A stretch of DNA of 64,000 nt, from NCBI RefSeq assembly GCF_019968605.1, contig NZ_CP082966.1, positions 731,001-795,000 of the forward strand, read 5' to 3'. The position numbers and the translations under genes were made by a program. The notes below the pieces were generated by a model, which did not search any database, was not told the DNA's origin, and saw only the letters and a program-made list of their open reading frames with translations. Positions 1 through 64,000 of the stretch are shown piece by piece (positions within the stretch are counted from its first letter, which is position 1; every line of letters begins with the position of its first letter). Origin of the DNA: Polaribacter litorisediminis (GTDB lineage Bacteria; Bacteroidota; Bacteroidia; Flavobacteriales; Flavobacteriaceae).

Positions 1-222
1 CCATTCCATAACAACTATCGTCCGCAGTTCTATGTAAGAACTACAGATGTAACAGGTACTATTAATTTACCAGCAGGTGTTGAAATGGTAATGCCAGGAG
101 ACAACTTAACAATCACTGTAGATTTACATCAAGCAATTGCCTTAAATGTTGGTTTACGTTTTGCAATCCGTGAAGGTGGTAGAACTGTAGGTGCAGGTCA
201 AGTAACTGAATTATTAGACTAA
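1..222 (+). CDS. tuf: Elongation factor Tu, C-terminal part (gene starts before the window)
   Basis: The 73 codons before the stop read as the C-terminal beta-barrel (domain III) of EF-Tu, the GTPase that delivers aminoacyl-tRNA to the ribosome. Recognisable segments are [22 protein letters not shown] and [20 protein letters not shown], ending VTELLD. The position just upstream of tRNA-Trp, secE and nusG is the usual one for tuf in Bacteroidota. A strong terminator follows, so tuf is probably transcribed separately from secE-nusG. Only the 3' end is present. Confidence 0.97.
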
Positions 223-252
223 TAAGTCATTAGTTTATTAATAAAATAAATA

Positions 253-285
253 AAAGGTATTCCGTTTTTAACGGAATACCTTTAT
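253..285 (+). terminator. Terminator after tuf
   Basis: A 14-bp perfect stem (AAAGGTATTCCGTT, 253-266, with AACGGAATACCTTT, 270-283) encloses a 3-nt loop, about 30 nt after the tuf stop. The arms are A-rich on the left and T-rich on the right, as in a Rho-independent terminator that could work from either side. Confidence 0.85.
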
Positions 286-298
286 CAATGAATAAAAT

Positions 299-370
299 AC
301 GGGCGTAGTTCAGCGGTAGAGCACTGGTCTCCAAAACCAGCTGTCGGGAGTTCGAATCTCTCCGCCCGTG
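299..370 (+). tRNA. tRNA-Trp (anticodon CCA)
   Basis: The cloverleaf closes with a 7-bp acceptor stem (ACGGGCG with CGCCCGT), a D arm (GTTC...GAGC), an anticodon arm CTGGT-CTCCAAA-ACCAG with anticodon CCA, and a T arm GGGAG-TTCGAAT-CTCTC. The discriminator base is G at 370. The terminal CCA is not encoded (the next bases are CAA). It lies between tuf and secE, a conserved position in Bacteroidota. Confidence 0.96.
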
Positions 371-390
371 CAATAAAACATAAAAGAAAA

Positions 391-588
391 ATGAAATTTA
401 TACAATATATCAAAGATTCTTTTGACGAGTTAAGCAACCACATGACGTGGATCTCAAAAGAAGATGCTCAAAAAACAACTGTAACTGTAGCTGTATTTAC
501 AATTCTGTTTGCATTGGCAGTAGCTGGTATAGACTATGTTTTTCAATCTGGGTTAGATAATTTTTTCGAAATGTTTAAATCCAATTAA
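391..588 (+). CDS. secE: SecE, preprotein translocase subunit
   Basis: A 65-residue protein with a short amphipathic N-terminal helix (contains DSFDELSNHMTWISKEDAQ) and one transmembrane helix (about residues 33-55), the size and topology of single-span SecE. SecE clamps SecY in the Sec channel of the inner membrane. The stop lies two bases before the nusG start, so the two are co-transcribed, as in most bacteria. The start 20 nt after tRNA-Trp suggests the tRNA may be processed from the same transcript. Confidence 0.95.
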   Translation: MKFIQYIKDSFDELSNHMTWISKEDAQKTTVTVAVFTILFALAVAGIDYVFQSGLDNFFEMFKSN

Positions 589-590
589 TA

Positions 591-1142
591 ATGGCAACTG
601 ATTCAGTAATGAAATGGTATGTTGTTAGAGCCATTGGAGGACAAGAAAATAAAGTAAAAGCATACATAGAAACAGAAATTTCTAGAGTAGGCTTATCAGA
701 TTACGTGAGTCAGGTAATTGTGCCTACTGAAAAAGTAGTGCAAATTAGAAATGGAAAAAAAGTAAACAGAGAAAGAGCCTTTTTTCCTGGTTATATTATG
801 ATTGAAGCGAATCTTTCAGGAGAAGTACCGCACGTAATTAAAGGGATAACAGGTGTTATAGGTTTTTTGGGTGAAGTAAAAGGTGGGGAACCTGTACCGA
901 TGCGTAAGTCTGAAGTAAATAGAATGTTAGGTAAGGTCGATGAGCTTTCTATACAAGATGAAAATATGGCAATTCCTTTTAATATAGGGGAAACTGTTAA
1001 AGTTGTAGATGGTCCTTTTAATGGATTTGACGGAACCATAGAAAAAGTAAACGAAGAAAAGCGTAAACTTGAAGTGATGGTAAAGATTTTCGGAAGAAAA
1101 ACACCATTAGAATTAAGTTATATGCAAGTAGAAAAGATATAA
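591..1142 (+). CDS. nusG: Transcription elongation/termination factor NusG
   Basis: 183 residues. The N-terminal NGN domain starts with KWYVVRAIGGQENKVKAYIE, includes the FFPGYIMIEA segment, and is followed by a C-terminal KOW domain (VKVVDGPFNGFDGTIEKVN, near residues 128-146). NusG binds the RNA polymerase clamp and couples it to ribosomes or Rho. It starts 2 nt after secE and is followed by rplK after 74 nt. Length and motifs are normal. Confidence 0.97.
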   Translation: MATDSVMKWYVVRAIGGQENKVKAYIETEISRVGLSDYVSQVIVPTEKVVQIRNGKKVNRERAFFPGYIMIEANLSGEVPHVIKGITGVIGFLGEVKGGEPVPMRKSEVNRMLGKVDELSIQDENMAIPFNIGETVKVVDGPFNGFDGTIEKVNEEKRKLEVMVKIFGRKTPLELSYMQVEKI

Positions 1143-1216
1143 TTGTTACACAAATATATAGAACGATTTGTTTTTAGCTTCCAAATAAAATCAAATCATC
1201 ATTAAACATTTTTAAA

Positions 1217-1654
1217 ATGGCAAAAGAAGTTAGTAAAGTAGTTAAGTTACAAGTAAAGGGAGGCGCAGCGAATCCATCGCCGCCGGTTGGACCTGCTTTG
1301 GGTGCTGCTGGTGTTAACATTATGGAGTTCTGTAAACAGTTCAATGCAAGAACGCAAGACAAACAAGGTAAAGTTTTACCTGTTGTTATTACTGTTTTCA
1401 AAGATAAATCATTCGATTTTATTGTAAAGACTCCTCCTGCAGCAGTTCAGTTACTAGAGGTAGCCAAAATTAAAAAGGGTTCAGGTGAACCAAACAGAAA
1501 GAAAGTAGCATCGGTTACTTGGGATCAAATTAAAGTAATTGCAGAAGATAAAATGGTAGATTTAAATGCCTTTGAAATTTCTTCAGCAATGCGTATGATT
1601 GCAGGTACAGCACGTTCTATGGGTTTAACAGTTAAAGGTGATGCACCAGCATAA
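1217..1654 (+). CDS. rplK: 50S ribosomal protein L11
   Basis: 145 residues. The N-terminal domain has the proline-rich [16 protein letters not shown] segment (binding site for release factors and thiopeptides). The C-terminal rRNA-binding domain ends [18 protein letters not shown]11 forms the GTPase-associated centre with 23S rRNA and the L10-L12 stalk. It is second in the nusG-rplKAJL-rpoBC run; rplA follows after 20 nt. Confidence 0.98.
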
Positions 1655-1674
1655 GCTTTATAAAAAGTAGCAAA

Positions 1675-2364
1675 ATGGCAAAATTAACAAAAAAGCAAAA
1701 AGAATCGCACGCAAAACTAGATCGTTCTCAATCTTATGATTTAGCAGCGGCTTCAGAGCTAGTCAAAGAGATTACTAACGTAAAGTTTGATGCATCAGTA
1801 GATTTATCAATTCGTTTAGGAGTAGACCCACGTAAAGCAAATCAAATGGTTCGTGGTGTGGTAACATTACCTCATGGAACGGGTAAAGATGTAAAAGTTT
1901 TAGCACTAGTTACTCCAGATAAGGAGGCAGAAGCTACAGAAGCAGGTGCAGATTATGTAGGTTTGGATGAATATCTTCAGAAAATTAAAGGAGGATGGAC
2001 AGATGTAGATGTAATTATTACAATGCCTAGTGTAATGGGTAAGTTAGGTCCCTTAGGAAGAATTTTAGGTCCTAGAGGTTTAATGCCAAACCCAAAAACA
2101 GGTACTGTAACAATGGATGTTGCAAAAGCTGTTCAAGATGTAAAGGCTGGTAAAATCGATTTTAAAGTTGATAAAACAGGTATCGTTCATGCGGCAATTG
2201 GAAAAGTATCTTTTGATGCAAAGAAAATTGAAGAAAACGCAAACGAATTAATACAAACAATCATTAAATTGAAACCAACAACAGCAAAAGGAACGTATGT
2301 AAAAAGCGTTTTTATGTCTAGTACTATGAGTCCTAGTATTGCTCTTGATGTAAAAACTGTTTAA
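1675..2364 (+). CDS. rplA: 50S ribosomal protein L1
   Basis: 229 residues, typical for L1. The conserved [20 protein letters not shown] segment in the middle is the L1 signature. L1 forms the mobile stalk by the ribosomal E site and in many bacteria represses its own operon by binding the rplK-rplA mRNA leader; no such site was identified here by eye. rplJ follows after 19 nt. Confidence 0.98.
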
Positions 2365-2383
2365 TACGTTAAAACTTATAATT

Positions 2384-2899
2384 ATGACTAGAGAAGAGAA
2401 ATCACAAGTAATACAAGATTTAACAGCAGTATTAGCAGACACAAACACGTTATATTTAGCAGATATTTCTGGACTAAATGCGCAAACAACTTCTAACTTA
2501 CGTAGAGCTTGTTTTAAAGCGGGTGTTCAGTTATCGGTTGTAAAAAATACATTACTTGCAAAAGCAATGGAAGCATCAGACAAAGATTTTGGTGATCTTC
2601 CAACAGTATTAAAAGGGAATACTTCGATGATGATTGCTGAAGCTGCAAATGCTCCTGCTAAATTGATCAAAGATTTTAGAAAAAAATCAAAAAAGCCTTT
2701 ATTAAAAGGTGCTTTTGCAGAAGAGTCTATCTATATTGGAGATGATCAATTAGATGCTTTAGTAGACATTAAGTCTAGAGAAGAGTTAATCGGAGATATT
2801 ATTGGATTACTACAATCACCAGCGAAAAATGTTATTTCAGCATTACAATCGGGTGGTCAAACACTTTCAGGTCTTATCAAAACATTATCTGAAAAATAA
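2384..2899 (+). CDS. rplJ: 50S ribosomal protein L10
   Basis: 171 residues. It starts MTREEKSQVIQDL, has the L10 core (GLNAQTTSNLRRACFKAGVQ, then VVKNTLLAKA) and a C-terminal helix that would anchor L7/L12 dimers. Only 19 nt separate it from rplA, too short for the long L10 leader found in some bacteria, so any L10-L12 autoregulation must use another site. Confidence 0.97.
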   Translation: MTREEKSQVIQDLTAVLADTNTLYLADISGLNAQTTSNLRRACFKAGVQLSVVKNTLLAKAMEASDKDFGDLPTVLKGNTSMMIAEAANAPAKLIKDFRKKSKKPLLKGAFAEESIYIGDDQLDALVDIKSREELIGDIIGLLQSPAKNVISALQSGGQTLSGLIKTLSEK

Positions 2900-2949
2900 T
2901 TACGCGCACAAATAAACTATAATAAATACAATTTTTAAAAACAAATTAA

Positions 2950-3321
2950 ATGGCAGATTTAAAAGATTTCGCAGAGCAATTAGTTAACTTAACAGTAAAA
3001 GAAGTTAATGAATTAGCTACTATATTAAAAGATGAATATGGTATCGAACCAGCAGCTGCAGCAGTAGCAGTAGCAGGACCAGCAGCGGCAGGTGAAGAAG
3101 TAGAAGAGCAAACTGAATTCGATGTAATCTTAACAGCAGCAGGTGGTTCTAAACTTGCAGTAGTAAAATTAGTTAAAGAATTAACTGGTTTAGGATTAAA
3201 AGAAGCTAAAGGTATCGTAGATAGCGCTCCTGCAGCCGTAAAAGAAGGAATCTCTAAAGATGAGGCGGAAGGTCTTAAGAAATCTTTAGAAGATGCTGGA
3301 GCGGAAGTAGAGCTAAAGTAA
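2950..3321 (+). CDS. rplL: 50S ribosomal protein L7/L12
   Basis: 123 residues. It has an N-terminal dimerisation domain, an alanine-rich hinge (about residues 36-52, [16 protein letters not shown]) and the C-terminal factor-binding domain with [21 protein letters not shown]7/L12 recruits translation GTPases. It lies 50 nt after rplJ, and a structured 146-nt gap separates it from rpoB. Confidence 0.98.
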
Positions 3322-3329
3322 GCTTTCTA

Positions 3330-3403
3330 TCCTGACGGTGTTTAGGCACAGCAGGACAACAAATTTAGGTTTAGGTACTAAAAACATATGTTTTTAGTCC
3401 TAA
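3330..3403 (+). promoter_or_regulatory. rplL-rpoB intergenic hairpins (possible attenuator or RNA-processing site)
   Basis: Two hairpins follow rplL. The first (3330-3356) pairs TCCTG with CAGGA plus GTG with CAC inside. The second (3370-3403) pairs TTTAGG-t-ACTAAAAACA with TGTTTTTAGTCCTAAA with one bulged T and a 4-nt loop. No T run follows, so it does not look like a full terminator. In E. coli the same gap holds a partial attenuator and an RNase III site; a similar role here is an analogy. Confidence 0.5.
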
Positions 3404-3467
3404 ACCATTTTGTGTATATATTCGTTCTTTATTTTAATTCAGATTTTAATCAAAAAAATATTCTCTT

Positions 3468-6400
3468 TTGGCAACGAAAAACACTACTGAAAGAATCAAT
3501 TTCGCCACTTCTCAAATGATTAAGGAATATCCAGACTTTTTGGATATTCAGGTAAAATCTTTTCAAGATTTTTTCCAACTTCAAACTAAGGCAGAAGAAA
3601 GAGGTGAAGAAGGTTTGTATAAAACCTTCATGGATAACTTTCCAATTACCGATACAAGAAATCAATTTGTATTAGAATTTTTAGATTACTTTGTAGATCC
3701 ACCAAGATATTCAATTCAAGAATGTATTGAAAGAGGTCTTACACACAGCGTTCCTTTAAAAGCGCGACTAAAACTATATTGTACAGACCCGGAACACGAA
3801 GATTTCGAAACTATTGTGCAAGATGTGTATCTTGGTACAATTCCATACATGACAAATTCTGGTACCTTTGTCATTAATGGTGCAGAACGTGTGGTCGTTT
3901 CTCAATTACACAGATCACCAGGTGTGTTTTTTGGGCAATCTTTCCACGCAAACGGTACAAAATTATACTCGGCAAGAGTAATTCCTTTTAAAGGATCTTG
4001 GATAGAGTTTGCTACCGATATCAATCAAGTAATGTATGCTTATATTGATAGAAAGAAAAAATTACCCGTAACAACGTTATTCAGAGCCATTGGTTTTGAG
4101 AGAGATAAAGATATTTTAGAAATTTTTGATCTTGCAGAAGAGGTAAAAGTTTCTAAAGCTGGATTGAAAAAAGTATTAGGTAGAAAATTAGCAGCTAGAG
4201 TTTTAAAAACTTGGTTTGAAGATTTTGTAGATGAAGATACAGGAGAAGTGGTATCTATTGAAAGAAACGAGATCATTTTAGATCGTGATACTGTTTTAGA
4301 AAAAGAACATATTGATGAAATAATAGAGGCAGGTGCTAAGGCGGTTTTACTTCACAAAGTAGACAACGACATGGCAGATTATGCTATTATTCATAACACA
4401 CTACAAAAAGATCCTACCAATTCAGAAAAAGAAGCAGTAGAACATATTTATAGACAATTACGTAATGCAGAACCGCCAGATGAAGAAACTGCAAGAGGTA
4501 TTATAGATAAGTTATTCTTCTCTGAACAACGATATAATTTAGGTGAAGTAGGTCGTTTTAGAATGAATACCAAGCTTCAATTAAACGAACCAATAGATCA
4601 GAAGGTATTAACGAAGTTAGATATCATTACGATTATTAAATATTTAATTGAATTAATTAATTCTAAAGCCGAGGTAGATGATATTGATCATTTATCAAAT
4701 AGGCGTGTTAGAACGGTTGGTGAGCAATTAGCAGGTCAATTTGGTGTTGGTTTAGCACGTATGGCTAGAACAATTCGTGAACGTATGAATGTGCGTGATA
4801 ATGAGGTGTTTACGCCTATTGATTTGATTAATGCAAAAACATTATCATCGGTAATTAATTCCTTTTTCGGAACAAACCAGTTATCTCAATTTATGGATCA
4901 AACAAATCCATTAGCAGAGATTACACATAAACGTAGATTGTCTGCACTTGGACCTGGAGGTTTATCTAGAGAAAGAGCAGGGTTTGAGGTTCGTGATGTT
5001 CACTATACACATTATGGACGTTTATGTCCTATTGAAACTCCGGAAGGACCCAATATTGGACTAATTTCTTCATTAGCAGTTTTTGCAAAGGTGAATAATT
5101 TAGGATTTATTGAAACTCCATATAGAAGGGTTGAAAATGGAATCGTTTCTACAGATGAACCTGTATATTTAAGTGCTGAGGAAGAGGAAGGCATGAAAAC
5201 TGCCCAATCTAATTTAGAGTTAAATGAAGATGGTTCTATCATTCTAGATAGAGTTATTGCTCGTGAAGAGGGAGATTTCCCGGTGGTTACGCCAGACAAA
5301 ATAAATTTGATGGATGTAGCTCCGAACCAAATTGCCTCTATTTCGGCTTCTTTAATTCCTTTCTTGGAACATGATGATGCCAACCGTGCATTGATGGGAT
5401 CTAACATGATGCGTCAAGCAGTACCATTATTGCGACCAGAATCTCCAATTGTAGGAACTGGATTAGAACGTAGAGTTGCAAAAGATTCTAGAATCTTAAT
5501 AAATGCAGAGGGAGCTGGTGTCGTTACTTATGTAGATGCGAACAAGATTACCATTAGATATGATAGAACTGAGGAAGAAAAAATGGTTAGTTTTGATTCT
5601 GATGAAGTTTCTTATAATTTAATTAAATTCAGAAAAACCAATCAAGGTACTTCTATTAACTTAAAGCCAATTGTCGAAAAAGGAGATAGAGTTAATGAAG
5701 GACAGGTTCTTTGTGAAGGGTATGCAACACAAAAAGGAGAATTAGCTTTAGGTAGAAATATGAAAGTGGCCTTTATGCCTTGGAAAGGGTATAATTTTGA
5801 GGATGCAATTGTAATTTCAGAAAAAGTTGTTCGCGAAGATATATTTACATCCATTCATATAGATGAGTATTCTTTAGATGTTAGAGATACAAAATTAGGA
5901 ACTGAAGAGTTAACGAATGATATTCCGAACGTTTCTGAAGAAGCTACTAAAGATTTAGATGAAAATGGAATGATTAGAATTGGGGCAGAAGTTAATCCTG
6001 GTGATATCTTAATTGGTAAAATTACACCAAAAGGAGAATCTGATCCAACTCCAGAAGAAAAATTATTACGGGCTATTTTTGGTGATAAAGCGGGAGATGT
6101 AAAAGATGCATCACTAAAAGCTTCTCCATCATTAAGAGGTGTCGTAATTGATAAAAAATTATTTAGAAGAGCTGTAAAAGATAAAAACAAAAGACTAAGA
6201 GATAAAGAAGCGGTAGCTACTTTAGAAGCTTCTTTTGTGAGTAAATTTGAAAGCCTTAAAGACGAACTGATCGATAAGCTTTTTACTTTAATTAGTGGAA
6301 AAACTTCTCAAGGTGTATTTAATGATTTAGGAGAAGAAGTTTTGCCAAAAGGTAAAAAGTATACTCTTAAAATGTTAAATTCAGTTGATGATTATATACA

Positions 6401-7277
6401 TTTAACCGGTTCTTGGACAACTGATAAAGATTTAAATGATTTGGTTGGTGAATTAGTTCACAACTATAAAATCAAAGTAAATGATTTACAAGGTTCATTG
6501 CGTCGCCAAAAATTTACAATCTCTGTGGGTGACGAATTGCCAGCGGGTATTTTAAAATTAGCTAAAATTTATATTGCCAAGAAACGTAAGTTAAAAGTAG
6601 GTGATAAAATGGCGGGACGTCATGGTAACAAAGGTATTGTGGCTCGTATTGTAAGAGCTGAAGATATGCCTTTCTTAGAAGACGGAACTCCAGTTGATAT
6701 TGTATTAAATCCTTTAGGGGTGCCTTCTCGTATGAACATCGGTCAAATTTATGAAACAGTTCTAGGTTGGGCAGGTCAAAAATTAGGAACTAAATATGCT
6801 ACACCAATTTTTGATGGAGCTTCTTTAGACCAGATTAATGATATTACTGATGATGCAGGTGTGCCTAGATTTGGACATACATATTTATATGATGGTGGAA
6901 CAGGAAAACGTTTTGATCAACCAGCAACGGTAGGTATAATTTATATGATTAAGTTAGGGCACATGATTGAAGATAAAATGCACGCGCGTTCTATTGGTCC
7001 GTACTCATTAATTACGCAACAACCCTTAGGTGGTAAAGCGCAGTTTGGTGGTCAACGTTTTGGAGAGATGGAAGTTTGGGCACTTGAAGCATATGGAGCA
7101 TCAAGTATCTTAAGAGAAATCTTAACTGTAAAATCTGATGATGTGATGGGTAGAGCTAAAACATATGAAAGTATTGTAAAAGGTGAGGCAATGCCAGAGC
7201 CAGGTTTACCAGAATCATTTAATGTATTAATGCATGAACTGAAAGGTTTAGGCTTAGACGTTAGATTAGAAGAATAA
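3468..7277 (+). CDS. rpoB: RNA polymerase beta subunit (TTG start)
   Basis: 1269 residues, the usual size in Flavobacteriaceae. It forms half of the catalytic core. The rifampicin region ([12 protein letters not shown], then [19 protein letters not shown]) has wild-type residues at the usual resistance positions. [19 protein letters not shown] and [12 protein letters not shown] (active-site region) are intact. The start is TTG: TTG GCA ACG AAA gives the family's normal N-terminus [13 protein letters not shown], and no ATG lies nearby in frame. It is followed after 78 nt by rpoC. Confidence 0.98.
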
Positions 7278-7291
7278 ATTTTTTCAGTAAC

Positions 7292-7344
7292 CAGTTTTCA
7301 GTAGCATTATGTTACTGAAAACTGAATACTGCCAACTGAATACT
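7292..7344 (+). repeat. rpoB-rpoC spacer: 12-bp hairpin plus 11-bp direct repeat
   Basis: CAGTTTTCAGTA (7292-7303) pairs perfectly with TACTGAAAACTG (7313-7324), and the stem can continue by three pairs to a TTA loop. It runs into two tandem copies of AACTGAATACT (7320-7330 and 7334-7344) separated by GCC. The composition resembles short repeats dispersed in flavobacterial intergenic DNA. With no T tail it is unlikely to end transcription. Confidence 0.7.
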
Positions 7345-7355
7345 TATTAAAAGAC

Positions 7356-10300
7356 ATGGCAAGAAAACAAGAAAAGTACACTGTAAAAAAGTTTAACAAA
7401 ATATCGATTGGTTTATCATCACCAGAAGCAATTCTAGAGATTTCTAAAGGTGAAGTTTTAAAACCAGAAACTATAAATTACCGTACGCACAAACCAGAAA
7501 GAGATGGTTTATTTTGTGAGCGTATTTTTGGTCCTGTAAAGGATTACGAATGTGCTTGTGGAAAGTATAAAAGAATTCGCTACAAAGGGATCGTTTGTGA
7601 TCGATGTGGTGTAGAAGTTACCGAGAAGAAAGTACGTAGAGATCGAGTAGGGCACATTAATTTAGTGGTTCCTGTGGCTCATATTTGGTACTTTAGATCA
7701 TTGCCTAACAAAATGGGATACCTTTTAGGATTACCATCTAAAAAGTTAGACATGATTATTTACTATGAAAGATACGTAGTAATTCAACCTGGTATTGCAA
7801 AGAATGTAGAAGGAGAGCCATTGCAAAAAATGGATTTCTTAACTGAAGAAGAATATTTAGATATTGTGGATGAAATTCCACAAGAAAATCAATATTTAGA
7901 AGATACAGACCCAAACAAGTTTATCGCTAAAATGGGAGCAGAGTGTTTAATTGATTTATTAGCACGCATCGATTTAGATTCGTTATCTTTTGAATTAAGA
8001 CACAAAGCAAATACAGAAACTTCTAAACAACGTAAAACGGAAGCTTTAAAGCGTTTAAATGTTGTTGAAGCATTTAGAGACTCTCAAAAAAATAGAGAGA
8101 ATAAACCAGAGTGGATGATTATGAAGGCTGTTCCAGTAATTCCGCCAGAATTGCGTCCTTTAGTTCCTTTAGATGGTGGTCGTTTTGCAACTTCAGATTT
8201 AAATGATTTATATCGAAGAGTTATCATCAGAAACAATCGTTTAAAAAGATTGGTGGAGATAAAAGCTCCTGAAGTTATTTTGCGTAATGAAAAACGTATG
8301 TTGCAAGAATCCGTAGATTCTTTATTTGATAACACACGTAAATCATCCGCAGTAAAAACCGAATCTAACAGACCTTTAAAATCGTTATCAGATTCCTTAA
8401 AAGGTAAGCAAGGACGTTTCCGTCAGAATTTATTAGGAAAACGTGTAGATTATTCGGCACGTTCGGTAATTGTTGTTGGGCCAGAATTAAAATTATCAGA
8501 ATGTGGTATCCCAAAAGATATGGCAGCGGAACTTTATAAGCCTTTTGTAATTAGAAAACTAATTGAAAGAGGAATTGTAAAGACCGTTAAATCTGCAAAG
8601 AAAATAATTGATAGAAAAGAACCCGTTGTTTGGGATATTTTAGAAAACGTAATTAAAGGACATCCGGTTTTATTAAACAGGGCTCCTACGTTACACAGAC
8701 TTGGTATACAAGCATTTCAACCAAAATTAATTGAAGGGAAAGCAATACAATTACACCCATTGGTGTGTACTGCCTTTAATGCCGATTTTGATGGAGATCA
8801 AATGGCGGTTCACTTACCATTAGGACCAGAAGCTATTTTAGAAGCACAAATATTAATGTTAGCTTCTCATAGTATTTTAAATCCTGCAAATGGTGCGCCC
8901 GTAACAGTTCCTTCTCAGGATATGGTACTGGGTTTATATTACATGACCAAAGAAAGAATTTCTACTCCAGAAGTTCCAATTAAAGGAGAAGGTTTAACTT
9001 TCTATTCACCAGAAGAAGTAACCATTGCTTTTAACGAAGAAATGGTTGACTTAAACGCTGGTATAAGAGTAAGAACTCAAGATTTAAATGAAGAAGGAGA
9101 AATCGTAACCAAAATTATAAAAACTACCGTGGGTAGAGTTTTATTTAATGAAGTTGTTCCTCCTGCTGCAGGTTATATTAATGAAGTTTTAACTAAAAAG
9201 AACTTGCGTGGAATTATCGGTGGAATTTTAAAAGCTACAGATATTCCTACAACAGGAGCTTTCTTAGATGAAATAAAAAATATGGGATATAAATTTGCCT
9301 TTCAAGGTGGTTTATCGTTCTCATTAGGAGATATTATTATTCCGAAAGAAAAACAATCAATGATTGATACTGCGAATGCAGAAGTAGATATCATTGTAGG
9401 AAATTATAATATGGGTATGTTAACGCAAAAAGAGCGTTACAATCAGGTAATTGATGTTTGGGGTTCTACCAACAACAGATTAACTGAATTATCTATGAAG
9501 AATTTGCGTGAAGATCAACAAGGATTTAACTCAGTGTATATGATGTTAGATTCTGGAGCAAGGGGATCTAAAGAGCAAATTCGTCAGTTAACAGGGATGC
9601 GTGGATTAATGGCAAAGCCTAAAAAATCTACCGCTGGAGGTGGAGAAATTATCGAGAACCCAATTCTTTCTAACTTTAAGGAAGGATTGTCAATTCTTGA
9701 ATACTTTATCTCTACACACGGTGCGCGTAAAGGATTAGCAGATACCGCTTTAAAAACGGCAGATGCGGGTTATTTAACACGTAGATTGGTGGATGTTTCT
9801 CAAGACGTTATTGTTAACGAAGAAGATTGTGGTACTTTAAGAGGTTTAGACGTTGCACCATTGAAGAAAAATGATGAGATTGTAGAATCTTTATCAGATA
9901 GAATTGAAGGTAGAATTTCTTTACAAAATGTATATCACCCATTAACAGATGAACTTCTTTTAGAAGCAAATCAATCGATTACTTCTAAATTAGCGGATGC
10001 TGTTCAAAAATCAGGAATTGATAGTGTTGAGGTAAGATCTGCTTTAACATGTGAATCTACCAAAGGTATTTGTGCAAAATGTTATGGTTTAAGCTTATCA
10101 ACTCGTAACAAAGTACAAATTGGTGAAGCAGTTGGTGTCATTGCAGCACAATCTATTGGAGAACCAGGAACGCAGTTAACATTACGTACATTCCACGTTG
10201 GTGGGGTTGCTGGTAACATTTCTGAAGAGAATAAGTTAATTGCAAAATTTGATGGAAACGTTGTAATCGAAGATCTACGAACAGTAGAAGGTAAAGATAG

Positions 10301-11630
10301 CGATGGTAACATCACAGATATTGTAATTTCTAGAACTGCAGAAATTAAAATTATAGATAAGAAAACAGGCATTATTCAAAGTACAAACATTATTCCTTAC
10401 GGTTCTATTATTTTTGATAAAGAAAGAAAGACCATTAAAAAAGGAGACGCTATTGTTCAATGGGATCCATTTAACGGTGTAATTGTTTCTGAATTCGCAG
10501 GAAAAGTGAAGTTTGATAATTTACAGCAAGGTATTAATTACTCTGTAGAAGTAGATGAGCAAACAGGTTTCCAAGAGAAAGTAATGACCGATTCTAAAAA
10601 TAAGAAAATTATTGCTTCTTTAATTATTGAAGATAAAGACGGTAATGCTTTGCGTTCTTATAGTTTACCTGTAGGGGCACATTTAATGATTGATGATGGA
10701 CAGATGGTTGAATCTGGTCATACATTGGTTAAAATACCAAGAAAATCTGGGAAAGCAGGAGATATTACTGGAGGTTTACCAAGGGTAACTGAATTGTTTG
10801 AAGCACGTAATCCTTCGAATCCATCTGTGGTTTCAGAAATTGATGGTGTAGTTTCTTTCGGTAAAATTAAACGTGGTAATAGAGAAATTATCGTAGAATC
10901 TAAAACAGGAGATATTAGCAAGTATTTAGTAAAACTTTCTAATCAGATTTTAGTGCAAGAAAATGACTTTATAAAAGCGGGAATGCCTTTATCAGATGGA
11001 GCAACAACTCCTTCAGATATTTTAAGAATTAAAGGACCATCGGCAGTGCAACAATACTTGGTAAATGAAATACAAGAGGTATATCGTTTACAAGGTGTAA
11101 AAATTAATGACAAGCATTTTGAAGTTGTAGTGCGTCAAATGATGCGTAAAGTTAAAATTATTGATTCTGGAGATACCTTATTTTTAGAGAATCAATTAAT
11201 TCATAAAGCTGACTTTATCCAAGATAACGATGCTATTTACGGAATGAAAGTGGTCGAAAATGCTGGAGATTCTGAAAACTTAAAAGAAGGTCAAATTATT
11301 TCTGCTCGTCAATTAAGAGATGAAAATTCTTTATTGAGAAGAAATGATAACAACCTGGTGGAGGCTAGAGATGCAAAACCAGCAACCGCAGAGCAAGTTT
11401 TACAGGGTATTACCAGAGCATCATTACAAACAAAATCGTTTATTTCTGCAGCTTCTTTCCAAGAAACTACAAAAGTTTTAAATGAGGCTGCCGTAAGTGG
11501 TAAAATTGATACTTTAGAAGGTTTAAAAGAAAATGTAATTGTTGGTAAGAGAATTCCGGCAGGTACAGGTATGAGATCTTACGAAAATATCATCGTTGGA
11601 TCTAAGGATGAAATGGAACAAGGTTTCTAA
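7356..11630 (+). CDS. rpoC: RNA polymerase beta' subunit
   Basis: 1424 residues, full length. Zinc finger 1 has Cys66, Cys68, Cys81 and Cys84. The catalytic Mg2+ loop NADFDGD has Asp477, Asp479 and Asp481. The second zinc site is [13 protein letters not shown]. Bridge-helix and trigger-loop region includes [15 protein letters not shown]. It is the last gene of the rplKAJL-rpoBC run; a strong terminator lies 25 nt downstream. Confidence 0.98.
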
Positions 11631-11655
11631 ATAACATAAAATCGTTTATAGATTT

Positions 11656-11711
11656 AAAAGTTGAATTGTTTGCTGAAAGTTAATTTCAGTATTCAATTCA
11701 ACTTTTTTTTT
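11656..11711 (+). terminator. Terminator after rpoC
   Basis: AAAAGTTGAATTG (11656-11668) pairs perfectly with CAATTCAACTTTT (11694-11706), followed by an uninterrupted T run to about 11711. The loop holds a second small hairpin (CTGAAA...TTTCAG, 11673-11690). A classic Rho-independent terminator closing the operon. Confidence 0.92.
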
Positions 11712-11754
11712 AATACCTTTAAGCCTTTATAGGAGTAAACAAATAAAAATTTTA

Positions 11755-12069
11755 ATGATGGAAGAAAATCAAAACAAAGACGGTCAGTTAAATATAGAAC
11801 TAGATCAGGAAATTGCGGAAGGAACCTATTCTAATTTAGCAATTATTAATCATTCTGTATCAGAATTTATTGTTGATTTTATCAATATTATGCCAGGAGT
11901 ACCTAAAGCAAAAGTAAAGTCGAGAATTATTTTAACCCCGCAACATGCTAAAAGATTATCAAAAGCATTAGCAGATAACGTTCGAAAGTTTGAACTACAA
12001 AATGGAGAAATAAAAGATTACGAACAACCACCAATTCCTATGAACTTTGGGCCTACAGGTAAAGCTTAA
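11755..12069 (+). CDS. DUF3467 family protein
   Basis: 104 residues matching the small DUF3467 family of Bacteroidota: EGTYSNLAIINHSVSEFIVDFINIMPG, then SRIILTPQHAKRLSKALADNV. The function is unknown. Two adjacent ATG codons (11755 and 11758) are both possible starts; related proteins usually begin MEEN or MEDN, which favours 11758. It stands alone behind the rpoC terminator. Confidence 0.85.
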   Translation: MMEENQNKDGQLNIELDQEIAEGTYSNLAIINHSVSEFIVDFINIMPGVPKAKVKSRIILTPQHAKRLSKALADNVRKFELQNGEIKDYEQPPIPMNFGPTGKA

Positions 12070-12210
12070 AAATAGAAAGTGAAATGAAAGTTTCGCTTTT
12101 TTTTATGCCCTAAAAGAATATCATTAATATTATTTATGTAAATCATAAAAAACATAAATAAAAAAGGATGCTTAATTTTTTTGATCTTTGCGCCATCAAA
12201 AAACAATAAG

Positions 12211-13722
12211 ATGAATACAACACAAATAAAACAAAAAGAAGTAAGTACAATTAAAAATAACGTTACTAAAGTTGCTGTAGCCTATGGCGATGGAATTGGT
12301 CCAGAAATTATGACGGCCACTTTACGAATTTTAGAAGCTGCAGGAGCAAATATTAAAGCTGAAAAAATTGAAATTGGCGAAAAAGTATATGTATCGGGCA
12401 ATTCTGCGGGAATAGAAAAAAGTGCGTGGGAAACCATCAATAGAAATAAAATCATTTTAAAAGCACCCATTACAACACCGCAAGGAAAAGGGTATAAAAG
12501 TTTAAATGTAACCTTGCGTAAATCTTTAGGTTTGTTTGCAAATGTGCGTCCTGTAACGGCATATGCACCTTATGTGGAAACGAATTTTGCAGGAATGGAT
12601 GTTGTGATTGTAAGAGAAAACGAAGAAGATTTATATGCCGGTATAGAGCATCAACAAACGCAAGATGTTGTACAATGTTTAAAATTAATTACGAGACCAG
12701 GTTGCGAAAAGATCGTAAGATATGCTTTTGAGTATGCACAAGCTTACGGAAGAAAGAAGGTAACTTGTATGGTAAAAGACAACATTATGAAATTAACTGA
12801 TGGTTTATTTCATACTGTTTTCAAAGAAATTGCAGCAGAATATCCAAATATTGAAAGTAATTCTCAAATAATTGATATAGGATCTGCTCGTTTGGCTGCG
12901 AATCCTAAAAATTATGATGTGATTGTAACCTCTAATTTATATGGTGATATTATTTCTGATATCGCTGCAGAAATTGCAGGTTCTGTGGGGATGGCAGGTT
13001 CTGCAAACATCGGAACAAATGTAGCCATGTTTGAAGCAATTCATGGTTCTGCACCGGATATTGCCGGTAAAAAAATAGCAAATCCTTCAGGATTGTTAAA
13101 TGCGGCAGTGATGATGTTGTCTCATGTGGGGAAAACTAAAATTGCAGACACCATCAAAAATGCTTGGTTAACTACTTTAGAGAAAGGGTATCATACAGCA
13201 GATGTATTTCAAGAAGCAATTTCAAAAGAATTGGTTTCTACAAGTGAATTTGCGGCTAAGGTTATCGAAAATTTAGGAAACCAACCAACAACTTTGCCAA
13301 TCAGTAATTTAGCAGCAGGAAATGGTGAAATTGTAATACCAACTTATAAAAGAAAAAATCAAAAGCAAGTTTTAGTGGGTGTGGATATATTTATCAATTG
13401 GAAAGGAACTGATGCCAATATTATTGGTGATGCTTTATGTAATATTGAGGCTTTTAATTTGAAGTTAAAAATGATTACCAATAGAGGTGTAAAAGTATAT
13501 CCAGAAGGCATGAAAGAAACCTATTGTACAGATCATTGGAGATGCAGGTTTGTAGATATTAATGCTAAAATTGATGGAGAAAAAGTGTATAATCAAGTAG
13601 ATTTCGAAAAAATAATTGCCTTACAATCTTCGTTACATAATGAAGGTTTCCAGATTATAAAAACCGAAAATTTATATGAGTTTGACGGAAAAAGAGGCTT
13701 CTCTTTAGGGCAAGGTGAGTAA
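12211..13722 (+). CDS. icd: Isocitrate dehydrogenase, long type, NAD-type cofactor signature
   Basis: 503 residues from the ATG at 12211; an upstream in-frame TTG at 12181 coincides with a promoter-like box and is not favoured. It converts isocitrate to 2-oxoglutarate and CO2 in the TCA cycle. YGDGIGPEI near the N-terminus, Ser97 in KSLNVTLRK (substrate site), SNLYGDIISD (metal site) and HGSAPDIAGKKIANPSG identify a beta-decarboxylating dehydrogenase. The C-terminal extra domain (about 340-503) is that of the Thermus-type IDH. At the cofactor positions it has Asp283-Ile284, where NADP enzymes carry Lys-Tyr, so NAD use is predicted. Confidence 0.88.
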   Translation: MNTTQIKQKEVSTIKNNVTKVAVAYGDGIGPEIMTATLRILEAAGANIKAEKIEIGEKVYVSGNSAGIEKSAWETINRNKIILKAPITTPQGKGYKSLNVTLRKSLGLFANVRPVTAYAPYVETNFAGMDVVIVRENEEDLYAGIEHQQTQDVVQCLKLITRPGCEKIVRYAFEYAQAYGRKKVTCMVKDNIMKLTDGLFHTVFKEIAAEYPNIESNSQIIDIGSARLAANPKNYDVIVTSNLYGDIISDIAAEIAGSVGMAGSANIGTNVAMFEAIHGSAPDIAGKKIANPSGLLNAAVMMLSHVGKTKIADTIKNAWLTTLEKGYHTADVFQEAISKELVSTSEFAAKVIENLGNQPTTLPISNLAAGNGEIVIPTYKRKNQKQVLVGVDIFINWKGTDANIIGDALCNIEAFNLKLKMITNRGVKVYPEGMKETYCTDHWRCRFVDINAKIDGEKVYNQVDFEKIIALQSSLHNEGFQIIKTENLYEFDGKRGFSLGQGE

Positions 13723-13741
13723 CATTTTTTTTGGATTATTT

Positions 13742-13775
13742 AAAAAGCAGTTGTATTTTTTATAACTGCTTTTTT
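13742..13775 (+). terminator. Terminator after icd
   Basis: AAAAAGCAGTT (13742-13752) pairs with AACTGCTTTTT (13764-13774), with T-rich flanks on one side and A-rich on the other. It lies between the convergent icd gene and the minus-strand acyltransferase-like gene and could serve both. Confidence 0.85.
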
Positions 13776-13801
13776 GTTGTTTATTATCATACTTTAAAGG
13801 T

Positions 13802-14902
13802 TTACCCAGTACCACTTTTATCCCTGAGTTTATCGATAAAACCTCTTAAATTTTTATATAAAAAGGCATTCGTTTTTACATAGTAAAATGAAATAAAACA
13901 AACACACGTTATAAATAACGATGCTCCAAAAACAGCTTGCCAAGGTGTTAGTGTTTTGCCAATTATTTTTAAACCAATACCAGTAAAACTTCCATAGATC
14001 AAGATGAAGTGAATTACATAAATAGACAATGTTTTTTGTCCAATTTTTAAAATCAAAGGAAATTTAAGGTAGTTTTCAAACGCATAAAAGAAAGCAAAGT
14101 AGAGCAAAACATTGCCTAATCTTGTAAAGAGGTAGTTGTAACTTGCGGCATCTAAAAACAATTGGGTGTTGGTTGCTTTGGCTATTTCACATAAAATATA
14201 GGAAGAATGGAAAATTAAGATACTGCCAATAAGTATAAAAGAACCTATGGCAATAGGTTTAAAGTATTTTTGATGTACATGGTTAAAAAATTGTGTGGCT
14301 AAAAAAGCGCCGAAAGAAACATAACCAAACCATGGAATAATAGTAAAAATAGATCCACTGCTTTTAGAAATATAATTGCGAAAAATAAGCGGAATATTTT
14401 CAAAGTTTACACCCCGATATAAGGGTTCTGTAACAAAGATAAAAGTTCCTAAAATTAGGGTAATGAATGAAAAAAGTAGTATTCTTTTTGCCGATAAAAA
14501 GTAAAGTAAAATAATAAAGATTAAACTTAATCCGATACATTGCAGCACATCAACCGCTAAAAAATACATATCAAAAGTTCCAAAAATCCATTCTAAAAAT
14601 GGAATTCGTATTAAATATCCTACAAAAATTAAAAAGAATCCTCTAATGATTCCTTTTCGCATTCTTTTTTTTTCTTCTCCTTTTTCTTTGGCTTTCAATA
14701 ATAAATAGGTAAAAATTAATCCCGAAATAGTAAAAAAAGTTGGTGCCGTAATCCCTCTAAAATAACTCCAAACAGCATACGGAATTGATTCTAAATCTCG
14801 ATATCCAGTATCTAAAAGCGTATATATAAAATGCCCTTGTAACATCATTATAATGGCAAAAGCTCTAATAATATCAATAAAAAATAATCTCTCTGAATTC
14901 AA
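13802..14902 (-). CDS. Integral membrane protein of the heparan-alpha-glucosaminide acetyltransferase (DUF1624) type
   Basis: 366 residues with about ten hydrophobic helices. The N-terminus SERLFFIDIIRAFAIIMMLQGHF matches the HGSNAT-like catalytic family, with the conserved Asp/Arg in helix 1 and a His after it. Related proteins move acetyl groups across a membrane; the substrate here is unknown. Several positively charged loops face the cytoplasm (KAKEKGEEKKRMRKG). It appears to be a single-gene unit, convergent with icd. Confidence 0.7.
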   Translation of the reverse strand: MNSERLFFIDIIRAFAIIMMLQGHFIYTLLDTGYRDLESIPYAVWSYFRGITAPTFFTISGLIFTYLLLKAKEKGEEKKRMRKGIIRGFFLIFVGYLIRIPFLEWIFGTFDMYFLAVDVLQCIGLSLIFIILLYFLSAKRILLFSFITLILGTFIFVTEPLYRGVNFENIPLIFRNYISKSSGSIFTIIPWFGYVSFGAFLATQFFNHVHQKYFKPIAIGSFILIGSILIFHSSYILCEIAKATNTQLFLDAASYNYLFTRLGNVLLYFAFFYAFENYLKFPLILKIGQKTLSIYVIHFILIYGSFTGIGLKIIGKTLTPWQAVFGASLFITCVCFISFYYVKTNAFLYKNLRGFIDKLRDKSGTG

Positions 14903-15027
14903 TAAACTTCTTTAAATTTTAAAGATAGATAAATTATTGATTTTTAAGAATACTTATGATAAAATAAATATTCTCCGATTTTTTTAAACTGAATGGATTT
15001 AAGCGTTTCTAGTTCTAATTGCTAAAG

Positions 15028-15062
15028 AAAAAAGGGGATGTTATATATCATCCCCTTTTTTA
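15028..15062 (-). terminator. Terminator after the minus-strand secreted-protein gene
   Basis: AAAAAAGGGGATG pairs with CATCCCCTTTTTT around a TTATATAT loop (15028-15061). It begins 5 nt beyond the stop of the minus-strand gene at 15067, with a T run on the minus strand. It probably closes the aroC-luxR operon. Confidence 0.9.
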
Positions 15063-15066
15063 ATTT

Positions 15067-15810
15067 TTAAATTACACCATCTTCAGTTAGAAACTTTATG
15101 ATATCATCACGTTTAAGAACGTTGTTTTTTATATATGAAAAATATTCATTTTGTGGAACTTTATCGCCTTTTATTTGCATAGAACGAAACGAACCATCTT
15201 TTTGAGGAGTTACGATGATAATGTTACCATATTCTAAATGAAACAACCTCATGTTTACTATTGCAAAACTTCCTTTATCAGGAGTTGTAAAGGCTACATA
15301 GTCAACTTTATTGTTTTTTGTTTGAATAGATCCTTGCCCACCATAATCTGGATGATTTCTAGAAATAAGTTGGAATGGGCTAATGGCAGTATTATTAGCA
15401 GCAACAGTATCAATTACGGTTATAATTGTAAAAAAAGCATGTTTTCTACTTTTTTCAGGGTAGAACTTACTCTTTCCATGAAATATGCTGTTAAATACAA
15501 TTTCTTTATCCTTAACCATTAATTTATAATCAGAAAAGGACCTGGCCATAGTATTACCAATTTGTCCAAGACCTCCGTAAACCCCTAATAAGCTGTAATG
15601 TGGTACTGGAAAAGCACCAGAATGAAATGGGTTCCCATTATTTATGTTAGCATCAATGTCATTTTTCATTCTTTTGATATCCCAAAGTTCAGGTTTAGTA
15701 AGATTTTCGATTTGTTGTTTACGTAACTCTTCTAGATTTATAGTTTTATTTTCTTGAGAAAAGCTAAAAATACAGTTTAGTAATAAAGTTGTTAAAAGTA
15801 ATTTTTTCAT
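15067..15810 (-). CDS. Secreted protein of unknown function
   Basis: 247 residues from the ATG at 15810, chosen because it gives a clean signal peptide (MKKLLLTTLLLNCIFSFSQ). The mature part has no family I recognise. It contains GNPFHSGAFPVPHYSLLGVYGGLGQ and ends KRDDIIKFLTEDGVI. It lies 79 nt downstream of the membrane LuxR regulator on the same strand and is the last gene before a terminator, so it may be part of the same transcript. Confidence 0.7.
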   Translation of the reverse strand: MKKLLLTTLLLNCIFSFSQENKTINLEELRKQQIENLTKPELWDIKRMKNDIDANINNGNPFHSGAFPVPHYSLLGVYGGLGQIGNTMARSFSDYKLMVKDKEIVFNSIFHGKSKFYPEKSRKHAFFTIITVIDTVAANNTAISPFQLISRNHPDYGGQGSIQTKNNKVDYVAFTTPDKGSFAIVNMRLFHLEYGNIIIVTPQKDGSFRSMQIKGDKVPQNEYFSYIKNNVLKRDDIIKFLTEDGVI

Positions 15811-15889
15811 GGTTATATCTATTTTTTGTTTCCACAAAAGTAGTAACCATGCCAGGTATTTTTTTAATTTATATGGGTTGAAATGAGGA

Positions 15890-16948
15890 CTAGTACCCGG
15901 GTTGATTTTTCATTTTCTCTGCAAAATCCGCTCTATTATTGACTTCAAACTTTGAGTAAAGATTTCTAACATGAGTCTTAACTGTACTTAACGAAATGAA
16001 AAGTTTTGTAGCAATTTCTTTATTAGACATTTCTTCTAGTATTAATTCTGCAACTTTTTGTTCTTGCTGAGTTAAATTTATAGACGCTAAGGAAGCTGTT
16101 GTTTTTTTTAGTTTTTTTATTCTAAGCATTAAATAAATAGTACTTCCTAATAGAATAAGAATAATAAAAAAAGAAAAATAATTAAGCCTTCTATGGTACA
16201 CTAAATTTTCTTTAGTAGGTGTGATAGCAAATCTAGATAATTGATTTTCATAATTCAGTGTATAAGAGTTTTTGCCATATACTCTTAACAACCTTTCATA
16301 TAAATTAATGTAGAAGTTAGCATTTGCTTCATAATCCTTTTTTAAAACACTTTCTGTAAAGCCGTTTATTACTAAGAGGGTTGGTAAAGGGTGAACTTTA
16401 TTTTCTATAGAATATTGTTTCAATTCCTTTAATGTCTTTTCAACAGACTGCTTTCTAACCTCTGTGTTTTTAATGGTAACAAGTTGATTGGTTAATTCTC
16501 TTTCAACTTTTTTATAAACTTTCCATTCCTTATCAATTGGGTTGGTGTTTTTGGTATTTAAAAACCAAACTCCTCCAGATTTTTTAAAGACTATTGTGTC
16601 TGTGTTAGAAAAAATAAAATTTTCAAAATTTTTAACTTCAGGAGTATAAGCAAAATCAAAGCCAAGACTATTTTCGCTTAGGTTTGTATGAATTCTATAG
16701 ATTTTATCTTCTTCAGAAAGCAATTTTCCGTTAAATTTAAAATATCCTGCACTGTCTGTTTCTGATGAAAACAATACTTGATCCTTGCGCATTGTAGTTA
16801 AGTTATCATATTGTAATAAACTTAAATATATTTTCTTGTTTTTATAGTCAGCACCCAGATCACCGGATATAGAATATTGTCCATAACAACCACTACTACT
16901 TATCAAATAAAGTAGTAAAAGATAATAAAAGTTAGAAATTTTCTTCAT
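15890..16948 (-). CDS. Membrane-anchored LuxR-type regulator with extracytoplasmic sensor
   Basis: 352 residues. A lipoprotein-like signal (LYLISSSGCYG) starts the protein. A periplasmic domain of about 200 residues begins SISGDLGADYKNKKIYLSLL, resembling the carbohydrate/thioredoxin-associated DUF4369 fold. One transmembrane helix (about 231-251) is followed by a cytoplasmic LuxR HTH (about 292-345: LTQQEQKVAELILEEMSNKE, then LFISLSTVKTHVRNLYSKF). It would read an envelope signal and bind DNA from the membrane. It starts 14 nt after aroC, so it shares that transcript. Confidence 0.75.
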   Translation of the reverse strand: MKKISNFYYLLLLYLISSSGCYGQYSISGDLGADYKNKKIYLSLLQYDNLTTMRKDQVLFSSETDSAGYFKFNGKLLSEEDKIYRIHTNLSENSLGFDFAYTPEVKNFENFIFSNTDTIVFKKSGGVWFLNTKNTNPIDKEWKVYKKVERELTNQLVTIKNTEVRKQSVEKTLKELKQYSIENKVHPLPTLLVINGFTESVLKKDYEANANFYINLYERLLRVYGKNSYTLNYENQLSRFAITPTKENLVYHRRLNYFSFFIILILLGSTIYLMLRIKKLKKTTASLASINLTQQEQKVAELILEEMSNKEIATKLFISLSTVKTHVRNLYSKFEVNNRADFAEKMKNQPGY

Positions 16949-16962
16949 ACATGATTCCTTAA

Positions 16963-18027
16963 CTAATATTTTCTGGTTTTTTGAATGAGATAAAAATCAG
17001 CCAAAACTAAAGCAGTCATTGCTTCAACAATTGGCACCGCTCTTGGCACTACACAAGGGTCATGACGTCCTTTTCCTGTAATTTCTGTTACTTCATTTTC
17101 AGAATTAATCGTTTGCTGCGAACTCATAATGGTGGCAACAGGTTTAAAGGCTACTCTAAAATAAATATCCATGCCGTTGCTAATGCCACCTTGAATTCCG
17201 CCAGATAAGTTTGATTTCGTAGAGCCATCTTCGTTAAAAATATCATTATGTTCAGAACCTTTCATTTTGGCACCACAAAATCCACTTCCAAATTCAAAAC
17301 CTTTTACAGCATTTATAGAAAGCATGGCTTTGCCTAATTCCGCATGTAATTTATTAAAAATTGGCTCGCCCAAACCAACGGGCATATTTTGAGCAACACA
17401 CGTTATGGTTCCCCCAATAGTATCTCCAGCTTTTCTGATTTCTTTTATTTTAGCAATCATTTTTTCTGCGGATGCTGTATCTGGACATCGAACCATATTC
17501 TCTTCTGTTTTAGAAAAATCTAAATCTTGATACGGTTTGTCTATAAAAATATCGCCAACAGAAGATGTAAAAGCATTAATTTGGATACTCGCAATTAATT
17601 GTTTTGCCAAAGCCCCAGCAACTACCCAATTTGCCGTTTCGCGTGCAGAACTTCTTCCACCACCTCTATAATCTCTAATACCATATTTTTGGTCATAGGT
17701 ATAATCTGCATGAGATGGTCGGTATACGTTGGTGTTATGATTGTAATCTTTACTTTTCTGATTGGTATTTCTAATGATAAAACCAATCGAAGTTCCTGTA
17801 CTTTTTCCTTCAAAAACACCAGATAAAAATTCAACAGTATCGGGTTCTTTCCGTTGCGTAACAATTTTAGATTGCCCAGGTTTGCGTCTATTTAATTCCT
17901 CTTGAATGGCATCAAAATCAATTTTTAAACCTGCCGGAAATCCATCAATAACGCCGCCAATAGCAGTTCCGTGAGATTCTCCGTAAGTTGTTACTTTTAA
18001 TAAGTTTCCAAAAGAGTTAAAAGACAT
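16963..18027 (-). CDS. aroC: Chorismate synthase
   Basis: 354 residues, full length. It catalyses the last shikimate step, EPSP to chorismate, using reduced FMN. Signatures: TYGESHG near the N-terminus, [12 protein letters not shown] in the middle, and [18 protein letters not shown] near the C-terminus. The first gene of a likely minus-strand operon with the membrane LuxR regulator; a TATATTTG box lies just upstream. Confidence 0.97.
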
Positions 18028-18047
18028 AATTACATTTTGTTTAGTAG

Positions 18048-18055
18048 CAAATATA
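18048..18055 (-). promoter_or_regulatory. Promoter -7 box for aroC
   Basis: On the minus strand TATATTTG matches the Bacteroidota TAnnTTTG box exactly, 20 nt before the aroC ATG. A convincing -33 TTG is not visible at the expected distance, so only the -7 element is claimed. Confidence 0.55.
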
Positions 18056-18224
18056 CGAATCTATTGAAAACACATTGAAGTTTTAAAAGGTTTCCTACCG
18101 ATTTCTAAAAACTTTAAAATTTGATTGTAGATTGATTTTTAGATGTTTGTGTTCTGGTTTTTAAGATACTCAAATAATTAGAAAAAATAATGATTTTTTT
18201 ATTTCAGATAATAAAAAAGCTTTG

Positions 18225-18232
18225 TATATTTG
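18225..18232 (+). promoter_or_regulatory. Promoter -7 box for tRNA-Ser
   Basis: TATATTTG followed by C fits TAnnTTTG perfectly and lies 35 nt before the tRNA. The -33 region is T-rich (TTTTTTTATTT) without a clear TTG. Confidence 0.6.
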
Positions 18233-18267
18233 CATCCGCATTCAGGGAAAACCTGATGAGACGCACT

Positions 18268-18352
18268 GGAGAAATGGCAGAGCGGTCGAATGCGGCAGTC
18301 TTGAAAACTGTTGACTGTAACAGGTCCGGGGGTTCGAATCCCTCTTTCTCCG
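18268..18352 (+). tRNA. tRNA-Ser (anticodon TGA)
   Basis: An 85-nt class II tRNA: acceptor GGAGAAA with TTTCTCC, anticodon stem around CTTGAAA (anticodon TGA at 18302-18304), a variable arm (TTGACTGTAACAGGT) and T arm GGGGGTTCGAATCCC. Discriminator G, CCA not encoded. It marks the left edge of the integrated island; the tRNA itself is intact. Confidence 0.95.
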
Positions 18353-18375
18353 CTGATAGATTTTCAAAAATCATC

Positions 18376-18410
18376 AAAACCCTTTAAAACCTATGTTTTA
18401 AAGGGTTTTT
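18376..18410 (+). terminator. Terminator after tRNA-Ser
   Basis: AAAACCCTTTAAAAC (18376-18390) pairs perfectly over 15 bp with GTTTTAAAGGGTTTT (18395-18409), loop CTAT. It ends the tRNA transcript and insulates the island from it. Confidence 0.92.
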
Positions 18411-18461
18411 GCTTTTCCACAAAACCCATAAAATTCATTAAATCGTATATAAAAGGTGTCC

Positions 18462-18506
18462 AATTCGGTGTCACTTGCAAATCACTAATACAAGTGACAC
18501 CGAATT
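18462..18506 (+). repeat. 16-bp perfect inverted repeat at the left edge of the island
   Basis: AATTCGGTGTCACTTG (18462-18477) and CAAGTGACACCGAATT (18491-18506) are exact reverse complements with a 13-nt spacer. GGTGTC also occurs just before the left arm (18455-18460). It sits between tRNA-Ser and the integrase, where the attachment site or integrase-binding sites are expected. No T tail follows, so it is not a terminator. Confidence 0.75.
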
Positions 18507-18634
18507 TCTCGCTAGCCCTTTGATAGTAAGGGTTTCAAAATTAAAAACAAGGCTAAAACTAGTTCAAAAAACGTACATCTTGCGTAGAATTAGGGGTCAG
18601 TTTAAATTTAATATGAATTTTAAAGGTTACCAAA

Positions 18635-19882
18635 ATGAAAACAATCACAGCAATTCTCTTTTATCCAAAGAGAGCAAAAGTAAATGCTAAAGGACAATGT
18701 GTTATTTATACACGCATTACAGTCAACGGAAAACGAATTGAATTTAGTACGGGAAGATACATTGATCCAGCTAAATGGTCCTCAGCTGCAGGTAAAATGA
18801 AAGGACAATCTGCAGAAGCTCGTTCAATAAATAAACATCTTGATATCTTAAAAACGAAGATCATCGACATTCAAATGGAGTTTATTCATTCGAAAACTCC
18901 TATTTCTGCAAAACTATTTAAAAGCAAAGTTTTAGGAGAAGAAGCAAAACGCCGAATGTTAATTCCAATTTTCGAAGATCATAATAAAAGAATTGAAGAA
19001 CTAGTAGGAAAAGAATATGCTCCAGGAACACTAGAACGTTATAAGACATCATTAAAGCACACCAAAGAATTTTTAGAATGGAAGTTTAAAGAATCGGATA
19101 TCGATATTCTAAAAATCAATCATGCGTTTATTACAGATTACGAATTCTATTTAAGATCAGTCAGAAACTGCAGTAACAATACAGCAGTAAAATACATTAA
19201 GAATTTCGGTAAAATCGTTAAAATATGTTTGGCCAATAATTGGATGGACAGGAACCCGTTTAGCAATTACAAATCTAAAGTAAGAACTGTAGAGCGTGTC
19301 TATTTAACAGAAGGTGAAATTCAAAAACTAATGGATAAAGAATTCTCAACAGAACGTTTGTCTTTAGTAAGAGATATTTTCTTATTCAGTTGTTACACAG
19401 GGCTGGCTTACATAGATGTAAAAAACCTAACCAAGTCGCACATCAGTATTGGTATTGATGGCGATAAATGGATTTTCACCCACCGTCAAAAAACAGAAGC
19501 AGCATCAAAAATCCCAATTTTACCAGTCACTCAAATGATGATTGATAAATATGAAGAGCATCCAAAATGTATAGCCAATAACTCTTTACTACCAATTTTT
19601 AGCAATCAAAAAATGAATGCCTATTTAAAAGAAATTGCGATTGTTTGCGAAATCAATAAAGAACTTACCTTTCATATTGCACGACATACATTTGCAACAA
19701 CTGTAACTTTGTCAAATGGTGTACCCATAGAAAGTGTCAGCAAAATGCTCGGACATAAAAATCTAAGAACAACGCAACACTATGCCAAGGTTTTGGATAA
19801 AAAAGTGAGTCATGATATGAATATTTTAAAACAAAAGTTAGCCAATACATACACTTTAGGTAAAAGTCAAGGTATAGGCTAG
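18635..19882 (+). CDS. int: Tyrosine recombinase (integrase), IntDOT-like, lacking Arg I
   Basis: 415 residues. The N-terminal arm-binding domain (AILFYPKRAKVNAKGQCVIY) and SAM-like core-binding domain precede the catalytic domain. His347 and Arg350 (HIARHTFAT), His374 (LGHKN) and the nucleophile Tyr383 (QHYAK) are present. The box-I arginine is replaced by Ala258 in CYTGLAYIDV; IntDOT of CTnDOT also lacks this arginine (serine there). It would insert and excise the island at the tRNA-Ser end. The start at 18635 gives MKTITAILFYPKRAK, normal for the family. Confidence 0.92.
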   Translation: MKTITAILFYPKRAKVNAKGQCVIYTRITVNGKRIEFSTGRYIDPAKWSSAAGKMKGQSAEARSINKHLDILKTKIIDIQMEFIHSKTPISAKLFKSKVLGEEAKRRMLIPIFEDHNKRIEELVGKEYAPGTLERYKTSLKHTKEFLEWKFKESDIDILKINHAFITDYEFYLRSVRNCSNNTAVKYIKNFGKIVKICLANNWMDRNPFSNYKSKVRTVERVYLTEGEIQKLMDKEFSTERLSLVRDIFLFSCYTGLAYIDVKNLTKSHISIGIDGDKWIFTHRQKTEAASKIPILPVTQMMIDKYEEHPKCIANNSLLPIFSNQKMNAYLKEIAIVCEINKELTFHIARHTFATTVTLSNGVPIESVSKMLGHKNLRTTQHYAKVLDKKVSHDMNILKQKLANTYTLGKSQGIG

Positions 19883-19979
19883 TTTAGTGTCTGTTAATAA
19901 CTTTTTAAGGTGTTCATTTCATAGATTTTATACAAAATGATTTAAATTGTAGCTTTCAAAATATATCATTTTAATTGCT

Positions 19980-20816
19980 ATGAATTCGTTTTGCACACCA
20001 TTCTTTCAAGAATTGGAGCGGGATTTTGTATTACTCAAAAATTCCGAAAGCAATCCTATTGTAGCAAGTCAAAACATAATTTTATTTTTAGAAAAGAAAT
20101 TAAAAAAGCTCAATAAATGGCTGAAAATATATCGCTTTGAATCTGAAAAAGAAGAGATTTATTTCTTCAAAGAATTAAAGCCTTCCTTAATTTCTAAAAT
20201 ACTGTTTTACAAACATGTTTTAAAAATCGAATCTACATTACCTTCAAGTAAAAAAGGAAAACGAAAGCACTATCTCAAAGCATTAAACAAAGCTGCTCAA
20301 ATGGCTAGAGAAAATTTTGATTTTTATGAATATTTCAGATCCAGAGCAACGTATAACGATCACCATTATTTTATCAGAAGGCCTTATAAAGATATCATTC
20401 GCGATCATCCAATGCAATTGTATTTCGATTCAAAAATATCTACATCTCATGAATATCAAGTCGCAAATTTGATATGTTCAGATATGCTCACAAACTACCT
20501 AGAACGTAAAATAGATGAAATCGATCAGAAAAGTGGAACTACAAATTTCAGAGAACCTGTAAATTATTCATGGTCTGGTTCCAAAATAGATTTAGTCGAA
20601 TTAATTTATGCACTCAAACATGCGAGACTAATCAATAACGGAAATACAGATGTAAAAGAGTTGGCAAAACACATAGGCAAAATTTTTAATATAGAACTAG
20701 AAGATAATATTTACAGAATTTACCAAGACATCAAATTACGCAAAACAGTCAGAACAAAATTTATAAATCGTTTAGCAGACAACCTCAATCAAAAATTAAA
20801 CGAAGAAGATTTGTAA
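19980..20816 (+). CDS. rteC: RteC family regulator of element excision
   Basis: 278 residues. The C-terminal half has the RteC pattern: YSWSGSKIDLVELIYALKHA, LINNG, then a stretch ending RKTVRTKFINRLADNLNQKL. In CTnDOT, RteC activates the excision operon in response to RteA/RteB; neither partner is seen here. It follows the integrase by 97 nt on the same strand. The family assignment is from the motif pattern. Confidence 0.85.
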   Translation: MNSFCTPFFQELERDFVLLKNSESNPIVASQNIILFLEKKLKKLNKWLKIYRFESEKEEIYFFKELKPSLISKILFYKHVLKIESTLPSSKKGKRKHYLKALNKAAQMARENFDFYEYFRSRATYNDHHYFIRRPYKDIIRDHPMQLYFDSKISTSHEYQVANLICSDMLTNYLERKIDEIDQKSGTTNFREPVNYSWSGSKIDLVELIYALKHARLINNGNTDVKELAKHIGKIFNIELEDNIYRIYQDIKLRKTVRTKFINRLADNLNQKLNEEDL

Positions 20817-21040
20817 ATCCCAACTTGGGTCAGCTGTGGTTTTTGGCTTAAAAAGCAGCTTTTTTTAAAAGCTCTTTTTGGTAAAGAAATCAACAGACTT
20901 TCATTTTAAAATATTTTATCAATAGTAAAAGTAGTTTACAAGCTTTTGGTAAAAAATAACACCCACCTTACGTATACCTTGTGAATAGGAAACACACAAT
21001 TGGTCTTGTTTTGTAGTATAATAATTTAAAACAAATCAAT

Positions 21041-21367
21041 ATGTATCTGCACTTAAAAAAACTATTTCCAGAAACCGAAAACCTCGACATCTTAAAACAC
21101 CAACAAGTAACAAAGTTAGATTTACTAAACGCTCTAAACTTTTTAGTAGATGAGATAAAAACTAGTAAAAAAGAAGAACAACCTAAAAAGTGGCTAAAGT
21201 CTTCAGAAGTAAAAAGCTTATTAAGAATTTCTCCTGGAACATTACAAAATTTACGCATCAACGGAACCTTAACCTATACCAAAATAGGAGGAATCATTTT
21301 TTACTCTTATGAAGAAATTCTAAAAGTAATGGAACAAAACAAAGTAAAAGCAACATCAAATGAGTAA
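21041..21367 (+). CDS. Excisionase-like helix-turn-helix protein
   Basis: 108 residues. The C-terminal half (about 47-100: KWLKSSEVKSLLRISPGTL, then NLRINGTLTYTKIGGIIFY) is the MerR/HTH_17 winged-helix fold used by Xis-type directionality factors. The N-terminal part is helical and may dimerise. Its stop overlaps the next gene's start by 8 nt, so the two are translationally linked. In related Bacteroidota elements the gene in this position is needed for excision. Confidence 0.75.
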   Translation: MYLHLKKLFPETENLDILKHQQVTKLDLLNALNFLVDEIKTSKKEEQPKKWLKSSEVKSLLRISPGTLQNLRINGTLTYTKIGGIIFYSYEEILKVMEQNKVKATSNE

Positions 21368-22145
21368 CATGAATTATATAAAACACCTAACTGGTTTCTT
21401 TGATAAAGTCATCAACGATCATACGTTAAACCCAACACATATTAGTTTATACATAGCCTTGTTTCAATTTTGGAACTGCAATCGATTCAGAAATCCCATC
21501 AGTATTTCAAGAGACGAAGTAATGCGAATTAGTAAAATCAGTTCAAAAGCAACTTATCATAAATGCTTAAAGAATTTACACGCTTTAGGATATTTGAGGT
21601 ACGAACCCTCATACAATCCCTATAAGGGAAGTATGGTGTATATGTTTAATTTCTCAGAAAACTTAAAGCCAAAAAAGAAATCATTTAATAAACAAGTAAA
21701 AGACAAGCAGGAGACAAGTAACTTACCAACTACTGAACAAGCAGAGGTATCTTATATAAACTATACAAACAGTATAAACAATATAAAAAGTTTAAAAGAA
21801 GGAGAGCAATCACGGAATTTAGAATTAGAAAATTTAGTAGAGATTTCAAAACAAAAAAAGTTGCGCCAAAAAAACAAAAGGAATGTGCCAATTTTAGAAG
21901 AGGTGATGAAATACTTTCAGGAACAAAACTTTCCAGAAATCGAAGCCAATAAATTTTTCAATTACTTTTCAAGCAACGGATGGTTAGTAGGAGGTAAGAC
22001 CCCAATGAAAAATTGGAAAGCTGCAGCAAAAAATTGGATGCTCAATAGTGTAAAATATAGCAACAATGGTAACAGCTCAAAAGCAGTAATTCAACCACAA
22101 AACCTCAACACAGCAATTGATAAAAATTACTCAGAACCACTTTGA
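21360..22145 (+). CDS. Winged-helix replication/regulatory protein of the island
   Basis: 261 residues. The N-terminal 100 residues look like a winged helix of replication initiators or DnaD-like proteins (LNPTHISLYIALFQFWN, ISISRDEVMRISKISSKAT, LHALGYLRYEPSYNP). A charged linker follows, and a C-terminal module (MKYFQEQNFPEIEANKFFNY, then NGWLVGGKTPMKNWKAAAKN) like that at the end of phage replication proteins. With the downstream DnaC-like ATPase it could form a replication-loading pair. Function is inferred from fold pattern and context only. Confidence 0.6.
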   Translation: MSNMNYIKHLTGFFDKVINDHTLNPTHISLYIALFQFWNCNRFRNPISISRDEVMRISKISSKATYHKCLKNLHALGYLRYEPSYNPYKGSMVYMFNFSENLKPKKKSFNKQVKDKQETSNLPTTEQAEVSYINYTNSINNIKSLKEGEQSRNLELENLVEISKQKKLRQKNKRNVPILEEVMKYFQEQNFPEIEANKFFNYFSSNGWLVGGKTPMKNWKAAAKNWMLNSVKYSNNGNSSKAVIQPQNLNTAIDKNYSEPL

Positions 22146-22155
22146 TGCTAGCGTC

Positions 22156-22199
22156 ATCCTGAACTTGTAAGTGCTGAACTCGTTTCAGTATTTCAGGAT
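22156..22199 (+). repeat. REP-like palindrome A
   Basis: ATCCTGAA (22156-22163) pairs with TTCAGGAT (22192-22199), with a nested CTGAA/TTCAG hairpin inside. The flanks GTCATCCTGAACTTG and TTTCAGGATCTCAT match a short palindromic repeat seen scattered in flavobacterial genomes. It begins about 10 nt after a gene end, as REP elements often do. Confidence 0.6.
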
Positions 22200-22283
22200 C
22201 TCATAATTGGGCGCAATCTCTCAAAATCAAGTCACAATCCAAAACCGCCATAGAATCTGGCAGGCGAGTGTCAATAGTTTGAA

Positions 22284-22342
22284 GTTGTCGTTAAAAAAGA
22301 AATGCTGTTTGAGCTTTTGCGAGTTCATTTCTTTTAGACAAC
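22284..22342 (+). repeat. Long imperfect inverted repeat in the island
   Basis: GTTGTC-gtta-AAAAGAAATG (22284-22304) faces CATTTCTTTT-a-GACAAC (22326-22342) across a 21-nt loop. The 341-nt gap 22146-22486 otherwise holds REP-like element A and AT-rich DNA. A minus-strand open frame here (22291-22494) looks like a by-product of the repeat. Such structures can be transfer or replication origins, but nothing else supports this. Confidence 0.5.
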
Positions 22343-22486
22343 AAAAACTTAATTGACCGCCGAAGATTCAGGGCTTGATCTTTTTTTTCGTTTTGCATCA
22401 AGGCAAAATGATATGAAGAAAAATATAAAAACCATTTCATCATTCCCAAAAAGAAAAGAAGTAACAACGAATAACGAAAACCGAAC

Positions 22487-23104
22487 ATGTACAACTACCA
22501 AAAAACCACAAACTGGTTAGAATCCAAAGGAAAGCAATTATTTGGTGATCATTTCAAAATATATGAAGAAGACAAAACCATTATCTACAAATTGATAGCC
22601 TACAGTTTACAAGATCAAAAAATGGTAAAAAGATGCAATATCTATTTAGAAAAAGGAGTCCTACTTTCAGGTCCCATTGGTTGTGGTAAAACCACATTAA
22701 TGTCATTATTAAAATTCTTAGTACCAAAAGATCAGAAATACTATGTAAAATCTTGCAGAGAAGTAAGTTTCGAATTCATAAAAGAAGGTTATGAAGTAAT
22801 ACACAAATACAGCAAACCAAAACTCCATCAAAAAAAAGCAGGAATCATTTGTTTTGATGATTTAGGTACCGAAAGCAATCTAAAATACTTTGGGAATGAA
22901 TGCAATGTAATGGGAGAAATCTTGCTAAGTCGTTATGATGCTTTTACACATCCAGAGCAAAGTCGAAGAACAAAAACACATCTCACTACCAATCTATCAG
23001 CATCAGAAATAGAACAATTTTATGGCAATAGAATCAGAAGTAGATTAAGAGAATCTTTTAATTTAATAGCCTTTAATAATAATACAAAAGACAAACGAAG
23101 GTAA
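22487..23104 (+). CDS. DnaC/IstB-like P-loop ATPase
   Basis: 205 residues. Walker A GPIGCGKT (62-69), Walker B AGIICFDDLGTES, and sensor region KTHLTTNLSASEIEQFYGNR with a C-terminal arginine-rich segment (RIRSRLRESFNLIAF). This is the helicase-loader type of AAA+ protein (DnaC, IstB, DnaI). It fits with the preceding winged-helix protein as a replication module for the island. A diverged copy of its last 31 codons lies downstream of hipA (24953-25055). Confidence 0.8.
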   Translation: MYNYQKTTNWLESKGKQLFGDHFKIYEEDKTIIYKLIAYSLQDQKMVKRCNIYLEKGVLLSGPIGCGKTTLMSLLKFLVPKDQKYYVKSCREVSFEFIKEGYEVIHKYSKPKLHQKKAGIICFDDLGTESNLKYFGNECNVMGEILLSRYDAFTHPEQSRRTKTHLTTNLSASEIEQFYGNRIRSRLRESFNLIAFNNNTKDKRR

Positions 23105-23160
23105 ATTTTACCTCTGTTTTTTAAACGAGTGTAAAAAATTAAATTATTTACCCTTGTCAA

Positions 23161-23218
23161 CGTCATTGCGTGGAGTGCGCAGCTTGTATCGAGCGAAGTC
23201 GAAATGTGGCAATCTCAT
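23161..23218 (+). repeat. REP-like palindrome B
   Basis: CGTCATTGCG...GGCAATCTCAT: a longer relative of the CATTGCGAG...GCAATCTCAT element at 23633. The middle contains GAGCGAAGTCGAAATG. It lies between the ATPase and the hipBA promoter. Confidence 0.6.
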
Positions 23219-23279
23219 CAGTTTAAACCGATATCTTATTTGTTTATAAGGTCATATAAAAAGAATAAAATTATTATTT

Positions 23280-23328
23280 TGATTGTTATTTCAATCAATT
23301 AAACTATATTTGATTGAAATAACAATCA
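23280..23328 (+). promoter_or_regulatory. hipBA promoter and paired operators
   Basis: Two tandem copies of TGATTG-N6-CAATCA (23280-23297 and 23311-23328) together form a 17-bp perfect inverted repeat (GATTGTTATTTCAATCA, 23281-23297, and its complement 23311-23327). A promoter lies inside: TTG (23283-23285), 19-bp spacer, TATATTTG (23305-23312), an exact match to TAnnTTTG. The arrangement, two palindromic sites over the promoter 11 nt before hipB, is what is expected for HipB autorepression. Confidence 0.8.
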
Positions 23329-23338
23329 TTTTGTTGTC

Positions 23339-23626
23339 ATGAATAAAAAAATACAAATACTATTTCCTAAGCATAAGGACATTCTTAAGCAAATGGGAGA
23401 AAACATCAAATTAGCAAGAAAGCGACGTAAACTAACAACAACGCAAGTTGCTGAAAGAGCCGATATAGTAAGAAGTACATTATACCTGATTGAAACAGGG
23501 AGTCCTAGTGTAACATTGGGTGCCTATTTCAATGTATTAAGAGTATTAGGCTTACAAGACGATTTCTTAAAACTAGCAGCGGATGATGAGTTTGGAAGAA
23601 AATTACAAGATTTAGATTTATTATAA
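23339..23626 (+). CDS. hipB: HipB-like antitoxin (XRE-family HTH)
   Basis: 95 residues. The central Cro/C1 HTH spans about 20-75 (MGENIKLARKRRKLTTTQVA, then ADIVRSTLYLIETGSPSVT). The C-terminal tail (DDEFGRKLQDLDLL) would be the toxin-facing, degradable part. It starts 11 nt after the operator and is followed by hipA after 57 nt. It likely neutralises HipA and represses the operon through the palindromes upstream. Confidence 0.88.
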   Translation: MNKKIQILFPKHKDILKQMGENIKLARKRRKLTTTQVAERADIVRSTLYLIETGSPSVTLGAYFNVLRVLGLQDDFLKLAADDEFGRKLQDLDLL

Positions 23627-23632
23627 AATAAC

Positions 23633-23667
23633 TGTCATTGCGAGAAGGCACGACGAAGCAATCTCAT
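23633..23667 (+). repeat. REP-like palindrome C between hipB and hipA
   Basis: TGTCATTGCGAGAAGGCACG, then ACGAAGCAATCTCAT; ATTGC pairs with GCAAT. This is the core form of the repeat seen at 23161. It fills most of the 57-nt gap between antitoxin and toxin genes, in the middle of the operon. Confidence 0.7.
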
Positions 23668-23683
23668 AAATTAGAAGTGTAAA

Positions 23684-24934
23684 ATGGCTACTAAAAAACT
23701 AGATATATACGTATACGCACATTGGAAACCAATAATAGAACCCGAATTAATAGGCATTCTTTCAGCACTAAACGCAAAAGGAAAAAAGGCTTTTAGTTTC
23801 GAGTATGATAAAAACTGGATCAAATCTAAAAACCAAATGCTATTAGATCCAGATATTCAGTTTTATGGTGGTCCACAATATCCAAATAATAAAGAAAATT
23901 TTGGTGTCTTTTTAGACAGTATGCCAGATACTTGGGGACGTACATTAATGAAAAGAAGAGCGGCTCAAGAAGCAGCTGTAATTGGAGAGAAAGCAAAAAC
24001 ATTATATGAAATAGACTTTTTACTCGGTGTGTATGATGAAAGCCGAATGGGGGCATTAAGATTTAAAACAGATGTAGATGGTCCATTTTTAGATAATAAC
24101 AATCTGTCTCCAACACCACCTTGGTCATCAATACGTGAACTTCAAGATGCTGCTCAAAACTTTGAAAATGATACCGAAAATGATGAAGCAAGACAATGGT
24201 TAGCTATTTTAATGGCACCTGGTTCCTCTTTGGGTGGTGCCAGACCCAAAGCAAATATTTTAGATAACGATAAAAATTTGTGGATAGCAAAATTCCCTGC
24301 AAAAAATGATACCACAGACAAAGCTGCTTGGGAATATCTAGCATATCAATTGGCATTAAAAGCAGGTATAAAAATGTCTGAATGTAAAATCCAAAAGGTT
24401 ACCGGAAATTACAATACATTTTTTACAAAACGCTTCGATAGAGAAAATGGCGAAAGAATTCATTTCGCTTCGGCAATGACCATGACTGGTAATAACGAGG
24501 TGAAAATCAGAGATCATCAAGCAAGTTATTTGGAATTAGCAGAATTTATTCAAAATCATGGTAGTAATATAGAAAGCAATCTCGAGCAACTTTGGCGACG
24601 CATGATTTTTAATATTGCCATTTCCAATACTGATGATCATTTACGCAATCATGGGTTTATAATTACAAACAAGGGTTGGGAGCTCTCTCCAGCTTACGAC
24701 CTCAATCCGTCTATAGATAAAGAGGGGCTGGCCTTAAATATCGATATGGATGATAATGCCTTAAACTACGATTTAGCCAAAACCGTAGGCATATATTTCC
24801 GTTTAGATGAAAACCAAATGAATAGTATTTTAGATGAGGTATTCGCTGCGGTTACTTCCTGGAAACAATTGGCAATAAAAATAGGCATTTCAAATAAAGA
24901 AATTCAACTCATGCAAAAAGCATTTAAGGTGTAG
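23684..24934 (+). CDS. hipA: HipA-family serine/threonine kinase toxin
   Basis: 416 residues. The N-terminal HipA_N domain (about 10-110) precedes the kinase domain. Key residues are present: Ser182 in SSLGGARPKA (the P-loop serine that is autophosphorylated in E. coli HipA), Asp317 in NTDDHLRNHGF (catalytic), and Asp in SPAYDLNPS (Mg2+). HipA kinases phosphorylate aminoacyl-tRNA synthetases such as GltX, halting translation. It ends with LMQKAFKV. Confidence 0.88.
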   Translation: MATKKLDIYVYAHWKPIIEPELIGILSALNAKGKKAFSFEYDKNWIKSKNQMLLDPDIQFYGGPQYPNNKENFGVFLDSMPDTWGRTLMKRRAAQEAAVIGEKAKTLYEIDFLLGVYDESRMGALRFKTDVDGPFLDNNNLSPTPPWSSIRELQDAAQNFENDTENDEARQWLAILMAPGSSLGGARPKANILDNDKNLWIAKFPAKNDTTDKAAWEYLAYQLALKAGIKMSECKIQKVTGNYNTFFTKRFDRENGERIHFASAMTMTGNNEVKIRDHQASYLELAEFIQNHGSNIESNLEQLWRRMIFNIAISNTDDHLRNHGFIITNKGWELSPAYDLNPSIDKEGLALNIDMDDNALNYDLAKTVGIYFRLDENQMNSILDEVFAAVTSWKQLAIKIGISNKEIQLMQKAFKV

Positions 24935-24952
24935 TTTTTTATTACCACAAAC

Positions 24953-25055
24953 CACAAAACTAGAACAATTTTATGGCAATAGAATTAGAAGCCGTTTAAG
25001 AGAATCTTTTAATCTAATAGCCTTTCCAAATCATACAAAAGACAAACGCAAATAA
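24953..25055 (+). pseudogene. Orphan 3' end of a DnaC-like ATPase gene
   Basis: This stretch reads TTKLEQFYGNRIRSRLRESF, then NLIAFPNHTKDKRK and a stop, nearly the same as the end of the ATPase at 22487-23104 (EQFYGNRIRSRLRESFNLIA, then FNNNTKDKRR). The nucleotide match is high but includes synonymous and amino-acid changes, so it is a related allele, not a fresh copy. It has no start. Its place right behind hipA suggests that the hipBA segment entered by recombination at this point. Confidence 0.75.
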
Positions 25056-25195
25056 TAAATTTTAATTTCTTTTACTTCTTTTGTTGCTTATAATAAGTTT
25101 TCTTTCCCTTCATTTTTAATAAGTGAACTAATGAATAAGTTCTAAACAATAATTTAGTTATTCATGAACTCTCATAAAACACTAGACAAAATCAA

Positions 25196-25354
25196 TTATT
25201 CTTTTTGAGATATAAATACTTTAAAATCTATGAAAGCTTTGTTTCCATAGGGTATTAATTTTTTATAATGTTCAATATTAAACAAAATCTGCAAAACTTC
25301 TTGGTTGGGAAATTCAACAACTATAATGATATATGGCTTTAATTCTAAAAACAG
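25196..25354 (-). pseudogene. Remnant of a DUF1330-like gene
   Basis: Minus-strand reading LELKPYIIIVVEFPNQEVLQ, then ILFNIEHYKKLIPYGNKAFI and DFKVFISQKE followed by a stop. The pattern IVVEFP...F..EHYKKLIPY resembles the C-terminal half of DUF1330 proteins. A stop codon lies just upstream in frame and there is no start, so it is a truncated relic. The rest of 24935-25554 contains the ATPase remnant and AT-rich DNA without genes. Confidence 0.5.
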
Positions 25355-25554
25355 TCTTTAATATATTTTTTAAAAAATAGAACGAATCACACCTAATTCA
25401 ATTTTTAAAAAGAATTATTTGGATTCAAAAATTCAAAACAAAAAAGTGCTTATTTTCTATTATATAGTGAATTTATCATAGATGTCATAACCTTGGCGCA
25501 AGCGTCAGTCAGGTTTGTATTTAATTTTGTCACATAAACATTAAATACATTATT

Positions 25555-26061
25555 ATGACTCATTTTATTACGCGAATTACTTTACTGATTACCTTTCTTC
25601 TTTTAACTTCCATTAGTTTTAGTCAAAGCTATGCATGAAAAATAGACTCTATAGTTTCAATAGATTACGGCACAGAAGATCCTGGAATTTCAATTTTGGT
25701 AGCCAAAAATGAAAAAGCTATATATGATAATGCTTTTGGGAAATCAAATTTGGAACTAAATACACCAATGCAGTTGAATACTGTATTTCAAATTGGTTTA
25801 ATTACAAAACAATTTACAGCAGTTTCTATTTTAATGCTTGCTGAGCAAGGAAAATTGAATATTAAGGATAACATTGAAAAATATTTTCCAGAATATGCTA
25901 GTAATTGGAAAGATATAACCATTTACCATTTATTAAATCATACGTTAAGAATAAAAAATAGCACACCTGTTGGCGGCAAAGGGTTTGTATCTAGAACGGA
26001 TATGACATCTACAGAGCTAATTGCCTATTTTAAAATAAAAAATATTTTTTTGTGGTTTTAA
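25555..26061 (+). pseudogene. Decayed serine beta-lactamase-like hydrolase
   Basis: From ATG 25555 a signal peptide (MTHFITRITLLITFLLLTSI) is followed after 27 codons by an in-frame TGA (25636). Translation then continues in the same frame (VAKNEKAIYDNAFGKSNLEL) as a class C beta-lactamase/esterase relative. The active-site SxTK motif has become LITK (Leu82 in place of the serine) and the usual LLNHTSG reads LLNHTLR. The frame ends after about 170 codons where relatives run over 400. It has lost its start context, nucleophile and C-terminal half. Confidence 0.8.
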
Positions 26062-26345
26062 CTCTTTTATCCAATTACAAAACTTGAATCTAACAACTAT
26101 AATCGTACTAAAGAATTTAAAAAATTAAAAATTCCAGTATTTTCTTTAAATCAATCTAACACCAATTTGTTTGTTTAAATGCCGTATTAAAATACCTTAA
26201 ATAAAATATAATAATTAAAATATCATTTAGAGAATTCTCCATTTAGCCGTTTTATCTGTTCACAAATTTGCTGAAATATGTTTTTTATATTCTTTACAAG
26301 AGTTAATTGACTTATATTTATCTTTTATTTTAAGGATCGAAGAGT

Positions 26346-28130
26346 TTGATTGACCAAAAATCTATAGCAGTACTTCCATTCGTCAATATGAGCAGTAATA
26401 TTGAAAACGAATATTTCTGCGATGGATTAACCGAAGAAATTATTAACGCATTAGCAAAAATCAAACAACTTTCGGTGACTTCCCGAACCTCTTCATTTTA
26501 CTTTAAAAACAAAATAGTAACTGCTAAAGAGATAAGAGAGAATTTAAAAGTGGCTACTTTTATTGAAGGCAGTGTAAGAGTGTCAAAACATAAAATGCGT
26601 ATTACGGTGCAGATGATAGATACTTTAGAGGACTTTCATTTCTGGTCAGAAACCTTTGATAGAAACCCGGAAAATGTTTTTGAAATTCAAGATGAAATCA
26701 GTCTGTTTATTGCTGAAAAATTACGCGAGCATATTGGTCATCTCGAAATAAAAGAAAAGCTGGTAGCGCCTGTTGATGTTGCAGTAGATGTATACAGAGA
26801 ATATCTGAAAGGCAGATATTACATTATGAAGTTGGATTATAAAAACTCCATAAAAGGCATCAATATTTTAAAGGAAGTTATTAATAAGGCACCCAATTTT
26901 TCAAACCCTTACCTTGATATTAATTTGGCATATGTTAATATGGGAACCATGGGTATTTTGCCTTCAAATGAAGCATATGAGAAGGCCCAACCATATTTGT
27001 TAAAGGCGTTAGAGTTAGACCCAAACTCATCAAGATCACAATTGAATTTGGCTTGGATAGAATGTTGGCAAAACTGGAATCTTAAAAAAGCCTACAACCA
27101 TGCAAATAAGGCTTTGGAAATTCAACCTGCAGACGATATTTACCTAACGATTTCTAATTTTTTGACCGTAGAAGGAAAATTAGATGCGGCACTTAATTAT
27201 CTTGACAAAGCCTTACAATTAGATCCTTATGCGGCTATAAATCATCATTACAAGGGTTTTTTATACTACTTAAAAGAAGATTATAAAACTGCTATACCTC
27301 ATCTAAAAAAGGCATTAGATTTAGACCCTAAATTACTCTTTCCACCAATTTATATAGGAATTTGCCTATTAATGTCAGGTCAGTCAAATGAAGCTTTGAC
27401 ATATTTCAGTTCACTTGAAGGCGTTTCTGTGAAAGACCTCACCAAATTAGGAGGTGAAACCATGTGCTATGCCAAACTCAACGAAACCGAAAAGTGTAAT
27501 GACGGGTTAAGAGAACTAGAAACCTACTTAAAAACTGAACTTTTAGATAAGGCGTTCATGTTTTTGATATTAGTTAATGCCTTACTGGGTAATAATAAAA
27601 AGGTAATTGATTTAATAACCCAAGCATACGATAAACGTTTGCCTTTAATTCTATTACTAAATCCATCACCAATTCTTAAACCTGTAAAAAATCACAAAAG
27701 GTTTAAAGACATTATACTGAAAGCTATTCCGGATAACTTGAATTATAAGCAAAAGAAAAGTTACAAACAAATATTATTGGATACTAGTGAAATTAAAAAG
27801 TACAGCAAAGAATTGGAGCAAATTATGATAGATTATAAACTATACCTTAACCCAGATTTATCTTTAAAAGATTTAGCCTCTTATATAGAGCTTCCTGCCA
27901 ATTATGTCTCGCAATTATTAAATCTCGGCTTTCAAAAAAACTTTTCTGAATATATCAATACTTTTAGGATTAATGAATTTAAAGAGCGCGTTCTTTTGGA
28001 AGAAAACAAAGGCTTAACTATAATGGCTGTTGCTTATGATAGTGGTTTTAATTCTAAAACAGTGTTCAATACCTTTTTTAAAAAAATAGAGGGGATAACA
28101 CCAAATACTTACCTTAAGAGTAATAGTTAG
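26346..28130 (+). CDS. TolB-like/TPR protein with AraC DNA-binding domain
   Basis: 594 residues from a TTG start; the only codons upstream before a stop are four. N-terminal TolB/FlgO-like domain (SIAVLPFVNMSSNIENEYF, then FCDGLTEEIINALAKIK), then TPR repeats (about 190-360; YLLKALELDPNSSRS, YLDKALQLDPYAAI, HLKKALDLDPKLLF), then a C-terminal AraC HTH (about 490-594; LKDLASYIELPANYVSQLLN, TIMAVAYDSGFNSKTVFNTF). No membrane segment or sensor is clear. Candidate targets are the two promoters at 28680 and 31209, which share an upstream module. Confidence 0.82.
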   Translation: MIDQKSIAVLPFVNMSSNIENEYFCDGLTEEIINALAKIKQLSVTSRTSSFYFKNKIVTAKEIRENLKVATFIEGSVRVSKHKMRITVQMIDTLEDFHFWSETFDRNPENVFEIQDEISLFIAEKLREHIGHLEIKEKLVAPVDVAVDVYREYLKGRYYIMKLDYKNSIKGINILKEVINKAPNFSNPYLDINLAYVNMGTMGILPSNEAYEKAQPYLLKALELDPNSSRSQLNLAWIECWQNWNLKKAYNHANKALEIQPADDIYLTISNFLTVEGKLDAALNYLDKALQLDPYAAINHHYKGFLYYLKEDYKTAIPHLKKALDLDPKLLFPPIYIGICLLMSGQSNEALTYFSSLEGVSVKDLTKLGGETMCYAKLNETEKCNDGLRELETYLKTELLDKAFMFLILVNALLGNNKKVIDLITQAYDKRLPLILLLNPSPILKPVKNHKRFKDIILKAIPDNLNYKQKKSYKQILLDTSEIKKYSKELEQIMIDYKLYLNPDLSLKDLASYIELPANYVSQLLNLGFQKNFSEYINTFRINEFKERVLLEENKGLTIMAVAYDSGFNSKTVFNTFFKKIEGITPNTYLKSNS

Positions 28131-28247
28131 TTCTGATTTAAAAAATAGAAACTTCCTTTTATAAGCTACAATTAGTTTTGCTTCATCAAATTAGTAACAA
28201 TGTTTATTTTAAGTCTACTAATCAGTAATTAAACCTAAATAAATAAA

Positions 28248-28606
28248 TTGAACACCACAATAGTAATGACCTCAAGTGCTTTATTTTTGGCCATTATTGT
28301 AATTCTTTTTTACCAAATGAAATAGTAGAATACCTAAATGTCGAGCCAAATACTATTACTACACTCTTTTTGAAAATAATGAGTGCATTATACTTGGGTT
28401 TTGGAATTTTAAATTGGATGGTTAAAGGAACGTTAATTGGAGGAATTTATAATAGACCGATTGCAATTGGAAATCTAATACATTTTGGGGTCGGGGCAAT
28501 TGCACTAGGCAAAATTGCTTCTAAGATTCAAGCACATTCAGAAATTATTATTTCTCTTACAGCTGTGTATGTGATTTTTGCAATACTTTTTGTCTATGTC
28601 TTTTGA
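28248..28606 (+). pseudogene. Small membrane protein gene broken by a frameshift in a T run
   Basis: The 3' part (28370-28606) encodes MSALYLGFGILNWMVKGTLI with at least two membrane helices. The 5' part, from TTG 28248 or ATG 28266, reads MTSSALFLAIIVILF and then hits TAG. Adding one T to the run of six at 28306-28311 restores LFLPNEIVEYLNVEPNTITT leading into the second part. So a one-base loss splits what was one gene of about 118 codons. A sequencing error cannot be excluded. Confidence 0.7.
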
Positions 28607-28679
28607 ACTAATCCGACAAAAACACAAAAGTAAAATAACCCTAATAATAAATTGGAGAAATTAATAGAATAATTGAATT

Positions 28680-28731
28680 TGTTCTGTTTTACAAATACGA
28701 ACCTTTAACAGCTCTATTTGTATCAACTTTG
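28680..28731 (+). promoter_or_regulatory. Activator-type promoter module before the dehydrogenase gene
   Basis: TGTTCT (28680-28685), AAATACGAAC (28692-28701), TTTAA (28704-28708) and the -7 box CAACTTTG (28724-28731). The first letter of TGTTCT is 44 bp before the -7 box. All elements recur at the same spacing at 31209-31260. GTTC and GAAC form a small inverted repeat. The -33 site is poor, suggesting an activator is required. Confidence 0.65.
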
Positions 28732-28749
28732 TAGTAAAATATTTTAATA

Positions 28750-29682
28750 ATGAAAGCAATAGAATGTCTAAAGTATGGAGATGCAGAAAACCTAGTGCTA
28801 AGTACTGTTAAAAAACCAACACCAAAAGCTAATGAAGTACTTATAAAAATATGTGCTACTTCAGTTACCGCAAGCGATGTTCTTATTCGTAGAATGAATG
28901 AACCCATGATTCCTAAATTTATACTTCAACTTATATTTGGTTTTGGTCGTCCAAGAAATCCTGTGTTGGGTATGGTAACAACTGGAATTGTGGAGCGTAA
29001 AGGTAAAAATGTAACATTATTTGAAACCGGGGATGAGGTTTTTGCGTATTGTTCAATCTCGCCTACCAAACGTCGTTTTGGTTCTTATGCAGAATATATT
29101 TGTTTACCAGAAGATTGGAATCTGGCATTAAAACCTGCAAATCTTAGTTTTGAGGAAGCAGCAGCCATTCCTTATGGAGGCTTGCTAGCTTCTCATTTAT
29201 TAAAAAAGGCGAGTATAAACAAGGGCGACAAAGTTTTAATTTATGGAGCGTCAGGAAGTATAGGTACAATGGCGATACAATTGGCGAAACATATGGGTGC
29301 ATATGTTACTAGTGTCTGTAGTCGTAAAAACTTCGATTTAGTAAAATCTTTAGGAAGTGATAAGATGATTGACTACACCTTAAAAAATGCTGAAGCACAA
29401 TTAGAAACCTATAACTATGTGATTGATGCTGTAGGTAATTCGAAATCATCGACACTTAAAGAGAAGAGCAAAAAAGCATTGACTTCGAATGGTAAATACA
29501 TATCCATAGATCATGGGACGCCATTAACACCAAAAGAAGCTTTTTTAAATTTAAAAAGTTTAGCAGAACAAGAGAAGATTACACCTGTTATTGATTGTAT
29601 ATATCCTTTAGAAAAAATGGCTGAAGCACATAAGTACGTTGAAATGGGGCATAAAAGAGGAAATGTGATTATTACTATTTAG
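28750..29682 (+). CDS. Medium-chain dehydrogenase/reductase, quinone-oxidoreductase type
   Basis: 310 residues. N-terminal GroES-like domain (ECLKYGDAENLVLSTVKKPT), NAD(P)-binding Rossmann domain with YGASGSIGTMAIQLAK (165-180), C-terminal KRGNVIITI. No structural zinc cysteine cluster, as in zeta-crystallin-type NADPH:quinone reductases. Substrate unknown. ATG lies 18 nt after the -7 box. Confidence 0.88.
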   Translation: MKAIECLKYGDAENLVLSTVKKPTPKANEVLIKICATSVTASDVLIRRMNEPMIPKFILQLIFGFGRPRNPVLGMVTTGIVERKGKNVTLFETGDEVFAYCSISPTKRRFGSYAEYICLPEDWNLALKPANLSFEEAAAIPYGGLLASHLLKKASINKGDKVLIYGASGSIGTMAIQLAKHMGAYVTSVCSRKNFDLVKSLGSDKMIDYTLKNAEAQLETYNYVIDAVGNSKSSTLKEKSKKALTSNGKYISIDHGTPLTPKEAFLNLKSLAEQEKITPVIDCIYPLEKMAEAHKYVEMGHKRGNVIITI

Positions 29683-29755
29683 TTGCGCTATAGAATATTT
29701 CAATTTGTAAATTATTAGTAAAAAACCCACCTATGTTTTTGTAAAGGGTCGAAAA

Positions 29756-29860
29756 TTGAACAGAGAGACTTTGGATTCTTTTAATGAAAAGGCAAAAAAT
29801 AGAAAGAACTTAATGGCTACTGCTATTAGATATTTGGAAAACCTAATCGTTGAAAAATAA
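29756..29860 (+). other. Short open-frame fragment, likely gene relic
   Basis: In-frame TTG to stop reads NRETLDSFNEKAKNRKNLMA, then TAIRYLENLIVEK. The frame stays open to a stop at 29708 and includes KKPTYVFVKGRKLN. The amphipathic sequence looks protein-like, but it has no clear start and no family I recognise. It is probably the end of a deleted gene. Confidence 0.3.
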
Positions 29861-29890
29861 GTTTTATGTAAAAATGTAAATGGAATCATA

Positions 29891-30030
29891 AAAATTAAAA
29901 TAAGATATGATGTAAAGACTTACTTGCATCATAATTTTTAATTAATCATCAAACTTCATACTTAGTGCTACACAAGTGTTTAGAGGCATATTGCTTCTTT
30001 ATGGATCTTTGTAGAGATAAAACGAGGTAA
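29891..30030 (+). repeat. Dispersed ~150-bp promoter-bearing repeat, copy 1
   Basis: Blocks shared with copy 2 (38261-38420): AAATTAAAATAAGATA, TTGCATCATAATTTT, TTAATCATCAAACTT, ATAC and GATCTTTGT. Copy 1 also has an inverted repeat TATGATG...CATCATA (29905-29933). GATCTTTG (30004-30011) is close to the TAnnTTTG promoter box, 60 nt before the small ORF at 30071. Confidence 0.6.
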
Positions 30031-30070
30031 TTAAATATTAGAAATTGAAACAATCAAAAAACAAACAATT

Positions 30071-30220
30071 ATGAAATTAATTGAAAATAAAAAAGGGATT
30101 AGACTTGCTACAGGCATCGTTTCAGGAGTATTATTAGGCCTATTAACTTCAAACATAGCTTTGTGGTTTTCCATTGGAATTGCACTTGGTGCAGCGTTGG
30201 AATATTCAAAAAATTCTTGA
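30071..30220 (+). CDS. Small glycine-rich membrane protein
   Basis: 49 residues: a basic N-terminus (MKLIENKKGIRLATG) and a hydrophobic glycine-rich stretch with two likely helices (IVSGVLLGLLTSNIALWFSI, then GIALGAALEYS). The size and glycine pattern fit small inner-membrane proteins of unknown function common in Flavobacteriaceae. It lies 65 nt before the PD40 lipoprotein gene. Confidence 0.6.
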   Translation: MKLIENKKGIRLATGIVSGVLLGLLTSNIALWFSIGIALGAALEYSKNS

Positions 30221-30284
30221 TGTATTTACCAAGAATACAAAATAGATCATCAATCAAAAAACGAACACTTTGAAATCAATTAAA

Positions 30285-31193
30285 ATGAAAAATCTGATAA
30301 TTTATCTTTCAGTATTACTAACAGTAATATTATTAAGTGCTTGTAAAACTAATAATTCAAATGCGAAAGAAAATGACTCTTCGACTTTAGAAACCCCATA
30401 TCTTGGGCAAAAACTACCTGGTTTTAATCCAATTCCATTTGCTCCAGGTCTTGTATCTACAGATTTGTATGAAGTCAATAGTGCATTTACTCCAGATATG
30501 AAGGCGTTTTATTTTATTAGAAGAGGAGAAGAACATAAAAAGTCGGCTTTTTACGAATATAAATACAACGAAACCAACGGGAAATGGGAAAAATCAGAAA
30601 TAGCATCTCCATGGATAGGAAGACCAGTAATTTCTCCAGACGGTGAAACCATGCATTTAGGTGATAGATATTTAAAAAGAACGGAAACTGGATGGTCGGA
30701 ATTACAAAACCTTGAACCTCCCACGGTAAGTAATGATTCTATGTATATTATGCGTCTTTCATCATCTGCAAATAGCACGTTTTATTTTGACACCTATAAA
30801 GAAAATGATTCAATATTTCCAATTCGCTATTCACGTTTAATTAACGGTAAGCATGAAGAGCCAAAAGCATTGCCCAAAGCAATAAACACTGGAACTTTTT
30901 TAAGCCATCCCTTTATAGCTCCAGATGAATCGTATTTGTTATTTGATGCTCAAAGAGAAGATGGTTTTGGAGACTCTGATATTTATATCAGTTTTAAACA
31001 AAATGATGGTACTTGGGGTAATGCAATTAATTTGGGTGATAAAATAAATACCGATGCATGGGAAGCTTCAGCAAGCATAACGCCAGATGGCAAATACCTT
31101 TTCTTCAGTAGAAATGTTGGGTCGGATAAATACGAGAACGTAGATATCTTTTGGGTAGATGCAAAAATAGTTTTTGATCTCAAAACCAAATAA
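30285..31193 (+). CDS. PD40/WD40-like beta-propeller lipoprotein
   Basis: 302 residues from ATG 30285 (a TTG 15 nt earlier is possible). A lipobox (VILLSACK) gives an acylated cysteine near residue 20. The rest holds PD40-type repeats: AFTPDMKAFYFI, RPVISPDGETMHLG, PFIAPDESYLLFD, SASITPDGKYLFFSRN. The blades suggest a small propeller on the outer-membrane side. A paralogue with the same order of segments lies at the end of the window (63208). Ligand unknown. Confidence 0.8.
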   Translation: MKNLIIYLSVLLTVILLSACKTNNSNAKENDSSTLETPYLGQKLPGFNPIPFAPGLVSTDLYEVNSAFTPDMKAFYFIRRGEEHKKSAFYEYKYNETNGKWEKSEIASPWIGRPVISPDGETMHLGDRYLKRTETGWSELQNLEPPTVSNDSMYIMRLSSSANSTFYFDTYKENDSIFPIRYSRLINGKHEEPKALPKAINTGTFLSHPFIAPDESYLLFDAQREDGFGDSDIYISFKQNDGTWGNAINLGDKINTDAWEASASITPDGKYLFFSRNVGSDKYENVDIFWVDAKIVFDLKTK

Positions 31194-31208
31194 TGATGCA
31201 TAAAGATT

Positions 31209-31260
31209 TGTTCTAGTTTCAAAATACGAACTTTTAAACTTTACGCATTAACCAACTTTG
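31209..31260 (+). promoter_or_regulatory. Activator-type promoter module before the beta-barrel gene
   Basis: TGTTCT (31209-31214), AAATACGAAC (31221-31230), TTTAA (31233-31237) and CAACTTTG (31253-31260), each with the spacing of the module at 28680-28731. The gene start follows at 31328, leaving a leader of about 60 nt. Confidence 0.65.
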
Positions 31261-31327
31261 CAATGAATAATAGTATTCATAAAAACAATAAACAATTACA
31301 ATATCAAACAAAATAAAAATAATTAAA

Positions 31328-31930
31328 ATGAAAACAATCAAAAAACAAATTTTATTAAAAATGGCTTGTGTAGCCTTTGCTTTAGTATCTAGTATAACAG
31401 GTGCGCAAAACACAAATACAGAAACAACAAACCAAAGAGAGGGATTCTTGTTTGAATTTACAGTAGGTGGAGGTATCATCAGTATAGAAGATAGTGAAGG
31501 TATTCAAACTTTCGATGAATCTCAAGGAACCTTTGTTTTTCCAGATATAAAACTGGGCTATATGTTAAATGAAAAATTGGCTATTACTGTCTCAATGCCT
31601 GGAAATATTTACAAATTTCAGGATAATGATAGGAATTTTGGAGGACTTATTCCATCTGTGCAATATTGGGTAAAGGATAAGTGGTGGATCCATGGAGGAA
31701 TTGGTTTAGCAATGGATTCGCCTGCATTATATGATATTAAAGACGATGTAAATGACGATTGGAATTTTGGAACTGCTGTAATGATAAGTTCTGGTTACGA
31801 AATGTATAAAAAGAAAAACTTTGCACTAAATGTGCAGTCTAAATTAGTTTTAGGTCATGCTTCATTAGATGGAGATGCACAAAGAGATGCCTTAATTTTT
31901 AATGTAGGGTTAGGATTTAGCTGGTTTTAA
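31328..31930 (+). CDS. Outer-membrane beta-barrel protein
   Basis: 200 residues: signal peptide (MACVAFALVSSITGAQ), then alternating hydrophobic strands (FLFEFTVGGGIISIEDS, WWIHGGIGLAMDS, WNFGTAVMISSGYEMY) ending in the aromatic NVGLGFSWF, an outer-membrane insertion signal. Probably an 8-stranded barrel. Preceded by the shared promoter module, so it may be co-regulated with the dehydrogenase at 28750. Confidence 0.75.
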   Translation: MKTIKKQILLKMACVAFALVSSITGAQNTNTETTNQREGFLFEFTVGGGIISIEDSEGIQTFDESQGTFVFPDIKLGYMLNEKLAITVSMPGNIYKFQDNDRNFGGLIPSVQYWVKDKWWIHGGIGLAMDSPALYDIKDDVNDDWNFGTAVMISSGYEMYKKKNFALNVQSKLVLGHASLDGDAQRDALIFNVGLGFSWF

Positions 31931-31982
31931 AAATTTATCTATGGCCATATATTCTATTGTTACCAAACATATAAAGCAAATT

Positions 31983-32813
31983 ATGAAAAATTTGACATTT
32001 GTAATTTTATATATTCTTCTTTCAGGAGTACAAACCACATTTGGACAGCATGAAACAGATGATATTATAGTAGGAAGTAAGTTCGTTATTAAATCTAATA
32101 TTTTAGATGAAGAAAGAACCTGTTTAATAAGTCTTCCTGATTCATACAATAATTCATCTGAAGTTGATAAAAAATATCCAGTTATCATATTATTGGATGG
32201 ATATACTCATTTTAAAACAGCATCTGGAATAGTACATTTTATGAGTTCTAATAAGAATCGAAACAATTTAATGCCTGAAAGTATTATTATAGCCATAGAG
32301 AATGTTGACCGAGAACGAGATTTTACAGTTACAAAAATTAAGACCAAACGACCGAATAATATGGGAGGTGGAAGGATTTTTTTGAATTTCATTGAGAAAG
32401 AACTAGTACCTTATATTGATAAAAAGTATAAGACAGAACCGTTTAGAACTCTTATTGGGCACTCTTTAGGAGGACTACTTACACTAAATTCCTATATGGA
32501 TAAAAATAGCGTATTCAATGCTTACATTTCTTTAGACCCAAGTATTTGGTGGAATGAGGAGATGATGAAAAACAAAGTTGATTCTATTTCCTCAATATCA
32601 TTAGATAAAAAACTTTATATCGCTACTGCCAATCAAGGAGAGGCTAATTACGAAAGGAATAAACAAAGACACGACGCTCTCTATACTTTAATAAAAAAGA
32701 AATCGGATAAACCTCTAAATATCGAAATAGAATATTTTGAAAAAGAAAACCATCGCTCTGTACCATTAGTAGCCCTATACGAAGGGTTAAAATATATTAA
32801 TCAAGAGGAATGA
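31983..32813 (+). CDS. Secreted esterase of the esterase D/enterochelin-esterase family
   Basis: 276 residues from ATG 31983 (an upstream in-frame ATG at 31941 would put charged residues before the signal peptide). After the signal peptide the alpha/beta-hydrolase fold shows KKYPVIILLDG, Ser161 in GHSLGG and His257 in FEKENHRSVP. Substrate unknown; some relatives cleave siderophore or carbohydrate esters. The gene at 44338 is a paralogue. Confidence 0.85.
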   Translation: MKNLTFVILYILLSGVQTTFGQHETDDIIVGSKFVIKSNILDEERTCLISLPDSYNNSSEVDKKYPVIILLDGYTHFKTASGIVHFMSSNKNRNNLMPESIIIAIENVDRERDFTVTKIKTKRPNNMGGGRIFLNFIEKELVPYIDKKYKTEPFRTLIGHSLGGLLTLNSYMDKNSVFNAYISLDPSIWWNEEMMKNKVDSISSISLDKKLYIATANQGEANYERNKQRHDALYTLIKKKSDKPLNIEIEYFEKENHRSVPLVALYEGLKYINQEE

Positions 32814-32870
32814 TTTCGAAGCTGGTAATATCAACGAATACGTTTGGTAACAAAGTACTGTGGTGAAAAA

Positions 32871-32912
32871 CACGCAACAAACCATATACAAACATGTTGT
32901 GTGCCATTAGGG
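32871..32912 (+). other. Degenerate recombination-site-like hairpin
   Basis: CACGCAACA (32871-32879) pairs with TGTTGTGTG (32895-32903), followed by GCCATTAGGGCA. The tail closely resembles GCCGTTAGGCGCA at the right end of the attC-like site at 34877. It may mark the left boundary of the DUF4386-trpS segment. Confidence 0.4.
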
Positions 32913-32978
32913 CAAAACTGTAACAATTAATCTTTTACAGAGTCCGAATTAGTATTAAATAATAAAAATAAATAAACT

Positions 32979-33665
32979 ATGATTGCAAATACAGAACAGA
33001 AAAATTTAATTAAGACTGCTAGAATAACTGGCTTATGGTACTTAATGATGGCTATTACAGGAATTCTAGGCTTTATGGTCTTTCATTCTCAAATATTTGT
33101 GTCTGGTAATCCTGAACAAACGCTAACAAATTTAGTAGAATTAGAATCTACAGCAAGAATTCGGTTGCTATTAGAATTTGGTATCGTAATTTCTCAGGCA
33201 CTTACCGCAGTTTGGTTTTTTAAATTATTTAAAGATAGTTATGAATGGGAAGCTTGGACGCTAGGCATATGGGGAATGGTAAATGCTTTAGTCATTATGA
33301 TCAGTGCAATTTCAATGGCCTCAGCAATAGGTATTGCCAATTCTGATATAAGTGCTATGGAAGACAAAGTTTTACTAATTCAGGTTTTTCAACAAATAAT
33401 TTCTAATGCCTGGGGTATTGGTGGTCTTTTCTTTGGACTTTGGCTGTTTCCTATGGGATACATAGTTATCAAATCTAAAAGAATGCCCATCTGGTTGGGA
33501 AGAGTTATTGTTTTAGGTGGTATTGGCTATGTATTAAGCACCTTAATCCACTATGCAGGCATTGATTTTAGCTTCAATGAATATCTTACGCTACCGGCAA
33601 CTATTGGTGAATTTTGGATGATTGGTTATTTATTAATTTTTGGCATAAGACCTAGCTATAAGTAA
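32979..33665 (+). CDS. DUF4386 family membrane protein
   Basis: 228 residues with six to seven hydrophobic helices (ITGLWYLMMAITGILGFMVF at the start, GGIGYVLSTLIHYAG late). The order of segments fits DUF4386, a family of unknown function often found in mobile or accessory regions. It ends 13 nt before trpS on the same strand. Confidence 0.75.
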   Translation: MIANTEQKNLIKTARITGLWYLMMAITGILGFMVFHSQIFVSGNPEQTLTNLVELESTARIRLLLEFGIVISQALTAVWFFKLFKDSYEWEAWTLGIWGMVNALVIMISAISMASAIGIANSDISAMEDKVLLIQVFQQIISNAWGIGGLFFGLWLFPMGYIVIKSKRMPIWLGRVIVLGGIGYVLSTLIHYAGIDFSFNEYLTLPATIGEFWMIGYLLIFGIRPSYK

Positions 33666-33678
33666 AATTAAACAAAAA

Positions 33679-34740
33679 ATGTTAAATAAAAGTTTTGAAA
33701 AAGCAAAAGAGCAAAGCAAATTATTAGAAAATGATTTGTATAAGAATCCTCATAAGTATCGCGTATTGACGGGAGATAGACCTACAGGTAATTTGCATCT
33801 TGGACACTATTTTGGCTCAATTATAAACCGATTAAAATTACAAAGCTTAGGAATTGAGACTTATATTTTAATTGCTGATTATCAAGTGTTGACAGATAGA
33901 AATGTTTTTAATGAAATTTCAAAATTCACATATGAACTAACTTTGGACTATTTAGCCTGTGGATTAGACCCTGAAAATTATAAAACTCATATTTTTCCAC
34001 ATAGTCATATTCCTGAATTAAATCAACTAACTATTCCATTTCTGACATTAGTTTCCAGTTCAGAATTAAACAAAAATCCAACTGTTAAAGAAGAAATTAC
34101 TGCTTCAGGACTGAGTAATATTAATGCAGGAATGTATATCTATCCAGTTCATCAAGCTGCTGATATTTTGTTTTGTAAAAGTAATGTGGTTCCTGTTGGA
34201 AAAGATCAATTACCTCATATAGAATTAACTCGGAAAATTGCAAAGCGCTTTAATACCAAATTCAATAAAAATATTTTTACAGAACCAGTTGCACTTTTTA
34301 CTGATACCCCTACTATTCTTGGGTTAGACGGTATTCAAAAAATGAGTAAAAGTCGCAACAATTCAATTATGATAAAGTCAACCGCTGATGAAACAGTAAA
34401 ACTAATAAAATCTGCCAAAACTGATTCAAGTCGTTACATATCTTACGACCCCGAAAACAGACCAGAGGTTTCCAACTTACTTAAGTTAGCTTCCTTATGT
34501 TCAGATATAAGCCCAACAGATATTGCTGATAAAATTGGCGACCAAGGTGCAGGAAAACTTAAACAGCTAACAGCAGAAGCTATAAATACATATTTTGAGC
34601 CTATTAGAAAAAAAAGAATAGAGCTTGAAAAAAATAAAGATTATGTCAGGGATATTTTGCTTAAAGGTATAAGTAAAGCGAGAGGAACAGCTATTGAAAC
34701 GTTGAGTGAAGTCACTGAGGCAATGAATATGAAAATATAA
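33679..34740 (+). CDS. trpS: Tryptophanyl-tRNA synthetase (probably an extra copy)
   Basis: 353 residues. Class I signatures: GDRPTGNLHLGHYFGSI (HIGH box) and KMSKSRNNS (KMSKS). It charges tRNA-Trp. The sequence is the GDRPTGNLHLGHY type, unlike the usual housekeeping enzyme of Bacteroidota, whose HIGH region reads roughly GVQSTGTPHLGN. It sits between decayed genes and is followed at once by an attC-like hairpin, so it is likely laterally acquired. Extra TrpRS genes elsewhere confer resistance to indolmycin-type inhibitors. Confidence 0.9.
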   Translation: MLNKSFEKAKEQSKLLENDLYKNPHKYRVLTGDRPTGNLHLGHYFGSIINRLKLQSLGIETYILIADYQVLTDRNVFNEISKFTYELTLDYLACGLDPENYKTHIFPHSHIPELNQLTIPFLTLVSSSELNKNPTVKEEITASGLSNINAGMYIYPVHQAADILFCKSNVVPVGKDQLPHIELTRKIAKRFNTKFNKNIFTEPVALFTDTPTILGLDGIQKMSKSRNNSIMIKSTADETVKLIKSAKTDSSRYISYDPENRPEVSNLLKLASLCSDISPTDIADKIGDQGAGKLKQLTAEAINTYFEPIRKKRIELEKNKDYVRDILLKGISKARGTAIETLSEVTEAMNMKI

Positions 34741-34750
34741 TCACTTCTCA

Positions 34751-34877
34751 TAACAATGTATAAACGTAATTCGGGCTAAAGTATTAAAATTGAACGAATT
34801 AAATTACAACAAACATATCAGTAGATTGATAGTTAAGAGCTTCTAGTCCCGCATTACGCTTATACTTGCCGTTAGGC
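34751..34877 (+). other. Integron attC-like site behind trpS
   Basis: TAAC...GTATAAACGTAATTCGGG (left arm 34758-34775) faces CCCGCATTACGCTTATAC (right arm 34848-34865). The arms match at 16 of 18 positions with two single mismatches, across a 72-nt loop. Right of the arm, GTTAGGC (34871-34877) matches the GTTRRRY core of attC and TAAC (34751-34754) its partner. The gap 34741-35056 holds no gene. Confidence 0.65.
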
Positions 34878-35056
34878 GCAATCTTAACTAAGTCGAAAAT
34901 AATATTACCTTACTCAATAGCATTTTTAGAAAGGTGCGTCCCAACAAAATAAATCACCCACGAAAAAGCTAATTTGAATGTGATAAAAAACTCAGATTAT
35001 CGTCTCTAAAATTCAACTTGCATAAGTTCATTTAATAACCAAATTCAAAAATAACA

Positions 35057-36751
35057 ATGAGTAATCTTATAATATCCAATAAAATAATCAATGTTTTAGC
35101 ATTGTATATAATTAGCTTAAATTTTTCCTATGGGCAAACTGAAGGCTCAAAAAAACCAAAATTAGTTATTGGTATCGTTGTAGATCAAATGAGGGCTGAA
35201 CAACTATACAGATATGAAACAAAATACAGCGAAGATGGTTTTAAAAGAATTTTACGAGATGGATTCAATTATAAAAATACGCAATATAATTATACTCCAA
35301 CGGTTACTGCAGCAGGCCATTCATCAATTTATACAGGTACCACACCAGCCATACATGGTGTAATAGGTAATAGTTGGTACAATCGGTATAATGAGAAACA
35401 TACTAGTTGTGTGAAAGATACTACCGTAGTTTTAATTGGCAGCAAGAATCAAAATAATATAGGAGCTTCACCCAAGCAACTATTGACGACTACAATTTCT
35501 GACCAACTACGAATGAGTACTAATTTCAGATCAAAAGTAATTAGTGTCTCATTAAAAGACAGAGGGGCTGTATTACCTGGAGGTCATCTTGCTAATGCAG
35601 CATATTGGTATGATATTGAAACAAGTCCTGGGTATTTTGTTTCCAGCTCTTATTATATGAATGAGTTACCTAAATGGGTAAGTAAGTTTAATAAATTAGA
35701 GAAATCGAGTAAGTATTTAGATACCGTTTGGAATACACTTTACCCGATAGAGAGTTATACTGAAAGTTATGGAGATAACAACAAATATGAGGTTGTCCTT
35801 GGAGATAACAACCCGACCTTTCCTTATGACTTCAACAAACTTAGAGAAAAATACAGAAAAAGAAATATAGAATATTTGATGTTAGGGTTTTCGCCAGCTG
35901 GAAACACATTACTCACTGAATTTGCTATGGATGCAGTTAAAAATGAAAAATTGGGTAGCGATGAAGAAACAGATATGCTTACAATTAGCTATTCTGTCAC
36001 GGATAAAGCAGGGCATATTTTTGGCCCAAATTCAGTTGAAATAGAAGACATTTATTTAAGATTAGATCTTGAAATAAGTAAACTTCTAAAATTCTTAGAT
36101 AAAGAAATTGGTAAAGGAGAATATACGTTATTTCTTACGTCTGATCATGGTGCAGTTCCTATCGCCTCTTATTTAAATGATATAAAGGTTCCTACTGGAG
36201 TCGCTAGAATAGCAAGATATAAAGACCAATTGAGTAAATATTTAAGCACTAAATATGGAGAAGGTTCATGGATTCAAAATTTTGAAGATGACCAGTTGTA
36301 TTTGAACAGAACTGCTATCCTTGAAAAAGGATTACAATTAGAAAGTATGCAGCAAAATGCTGTAAATTTTTTAGTAAATCTTAAGGGAATCAGTGGGGCT
36401 TTAGCTTCCCATCACTTACAAACCAGTCAATATAATTCTGGTTTAAAGAAGCTCGTTCAAAATGGATATCACCAAAAAAGATCTGGAGACGTTCTTCTTA
36501 CTTTTGATGCTGGTTTAGTTCAAGATGATGATTCTGAAATTGAGGTGTCTTCAGTAAAAGGGACCATTCATGGTTCAGGCTATAGTTATGACACTCATGT
36601 TCCTTTACTTTGGTTTGGAAATGGAATAACACATGGAGAATCGGTAAGAAAAGTTTCGCCTATAGACATTTCATCAACACTAACAATGATTCTGAATCTT
36701 CAATTGCCAAGTGGAAATAGTGGGTATCCATTGAAAGAACTATTTAAATAA
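35057..36751 (+). CDS. pafA: PafA-type alkaline phosphatase
   Basis: 564 residues, secreted (signal peptide ending NFSYGQ). All PafA hallmarks are present: metal-binding Asp43 (VVDQMR), nucleophile Thr84 in TVTAAGH, Asn105 in GNSWYN, the Lys-x-Arg pair in SLKDRGAV, then TDKAGH, TSDHGAV and the late HGSGYSYDTH. It releases phosphate from phosphomonoesters in the periplasm. The start is clean (ATG 35057); no obvious Pho box. Confidence 0.93.
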   Translation: MSNLIISNKIINVLALYIISLNFSYGQTEGSKKPKLVIGIVVDQMRAEQLYRYETKYSEDGFKRILRDGFNYKNTQYNYTPTVTAAGHSSIYTGTTPAIHGVIGNSWYNRYNEKHTSCVKDTTVVLIGSKNQNNIGASPKQLLTTTISDQLRMSTNFRSKVISVSLKDRGAVLPGGHLANAAYWYDIETSPGYFVSSSYYMNELPKWVSKFNKLEKSSKYLDTVWNTLYPIESYTESYGDNNKYEVVLGDNNPTFPYDFNKLREKYRKRNIEYLMLGFSPAGNTLLTEFAMDAVKNEKLGSDEETDMLTISYSVTDKAGHIFGPNSVEIEDIYLRLDLEISKLLKFLDKEIGKGEYTLFLTSDHGAVPIASYLNDIKVPTGVARIARYKDQLSKYLSTKYGEGSWIQNFEDDQLYLNRTAILEKGLQLESMQQNAVNFLVNLKGISGALASHHLQTSQYNSGLKKLVQNGYHQKRSGDVLLTFDAGLVQDDDSEIEVSSVKGTIHGSGYSYDTHVPLLWFGNGITHGESVRKVSPIDISSTLTMILNLQLPSGNSGYPLKELFK

Positions 36752-36760
36752 TTTTAGGTT

Positions 36761-36802
36761 GAATTAAATATGCACTTGCGAATAGGGTATAGTTGCCTTT
36801 AA
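36761..36802 (+). pseudogene. Trace of a beta-barrel gene 3' end
   Basis: ELNMHLRIGYSCL then stop. NMHLRIGY equals the C-terminus of the beta-barrel at 39376 (NMHLRIGYRF), with synonymous changes in the DNA (CACTTG for CATCTG). It is too short and start-less to be a gene. Confidence 0.6.
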
Positions 36803-36854
36803 TTAAAAATTGTAACAGTTTAATAAATTTATTGTCTCTTAATAATTTTCCAAA

Positions 36855-38270
36855 ATGAATAAAATAAAAATTCTAATTTTTCTAATATCAATAATCTTTT
36901 TCACAAGCTGTCAGAATAAAAATAATCCCAAGACAACGGATTTATCTGAAATATCAATAAACCAAATAGACACATTGATGGAGGTGTCCTATGAACGTGG
37001 ATTGTTCAATGGGAACATCCTTGTGGCACAGAGCAATACTATTATATATCAAAATGAATTTGGATATTCCGATGCCTCTAGATCAAAAAAACTTAGTAGA
37101 AACTCAATATTTAACATTGGTTCTATTGCAAAAGAATTCAACGCAGTTGCTATTATGATCTTGAAAGAACGAGGATTACTTCATCTTGAAGATAAGCTAT
37201 CAACGTTTGATTTACAGCTACCAAATTGGTCCCACAAAGTAACGATAAAACATCTATTACAATATTCTAGTGGGTTACCAAAAGTAAAATGGAATAGTGT
37301 GAAAAATGATAAAGATATATATACTGATATAAAGAATATCGACAATTTAATATTTGAGCCAGGGTCTGATTATCTCTATAGTAACAATAATGTTTTTCTA
37401 CAAAGAAGAATTGTGGAGAAGATATCTGGGATGTCTTTCAATGATTTTATCCAAGAAAACATTCTAATTCCTAGTAAAATGTCAGATGCTATTATAGATG
37501 CAACTTCCAAAAATACTCAGCTAGTAACTTCATTTAATAATGATTTAGTGAATGATAGCTCTGGTGATATTGAATTTTCAGGTTGGGTGTTTCCTAGCAT
37601 ATCTGACATGTTCAATTGGGTTAATAGTTTACATTCAGGTAAGATAATCTCAAAGGAGTCTCGAATGCTATTATTCGATTCCTTTTCAAAAAACAGCGAG
37701 TCTGCTTTAGGGAAAGGTGTTTTTAAGAGTAATGAGTTAATGATATACCAACATCAAGGTTCTTCCTTTAATTACGAGTCTTTAATACATTATAACCTAA
37801 AAGAAGATGTAATGGTCATATTAATGACTAATAATAAAAACTTAAAACTTAGGAATATTGCTGAGGCCATAGAAAACATTACAAAAGGAAACTCTTTTAA
37901 AATTCCTCAAAAATCAGTTTATCTCTCAATAAGACAAAAATGTTATAATAATGTAGATGATGGTATCGAATATTATAAACAATTAAAGAAAAATTATCCT
38001 GATACTTATAATTTTTCTGAAGAGGGAGAATTAAATAGATTAGGATATAAACTAATTGAGAAAAACCAAATTAAGGAAGCAATTAAAATCTTCAAATTGT
38101 TAGTTTCGGAGTTTCCTAACTCGGCCAACCCTTATGATAGCCTTGGCGAGGCTTACTATCTTAATGGGAATAATAGTATGGCATTACAAAATTATAATAA
38201 GGTTTTAGAATTAAACCCAAATAATACCAACGCAAAAAAAATGATTAAAAAAATTAAAATGAAAAATTAA
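36855..38270 (+). CDS. Lipoprotein serine hydrolase (beta-lactamase fold) with TPR tail
   Basis: 471 residues. Lipobox FFTSC near residue 19. Beta-lactamase/DD-peptidase-like domain: Ser90 and Lys93 in GSIAKEF, Tyr in YLYSNNN and LLQYSSGL. The C-terminal 100 residues contain TPR repeats (AIKIFKLLVSEFPNSANPYD, then SLGEAYYLNGNNSMA). The family hydrolyses esters or peptides; substrate unknown. Its 3' end overlaps repeat copy 2. Confidence 0.82.
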   Translation: MNKIKILIFLISIIFFTSCQNKNNPKTTDLSEISINQIDTLMEVSYERGLFNGNILVAQSNTIIYQNEFGYSDASRSKKLSRNSIFNIGSIAKEFNAVAIMILKERGLLHLEDKLSTFDLQLPNWSHKVTIKHLLQYSSGLPKVKWNSVKNDKDIYTDIKNIDNLIFEPGSDYLYSNNNVFLQRRIVEKISGMSFNDFIQENILIPSKMSDAIIDATSKNTQLVTSFNNDLVNDSSGDIEFSGWVFPSISDMFNWVNSLHSGKIISKESRMLLFDSFSKNSESALGKGVFKSNELMIYQHQGSSFNYESLIHYNLKEDVMVILMTNNKNLKLRNIAEAIENITKGNSFKIPQKSVYLSIRQKCYNNVDDGIEYYKQLKKNYPDTYNFSEEGELNRLGYKLIEKNQIKEAIKIFKLLVSEFPNSANPYDSLGEAYYLNGNNSMALQNYNKVLELNPNNTNAKKMIKKIKMKN

Positions 38271-38420
38271 AATAAGATACCATATAAAGCTTATTTGCAT
38301 CATTATTTATATACCTGCATCATAATTTTCATTTAATCATCAAACTTTATACATAAGGCGCCATAAGGCTTAAGAAGTATGTCGCCTATTGATAGATCTT
38401 TGTTGAAGCAAAAACAAGCA
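38261..38420 (+). repeat. Dispersed ~150-bp promoter-bearing repeat, copy 2
   Basis: It shares AAATTAAAATAAGATA, TTGCATCAT, CATCATAATTTT, TTAATCATCAAACTT and GATCTTTGTTGA with copy 1 (29891-30030). An extra hairpin GGCGcCATA...TATGtCGCC lies at 38357-38386. Its left end overlaps the last codons of the serine hydrolase. Confidence 0.6.
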
Positions 38421-38506
38421 GAAAGAACCTGGTTAATAATTAAAAAAATAACAACCGGAAATTATTGAAAAATGGGTTGAAAACAGACGTCTAAGGCTCA
38501 TTATTT

Positions 38507-38535
38507 ACGTTCATGTATTTACCATTGCGTTTCAC
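38507..38535 (+). promoter_or_regulatory. Weak candidate LytTR box pair
   Basis: ACGTTCATG (38507-38515) and GCGTTTCAC (38527-38535) lie 20 bp apart, the spacing of the pairs at 52852 and 54740. A -7 box at the matching distance is not convincing, and the next gene starts 139 nt away. Confidence 0.3.
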
Positions 38536-38673
38536 ATCGTTTATAAATTTCTTTGTGAAAAGCAACAGGTAAATTGAATAATTAAACAACTAATTACATT
38601 ACAAAAGGTTCAAAGACAACCGAATTACCAGTTGGAATAAATCAAATATGTCAAAGTACTTAAAATAAGGATA

Positions 38674-39237
38674 ATGCTTAAAAAGGAATTAGAAACATAC
38701 TGCCCTAAAAACCGATTGGAATGGCGTGGCTGGTTAGAAAAAAATCATCACTCAACACATGCTATTTGGCTTGTATATTATAAAACAGCAACAAAAACAC
38801 CTTCTCTTAGTTGGAGTGAAGCGGTTGATGAAGCATTATGTTTTGGGTGGATAGATAGCACTAAAAAGACTATAGATGACAAAAGATATATGCAATATTT
38901 CAGCAAAAGAAAACCTAAAAGTGTTTGGTCTAAGATAAATAAAGAAAAGGTTGACTTACTCATTCAAAATAAACAAATGACAAAAACAGGTTTTGAAAGT
39001 ATCGCTATTGCTAAACAAAATGGGTATTGGTCAATTATGGATGATGTAGAAAACTTAATCATTCCAAATGATTTGCAAAAAGCGTTAGCCGCTCATCAAA
39101 ATTCATTCAAAAATTTTCTGAGTTTGAGTAAATCGAAACAAAAAGAACTGTTAGGCTGGATTGTTTTAGCGAAGCTCCCTGAAACCAAACAGAAAAGAAT
39201 ACGTAAAATTATAGAATATGTCAATCAAGGAATTTAA
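38674..39237 (+). CDS. YdeI/OmdA family protein
   Basis: 187 residues. The N-terminal pattern ETYCPKNRLEWRGWLEKNHH, IWLVYYKTAT, LSWSEAVDEALCFGWIDSTK is the YdeI (bacteriocin-protection) family; the C-terminal helical tail LGWIVLAKLPETKQKRIRK is also usual. The molecular function is not established. It stands alone on the plus strand. Confidence 0.85.
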   Translation: MLKKELETYCPKNRLEWRGWLEKNHHSTHAIWLVYYKTATKTPSLSWSEAVDEALCFGWIDSTKKTIDDKRYMQYFSKRKPKSVWSKINKEKVDLLIQNKQMTKTGFESIAIAKQNGYWSIMDDVENLIIPNDLQKALAAHQNSFKNFLSLSKSKQKELLGWIVLAKLPETKQKRIRKIIEYVNQGI

Positions 39238-39375
39238 AAACAAATTATTATGAATAGAATCTTTAAGAGTAATAAGAAAGAAAACAGGCGAGTATTTAAA
39301 TATATAATACCTATAGATTATTCTAGAAAATAAATAATACAACTAAAAAATTAAACTTATTAAAAATAAAATATC

Positions 39376-39942
39376 ATGAAAAAAACATTAATTACTTTGA
39401 TTTTGTGCGGAATAACATTAACCGCTAAATCTCAAAACACAAGCGTAGAAAAATCAATATTCGGATTACAAACTGGAGTTTTAGGAATCTGGGCATATAA
39501 TGAAACAAAACTATCAAATACCATAGCATTGAGAACAGAAATTGGTTTTGATTTTGGAATATGGGAGACTACTTATTATGATGATTACAATTCTCCTTTT
39601 ATCCTCACACCTGTTATAGTAATTGAGCCTCGATTTTATTATAACCTCGAAAAACGTTCAAAAAACTCAAAAAGAATTGATGGGAATAGTGGTAGTTTTA
39701 TTGCCTTAAAAACCAGTTATCATCCAGAATTGGCTTTGTTTAATGCAGACGATGCTCCTGTGGTAAGTGATTTTGCCATTATACCTACTTGGGGAATTAG
39801 AAGAAATATAGGGAATCATTTCAGTTACGAAGCAGGTATAGGAATAGGATATAGTTACACATTTGCTAAGCGCGCAGGTTATTTAGAAGACGAAAGTGGA
39901 ATAGAACCAAATATGCATCTGCGAATAGGGTATAGATTCTAG
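39376..39942 (+). CDS. Outer-membrane beta-barrel protein
   Basis: 188 residues: signal peptide (MKKTLITLILCGITLTAKSQ), then alternating strands (GLQTGVLGIWAYNE, LRTEIGFDFGIWE) and the C-terminal NMHLRIGYRF, an outer-membrane insertion signal. Unknown function. A trace of a related gene end lies at 36761. Confidence 0.72.
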   Translation: MKKTLITLILCGITLTAKSQNTSVEKSIFGLQTGVLGIWAYNETKLSNTIALRTEIGFDFGIWETTYYDDYNSPFILTPVIVIEPRFYYNLEKRSKNSKRIDGNSGSFIALKTSYHPELALFNADDAPVVSDFAIIPTWGIRRNIGNHFSYEAGIGIGYSYTFAKRAGYLEDESGIEPNMHLRIGYRF

Positions 39943-39992
39943 TAAATAAAAAACAATTACAATTACAATATCAATAAAAAAACAAAAAGAAA

Positions 39993-40847
39993 ATGTTTTT
40001 CAAATCAAAAGAAGGAAAAGAAAAAATCTTAACGCTTTACAATCAGAAGCTAGATGAACTGAATATTGAATATTCAGAAAAATTGATAGAAACTACTTTC
40101 GGAGTTACAAATATCATTATTACAGGCGATACAAAAAATCCGCCTTTACTACTTATTCATGGTACAGGAGGTTGTGCTCCTTTAATTTTAGAATCACTCC
40201 CAAATTTATCTTCAAAATATTGTGTCTATGCAATTGATGTATTGGCACAACCGAATAAAAGTGCAGAGAATCGATTAGATATGAAGTCGCTAGATTATGG
40301 AAAATGGGTTACAGAACTTATAGCAATCTTAAGGCTTACAGAAGTTACTTTAGTTGGATTTTCTTTTGGAGGTTTTATTTCTTTAAAGACTTTAGAATTT
40401 AAAGAAACTCATATTAAAAAAGCATATTTAATTGCACCAGTGTACATCGTAAATGGAAACCCTTTTAAAGGACTGTTTAAAATGTTTATTCCTTTAAAGA
40501 AATTCATAAAAACAAATAATGACAACTATCTAAAAAAAGTAATAAACGTTCTTTTTACTGAGGCTGATGATTTTGCCATCCAATTTATGGGAACTACTTT
40601 TCAAAACTGTAATATGGATTTTTCTCCTTTACCAGTTATTTCCAAACAATCTGCCAACAATATAAAAACGCCGATAACTATTGTAGCTGCTGAAAAAGAC
40701 ATCCTATTTCCCGGAAAAAAAATGATAAAAAGAGCCAAACGAATATTCTCATCACTTAGTGAAATTGTTTTACTAGAAGATTCAAAACATGTACCTAGCA
40801 ATAGGAACTTTAAAAAAATAGAAGATTTAATAATAGGTAAAAACTAA
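39993..40847 (+). CDS. Alpha/beta hydrolase
   Basis: 284 residues, no signal peptide. LIHGTGGCAPL (oxyanion-hole loop), Ser124 in VGFSFGGF (nucleophile elbow), an Asp late (AAEKDILF) and His in EDSKHVPS. Substrate unknown. The next gene, also an alpha/beta hydrolase, begins 7 nt on, so the pair is an operon. Confidence 0.85.
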   Translation: MFFKSKEGKEKILTLYNQKLDELNIEYSEKLIETTFGVTNIIITGDTKNPPLLLIHGTGGCAPLILESLPNLSSKYCVYAIDVLAQPNKSAENRLDMKSLDYGKWVTELIAILRLTEVTLVGFSFGGFISLKTLEFKETHIKKAYLIAPVYIVNGNPFKGLFKMFIPLKKFIKTNNDNYLKKVINVLFTEADDFAIQFMGTTFQNCNMDFSPLPVISKQSANNIKTPITIVAAEKDILFPGKKMIKRAKRIFSSLSEIVLLEDSKHVPSNRNFKKIEDLIIGKN

Positions 40848-40854
40848 TAATAAA

Positions 40855-41805
40855 ATGGAAGCAGAATTAGAATCTTTAAAATTCCCTAATCCAAATATAA
40901 TTTCTATAAACGGAATTGAGTTAGAAGTATTTGAAGCAGGTAAAGAAAATATGGGCAATCCCATTGTACTTTGTCATGGTTTTCCAGAACACGCTTTTTC
41001 ATGGCGTTATCAAATCCCAGCGCTTGCTAAAGCTGGTTTTCACGTCATTGTTCCAAATCAAAGAGGATATGGTAATTCATCATGCCCTAAAGAAGTAACG
41101 GCATATGACATAACCCATTTAACAGATGATTTGGTGGCTTTACTAGATTTTTACAATTACAGAGATGCTGTTTTTGTTGGGCATGATTGGGGCGCAAATG
41201 TAGTTTGGAACCTTGCACTCTTGCATCCAGAGCGTGTCAATAAAATTATAAATCTTGCATTGCCTTATCAAGAACGTGGTGAAAAACCATGGATTCAGTT
41301 TATGGAAGAGTTTTTCGGAGACGATTTCTATTTTGTTCATTTTAATAAAAAACCAGGTGTGGCAGACGCTGTATTAGAGAATCATACAGAAAATTTTCTA
41401 CGTAATTTATTTCGTAAGAATGTACCTCTTGCTCCACCAGAGCCTGGAATGTTAATGATGAATCTTGCAAAAGCGGATAAACCACTTGGTGAGCCTATGT
41501 TGAACGAGGATGATTTGTCTGTATTCGTAAAAGCCTTTAAAAATTCTGGATTTAATGGAGCTATCAATTGGTATAGAAACCTTGACCGAAACTGGCACAT
41601 ATTAGCGGATATTGATCCAATTATCAAACAGCCAACACTTATGATCTATGGCAACCTAGATATGATTCCAAAATTTGAAAGACTAAAGGATTTTGTTCCG
41701 AATTTGGATGTGATTAGTTTAGCGTGTGGTCATCACATTCAACAAGAGTTACCACAAGAAACAAACCAATCGATTTTAAAATGGTTGGGACAATTTAATG
41801 CTTAA
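40855..41805 (+). CDS. Epoxide-hydrolase-like alpha/beta hydrolase
   Basis: 316 residues. HGFPE (oxyanion site), GHDWGA with nucleophile Asp111, Asp269 and His293 (CGHHIQQE) give the Asp-Asp-His triad of soluble epoxide hydrolases. These open epoxides to diols; haloalkane dehalogenases share the fold but have different partners. Cytoplasmic. Second gene of a two-hydrolase operon. Confidence 0.87.
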   Translation: MEAELESLKFPNPNIISINGIELEVFEAGKENMGNPIVLCHGFPEHAFSWRYQIPALAKAGFHVIVPNQRGYGNSSCPKEVTAYDITHLTDDLVALLDFYNYRDAVFVGHDWGANVVWNLALLHPERVNKIINLALPYQERGEKPWIQFMEEFFGDDFYFVHFNKKPGVADAVLENHTENFLRNLFRKNVPLAPPEPGMLMMNLAKADKPLGEPMLNEDDLSVFVKAFKNSGFNGAINWYRNLDRNWHILADIDPIIKQPTLMIYGNLDMIPKFERLKDFVPNLDVISLACGHHIQQELPQETNQSILKWLGQFNA

Positions 41806-41868
41806 AAAGAAAAAGAAACAAATTTATTGGAGACTATAAACAAGCTCAAATTTTTAAAACAATTTAAC

Positions 41869-42708
41869 ATGAAAAAATTAACTCAAAAATCACTAATACA
41901 TTGCTGCATAATTATACTTCTAGGTATTACAGTTTCGTGCTCTAGTGATAATAACAATTTACAGGTGCCTGATAATTATTTAAATATTCCTGATGAAAAT
42001 TTTGAAGCAATACTTATAGAAAAAGGAATTGATTCTGACGGTATTGTAAACCAGCAGATGCTAAGAAGTGATGCTGAAAAAGTGACAAAATTATCTCTAA
42101 ATGGAGCAAATATAAATACATTAGAGGGTATTGAAGCATTTGTTAATTTAAAGAGACTTGAAGCAGATGCAAATAATTTAACAACATTAGATGTAAGTAA
42201 AAACGTTTTATTAGATACTATTAGTTTAACTTCTAATAGGTTAATAGAAATAGAAGGTTTAGAAAAAGCCAAAAACTTAACATGGTTAAGTTTATCTTGG
42301 AACTATTTTACAGAATTTACATTGGATAATGATAATGTGAAAAATTTTCTCATTGATCATAACGATCTAACTTCTTTAGAGATAGTACATGCTCCAAAAT
42401 TAGAAAGTGCGGTGCTGAACTTAAATCAAATAGCAGATTTAGATTTTAGTAATAGTCCATTACTTAAAGTGTTGGTTTTTTCTGCTAACAAAGTACAAAC
42501 CATAAACTTAGATAACAACGTAAACTTAGAGTACATCTATGGTTCAAGTAATTTGCTTACACAATTTGATATCAGTAATTTACCAAATCTTATTGATGTT
42601 AGAGTAGATAGAAACCCAACATTAACTTGTATTAAAATTGCAAATGGGCAAGAGATTCCAAATTTAAAATTATCAACATATCAAACAGCAAATGTAGATT
42701 GCAATTAA
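41869..42708 (+). CDS. Leucine-rich-repeat lipoprotein
   Basis: 279 residues from ATG 41869 (the TTG at 41827 would add charged residues before the signal). Lipobox ITVSC. The N-terminal segment YLNIPDENFEAILIEKGIDS, then DGIVNQQMLRSDAE precedes about eight short LRR units (LNGANINTLEGIEAFVNLK, LDVSKNVLLDTISL). A paralogue at 62156 shares the segment GIDSDGIVNQQML. Probably surface-attached and binding. Confidence 0.85.
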   Translation: MKKLTQKSLIHCCIIILLGITVSCSSDNNNLQVPDNYLNIPDENFEAILIEKGIDSDGIVNQQMLRSDAEKVTKLSLNGANINTLEGIEAFVNLKRLEADANNLTTLDVSKNVLLDTISLTSNRLIEIEGLEKAKNLTWLSLSWNYFTEFTLDNDNVKNFLIDHNDLTSLEIVHAPKLESAVLNLNQIADLDFSNSPLLKVLVFSANKVQTINLDNNVNLEYIYGSSNLLTQFDISNLPNLIDVRVDRNPTLTCIKIANGQEIPNLKLSTYQTANVDCN

Positions 42709-42796
42709 AAAATCATTGCATTAAATCATCAAAATAGTCAACTAAAACCACTTTTAGACACTTGTTGTGCTTCATTAAATAATCAAACTAGAAAAT

Positions 42797-43195
42797 ATGG
42801 ACAAAAAAGTATTATTCTCCACTTTATGGGTATTTGTAACAGTCAATTATATTTTTTGTGATGTGTTTACACTTTTTTATGCTCCTGATCTCAATCAGTT
42901 TTTAACAGGTAAGGTTGGAGACATAGAACTTACTCAAGGTTTCTTGCTAACTTTTGCCATCATAATGGAATTTTCGATGGTAATGATTGTCTTGTCAAGA
43001 GTTTTGAGATATTTTTTAAATCGTTGGTTTAACATTGTTGGAGGAATTGCTTTCACATTAATTCAAGCTGGAACACTAGTAGACGGTGACTTTACTATGC
43101 ACTACCTCTTTTTCAGTATTGTAGAAATCTCAACTACCTTATATATTGTAAGGGCTGCATGGACTTGGAGAAACCCGGAAAAAATTAAAATATAA
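42797..43195 (+). CDS. DUF6326-type small membrane protein
   Basis: 132 residues, four hydrophobic helices (LWVFVTVNYIFCDVFTLFYA, GFLLTFAIIMEFSMVMIVL, WFNIVGGIAFTLIQAG, YLFFSIVEISTTLYIVRAA). The pattern fits DUF6326, of unknown function. It lies just before the attC-like hairpin at 43212. Confidence 0.7.
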   Translation: MDKKVLFSTLWVFVTVNYIFCDVFTLFYAPDLNQFLTGKVGDIELTQGFLLTFAIIMEFSMVMIVLSRVLRYFLNRWFNIVGGIAFTLIQAGTLVDGDFTMHYLFFSIVEISTTLYIVRAAWTWRNPEKIKI

Positions 43196-43211
43196 AAAAC
43201 AAACTTAAGTG

Positions 43212-43262
43212 GTGTATAATGCATACCCTGCGGGATATGCACCATACACTAACCGTTAGCTA
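43212..43262 (+). other. Short attC-like hairpin
   Basis: GTGTAT-AA-TGCATA-CCC (43212-43228) pairs with GGG-a-TATGCA-CC-ATACAC (43232-43249), leaving a 3-nt loop TGC, one opposed AA/CC bulge and one bulged A. It is followed by TAACCGTTAGCTACA. The bulged stem and GTTAG tail resemble compact attC sites of Bacteroidota. It lies between two cassette-sized genes. Confidence 0.5.
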
Positions 43263-43298
43263 CATGCATAAAAAAGAAACCATTAAATTACAAAATGG

Positions 43299-43823
43299 AT
43301 GAGTAAAAAAATTCATATAGTTTTTGGACGACAAGGTGCGGGTAAATCAACCTATTCAAAGAAACTAACCAAAGATATAAAAGGAGTTCATTTTTCAATT
43401 GATCAATGGATGTGGAAATTGTATGGGAAAGACATGCCCAAATCAATGAATCTAAAATGGATCATGGAAAGAGTTGATAGATGTGAACAACAAATTTGGG
43501 AAACTGCGAAAAACATTTCTGATTGTGGTGTTGAAGTTGTCCTTGACCTTGGTTTTACTAAATTCGAAAAAAGAGAATTATTCACATCCTTGGCTAAAGA
43601 ACTAGATATTTCAACACAAATCCATTACATCAAAGCACCACATGATTTAAGAAAGAATAGAGTATTAAAAAGAAATAACGAAAAAGGTGAAACATATTCA
43701 TTTGAAGTAACACCGGGAATGTTTGATTTTATGGAAGGTGAATTTCAAATTCCAAGAGAAAAGGAACTAAAAAAAGCTATAATCATTGATACAGGTGAAA
43801 CAGAAAATAATGAAAATAAATAA
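43299..43823 (+). CDS. P-loop kinase (AAA_33, zeta-toxin/antibiotic-kinase-like)
   Basis: 174 residues. Walker A GRQGAGKST near the N-terminus, a DxxW segment (SIDQWMWKLYG), an LxDxGF region (VVLDLGFTK) and a helical lid with Arg residues (LRKNRVLKRN). The family includes chloramphenicol phosphotransferases and zeta-like kinases. Target unknown; no antitoxin neighbour, so a resistance or modification role is as likely as toxicity. Confidence 0.75.
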   Translation: MSKKIHIVFGRQGAGKSTYSKKLTKDIKGVHFSIDQWMWKLYGKDMPKSMNLKWIMERVDRCEQQIWETAKNISDCGVEVVLDLGFTKFEKRELFTSLAKELDISTQIHYIKAPHDLRKNRVLKRNNEKGETYSFEVTPGMFDFMEGEFQIPREKELKKAIIIDTGETENNENK

Positions 43824-43854
43824 AGTATCAACTAACAATATATATAATGGTATG

Positions 43855-43977
43855 GGCGAAGATTATTAGCTGAATGGAAATAATGATTTAGCGCTAATCA
43901 ATTATAAAAAGTCACTAGAATAAAACCCAGAAAATTCTTAAGTAATAGAAATGATTAAAAAATACTCAAAAAAATAA
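43855..43977 (+). pseudogene. TPR gene relic with three in-frame stops
   Basis: The frame reads GEDY-stop-LNGNNDLALINYKKSLE-stop-NPENS-stop-VIEMIKKYSKK-stop. It matches the TPR tail of the serine hydrolase at 36855 (GEAYYLNGNNSMALQNYNKV). No start; the stops are TAG, TAA and TAA. It fills the gap between the kinase and the isomerase gene. Confidence 0.7.
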
Positions 43978-43981
43978 AATT

Positions 43982-44326
43982 ATGCCACATTTTGTAATTG
44001 ATTGTTCTAAAAACATTCTTAAAATTAAATCACCAAATGAAATTATTAAAAAGGTTTATGACACAGCAGCATCAACCAATCTTTTTGATAAAGGTGATGT
44101 TAAAGTAAGAATTAATCCTTTTGAGTATTATACTATAGGAGACACTCAAGATGATTTTATTCATATTTTTGGGAATATAATGGAAGGACGAAATACGTCT
44201 CAAAAAAAGAATTTATCAGAAAAAATCGTATCCGAATTAAAATTAATGTTTCCTGACGTCCCTGTTATTTCAATGAATATTAGAGATTTTGAAAGAGCAA
44301 CATATTGCAACAAATCAATGATTTAA
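43982..44326 (+). CDS. 5-carboxymethyl-2-hydroxymuconate isomerase-like tautomerase
   Basis: 114 residues starting MPHFVIDCSKNI; Pro2 becomes the N-terminal catalytic proline of the CHMI branch of the tautomerase superfamily. VKVRINPFEYYTIGD and SMNIRDFERATYCN are also typical. CHMI works in homoprotocatechuate breakdown, but no other pathway gene is near, so the actual substrate may differ. It overlaps the next open frame, whose real start is later. Confidence 0.8.
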   Translation: MPHFVIDCSKNILKIKSPNEIIKKVYDTAASTNLFDKGDVKVRINPFEYYTIGDTQDDFIHIFGNIMEGRNTSQKKNLSEKIVSELKLMFPDVPVISMNIRDFERATYCNKSMI

Positions 44327-44337
44327 AAACAACATCC

Positions 44338-45579
44338 ATGAAGTCATTCTATATTTTTTTCATCTTTTCTTTTCTAACTGTAATAGGTTTAGCACAAGAA
44401 AATAAATTTTTACAAAACATTGGTGTTTTAGATAGCATATATTCCGAAAATCTAGAAGAATACAGGGAAATATATGTGCAATTACCTGAAAATTACAATC
44501 CTAATTCAAAACAAAAATATCCTGTAGTTTATGTTTTGGATGGCGAAGTTTTTTTACCCACTGTTTATAGTGTTCATAGTTTTTACAGTGGTGGCTTTAT
44601 GCCAGAAATGGTTATTGTTGGTATTTCAAATGCTAATAACAGGATGCGTGACTTGACAATTTCAAAAGTTACAGAAATGTATGGAATGCCTTTTGAGCAA
44701 GAAAACGGTGAGGGAGACAATTTCAGAAAGTTCATTGAGAAAGAACTAATACCTTTTGTAGAAAATAAATATCCGGTTACTAATTACAGAACGCTAATTG
44801 GTCATTCTTACGGAGGTTTATTTACTATTTCCACACTACTTAATCAACCCGATTTATTTGCTAATTATTTAGCCATAGACCCAAGCCTGGATTGGGACAA
44901 CCAAAGACTTATAAAAGAAGCTGAAGAAGTATTTAAAAATCAGAATTATCAGAATACATCTTTATTCATGTCATTAAGTGGTCAATTGCACATGCAGAAC
45001 TCAGCAATAACGATAGATAATGTAATGCAGGATAGTACAGACTATACCTTATTCGCACGTTCTAATATTACCTTTTCAAATATAGCTAAGCAAAATACTA
45101 ATAACGGATTGTCTTTTGATTGGAAATTTTATCCAAAAGACATACATGGTACAGTTCCTTTTCCGTCTATTATGGACGGCTTAGTTTCACTTTTTGAGTG
45201 GTATCAAATGGAAAATACAGATAAAATAAATTCATTTGAAACTACCAAGGATGAACTTTTTAGTATCATAAAATATAGAGAGCATAAACTCAAGGAACAT
45301 TTTGGTTATAATGAGCCACCTTACCCAGAAGAACTCTTGAATGTGTCAGGGTATATGAATATGGATATGCAACAGACAGAAAAGGCGAAAATGTACTTTG
45401 AACTTGCCATTGAGTTTTATCCAAAAAGTGCAAACGTTTATGCTTCTATGGCAGATTATTATGAAAGAAATAATGATTATAAAAATGCGTTACTTTTTGT
45501 TACAAAAGCTTTTGAAATAAGTGGTGAAGAAAATTATAAACAAAGAATTAAGGACCTAAAAAGAAAAAGCAAAGGTTAA
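44338..45579 (+). CDS. Secreted esterase D-like hydrolase with TPR tail
   Basis: 413 residues from ATG 44338, 11 nt after the isomerase stop. Signal peptide ending TVIGLAQ; KYPVVYVLDG and Ser157 in GHSYGG; His in YPKDIHGTVP. C-terminal TPR (YFELAIEFYPKSANVYASMA). Paralogue of the esterase at 31983, with an extra TPR tail. Substrate unknown. Confidence 0.85.
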   Translation: MKSFYIFFIFSFLTVIGLAQENKFLQNIGVLDSIYSENLEEYREIYVQLPENYNPNSKQKYPVVYVLDGEVFLPTVYSVHSFYSGGFMPEMVIVGISNANNRMRDLTISKVTEMYGMPFEQENGEGDNFRKFIEKELIPFVENKYPVTNYRTLIGHSYGGLFTISTLLNQPDLFANYLAIDPSLDWDNQRLIKEAEEVFKNQNYQNTSLFMSLSGQLHMQNSAITIDNVMQDSTDYTLFARSNITFSNIAKQNTNNGLSFDWKFYPKDIHGTVPFPSIMDGLVSLFEWYQMENTDKINSFETTKDELFSIIKYREHKLKEHFGYNEPPYPEELLNVSGYMNMDMQQTEKAKMYFELAIEFYPKSANVYASMADYYERNNDYKNALLFVTKAFEISGEENYKQRIKDLKRKSKG

Positions 45580-45647
45580 AACCAGAAAGTTTTAAAGCAA
45601 CAAAATAGTGATGATCAAAAATGTAATCTAGCTACAAAATTTTAATT

Positions 45648-46007
45648 ATGAATATAAACGATCAACTTAGTACCATAAAAGACTATTATTCTCCTAAAAT
45701 AATAGGTGAAGTAAATGATGTTTTTATAAAACTAGTTAAAATTCAAGGAAATAAAGTGCCTTGGCATCATCATAAAAATGAAGATGAATTATTTCTTATC
45801 ATCAAAGGAGAACTTCTTTTTGAAATAGAAAACCAAGCGCCGTTTGCAATGAAAGAGGGAGATTTGTTTATTGTAAAAAAGGGAATTAATCATAAGGTGA
45901 GTTCTAAAAAAGAATGTCACCTTATGCTTATTGAAAATAAATCTGCACTTCATACAGGAAATGTAATTAATGAGATTACAAAACCAATTAAAAATCAAAT
46001 GGAATGA
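45648..46007 (+). CDS. Small cupin protein
   Basis: 119 residues. Cupin motif 1 (VPWHHHKNEDELFLIIKGE) with His-His-His and Glu ligands, and motif 2 (MKEGDLFIVKKGINHKV) with the last His, are both present, so metal binding is likely. Single-domain cupins of this sort are of varied or unknown function. Confidence 0.85.
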   Translation: MNINDQLSTIKDYYSPKIIGEVNDVFIKLVKIQGNKVPWHHHKNEDELFLIIKGELLFEIENQAPFAMKEGDLFIVKKGINHKVSSKKECHLMLIENKSALHTGNVINEITKPIKNQME

Positions 46008-46156
46008 AATTCTAAGGTATCAATTCGTCTAAAAATAATTTATCTACTTTACAATAATTTTTCATTCAGGTTATATTTGCTAAATTTAGCGATAAATACA
46101 TTTAATAAACTTAGTATATCAATATAAGTCTAAGTGAAGAATAAAAAACACTGGAA

Positions 46157-47197
46157 TTGAATTTAGATAACCAATTAATATTTTTCTTTAGCGCTCTGGG
46201 TGCTTTTAACAGTGTCGTTTTAAGTGTCTATTTTTTATTTTTTGATCAACATAAAAATAAATCTAACTATTATTTAGGAGGATTATTGGCGGTTTTAAGT
46301 ATACGTGTTTGGAAATCGTTATTCTTTTATTTTAACCCTAACTTATCTAAAATTTATTTACAAATTGGGTTGTCTGCCTGTTTTTTTATTGGTCCTTTTC
46401 TATATTTTTATATCAAATCAAAAACTCAAGATATTGAGCAATTAAAGAAGTTCTTTTATATCCAAATTTTAGCATATCTATTGATGGTTTTAGGTATTGG
46501 TTTTTTATATCCGTATGAAAAAAACACAGAGCTTTGGGGAACCTATTTTTACAAGATCATTAATTATCAATGGTTATTGTATATCTTAATTTCTGCATTT
46601 TTACTGCGAAAATCTTTGCAAAAAATGATAAACAGAAAAGAAAAACTAGGGTATGATGAAGTTTGGTCTTTAAGTGTGTTTTTTGGCGTAAGTATTATTT
46701 GGATGGCATATTTTACAGCAGCTTATACCTCTTATATTTCTGGAGCTCTTTCGTTCTCTTTTGTCTTTTACTTATCGATATTACTACTGTTTTATAAGAG
46801 AAAAAAGGACTTTGTTGTTGCTGTTAAAAAGGAAAAGTACGCTAATAATCAAATAGAAGAAAATGAGGTGAAACAATTGTTAGAAAAAATTACAGCGACT
46901 TTACATGAAGAAAAATTATATAAAAACGCGAATCTAACACTCCCTATTTTCGCTAAAAAACTGAATATTCGTCCACAGTTATTATCACAATTATTAAATC
47001 ATAATTTAAAGAAAAGTTTTACTCAATACATTAATGAATATAGAATTGAAGAAGCAAAATACCTTTTAGAAACACATCCAAATCTAAAAATTGAGATTAT
47101 TGCTGAAAAATGTGGATTTAATTCGAATAGTACATTTTACACTGCTTTTAAAAAGATAACGAACACAACACCAGCGAAATATGTTAGAGATAAATAG
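46157..47197 (+). CDS. Membrane-bound AraC-family regulator
   Basis: 346 residues from a TTG start; no better ATG in the region. N-terminal about seven membrane helices (residues 5-215), then a C-terminal AraC HTH (about 245-346: LTLPIFAKKLNIRPQLLSQL, LKIEIIAEKCGFNSNSTFYT). The topology is common in Bacteroidota; signals are unknown. The DJ-1-like gene 118 nt downstream is the obvious candidate target. Confidence 0.85.
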   Translation: MNLDNQLIFFFSALGAFNSVVLSVYFLFFDQHKNKSNYYLGGLLAVLSIRVWKSLFFYFNPNLSKIYLQIGLSACFFIGPFLYFYIKSKTQDIEQLKKFFYIQILAYLLMVLGIGFLYPYEKNTELWGTYFYKIINYQWLLYILISAFLLRKSLQKMINRKEKLGYDEVWSLSVFFGVSIIWMAYFTAAYTSYISGALSFSFVFYLSILLLFYKRKKDFVVAVKKEKYANNQIEENEVKQLLEKITATLHEEKLYKNANLTLPIFAKKLNIRPQLLSQLLNHNLKKSFTQYINEYRIEEAKYLLETHPNLKIEIIAEKCGFNSNSTFYTAFKKITNTTPAKYVRDK

Positions 47198-47240
47198 TGT
47201 TGTTAAATTTCCTATTGTATACATCAGGAGTTTTAATGTA

Positions 47241-47248
47241 TAATTTTG
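47241..47248 (+). promoter_or_regulatory. Promoter -7 box before the DJ-1-like gene
   Basis: TAATTTTG fits TAnnTTTG exactly, 67 nt before the ATG at 47316. A TTG at 47215-47217, 23 bp upstream, could be the -33 element. Confidence 0.45.
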
Positions 47249-47315
47249 TAGCTATTTCAATACACTTTCATAGTACTATTGCTGTTCATTTTAAATAACA
47301 ACAATACAAATACTT

Positions 47316-48428
47316 ATGAAACATTTACTTTTATTCATCGGATTTCTAATCTTAAACGCTTCAGTTTTTGCTCAATCAGAAGTTTCTAAAATAGAAACTA
47401 CGCTTTTAAATTATATAAACGGAACTTCTTACAACCAATCTAAACTTATCGAAAAAGCATTTTATGCAAATGCCAATCTTTATTTAGAAAAAAATGACAA
47501 ATCACTTTGGACGGTTCCTGCCAAAGAATACGCAAGTTGGTATAACAATAAAAATGAAGGACAGTTTACAGGAAGAATAGGAAACATTTTATCGATTGAC
47601 AACTTTGAAGGTGTTGCTACTGCAAAAGCAGAAATCATTATTCCTAGCAATGGTTCTAGATACATTGATTTATTTCTTTTGAAAAAAATTGAAAACGAAT
47701 GGAAAATTATTAGCAAAACTGCTAGTAATGAAAAAAGCAATCAAAATGGGAATAAAATATTATTTATAGTATCTAACACCTCTTTTCATGGAACATCTAA
47801 ACTTGCAACAGGCAATAGTTTCTCTGAAATTGTGAATGCTTATGACACCTTCAAAAAAGCGGGATTTACTGTAGATTTCGTAAGTCCAAAAGGAGGTAGT
47901 ATTCCATTAGCATATATTAATACATCAGACACACTTCAAAAGAAATTACTTTACAATGAAGATTTTATGTATGCTTTAAAACACACCAAAGAACCTAAAA
48001 ACATCATTGCAAAAAATTATAAAGCGGTTCATTATATTGGAGGTGGAAGTGCCATGTATGATGTGCCTAAGAACAAAGAAATTCAAAAAATATCAATGAC
48101 CATTTATGAAGCGTATAATGGTATTATTTCTTCAGTATGTCATGGAACAGCTGGTATTGTACATTTAAAAACAAAAGATGGTAAATATCTGGTAGAAGGA
48201 AATATCGTTAGTGGATATCCTGAAGCTTATGAAAAAGAAGGCGCTGAATATTTTAAGCAATTCCCTTTTTTAATTCAAAAGACCATAGAAGAAAGAGGTG
48301 GAATATTTAAATATTCTCCTAGAAACTCTGAACATGTGGAAGTAAGTGGGAATTTGATTACAGGTCAGAATTACGTATCTTCTAGAGGAGTTGCTTTAAA
48401 AATAATTGAGAAATTAAATCGTAAATAA
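47316..48428 (+). CDS. Secreted NTF2-like plus DJ-1/PfpI-like protein
   Basis: 370 residues. Signal peptide (LLLFIGFLILNASVFAQ), then an NTF2-like domain (about 20-140: ETTLLNYINGTSYNQSKLIE, VATAKAEIIIPSNG), then a DJ-1/PfpI domain (about 148-366) with the Cys275 elbow (SSVCHGTAGIV). The closest DJ-1 branch includes Hsp31/glyoxalase III proteins, but the fusion with an exported NTF2-like domain makes the role uncertain. A terminator follows. Confidence 0.8.
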   Translation: MKHLLLFIGFLILNASVFAQSEVSKIETTLLNYINGTSYNQSKLIEKAFYANANLYLEKNDKSLWTVPAKEYASWYNNKNEGQFTGRIGNILSIDNFEGVATAKAEIIIPSNGSRYIDLFLLKKIENEWKIISKTASNEKSNQNGNKILFIVSNTSFHGTSKLATGNSFSEIVNAYDTFKKAGFTVDFVSPKGGSIPLAYINTSDTLQKKLLYNEDFMYALKHTKEPKNIIAKNYKAVHYIGGGSAMYDVPKNKEIQKISMTIYEAYNGIISSVCHGTAGIVHLKTKDGKYLVEGNIVSGYPEAYEKEGAEYFKQFPFLIQKTIEERGGIFKYSPRNSEHVEVSGNLITGQNYVSSRGVALKIIEKLNRK

Positions 48429-48484
48429 CCTTAAAGTAATTAATAATTTCAGATCTCAAGAATCTAACAAATAACTTAAAAAGA

Positions 48485-48522
48485 ACCTGCAACAATGAAA
48501 ATACATTGTTACAGGTTTTTTA
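48485..48522 (+). terminator. Terminator after the DJ-1-like gene
   Basis: AACCTG-c-AACAATG pairs with CATTGTT-a-CAGGTT (48485-48518) around AAAATA, with one C/A mismatch, followed by six Ts. It lies between convergent genes and may work on both strands. Confidence 0.9.
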
Positions 48523-48561
48523 TCTATACAGGCTATCATTTTTTCTATTTTATTAGAAAAA

Positions 48562-49830
48562 TTAAAATGGATACCTATTTACGTTTTTATGTTGCCATAA
48601 AAGATTGATAATACTCCATTTACCATCTAATTTTATGAGATGTAAATATTCAACCCAATTATCTGAATATAGTTTTACAGTTGCTATTCTATGATATATA
48701 TCTAGTATTTTAATTTCATTTTTAGGATTTGGAGGAAATTTAGTATTTGATTTATTCCAGTTTTCTGCATTTTCTATCATACGTTTTTTAGAAATAGCGT
48801 TTGTAACTTCTTTTTTTAAAGTCCTACTATATCCAACAGAAACCTTGTTTAAGCTATCATTCATTACTTCTTTCATCAACTTTGGTTTCAAATCTTGTAA
48901 AGCAATTAAGTAGCCTAAAGAAATTCTTTTGATTTCTACACTGTCTTTTTGAGATGCTTTTTTGCTTAAAGCAACATTTTGATTATTTGAAATATTTCTG
49001 CCTCTAATGAACTTCATGTCTTGATCATAATGCGCCTGTTTAATATAATTTCCTATTGCATCGTATTCTTTAGTTCCTATAGCTAGTCCAATTTGATTCA
49101 GAACCAATTTATTGTCTTTATCATGATACGTATATTTTATATGATTTCCATAAGTGTCATAAGTATCTTGATAAGAGGCAACTCCTGCAGTATTATTAAT
49201 AATTTTATAATCTTTACTTAAATTATAATTTGCAATTGGTGTTCCATCTTTTCTAAAGGTCATACCAGTTATTCCAAATTCAAAATATGTAGAAAGATTT
49301 TTTGGCTCATTTTTTAGATTAAATCGCTTTTCTACAATCATTTTTTTATGCTTAAACCAAACATATTTTGATATTTCCCAATTAGACTCCATTGGTTTAT
49401 CAACAATATCAAAAAACTCTAATTTAGTATAATTTAAATTTCTGCCTTTTGTAAAAACTTCTTTGTAAACCTTTCTATCATTAGTAATTCGTTTCCCATT
49501 TTTATTAAAGAAAATTCGTGTTTCTATATCTTTTGTGTGCGTGATAACTGTTTTGTAAGCTCCGATTGATGTCAAAGGATGGCTTCTTTCAGTAAAATAA
49601 TGATTATTGGTAATTTCAACCAAATCATTACGATCATTGTATGTAAAAATATAATGAGATGTTTCTTTTGCAGTATTAACATCTAAAGGATATGTCCCAG
49701 TTAATTTAATGTATGGTGATACATGATTGTATCTTAAATGTCTAAAGTATTTTCGAGTTGAATTTTGAGCCAGAGTAATACTTGTAATCAATAAAACGAT
49801 GATCGAGATTGTAAAATTTTTAAAATTCAT
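48562..49830 (-). CDS. Secreted protein with C-terminal lumazine-binding-like (NTF2) domain
   Basis: 422 residues. Signal peptide (ISIIVLLITSITLAQ). The middle contains tyrosine-rich YD-like strands (DTYDTYGNHIKYTYHDKDNK, EYDAIGNYIKQAHYDQDM). The C-terminal 120 residues (SLGYLIALQDLKPKLMKEVM, then VEYLHLIKLDGKWSIINLLW) match putative lumazine-binding NTF2-like domains. Function unknown. It follows the gene at 49832 by one base, in the same operon. Confidence 0.7.
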   Translation of the reverse strand: MNFKNFTISIIVLLITSITLAQNSTRKYFRHLRYNHVSPYIKLTGTYPLDVNTAKETSHYIFTYNDRNDLVEITNNHYFTERSHPLTSIGAYKTVITHTKDIETRIFFNKNGKRITNDRKVYKEVFTKGRNLNYTKLEFFDIVDKPMESNWEISKYVWFKHKKMIVEKRFNLKNEPKNLSTYFEFGITGMTFRKDGTPIANYNLSKDYKIINNTAGVASYQDTYDTYGNHIKYTYHDKDNKLVLNQIGLAIGTKEYDAIGNYIKQAHYDQDMKFIRGRNISNNQNVALSKKASQKDSVEIKRISLGYLIALQDLKPKLMKEVMNDSLNKVSVGYSRTLKKEVTNAISKKRMIENAENWNKSNTKFPPNPKNEIKILDIYHRIATVKLYSDNWVEYLHLIKLDGKWSIINLLWQHKNVNRYPF

Positions 49831-49831
49831 T

Positions 49832-50824
49832 TTAGTTTTTTTTATTTAATGCTCTTTCTGTAGCTTCAAGTTTTGGCAACATTTTTAAATATGCTTCTAC
49901 ATCCCAAGTTAAATCCCATCTATTTAAATTTTCTTGCATAGTGTTTAGCCCCATTTCAGCTCTTCTTTTATCTACCTTTCTAGCATCATTTAAAGGTAAA
50001 ACATATGGTTTTTTACGCTCCTTACTCATTGCCAATTGTGTACCATATACTTGTCTTTTTCCTTGCCCTAAAAGTAATCTGTCATAAAACATAGCATACT
50101 GTCTTTTAGGTAGCCAGTTGTTTTTTAGAGCCTCATTTATCATTGGTAAATATTTTAGTTTTACGTCTTGATTTCCATGTTGAATCACAAGAAAAATTGT
50201 TGATGCGCCTCTTGTACCAATTTTTTCTTTACTTGGCCAACCTTGAGTGTCTAATATTTTACTAACTTTAATTAAGTTGATAGAATCCTTTTTAAGAATA
50301 CTTCCCCAAAAAGCACGCATTTCTTTAGAATCTCTTCCATATTTTTCTTCTTTACTTCTAATTTGACTTCGTGTACTTTGATCATCAAAATAGATTTTAT
50401 CTAAAACTGCAACTAACTCTTTATCGTAATGTTTTTCAATCTCTTGCTTGTTTTTTTGCATCACAGAAATCAATTCATTCCATCTTTTGTCTTTTCGTAG
50501 GTTTGTTAAATCTGTATCATTTTTTAAATGATTGATGTCATACCACTTCAATTCATTGGCTGCAACAAAAAGGTGTTTGTAGGCTGCATTAAGATTATTA
50601 TCTAAAGAGTTTATACAGGCAGCATTATATCTGTCATTTAAAGGAACATTCGTATTTATTTTAAAAGCTTGGTCATAAAGTTTTGCAGATTCTTTAAATT
50701 TTTTTTCTAAGCATAGTTTCCAACCAGCCCTAATTAATTCTGAGTAACTTTTTTGATTTGATTGTCCATTTGCACTGAAATTTATAATCATTACAAAAAA
50801 TAAGATTAAATAGCGTTTCATCAT
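49832..50824 (-). CDS. DUF6624-type secreted protein
   Basis: 330 residues. Signal peptide ending NFSANGQ, a TPR-like helix pair (LIRAGWKLCLEKKFKESAKL), then a domain with RAFWGSILKKDSINLIKVSK, TIFLVIQHG and LPMINEALKNNWLPKRQYAM, the DUF6624 pattern. Function unknown. First gene of a two-gene minus-strand operon, divergent from the first LytS-type kinase. Confidence 0.7.
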   Translation of the reverse strand: MMKRYLILFFVMIINFSANGQSNQKSYSELIRAGWKLCLEKKFKESAKLYDQAFKINTNVPLNDRYNAACINSLDNNLNAAYKHLFVAANELKWYDINHLKNDTDLTNLRKDKRWNELISVMQKNKQEIEKHYDKELVAVLDKIYFDDQSTRSQIRSKEEKYGRDSKEMRAFWGSILKKDSINLIKVSKILDTQGWPSKEKIGTRGASTIFLVIQHGNQDVKLKYLPMINEALKNNWLPKRQYAMFYDRLLLGQGKRQVYGTQLAMSKERKKPYVLPLNDARKVDKRRAEMGLNTMQENLNRWDLTWDVEAYLKMLPKLEATERALNKKN

Positions 50825-51078
50825 TTTTTTTTATTTTAAATTAAAAATCATTGCAATAAAATAAAATCTTGATTTGTATTTTTATTTAGTAGATAGATTC
50901 CGATAAATTGCAAACGGAAAGTAGATTTTAGTATTAATTCTGTTTTGTTTGCAAAAAATCTTTGTTAAGCATCTTTAATCAGGAGTTCATCTACATATAT
51001 GTAATACTATCCATTTTATGAATACATTTGAGTTTAATAGGCTTCATAATAAAAACATCTAAATTGTATATTTTAGCA

Positions 51079-52134
51079 ATGATGAAAAATTTATTTTCAA
51101 AACATATAGTTCGTAATTTTCTTTTTTGGATGATTATGTTTCTGTATTTAATAAGTTCGTATTGGAACATAGATCATGATAAGGGCTATGTATTTCTATA
51201 TATTGGCTTTAAATTTTTTTTACAATTTATTTTAAGTCTTATCATTATAAAATTATTAATACCTCAGTTATTACATAGAAAAAAAGTTATACTATTTATT
51301 ATTTGCTCTTTAATTTCTATTTATTTAATGCAAACCTTCTACAGTGTTGCTAGGGTATATTATTTCGAAATTCATTATCCAGAAATATATAAAATGCAAC
51401 CTCCTTATATTTTGTTTGATAGAATGACTTCTTTTGTTCGGTTTTTAAGCAATATCACTTGGTTAGTTTTTCCTACGATAATATTTATAGCAATAAAATA
51501 TTATAGTGATCAAAAAGATATTATTGAGTTAAAAGAACAAAAAAAATCTACAGAGCTCTCTTTATTAAAAAATCAACTAAATCCGCATTTTTTATTCAAT
51601 ACGTTGAATAACTTATACGCTTTATCACTAAAAAAATCTGATAAAACTCCAGAAGTAATAGCAAAACTTTCAGAAATTTTAGACTATATTTTATACCAAT
51701 GCAAAGACAACTATGTTTCAATTAATAAGGAAATTGAATTATTAGAAAATTATATAGCTTTAGAAAAACTTAGGTATGGTAAAAGGGTGAACGTCACATT
51801 TGAAAAAGATATTCAAAATAATGTAAATATTGCTCCTTTAGTTTTATTAACTTTTGTAGAAAATGCTTTTAAACATGGTGTTAGTCAAGAGTTAACCACT
51901 AGTTTTATAGATATAAAAATATCAGCTACAGAAAATGAAATAATATTCAAATTAAAAAATAGTAAACCTAGAGTAGACACTGAACTTATTAAAAGCACTA
52001 AAAAATCTATAGGAATGCAAAATACCAAAAAGCAATTAGATTTATTGTACCCAAATAAGTATCAATTAGAGATTGAAAATACAGCTTCTCACTACTCTTT
52101 AGAGCTAAAACTTACGTTAAATGGAAAAGTATAA
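51079..52134 (+). CDS. LytS-type sensor histidine kinase 1
   Basis: 351 residues from ATG 51079 (a TTG 51 nt upstream is possible but overlaps a TATATTTT promoter-like box). Four membrane helices, then the short kinase core: His170 in NQLNPHFLFNTLNN and the ATPase domain (TFVENAFKHGVSQ, SIGMQNTKKQLDLLYP). It lacks any sensor domain outside the membrane helices. Overlaps the response regulator by 14 nt. Confidence 0.9.
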   Translation: MMKNLFSKHIVRNFLFWMIMFLYLISSYWNIDHDKGYVFLYIGFKFFLQFILSLIIIKLLIPQLLHRKKVILFIICSLISIYLMQTFYSVARVYYFEIHYPEIYKMQPPYILFDRMTSFVRFLSNITWLVFPTIIFIAIKYYSDQKDIIELKEQKKSTELSLLKNQLNPHFLFNTLNNLYALSLKKSDKTPEVIAKLSEILDYILYQCKDNYVSINKEIELLENYIALEKLRYGKRVNVTFEKDIQNNVNIAPLVLLTFVENAFKHGVSQELTTSFIDIKISATENEIIFKLKNSKPRVDTELIKSTKKSIGMQNTKKQLDLLYPNKYQLEIENTASHYSLELKLTLNGKV

Positions 52135-52816
52135 ATGTTTAATCGTTGATGATGAGGAATTAGCAAGAGAGTTAATTGCCACGCATCTTAATCAATTACC
52201 ATATTTTGAAATTATTGCTACCTGTGCTTCAGCAATCGAAGCAAATTCTGTCTTGAAAAATAATACGATTGACTTATTATTTCTAGATATAGAAATGCCA
52301 GTTTTAAAAGGAACAGACTTTTTAAAAAATTTAAGGAATCAACCAAAAGTTATATTTACTACAGCTCATAGAGAATATGCAATAGAAAGTTATGAGTTAA
52401 ATGTGGTAGATTATTTATTAAAGCCTATTATTTTTAATCGTTTTTTTAAAGCGATAGAAAAGTTCTTAGAGACCCAAGTTGTTGTGAAACCTGCAACTAG
52501 TAAACCTGAATTGACTCATATTTTTATAAGAAGTAATCAGAAAAATATAAAACTGTATTATGATGATATTTTATATATAGAAAGCCTTAAAGACTATATT
52601 AAAATACATAAAAAAGAAGAAAAACTGTTAATAAAGCATGGTATTTCTGCTTTTAAAGAGAAGCTAGATAATCGTTTTATAAGAGTGCATAGATCTTACA
52701 TAGTTAACAAGCAAAAAGTTACTGCTTACACAAAACAAGATATTGAAATTGGCGAAATTGAAATACCAATTGGAGATTTATACAGAAAAAACACTTTGGA
52801 AATACTGAAAGTGTAA
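52121..52816 (+). CDS. LytTR response regulator 1
   Basis: 231 residues. Receiver domain with Asp10/Asp11 and phosphoacceptor Asp56 (LLFLDIEMP), Lys in VDYLLKP; C-terminal LytTR DNA-binding domain (about 130-228; DILYIESLKDYIKIHKKEE, FIRVHRSYIVN). LytTR proteins bind paired boxes in promoters. Partner of the kinase at 51079 by gene overlap. The nearest paired boxes are 36 nt downstream. Confidence 0.92.
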   Translation: MEKYKCLIVDDEELARELIATHLNQLPYFEIIATCASAIEANSVLKNNTIDLLFLDIEMPVLKGTDFLKNLRNQPKVIFTTAHREYAIESYELNVVDYLLKPIIFNRFFKAIEKFLETQVVVKPATSKPELTHIFIRSNQKNIKLYYDDILYIESLKDYIKIHKKEEKLLIKHGISAFKEKLDNRFIRVHRSYIVNKQKVTAYTKQDIEIGEIEIPIGDLYRKNTLEILKV

Positions 52817-52851
52817 ATCCTTATATTTTTTATAAAAACATCAATTATTTA

Positions 52852-52920
52852 ACGTTAACTCTTAAATAAATACGCTCATGTATTTATTTTTCCTATTTTA
52901 AGGCAAATTACGTTGCTTTG
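52852..52920 (+). promoter_or_regulatory. Paired LytTR-like boxes and promoter of kinase operon 2
   Basis: ACGTTAACT (52852) and ACGCTCATG (52872) lie 20 bp apart; the second begins 41 bp before the -7 box TTGCTTTG (52913-52920), and the ATG follows at 52930. The same sequence pattern and spacings are repeated at 54740-54808. Boxes two helical turns apart just upstream of the promoter fit an activating LytTR dimer. Confidence 0.72.
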
Positions 52921-52929
52921 TAGTCTATT

Positions 52930-54012
52930 ATGAGTTTACATCTAAATAAAAAATTATCAAAAATACACTTATACTGGAAATGCCAATTAGTAGGTTGGAG
53001 TCTAGTATCTATTTATTGGGCATACACGGTTTATACAAGAGATAATTATGGTTTCTTTTACACGCTATTAAATTATGTATCAGATATTGCTATTGGAATA
53101 TTCTTAACGCATATGTATAGAGTCTATGCTTTAAAAGCTGAATGGAGTAAATTGCCAATAAAACAATTAATAGTAAGAGTAATTCCTAGTATACTTTTAC
53201 TAGCAATTTTATATGTATTCCTAAACAATTTAAAATGGATTTTTTTCAGAACCTTTTTTGTGATAAAGAATGTTGATTTTTTAGAGTCAATGATGTATTG
53301 GGATCCGATTTTACTCACAGGACTTCGTTTAATGTCAATTTGGGTATTAGCCTATCATTTATATCATTATTATCAAAAAGAAGTAGTTACAGCTAAAGAA
53401 AATGCGCAATTATCTTTAATCGCTAAACAAGCACAATTAGATAACTTAGCAGCGCAATTGAATCCTCATTTTTTGTTTAATTCATTAAACTCAATAAAAT
53501 CTTTAGTCATTGAAAACCCAGATACAGCTAGAAGATCCATTGATTTGTTGTCAGATTTATTACGTTCATCCCTATATGAAAAAGACGAAGGTTTAATTAC
53601 CATTAAAGAGGAGTTGTCTTTAGTGAAAGATTATATTGAATTGGAAAAAATGCGTTTTGAAGAACGATTGCATTTAGAAATTTCTGTAGATAAAATAGTA
53701 CACAATTTTAAAATACCTACTTTAAGTATTCAGTTATTGGTTGAAAATGCAATTAAACATGGTATTGATTTAATTGTTAAAGGAGGAACTATAGGCCTTG
53801 TTATACAAAAGAAACACGATTTCATTGAAATCATAGTTAAAAACCCTGGAAGTATTGATGATACAAAAAGGGCAGGTTTGGGCTTAAAAAATTTGCAAAA
53901 GAGATTAACACTTCAATATAAAAACCAAGCTACTTTTAACTTAACTCAAACAAATACAGAAGAAGTTGAAGCAAAAATAACAATACCTTTTATAGCTGAT
54001 GAAAATATTTAA
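52930..54012 (+). CDS. LytS-type sensor histidine kinase 2
   Basis: 360 residues. Four hydrophobic helices up to about residue 150, a coiled linker (TAKENAQLSLIAKQAQLDNL), His180 in AQLNPHFLFNSLNS, and the ATPase N/G boxes (QLLVENAIKHGI, AGLGLKNLQKRL). Overlaps its response regulator by 14 nt, the same as pair 1. Its own promoter contains LytTR-like boxes. Confidence 0.92.
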   Translation: MSLHLNKKLSKIHLYWKCQLVGWSLVSIYWAYTVYTRDNYGFFYTLLNYVSDIAIGIFLTHMYRVYALKAEWSKLPIKQLIVRVIPSILLLAILYVFLNNLKWIFFRTFFVIKNVDFLESMMYWDPILLTGLRLMSIWVLAYHLYHYYQKEVVTAKENAQLSLIAKQAQLDNLAAQLNPHFLFNSLNSIKSLVIENPDTARRSIDLLSDLLRSSLYEKDEGLITIKEELSLVKDYIELEKMRFEERLHLEISVDKIVHNFKIPTLSIQLLVENAIKHGIDLIVKGGTIGLVIQKKHDFIEIIVKNPGSIDDTKRAGLGLKNLQKRLTLQYKNQATFNLTQTNTEEVEAKITIPFIADENI

Positions 54013-54721
54013 AACCATAATTATTGATGATGAACGTTTAGCGAGAGAAGAAGTAAAACGTGCACTACAAAAACATAAAGAGTTTAAAATTATTGGGGAA
54101 GCAAGTCATGCAGATGAAGCCATAGAATTAATTGAAGACTTACAACCAGATATTTTGTTTTTAGACATTCATATGCCTGGAAAATCTGGGTTTGATTTGT
54201 TAGAAGAATTAACAAATGTACCAGATGTTGTTTTTACAACGGCTTATGATCAATATGCTGTAAAAGCTTTTGAGATGAATGCGTTAGATTATTTAGTGAA
54301 ACCTTTAAGAGACGAACGTTTTTCTAAAACTATAGAAAAAGTAAAAGTAGAATTGTCTAAAAGAGTACAATTAGAGTCTACAATTTTACCCATGCATCAA
54401 AAAATCTTTATCAAAGATGGCGAAAAATGTTATTTTATTCCGCTAACAGAGATACATTTTATTGAGTCTTTAGAAAATTATGCACGTTTGTATTTTGGTT
54501 CAGATAAAGCTATGATTAAACGCTCATTAAATTTATTAGCAGAGAAATTAGATCCTAAAGTCTTTTTTAGGGTGAATAGAAGTCAAATAATCAACATACA
54601 TTACATTAAAGAGATTCATCCCTACTTTAATAATAAACTCCAAATTATATTAACTACTGGAGAAAAAGTAGAAGTGTCTAGCAGGCAATCTGTTAAGTTT
54701 AAAAACTGGAATAGTTTATAA
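53999..54721 (+). CDS. LytTR response regulator 2
   Basis: 240 residues. Receiver with Asp10/Asp11, Asp56 (ILFLDIHMP), Lys in LDYLVKP; LytTR domain from about residue 132 (EIHFIESLENYARLYFGSD, FRVNRSQIINIHYIKE). Sits between two promoters with matching boxes, making it the best candidate regulator of both its own operon and the lipoprotein-hydrolase operon. Confidence 0.93.
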   Translation: MKIFKTIIIDDERLAREEVKRALQKHKEFKIIGEASHADEAIELIEDLQPDILFLDIHMPGKSGFDLLEELTNVPDVVFTTAYDQYAVKAFEMNALDYLVKPLRDERFSKTIEKVKVELSKRVQLESTILPMHQKIFIKDGEKCYFIPLTEIHFIESLENYARLYFGSDKAMIKRSLNLLAEKLDPKVFFRVNRSQIINIHYIKEIHPYFNNKLQIILTTGEKVEVSSRQSVKFKNWNSL

Positions 54722-54739
54722 AAAATATCACTTATTTTA

Positions 54740-54808
54740 ACGTTCATTTACATTTATTTACGCTCCTGTACTTTCTCTTTAATATTGGTTACAAACATCT
54801 TTAATTTG
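54740..54808 (+). promoter_or_regulatory. Paired LytTR-like boxes and promoter of the lipoprotein-hydrolase operon
   Basis: ACGTTCATT (54740) and ACGCTCCTG (54760), 20 bp apart; the second begins 41 bp before TTAATTTG (54801-54808), a near match to TAnnTTTG. Spacings are identical to those at 52852-52920, and TTTAACGTT and TACGCTC are shared. Confidence 0.72.
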
Positions 54809-54834
54809 TATTGTAATTAATTAAAACACACATC

Positions 54835-55458
54835 ATGAATTATCTTAGAAAAAAACAAATCATACTTAAATTTTTATACTTAATCGTATTTATTGGATTG
54901 TATTCTTGCAATAAAGAGACAGCAACGGAAGCAAAACAACCAACCCTAAAAGACTATACAGTTGGAGAAAAATGGGTTTGGAAATATAAAGGAGTAACAG
55001 ACAAAGGTGAAGTACGTTCAGATGGTGAAGATGTAAGAAAAACAGTTAAAATGCCTTATGGTTTAGGTATGACAATTGGAAAAGATACAGTTCCAGTTTC
55101 AGATATCGTAAAGCCTGATGAAAGTGAAACTCCAAGATACAAATGGCCTTTAAAAGTTGGCAAAAAGTGGAAATACGAGAAGAACTGGACAAGTCAAGAT
55201 GGAACAACAGGAAAACAAAGTCAAGATGTAGAAGTTTTATCTTACAAAGAAGAAAAAGTAGGAGCAGGAACATTCATGGCATATACAATTGAATACAAAG
55301 GAACAATTTCCAATTCCAGAGGATATAGTGCAAGAACAGATGAAGTATGGTTATATGCACCAAAAGTGAAAAACTTTATAAAGCTAACACAAACTCAAGA
55401 TGACTTTGTGTATAATGAAGAGTTAATTGAATATACAAACTCGAATAAGAAACAATAA
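54835..55458 (+). CDS. Lipoprotein of unknown function
   Basis: 207 residues. Lipobox YSCN (cysteine near residue 25). The mature part is beta-rich (YTVGEKWVWKYKGVTDKG, PLKVGKKWKYEKNW, AGTFMAYTIEYKGTISNSRG), recalling proteins that measure a precursor's 'VGK.W.Y' strands such as DUF3108-like folds. First gene of an operon with the CocE/S15 hydrolase, under a LytTR-like promoter. Confidence 0.7.
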   Translation: MNYLRKKQIILKFLYLIVFIGLYSCNKETATEAKQPTLKDYTVGEKWVWKYKGVTDKGEVRSDGEDVRKTVKMPYGLGMTIGKDTVPVSDIVKPDESETPRYKWPLKVGKKWKYEKNWTSQDGTTGKQSQDVEVLSYKEEKVGAGTFMAYTIEYKGTISNSRGYSARTDEVWLYAPKVKNFIKLTQTQDDFVYNEELIEYTNSNKKQ

Positions 55459-55488
55459 GATTTGTTCTCATTTTTTAAAATAAAACTA

Positions 55489-57705
55489 ATGAAAAAATCA
55501 GTTCTAATATTAATTCTAACCTTAAATAGTATTTGTTTTTTTGGGCAAGAAATATTATTTCAGAAAGTTACTTTAACAGATTCAGTTGCTATTGCAAAAC
55601 AAATGAAAAAAATAGCAGAATTTTGTGATACAGAAAACATGTCTGAATTAGATGTGTTTAAGTTTCAATTAATAAGAGGTAATTATAAAGAGGCATTAAT
55701 TACCATCAAAAACAGAATTCAAGAAACACCAGCAAATCAAAGACAGTATTTAGATGTTTACCTGCATTATGTGGAAGCAAAGTTGTCTAAAAACTTTAAA
55801 GATGCGTTTAAAAAATCATATAGAAAATATGTAAAGAACTCTGATGATATTCAAGTGATTAATTTAGATAAAGCCTTAATCATTAGAGATCCTACTGATT
55901 ATTATGTGAGCAATTTTAAAAATACGTATAACAATATTAAATCAGAAAAGATATCACAAGAAATAGCTATAGATTTAGTAAAAAAATATTTTTTAAGTAC
56001 GGTATTTTCATCAACGAGAGCTATTTATTTTGAAGCAATAAAACAAGATCATAAACGTAGGTATGCCATAAATGATAGTATTGTAATCCCTATGAAAGAT
56101 GGTGCAGAGGTATCAATGGTGGTTGTAAAACGAAAAGGAAAATCGTCAAGTAAAAAATCGGCAATATTCGTTTCATCCATATATGCAGGAACCAATGAGG
56201 TTAGTGCTATGTTATCAGCATCTAAAGGTTATGTTGGAGTGATTGCAAATACAAGAGGAAAAAGATTAAGCAAAAGCGAAATAAAACCACTAGAATATGA
56301 ACATACAGATGTGTATGAAGTAATTGATTGGATTAGTAAACAATCGTGGTCTAATCAAAAAGTAGCCATGTTTGGTGGGAGTTACAATGGCTTTACACAA
56401 TGGGCTTCCATGAAACACAAAGTGCATCCTGCTTTAAAAACAATGGTACCTATGGTTGCTATTGCTCCAGGAATTGATTACCCAATGGAAAATAATGTAT
56501 TACACAATTATTCGTATTCTTGGAATTTCTATGTCACCAACAACAAGTTTTTAGATTTTAAAGCATCTAATGATTTTAATCGCTGGAATTCATTAAAAAA
56601 CACCTGGTACAAAACAGGAGTGGCATTTAACAAATTGGATAGTTTGGATGGTCAAGTAAACAAATTATGGAATACGTATATGCAACACCCAAGCTATGAT
56701 GATTTTTGGAAAAAAATGATCCCATACAAACAAGAATTTGCAAAAATTGACATTCCTATTTTAACCATTACTGGGTATTATGATGACTCACAAAGAGGAG
56801 CAATGTATTATTTTAACGAGCATCATAAATATACTAAAAATGCAAATCATTATTTGTTAGTTGGTCCTTATGATCACTGGACTGCGCAAACCAAGCCAGA
56901 AGAAAGTCTAAGAAATCACAAACTAGACAAAGTTGCTTTACTGAATATTGAAGAAGATCTTCTTTATCAATGGTTTGATTATATTTTAAAAGGAAAAGAA
57001 AAACCTAATGTTTTAAAAGATAAAGTCAACTTTCAAGTAATGGGCACCAATACCTGGATGCATAAACCGAGTTTAAATGCTATGACAAATGACACTTTGC
57101 AGTTTCATTTAAGTGATCATATAACTAACGATTTTTACGCTTTAAAACCAAAATCAAATAATTCAGAGATTTCCATGTCTGTAGATTTTAAAGACAGAAA
57201 AACTATGAATAACACAGACTATTATCCATGGCCTCTAGAACGTAATCAAATCAATGTAAATGATGGGTTGATTTTTAAATCTGAAACCTTAAAAGAAGAT
57301 GTTATCATCAATGGTTCATTTTCAGGGAATCTTGAGTTTTCAATCAATAAAAAAGATGTTGATTATTCTGTTATTCTTTATCAATTAACTCCAGAAGGCA
57401 ACTACTTTCATTTAAGCTATTATATTGGTAGAGCTAGTTATGCTAAAGATCGAGAACAAAGAAATTTATTGATACCAAATCAAAAAACGCAAGTTTCTTT
57501 CAATAATTCGAAACTAATCAGTAAAAAATTAGAGAAAGGAAGTCGCATTGTAGTTGTGGTTAATGTTAATAAAAACAATAATGCTCAAATCAATTATGGT
57601 ACTGGAAAGGATGTGAATATTGAAAGTATGAAAGATGCTGAAATTCCTTTGAACATCACTTTTACAGGAAATAGTTCTATTTCTTTACCTGTGTTTAAAA
57701 TTTAG
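55489..57705 (+). CDS. CocE/NonD-type hydrolase (S15 family)
   Basis: 738 residues from ATG 55489, giving a signal peptide (LILILTLNSICFFGQ). An N-terminal helical part of about 180 residues precedes the alpha/beta-hydrolase with Ser298 in GGSYNGF, Asp in GYYDDSQRG and His in GPYDHW, then the C-terminal jelly-roll domain of X-Pro dipeptidyl peptidases (FSGNLEFSINKKDVDYSVIL). Likely a periplasmic acyl- or peptidyl-hydrolase. Starts 30 nt after the lipoprotein. Confidence 0.87.
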   Translation: MKKSVLILILTLNSICFFGQEILFQKVTLTDSVAIAKQMKKIAEFCDTENMSELDVFKFQLIRGNYKEALITIKNRIQETPANQRQYLDVYLHYVEAKLSKNFKDAFKKSYRKYVKNSDDIQVINLDKALIIRDPTDYYVSNFKNTYNNIKSEKISQEIAIDLVKKYFLSTVFSSTRAIYFEAIKQDHKRRYAINDSIVIPMKDGAEVSMVVVKRKGKSSSKKSAIFVSSIYAGTNEVSAMLSASKGYVGVIANTRGKRLSKSEIKPLEYEHTDVYEVIDWISKQSWSNQKVAMFGGSYNGFTQWASMKHKVHPALKTMVPMVAIAPGIDYPMENNVLHNYSYSWNFYVTNNKFLDFKASNDFNRWNSLKNTWYKTGVAFNKLDSLDGQVNKLWNTYMQHPSYDDFWKKMIPYKQEFAKIDIPILTITGYYDDSQRGAMYYFNEHHKYTKNANHYLLVGPYDHWTAQTKPEESLRNHKLDKVALLNIEEDLLYQWFDYILKGKEKPNVLKDKVNFQVMGTNTWMHKPSLNAMTNDTLQFHLSDHITNDFYALKPKSNNSEISMSVDFKDRKTMNNTDYYPWPLERNQINVNDGLIFKSETLKEDVIINGSFSGNLEFSINKKDVDYSVILYQLTPEGNYFHLSYYIGRASYAKDREQRNLLIPNQKTQVSFNNSKLISKKLEKGSRIVVVVNVNKNNNAQINYGTGKDVNIESMKDAEIPLNITFTGNSSISLPVFKI

Positions 57706-57718
57706 TATTAACTAGAAA

Positions 57719-57764
57719 AAAGCTTAAGTCTAAAATCGTTACATAAAAAAAAGTCTTAAGCTTT
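57719..57764 (-). terminator. Hairpin between the convergent hydrolase and regulator-3 genes
   Basis: AAAGCTTAAG (57719-57728) pairs with CTTAAGCTTT (57755-57764) across a 26-nt A-rich loop. The right arm overlaps the last codons of response regulator 3. T runs are present on both strands, so it may end both transcripts. Confidence 0.55.
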
Positions 57765-58496
57765 ATTACCTTTATTGTTGCTCATATTTTCGATCACATT
57801 CAAAAATTCCTCTCTATAATTACTACTTATTGGAATTTCTTTTCCATCAATAATTACAGCATGTTTTTTTACAGTTTCTATATGTTTTAAAGCTATGATA
57901 TAAGATCGATGAATTCTCATAAAATATTTTTTTGGAAGCAATTCTAGTACTTCAGATATTTTATAACGAGCCAAAATAGATCTATTTGTAGTTTTAAACG
58001 TCACATAATTACCATCGCTTTCAATATATTTAATATTATCAATAGACAATTGATGAAAATCTGACCCACTTTTTATAAAAACAGATTGGTTAGAAATAGT
58101 TTTAGAAATATTGGTAGTATCTATAATTTTGTTTTCAGAGCTGTTAATCAGCATCTCTTTTACTTTCATTACTGCTTGAATTAATCGATCAAATTCTATA
58201 GGTTTCAGTAAGTAATCAATAGCATTTAATTCGTAGCTTTTTAAAGCATATTCAGAGTAAGCAGTTGTAAAAATAATTAGAGGCGGTTTTTTTAGAAACT
58301 TTGGAAAACTAATGCCTGATAATTTGGGCATATTAATATCTAATAAAATAAAATCAATCGGATTTTTTTGCAAATAATCGAGGGCTTCTAATGGGTCTCT
58401 AAAAGAATTCTTCACGTCAACAAAAGGGATGTTACTTAAATGAAATTTAAGAACATCAATAGCTGCGGGCTCATCATCTATTATTACACAATTCAT
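57756..58496 (-). CDS. LytTR response regulator 3
   Basis: 246 residues. Receiver with Asp7/Asp8, Asp53 (FILLDINMP), Lys in IDYLLKP; LytTR domain (about 140-240; NIKYIESDGNYVTFKTTNRS, YFMRIHRSYIIALKHIETV). It follows kinase 3 by 8 nt on the minus strand. No box pair like those of system 2 is seen before this operon, so its DNA target probably differs. Confidence 0.92.
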   Translation of the reverse strand: MNCVIIDDEPAAIDVLKFHLSNIPFVDVKNSFRDPLEALDYLQKNPIDFILLDINMPKLSGISFPKFLKKPPLIIFTTAYSEYALKSYELNAIDYLLKPIEFDRLIQAVMKVKEMLINSSENKIIDTTNISKTISNQSVFIKSGSDFHQLSIDNIKYIESDGNYVTFKTTNRSILARYKISEVLELLPKKYFMRIHRSYIIALKHIETVKKHAVIIDGKEIPISSNYREEFLNVIENMSNNKGNKA

Positions 58497-58504
58497 ATAA
58501 TTTG

Positions 58505-59536
58505 CTAATCGAGTTGTAGATTGAGTAAAGATATAAAATATCCTTTTTCTTCTTTGGTTTCTAGAGTATACGCCTTAGGATAAAGAATAGAAAGCCTTTT
58601 TTTTAGATTATCTAGTCCAAATCCAGATGATTCATCATTCAAACCATAAGTCCCTTGTCTGATAGTATTACCTACCTTAAACGTTAACCTATTATGCGTA
58701 ACTTTTAATGAGATATCTATGATTGATTTTGATTTGGGATCAATTCCATGTTTTATTGCATTTTCAACAAACGGAATGAGTAACATTGGACTTATTTTAG
58801 GTGTACTAACTTCCCCTTGAATATCAAAATTTATATACACTTCATCTTCTTCTGCTATTCGTAATTGATACACCTGAATGAAGTTTTTAAGGTGGTGAAT
58901 TTCTTTTTCGAGAGATACTTTATCCGAATTGGTTTCATAGACCATATAACGCATTAATTCTGCTAATTTAGCAATGCCATCAGCTAATTCCGGAACATTA
59001 TGCTTTAAAGATTTGGCATAGAAACTATTTAAAACATTAAATAAAAAATGAGGATTAATTTTTGATTTTAAAAAAGCCATTTCTGTAGAAAGCTTTTCTT
59101 CTAATAATACCCTTTTCAGTTTCTCATTATGAATCCAATATTTAATTAATGAATAGGATAAAGCAACTAAAAGTATAAAAAAACTAATTACGGCGTTGTA
59201 TATTAAATGTACAGTAAAAGACTCATTTTCAGAGGAAAAAAAAGAGGCTAAATAGCTAAAATCAATGCTGCTTTCTAAAAAGTTAATGAAAATAAATCCA
59301 CCTAATACGGAAAGAACTAATAACTTTATTTTTTTTAAACGTAAAAACTTTGGAACTAAATAAAAGGCAGTCCCATAAAATATAATTTGATTGATTATGG
59401 TACCAAAACCAATAGCAACCCAATATGGGCCTTGGTCTTTTCTAAAATCACCAATAGTAGATGTGTAATTTAAAATTAAAAAGTAACCAATTGCCCAAAG
59501 GAATATATGAATTATTGGTTCTATAAATTTTTTCAT
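58505..59536 (-). CDS. LytS-type sensor histidine kinase 3
   Basis: 343 residues. Four hydrophobic helices (to about residue 130), then His163 in SKINPHFLFNVLNS and the ATPase domain (LLIPFVENAIKHGIDP, SGFGLDNLKKRLSILYP). Faces the serine hydrolase at 59760 divergently. Pairs with the regulator 8 nt downstream. Confidence 0.92.
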   Translation of the reverse strand: MKKFIEPIIHIFLWAIGYFLILNYTSTIGDFRKDQGPYWVAIGFGTIINQIIFYGTAFYLVPKFLRLKKIKLLVLSVLGGFIFINFLESSIDFSYLASFFSSENESFTVHLIYNAVISFFILLVALSYSLIKYWIHNEKLKRVLLEEKLSTEMAFLKSKINPHFLFNVLNSFYAKSLKHNVPELADGIAKLAELMRYMVYETNSDKVSLEKEIHHLKNFIQVYQLRIAEEDEVYINFDIQGEVSTPKISPMLLIPFVENAIKHGIDPKSKSIIDISLKVTHNRLTFKVGNTIRQGTYGLNDESSGFGLDNLKKRLSILYPKAYTLETKEEKGYFISLLNLQLD

Positions 59537-59759
59537 TTCATATGTTTAAGATTCAAAAATAACGTTTTATTCTTTTTCTAAATTTAAAAGTGATGAATTG
59601 ATTATATGATGTGACCAAAATTGATGTTACTGTTAAGTATCAGCTGTTTCACATGTTTTAAAGGTTTTGAAACATTTAAAAGGCGGCTCATCACATTCAT
59701 TTTTGTATACAATTTTTACGATTTATTATTGCCTAATATTAATCGTAAGATATTTAAAA

Positions 59760-61568
59760 ATGAAAAAATCAATCGTAGTTTTAGTTACATTAATCCTTAG
59801 TTTTAGTGGATTTAGTCAAGAGAATTCTAACTTTAAATTAGAAGATAAAATCAACGAAGTGTTTCAAAGTTATGCGCACTATAATCGTTTTATAGGAAAT
59901 GTACTCATAAGTAAAGAGAACAAAATTATTTACAATAAAAGTTTTGGGTTTGCTGATGTAGAAAAGAACAAAAAGAATTCTAAAAAATCGATTTTTAGTA
60001 TTGCTTCTGTAACCAAACCATTAACAGCAGTAGGGATTATGAAGTTGGTTGAAGAAGGTAAGCTTTCATTGGAAACGCCTATTAGTACTTTTTATCCAAA
60101 TTTTATTCCAGAGTATTCAAAAAAAATCACAATTCGTCATTTACTAAATCATAGTTCAGGAATGCAGGCAAATATTGGGAGGATAGATGATCAAGGTAAT
60201 GGTTTAATGCCTGGAGAAAATGCAATTACTATAGATGAACTTTTGGAAAAATTTAAAGATTCAAAATTAAAATTTGAACCAGGAAAAGGATATGAGTACA
60301 ATAACTTTGGTTATACACTTTTAGCTAATATAATTGAAAAAGTAACTGGTAAATCTTATGCTGATTATATGGAAGAAACCATATTTGAGCCAGCCAGTAT
60401 GAAAAACACTGCTGTAAATACGTATAAAAAACTAAGATATAAAGCGTATTCACATATAGGTTTGGGTATGCAATCATTTAAAAAATTAGATTATCCTATT
60501 CATACCTCCTGGATTAAAGGTGCAGGAAATATTAATGCTACCGCTAAAGATTTATACAATTTTATGACAGCTTTGGAAAATGGAACTTTATTAAAACCTT
60601 TATATACAGATAAAATATATAGCAATACACAGCCTACTGGATATAATGACACGAGATACGGATTTGGGTGGAGAATTGAAAACAAAGGAGGAGAAAAATG
60701 GATTAATCATACAGGTTTACTTCCTGGAACAGCTTCTATTATTGGATTTTTGCCAGAGAAAAATATTAAAATAATTATTTTATCAAATGCAACTACAACA
60801 GACCTTATTTCTGAAAGTACTTTTCAAGGAAAAAATCAATTTGTTGATGGAGCTATAATCGATAATCTAATTAAAATAATACAAAACAAAGCCCCAGAAT
60901 TACTACCTATAGCTGTTAAATCTAAAAACAAAAAAGTAAAAAACTCTAAAAAGACCTACAGCCTTGATAATGAGCACTCATTAATGATTACGAAAGAAGA
61001 TGATAGCTATTTATTAAAAACAATAGGAGAAGAACCTTGGTCAATTTTTACGTATCAATTTTCAAGAAATGCAGCAAAAAATAATAAAGCAAGTGAAGCC
61101 GCTTTATTTTTTGCAAATGCAATGAGCACTCAAAATTTTGAAGGTCTTGCCAAGTATGGAAATGATGAGATGAAAGGGTTTTTAGGTTCTGATCAAGGCG
61201 TAAATCAGTTAAAAGGAATGTGGGATTACTTTATCAAACAAGCAGGTACTTTTAAATCGTATAATATTTATAAAATTATAGGAGAAAAGAATAAAAATGT
61301 ACATGTAAGATTTCATTTTGAAAAAGAAGATGTTGGTTTTGTTTTAGGTCTTAACGCTTCAAATAAAATACAAGGAATGTTTATGGATGATGCTATCAAA
61401 ACAAGCACCATTGCATCGGTAAAACTAATTCCTATACATGAAAATGAATTTTTTATCAATGGACATCAAAATGAGGGTATGCAAGATTTGAGAATAAAGG
61501 TATCTGAAAAAGGAATGATCCTAATAGATGGAAACATAGAGTTCAATGCTCAGATTTTAAAATACTAA
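59760..61568 (+). CDS. Secreted serine hydrolase (beta-lactamase fold) with extra C-terminal domain
   Basis: 602 residues from ATG 59760, chosen for its signal peptide (SIVVLVTLILSFSGFSQ). Ser83-Lys86 in SVTKP, Tyr-Asn in YEYNNFGY, and HTGLLPG late in the domain make an intact beta-lactamase/DD-peptidase-like enzyme. The C-terminal 200 residues include FFANAMSTQNFEGLAKYGND and KGMWDYFIKQAGTFKSYNIY, an NTF2-like domain. Between 59536 and 59760 a 7-bp inverted repeat (TGTTTCA...TGAAACA, 59645-59674) is seen. Confidence 0.85.
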   Translation: MKKSIVVLVTLILSFSGFSQENSNFKLEDKINEVFQSYAHYNRFIGNVLISKENKIIYNKSFGFADVEKNKKNSKKSIFSIASVTKPLTAVGIMKLVEEGKLSLETPISTFYPNFIPEYSKKITIRHLLNHSSGMQANIGRIDDQGNGLMPGENAITIDELLEKFKDSKLKFEPGKGYEYNNFGYTLLANIIEKVTGKSYADYMEETIFEPASMKNTAVNTYKKLRYKAYSHIGLGMQSFKKLDYPIHTSWIKGAGNINATAKDLYNFMTALENGTLLKPLYTDKIYSNTQPTGYNDTRYGFGWRIENKGGEKWINHTGLLPGTASIIGFLPEKNIKIIILSNATTTDLISESTFQGKNQFVDGAIIDNLIKIIQNKAPELLPIAVKSKNKKVKNSKKTYSLDNEHSLMITKEDDSYLLKTIGEEPWSIFTYQFSRNAAKNNKASEAALFFANAMSTQNFEGLAKYGNDEMKGFLGSDQGVNQLKGMWDYFIKQAGTFKSYNIYKIIGEKNKNVHVRFHFEKEDVGFVLGLNASNKIQGMFMDDAIKTSTIASVKLIPIHENEFFINGHQNEGMQDLRIKVSEKGMILIDGNIEFNAQILKY

Positions 61569-61582
61569 AAGAAAATACGACA

Positions 61583-62140
61583 ATGAAAAATTATAACAAT
61601 ATTATCTCCCAGCTTTTATCATTTTTTTTACTTCTATCACTTTTAAGTTGTAATTCATATGATGATACTTTTGATGGAGGAAACATTCCTTTATTTACAG
61701 AATCAGATATGTCTAAGATTCATGGAAACTCTGAAAAATCATGGCAAATTACAAAAATTATTAATGATTATTACGACCCTATTTATCATTTAGAAATTGA
61801 ACTTTCTTGTTTAGTTGACGATGTGTATACTTTTTCAAGCACTACAAACGAATTTTCTGTGAATTTAGGTGACGATAAATGTTTTGGCACCAACGAAGAT
61901 GGAATTTTTACTGCTGATGTTGAAATTTTTGATGGTGAATTGGTATTTATGGATGCTTCAAATGGAGAAACAATTTACTTGCGTTACTCAAGAGGATACA
62001 TGAATGCTGATGGCACTGCACAAGGAATTTCTATTCGATATTATAAATTGGCAGAATTATCAGAAACTAGAATGGTATTCTATAGAGAAAAAATAAAATT
62101 TGGGGAGTATACACAGGCAATTATATTTGACGCAATTTAA
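61583..62140 (+). CDS. Lipoprotein of unknown function (lipocalin-like)
   Basis: 185 residues, lipobox LLSC (cysteine near 23). KSWQITKIINDYYDPIYHLE and YTFSSTTNEFSVNLGDDKCF resemble lipocalin-like beta-barrels. It lies 14 nt after the serine hydrolase and 15 nt before the LRR lipoprotein, so the three form an operon. Confidence 0.7.
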   Translation: MKNYNNIISQLLSFFLLLSLLSCNSYDDTFDGGNIPLFTESDMSKIHGNSEKSWQITKIINDYYDPIYHLEIELSCLVDDVYTFSSTTNEFSVNLGDDKCFGTNEDGIFTADVEIFDGELVFMDASNGETIYLRYSRGYMNADGTAQGISIRYYKLAELSETRMVFYREKIKFGEYTQAIIFDAI

Positions 62141-62155
62141 AAGTAAATTATAAAT

Positions 62156-63067
62156 ATGAAAAAATCAAACCAAATTTCACTAATATACTTCTGCATACTA
62201 GTACTAATAAGTATAATTGTGTCATGTTCTAACGAAGTTAATAATACAGATTTAAATCGAGATTATTTAAGTATACCTGATACAAGTTTTGAATCGATAC
62301 TTATACATACAGGTATAGATTCTGATGGTATTGTAAATCAGCAAATGTTAAAAAGTGATGCTGAGGGAATAACTATCCTTGACTTAAGTAATCTAGAATA
62401 TGGAGCTATTAGTGATTTAACAGGAATAGAAGCATTTACTAGCTTAAGAAAATTAAATGCCACTCAGCATGATATTGAACAAATTGACTTAAATTATAAT
62501 ATAAATTTAGATACGTTAAATCTCGCAGGAAATAGGTTATCTAATATTAATCTTAGTAATAACAAAAATCTAGTTTTTGTTGATTTAAAAGCTAATGAAA
62601 TGAATTCAATAACTGGATTGTTAGAATTAAGCGAATTAAAAAACTTGGATTTGTCTTGGAATTATTTTGAAACCTTAAATATTTCTAGTGAATCGTTAGA
62701 AGTTTTGCATATGAGTAATAATGATTTGTATTCACTAGATATAAGTGCAGTTCCAAATCTTAAAAACTTACTAGTAACATCGAATAAACTTCAAAGTTTA
62801 GAGGTGTGTTCAAATAGATTGTTAGAAACTTTACTGGTTTCTGATAACGTGTTGCAAACTATTAATCTTACAGAGAACCATAGTTTAACACACCTTTACA
62901 TTACAAGTAATTCTCTCATTAATTTAGATGTAAGTTCTAATCAAAATCTTATTGATTTAAAAGTAGATAGAAATCAAAATTTGTATTGTATTAAAATCCT
63001 TGATGGACAAAATATACTAATAGTTTCAAAGTCAGATAATCAAGAACTAAATGCTGATTGCAATTAA
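62156..63067 (+). CDS. Leucine-rich-repeat lipoprotein
   Basis: 303 residues. Lipobox IIVSC. N-terminal YLSIPDTSFESILIHTGIDS, then DGIVNQQMLKSDAE, nearly identical in order to the gene at 41869. About nine LRR units follow (LDLSNLEYGAISDLTGIEAF, LDLSWNYFETLNISSESLEV). Probably outer-membrane attached. Third gene of the serine-hydrolase operon. Confidence 0.87.
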   Translation: MKKSNQISLIYFCILVLISIIVSCSNEVNNTDLNRDYLSIPDTSFESILIHTGIDSDGIVNQQMLKSDAEGITILDLSNLEYGAISDLTGIEAFTSLRKLNATQHDIEQIDLNYNINLDTLNLAGNRLSNINLSNNKNLVFVDLKANEMNSITGLLELSELKNLDLSWNYFETLNISSESLEVLHMSNNDLYSLDISAVPNLKNLLVTSNKLQSLEVCSNRLLETLLVSDNVLQTINLTENHSLTHLYITSNSLINLDVSSNQNLIDLKVDRNQNLYCIKILDGQNILIVSKSDNQELNADCN

Positions 63068-63207
63068 AAATCTTACAAAACTGTGAGATACGGTTTGGGT
63101 TTGAATTTGAAAAAGAGTATAATATTGTAAAGGAGATGGTTTTTAATATTTCTATTACATTTTGAGTTTAATGTTAAGGTTTTAAATTATTTAAAGAAAA
63201 TACAACA

Positions 63208-64000
63208 ATGAAAAAATATACAATTCTGTTTTCAGTACTATCATGTGTAGTCTTTATAAATGCTTGTAACAAGAGAGTAAAAAAAAGCGATACGATTTCA
63301 AAAAAAGAAGAGTTATACCAAGGTTTAAAACCACCAGGTTTAATTCCAGAACGCTTTGCACCTGGTATAGTTTCAACAGATAATTTAGAATTTATGGCTG
63401 CAATTTCGCCTAATTTAGATGAGTTTTATTTTTCAAGACAGAAAAAAGGGGAAGCTTCTAAAAATTTGGGCATCCGATTTGAAAATGGGAATTGGAAAAA
63501 ATTTATGGAAGAACCAAACACAGGGGAAATGTTTATTTCTACAGATAATACAACCCTATTCTTGGGCAATACCTACAAAGAAAGAACAGCAACTGGTTGG
63601 TCAAAAGAAAAGAGTCTGGGTTTACCTTTTGAGCGAATTTCTATTATGCGATTGACATCTTCTGATTTAGGTTCATATGTTTTTGATGAAAGAGATTCTA
63701 TTGGAACACTAAGAATGTCTGTTGTACATAACGGTATTCGTCAACAGCCCATAGAAATGGGAAATGTATTTCAATCAGGTACATATATCTCACATCCTTT
63801 TATTGCTCCCGATGAAAGTTATATTATTTGGGATTGTGAAAAAGAAGAAGGTTATGGAAGTTCTGACTTGTACATTAGTTTTCGTAAAAAAGATGGATCA
63901 TGGAGTTCAGCCATAAATATGGGGGAAAATATCAATTCAGATAAGGAAGATGGTTATGCAAGTGTTACCTCAGATGGTAAATATCTAATTTTTCATCGTG
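63208..64000 (+). CDS. PD40 beta-propeller lipoprotein, truncated by the window end
   Basis: 264 codons are in the window. Lipobox FINAC. Segments GLIPERFAPGIVSTDNLEFM, PFIAPDESYIIWD and SVTSDGKYLIFHR match the paralogue at 30285 (GFNPIPFAPGLVSTDLYE, PFIAPDESYLLFD, SITPDGKYLFFSR). The end of the gene lies beyond 64000. Confidence 0.85.
   Translation, partial: MKKYTILFSVLSCVVFINACNKRVKKSDTISKKEELYQGLKPPGLIPERFAPGIVSTDNLEFMAAISPNLDEFYFSRQKKGEASKNLGIRFENGNWKKFMEEPNTGEMFISTDNTTLFLGNTYKERTATGWSKEKSLGLPFERISIMRLTSSDLGSYVFDERDSIGTLRMSVVHNGIRQQPIEMGNVFQSGTYISHPFIAPDESYIIWDCEKEEGYGSSDLYISFRKKDGSWSSAINMGENINSDKEDGYASVTSDGKYLIFHR

Follow-up and report, generated by a model that had tools for sequence, protein, structure and literature searches.

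A Paired-Box Promoter Element Shared by a LytTR Two-Component Operon and a Lipoprotein-Hydrolase Operon in Polaribacter litorisediminis and Its Proposed Recognition by the LytTR Regulator RR2

Genes and Promoter Elements of the HK2-RR2 Locus

We analyzed a stretch of 64,000 nucleotides from Polaribacter litorisediminis (contig NZ_CP082966.1, positions 731,001 to 795,000 of the forward strand), hereafter called the window, whose own numbering is used throughout. It encodes a LytS-type histidine kinase (HK2) and a response regulator with a receiver and a LytTR domain (RR2), the reading frames of which overlap (Table 1). HK2-RR2 presents itself as a LytS/LytTR two-component system, with a PF06580 kinase beside a receiver plus PF04397 regulator. 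Behind it follow a small lipoprotein-like protein (LP) and a hydrolase of the CocE/NonD family. LP matched no Pfam or NCBIfam family at E 0.001 and no PDB sequence relative at E 1. Its AlphaFold model is all-beta (pLDDT 89.5) and resembles YmcC-fold lipoproteins weakly (best E 1.7e-5, TM 0.42-0.47) and LolA still more weakly, similarities that do not settle its role. For the hydrolase, the ATG at 55489 is a more likely start than the listed TTG at 55462.

Further LytTR genes are located on both sides. The region 48562-52816, which codes for a DUF6624 protein, a lumazine-binding-like protein, and the LytTR pair HK1/RR1 (system 1), is missing from the corresponding place in G024, a close relative, and thus has either been gained here or lost there. 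At 57756-61568, a third LytTR pair (HK3/RR3) is divergently oriented to a large beta-lactamase-fold serine hydrolase. Relatives of this trio also occur near HK2 in loci L042 and L250, and a scan of the window with the profile described below yielded no strong match between HK3/RR3 and the divergent serine hydrolase gene.

Table 1. Features of the window that belong to the two operons, their promoters, and the candidate third target.
Feature	Position	Strand	Remarks
Third site, box 1, GACGTCTAA	38486..38494	+	box at 38487
Third site, box 2 with extension, TACGTTCATGTATTTA	38506..38521	+	box at 38507; located by profile and weight matrices
Third site, -7 box, TTTCTTTG	38548..38555	+	spacing to box 2 again 41 bp
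OmdA/YdeI-family protein (PF13376), candidate third target	38674..39237	+	predicted 114-nt leader
HK2 promoter, box 1 (LytTR-like), AACGTTAAC	52851..52859	+	ACGTT at 52852; predicted -74 to -66
HK2 promoter, box 2 with extension, TACGCTCATGTATTTA	52871..52886	+	ACGCTC at 52872; 9-mer at predicted -54 to -46
HK2 promoter, -7 box, TTGCTTTG	52913..52920	+	41 bp from box 2; predicted +1 at 52925
HK2, LytS-type histidine kinase	52930..54012	+	PF06580, 95.4 bits
RR2, receiver and LytTR response regulator, proposed DNA-binding regulator	53999..54721	+	PF00072, 79.3 bits; PF04397, 81.1 bits
LP promoter, box 1, AACGTTCAT	54739..54747	+	ACGTT at 54740; predicted -74 to -66
LP promoter, box 2 with extension, TACGCTCCTGTACTTT	54759..54774	+	ACGCTC at 54760; 9-mer at predicted -54 to -46
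LP promoter, -7 box, TTAATTTG	54801..54808	+	41 bp from box 2; predicted +1 at 54813
LP, small lipoprotein-like protein	54835..55458	+	207 aa; all-beta model
CocE/NonD-family (S15) hydrolase	55489..57705	+	signal-peptide-like start

The HK2 and LP promoters have the pattern ACGTT-N15-ACGCTC plus TTnnTTTG in common, with spacings of 20 and 41 bp in both cases. An earlier note on this DNA had claimed identical paired boxes with identical spacings at the two promoters, and the coordinates it gave for them (52852/52872/52913 and 54740/54760/54801) proved to be correct throughout. The 9-bp boxes are separated by an 11-bp spacer in both promoters (9-11-9 layout, 20-bp period). According to PMC9723704, the -7 box of sigma-A promoters occupies positions -12 to -5 and has the consensus TAnnTTTG, to which the TTnnTTTG found here is close. 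Box positions relative to +1 were computed from this assignment, and the center of the box pair comes to lie at a predicted -60 in both promoters. The -33 region of these promoters reads CTTT and not TTTG. The -7 box is located very near the HK2 start codon, so that a leader of only 3-5 nt is predicted; it is 5 nt long in the window and 3-5 nt in all 20 HK2 promoters that were gathered (20/20, see below), in each of which the first ATG past the -7 box opens the kinase frame. If the predicted transcription start is correct, the HK2 mRNA would be nearly leaderless. An RNA element at the promoters was considered and rejected, as 50500-58000 yielded nothing in Rfam at gathering score and the predicted transcript begins only downstream of the boxes.

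Conservation of the Element in Related Loci

Loci with RR2 relatives were taken from other genomes (80 loci), 36 of which carry a relative with at least 66% identity. Sites were gathered by a regular expression on box 2 alone, which yielded 48 sites in relatives besides the two in the window. These 50 sites comprise 20 HK2, 19 LP, and 11 Muricauda-type promoters. No site was gathered in the HK2 slot of L053 and in the LP slots of L054 and L056, while L057 and L070-L073 were outside the collection. The LP gene was not found in L054 and L056 when these loci were inspected, and the HK2 site of L053 was found afterwards by the profile (41.5 bits).

In all sites gathered by box 2 alone, TTTG stands in the same register (50/50), which means that the repeats have a fixed distance to, and lie just upstream of, the core promoter; the longer motif T[TA]nnTTTG is present at 41 bp in 48/50. 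The box period is 20 bp in 44/50 sites, 21 bp in four, and unclear in two, and it is among the 11 Muricauda-type promoters that the 21-bp period (four cases) and the unclear box 1 (two cases) occur. Block identities were determined with dereplicated sets of 13 HK2, 13 LP, and 10 Muricauda-type sites. Pairwise identity amounts to 78-91% over the box 2 and -7 blocks (80-90% for the first ten bases of box 2 and 83-91% for the -7 block) but to only 27-51% in the blocks 41-80 bp upstream of box 2. At 53-88%, box 1 is more variable than box 2 and reads ACACTTAAAC or ACGCTTAAC in the upstream regions of the relatives' HK2 genes, whereas the extension TGTACTTTTNCTTT that follows box 2 is conserved to a degree close to that of box 2 itself. 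Upstream of box 1, the sequence of the window, which belongs to system 1, is unrelated to that of G024, where another gene is located, and yet each of the two has a box at 20 bp before box 2 (ACGTTAACT in the window vs. ACGCTTACT in G024).

A profile was built from sequence only, using 32 of the 48 relatives' sites after redundancy reduction and no sequence of the window. Absence of the boxes from orthologous promoters would, according to the earlier note, have refuted its proposal, but at least one profile match was found in 33 of the 36 loci with an RR2 relative of at least 66% identity, whereby 23 of these 33 had supplied training sites. The ten matching loci that had not (L045, L046, L051, L052, L053, L063, L064, L066, L071, and L073) include some that are near-identical to training loci. 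The three loci without a match (L057, L070, and L072) are contigs that start within LP or HK2, or approximately 220 bp upstream of HK2.

Genome-Wide Searches and the Candidate Third Target

The exact pair ACGTT-N15-ACGCTC has three matches in the 4.34-Mb genome, two of which are the HK2 and LP sites; the third one (3803917, minus strand) is absent from the profile matches. A first-order Markov estimate predicts 0.003 occurrences of the exact pair in the window and 0.2 in the genome, and 0.0002 in the genome when TTnnTTTG at +41 is also demanded. These figures flatter the pattern because it was picked by eye, for which reason weight was put on sequence from elsewhere. Relaxed searches were uninformative, both with one mismatch (18 genome matches vs. 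30 for a reversed control pattern) and with two mismatches (11 window matches vs. 5.3 in shuffles, with 1/100 shuffles reaching 11).

In the scan of the own genome, which scored the best 150 of 8,758 first-look candidates and gives rough E-values, the profile ranked the LP site first (43.6 bits, E 1e-10), the HK2 site second (35.4 bits, E 3.8e-8), and a third site third (22.1 bits, E 5.4e-4; 23.4 bits in the window scan), followed by the next match at 15.9 bits. Four weight matrices were trained on relatives, namely on LP promoters only, on HK2 plus Muricauda-type promoters, on Muricauda-type promoters only, and on all of them. Each of the four returned the same three sites as the top three of about 128,000 window positions, with the LP-only matrix placing the third site (5.1) barely over the fourth-ranked position (0.9). 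Matrices derived from one promoter class also recover sites of the other, so both classes have one motif in common.

The third site precedes a gene of the OmdA/YdeI family. A weaker pair had been suspected here before at 38507/38527, and whereas a third target at this place is plausible, the proposed register was one repeat too far: in the profile and the weight matrices, 38507 is the position of box 2, which places box 1 at 38487. In G024, the most closely related genome examined, the corresponding intergenic region is highly identical except that the stretch bearing the site is missing; this stretch was thus gained in this genome or lost in G024. For this reason, the OmdA-family gene is kept as no more than a probable, species-specific third target.

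In relatives, the element was also found before other genes. Genes for an esterase-TPR protein are immediately preceded by a profile match in Polaribacter L053 (27.5 bits) and G134 (34.3 bits). A protein of this type is encoded directly 3' of RR2 in Tenacibaculum L056, and tblastn pieces place an esterase and TPR stretch in the RR2-LP interval of G004. In L044, a site of 52.8 bits precedes two CAAX-type proteases. G229 (L247 4999-5430) contains a shortened LP-like gene with a 43.3-bit site of its own, followed by genes for a NAD-binding protein and a CAAX-type protease, on a contig other than that of the main cluster. Two further cases are less certain: in L055, a 28.4-bit match lies about 240-340 bp before the start of an S9-type hydrolase gene, and in L056, one of 19.5 bits is found about 300 bp before a beta-lactamase-fold hydrolase. 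The strong sites of the genus scan that were opened (G004, G024, G033, and G031) are located before kinase or LP genes, the one in G031 at a contig end.

Co-occurrence of the Element With RR2 and With System 1

The own genome has 21 LytTR matches. Within the loci of 20 of them (L001-L020, 65,346 bases), the only matches besides the HK2 and LP sites reached 13.3 and 8.1 bits, and 44 loci of regulators with at most 51% identity gave no profile match at E 0.1. The idea that the element is a general LytTR promoter signature is thus not supported.

Among 299 genomes of the family, for which the best first-look candidates per genome were scored in both the RR2 and the site scan, an RR2 relative of 72-100% identity was detected in 22, each of which also contains a site at E <=0.001. 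This co-occurrence is partly built in, as the training promoters adjoin RR2 relatives and the training species may be among those scanned. The remaining 277 genomes, which lack an RR2 relative of at least 72%, include four with a site (G094, G139, G129, and G289). In G094, the site lies at a contig end with the start of an HK2 relative behind it, and the matches in G129 (21.5 bits) and G289 (23.3 bits) are weak. The 35-bit site of G139 (L249 5373-5434) is likewise at a contig end and runs into what appears to be hydrolase coding sequence; RR2 was not found in this genome at E 1e-70, and the site possibly represents an assembly error or contamination. G159, whose RR2 relative is 62% identical, belongs to the 277 and has no site at E 0.001; inspected by eye, its kinase promoter (12.9 bits, E 0.05) shows two boxes 20 bp apart and TTAGTTTG 41 bp on.

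In the genus scan (58 genomes), RR2 was detected in four genomes, all of which have sites of at least 35 bits. Outside these four, matches of 18-22.5 bits were obtained in G030, G018, G042, and G045, and a 53.5-bit site occurs at a contig end in G031, a genome of 57% completeness with an RR1 relative of 80% but no detected RR2. An RR1 relative (58-82%) is present in 13 other genomes of the genus, whereby G033 and G004 also contain RR2 and sites. The other 11 are without detected RR2; nine of them gave no match at E 0.01, two 19-bit matches were obtained in G045, and G031 has the strong site. Conversely, G024 carries RR2 and both sites but no system 1 at the locus, and its RR1 relatives reach just 43-46%. 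In G004 (L254 6648-7365), RR2 is interrupted and the element is kept in its promoters.

Proposed Activation by RR2 and Alternative Explanations

Taken together, we consider it very likely that RR2 binds the paired LytTR boxes around -60 and activates the HK2-RR2 and the LP-CocE/NonD operons, with the OmdA-family gene as a probable further target. HK2, upon a presumed signal, would phosphorylate RR2, which would then bind as a pair of LytTR domains to the two 9-bp direct repeats of the ACGYTNAN type. The bound pair would be located about 60 bp upstream of the predicted start and immediately before the weak -33 region of a flavobacterial TTnnTTTG promoter. RR2 would thereby switch on its own operon in a positive feedback and, in addition, the LP-CocE/NonD hydrolase operon; the promoter before the OmdA-family gene would probably be a third target, specific to this species. 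The sites, their geometry, their conservation, and their co-occurrence with RR2 are seen in the sequences themselves; phosphorylation, binding, activation (and not repression), and the presence of a signal are inferred.

The sign of regulation is not given by the sequence alone, and it might be that RR2 binds but represses, which would result in negative feedback and in a hydrolase operon that is released on the signal. This is quite unlikely, since boxes at -74 to -46, i.e., upstream of the core promoter, in a rigid 41-bp register and with CTTT as the -33 region correspond by analogy to an activator geometry as in the AgrA promoters and the promoters presented in PMC6193735.

As to the identity of the regulator, the earlier note had proposed one LytTR protein of either system 2 or system 1, and it is the genomes which carry one system without the other that favor system 2 and speak against system 1. 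Binding of the boxes by the neighboring pair HK1/RR1 (51028-52816) could be suspected from its position directly upstream of HK2 and from the strong site in G031, which was found without a detected RR2 beside an 80% RR1 relative. It is nevertheless highly improbable, as G024 has both sites with no system 1 at the locus, and as the site is missing in nine of the 11 genus genomes with an RR1 relative but no detected RR2. Moreover, RR1 and RR2 are just 35% identical, and RR1 does not have the RR2 stretch around PYFNNK.

The conserved extension behind box 2 would also fit another conserved regulator or an alternative sigma factor that recognizes the whole 70-bp element, and to our knowledge such an extension is not a feature of known LytTR sites. 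The tracking of RR2 by the sites in 22/22 family genomes, with four exceptions among 277, makes this a very slim chance, as does the closeness of the -7 box TTnnTTTG to the sigma-A consensus TAnnTTTG (PMC9723704). That the HK2 and LP promoters, which are alike over about 70 bp, are merely relics of a duplicated promoter without a regulatory role is hardly credible at all, given that the flanks have diverged while the boxes are kept across genera, that a differing box 1 takes the same place in the window and in G024 behind unrelated upstream sequence, and that sites are also found before unrelated hydrolase and protease genes.

Possible Function of the RR2 Regulon

Putative exported or membrane hydrolases are the common thread of the targets seen, and together with the OmdA-family gene they suggest a response to harmful peptides or esters. 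A more far-reaching interpretation, which we put forward with considerable doubt, would be a self-amplifying LytTR switch for exported hydrolases and for envelope protection against peptides or ester antimicrobials, the targets of which are rewired by gaining the rigid 70-bp cassette and the kinase mRNA of which has a leader of 3-5 nt. If this were true, LP and the CocE/NonD hydrolase would be its targets in most loci seen, joined in single lineages by the esterase-TPR protein, the S9-type hydrolase, the beta-lactamase-fold hydrolase, or the CAAX-type proteases, and here by the OmdA-family protein.

Here, a regulator can be read together with the element it is proposed to recognize, with the geometry of the promoters, and with its predicted targets, and tested in several genera. 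Because the 70-bp element is rigid, the regulon can be searched for in other genomes of the family, and the element offers an approach to what the kinase senses and what the secreted hydrolase does.

Comparison With Known LytTR Systems

The kinase, the regulator, the repeats, and the autoregulation each belong to a known kind. What seems to be new is the assignment of a conserved element and a predicted target set to one flavobacterial LytTR system; among the matches listed in a search of the open-access literature, with few subscription journals, there was no paper on a flavobacterial LytTR regulon.

LytTR regulators are described in PMC4847170 to recognize direct repeats of 9-11 nt with spacers of 11-13 nt, and the 9-11-9 layout found here falls within these ranges. 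HK2-RR2 resembles the YpdA/YpdB system of E. coli treated in the same source in that a LytS-type kinase is combined with a LytTR regulator, tandem repeats, and very few targets, YpdB having a single one. It differs in the box (ACGYTNAN here vs. GGCATTTCAT), in the Bacteroidota-type TTnnTTTG promoter, and in its exported-hydrolase targets. The AgrA promoters P2 and P3 of Staphylococcus aureus have paired repeats centered at about -60 (PMC4227749), and paired direct repeats at about -60 upstream of the operon's own promoter are what we found as well. However, core promoter type and box sequence are different here, and no AgrB-like protease was seen beside HK2-RR2: none occurred among the ten neighboring or target proteins scanned (listed ORFs of at least 90 aa), and the overlap of HK2 and RR2 leaves no room between them for a processing protease, unlike in an AgrA quorum-sensing operon.

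Similar in promoter layout are the LytTR systems of S. mutans and the LRS-like operons of Bacteroides presented in PMC6193735, which are autoregulated and have tandem repeats just upstream of the promoter. These systems pair a LytTR protein with a membrane protein, whereas a histidine kinase and a regulator with a receiver domain are present here, so that HK2-RR2 is not an LRS of the S. mutans type. Among the rows listed in the table of that source, the repeats are mostly 9-12-9, with 11-11-11 in Bacteroides, and most of them have a 21-bp period, compared to 9-11-9 and 20 bp in our case. The box ACGCTTAA resembles ACCACTTAN of these systems, and the distance to the promoter is almost the same: in two Bacteroides examples the repeats lie 34 bp before TATCTTTG, and here they lie 33 bp before TTnnTTTG.
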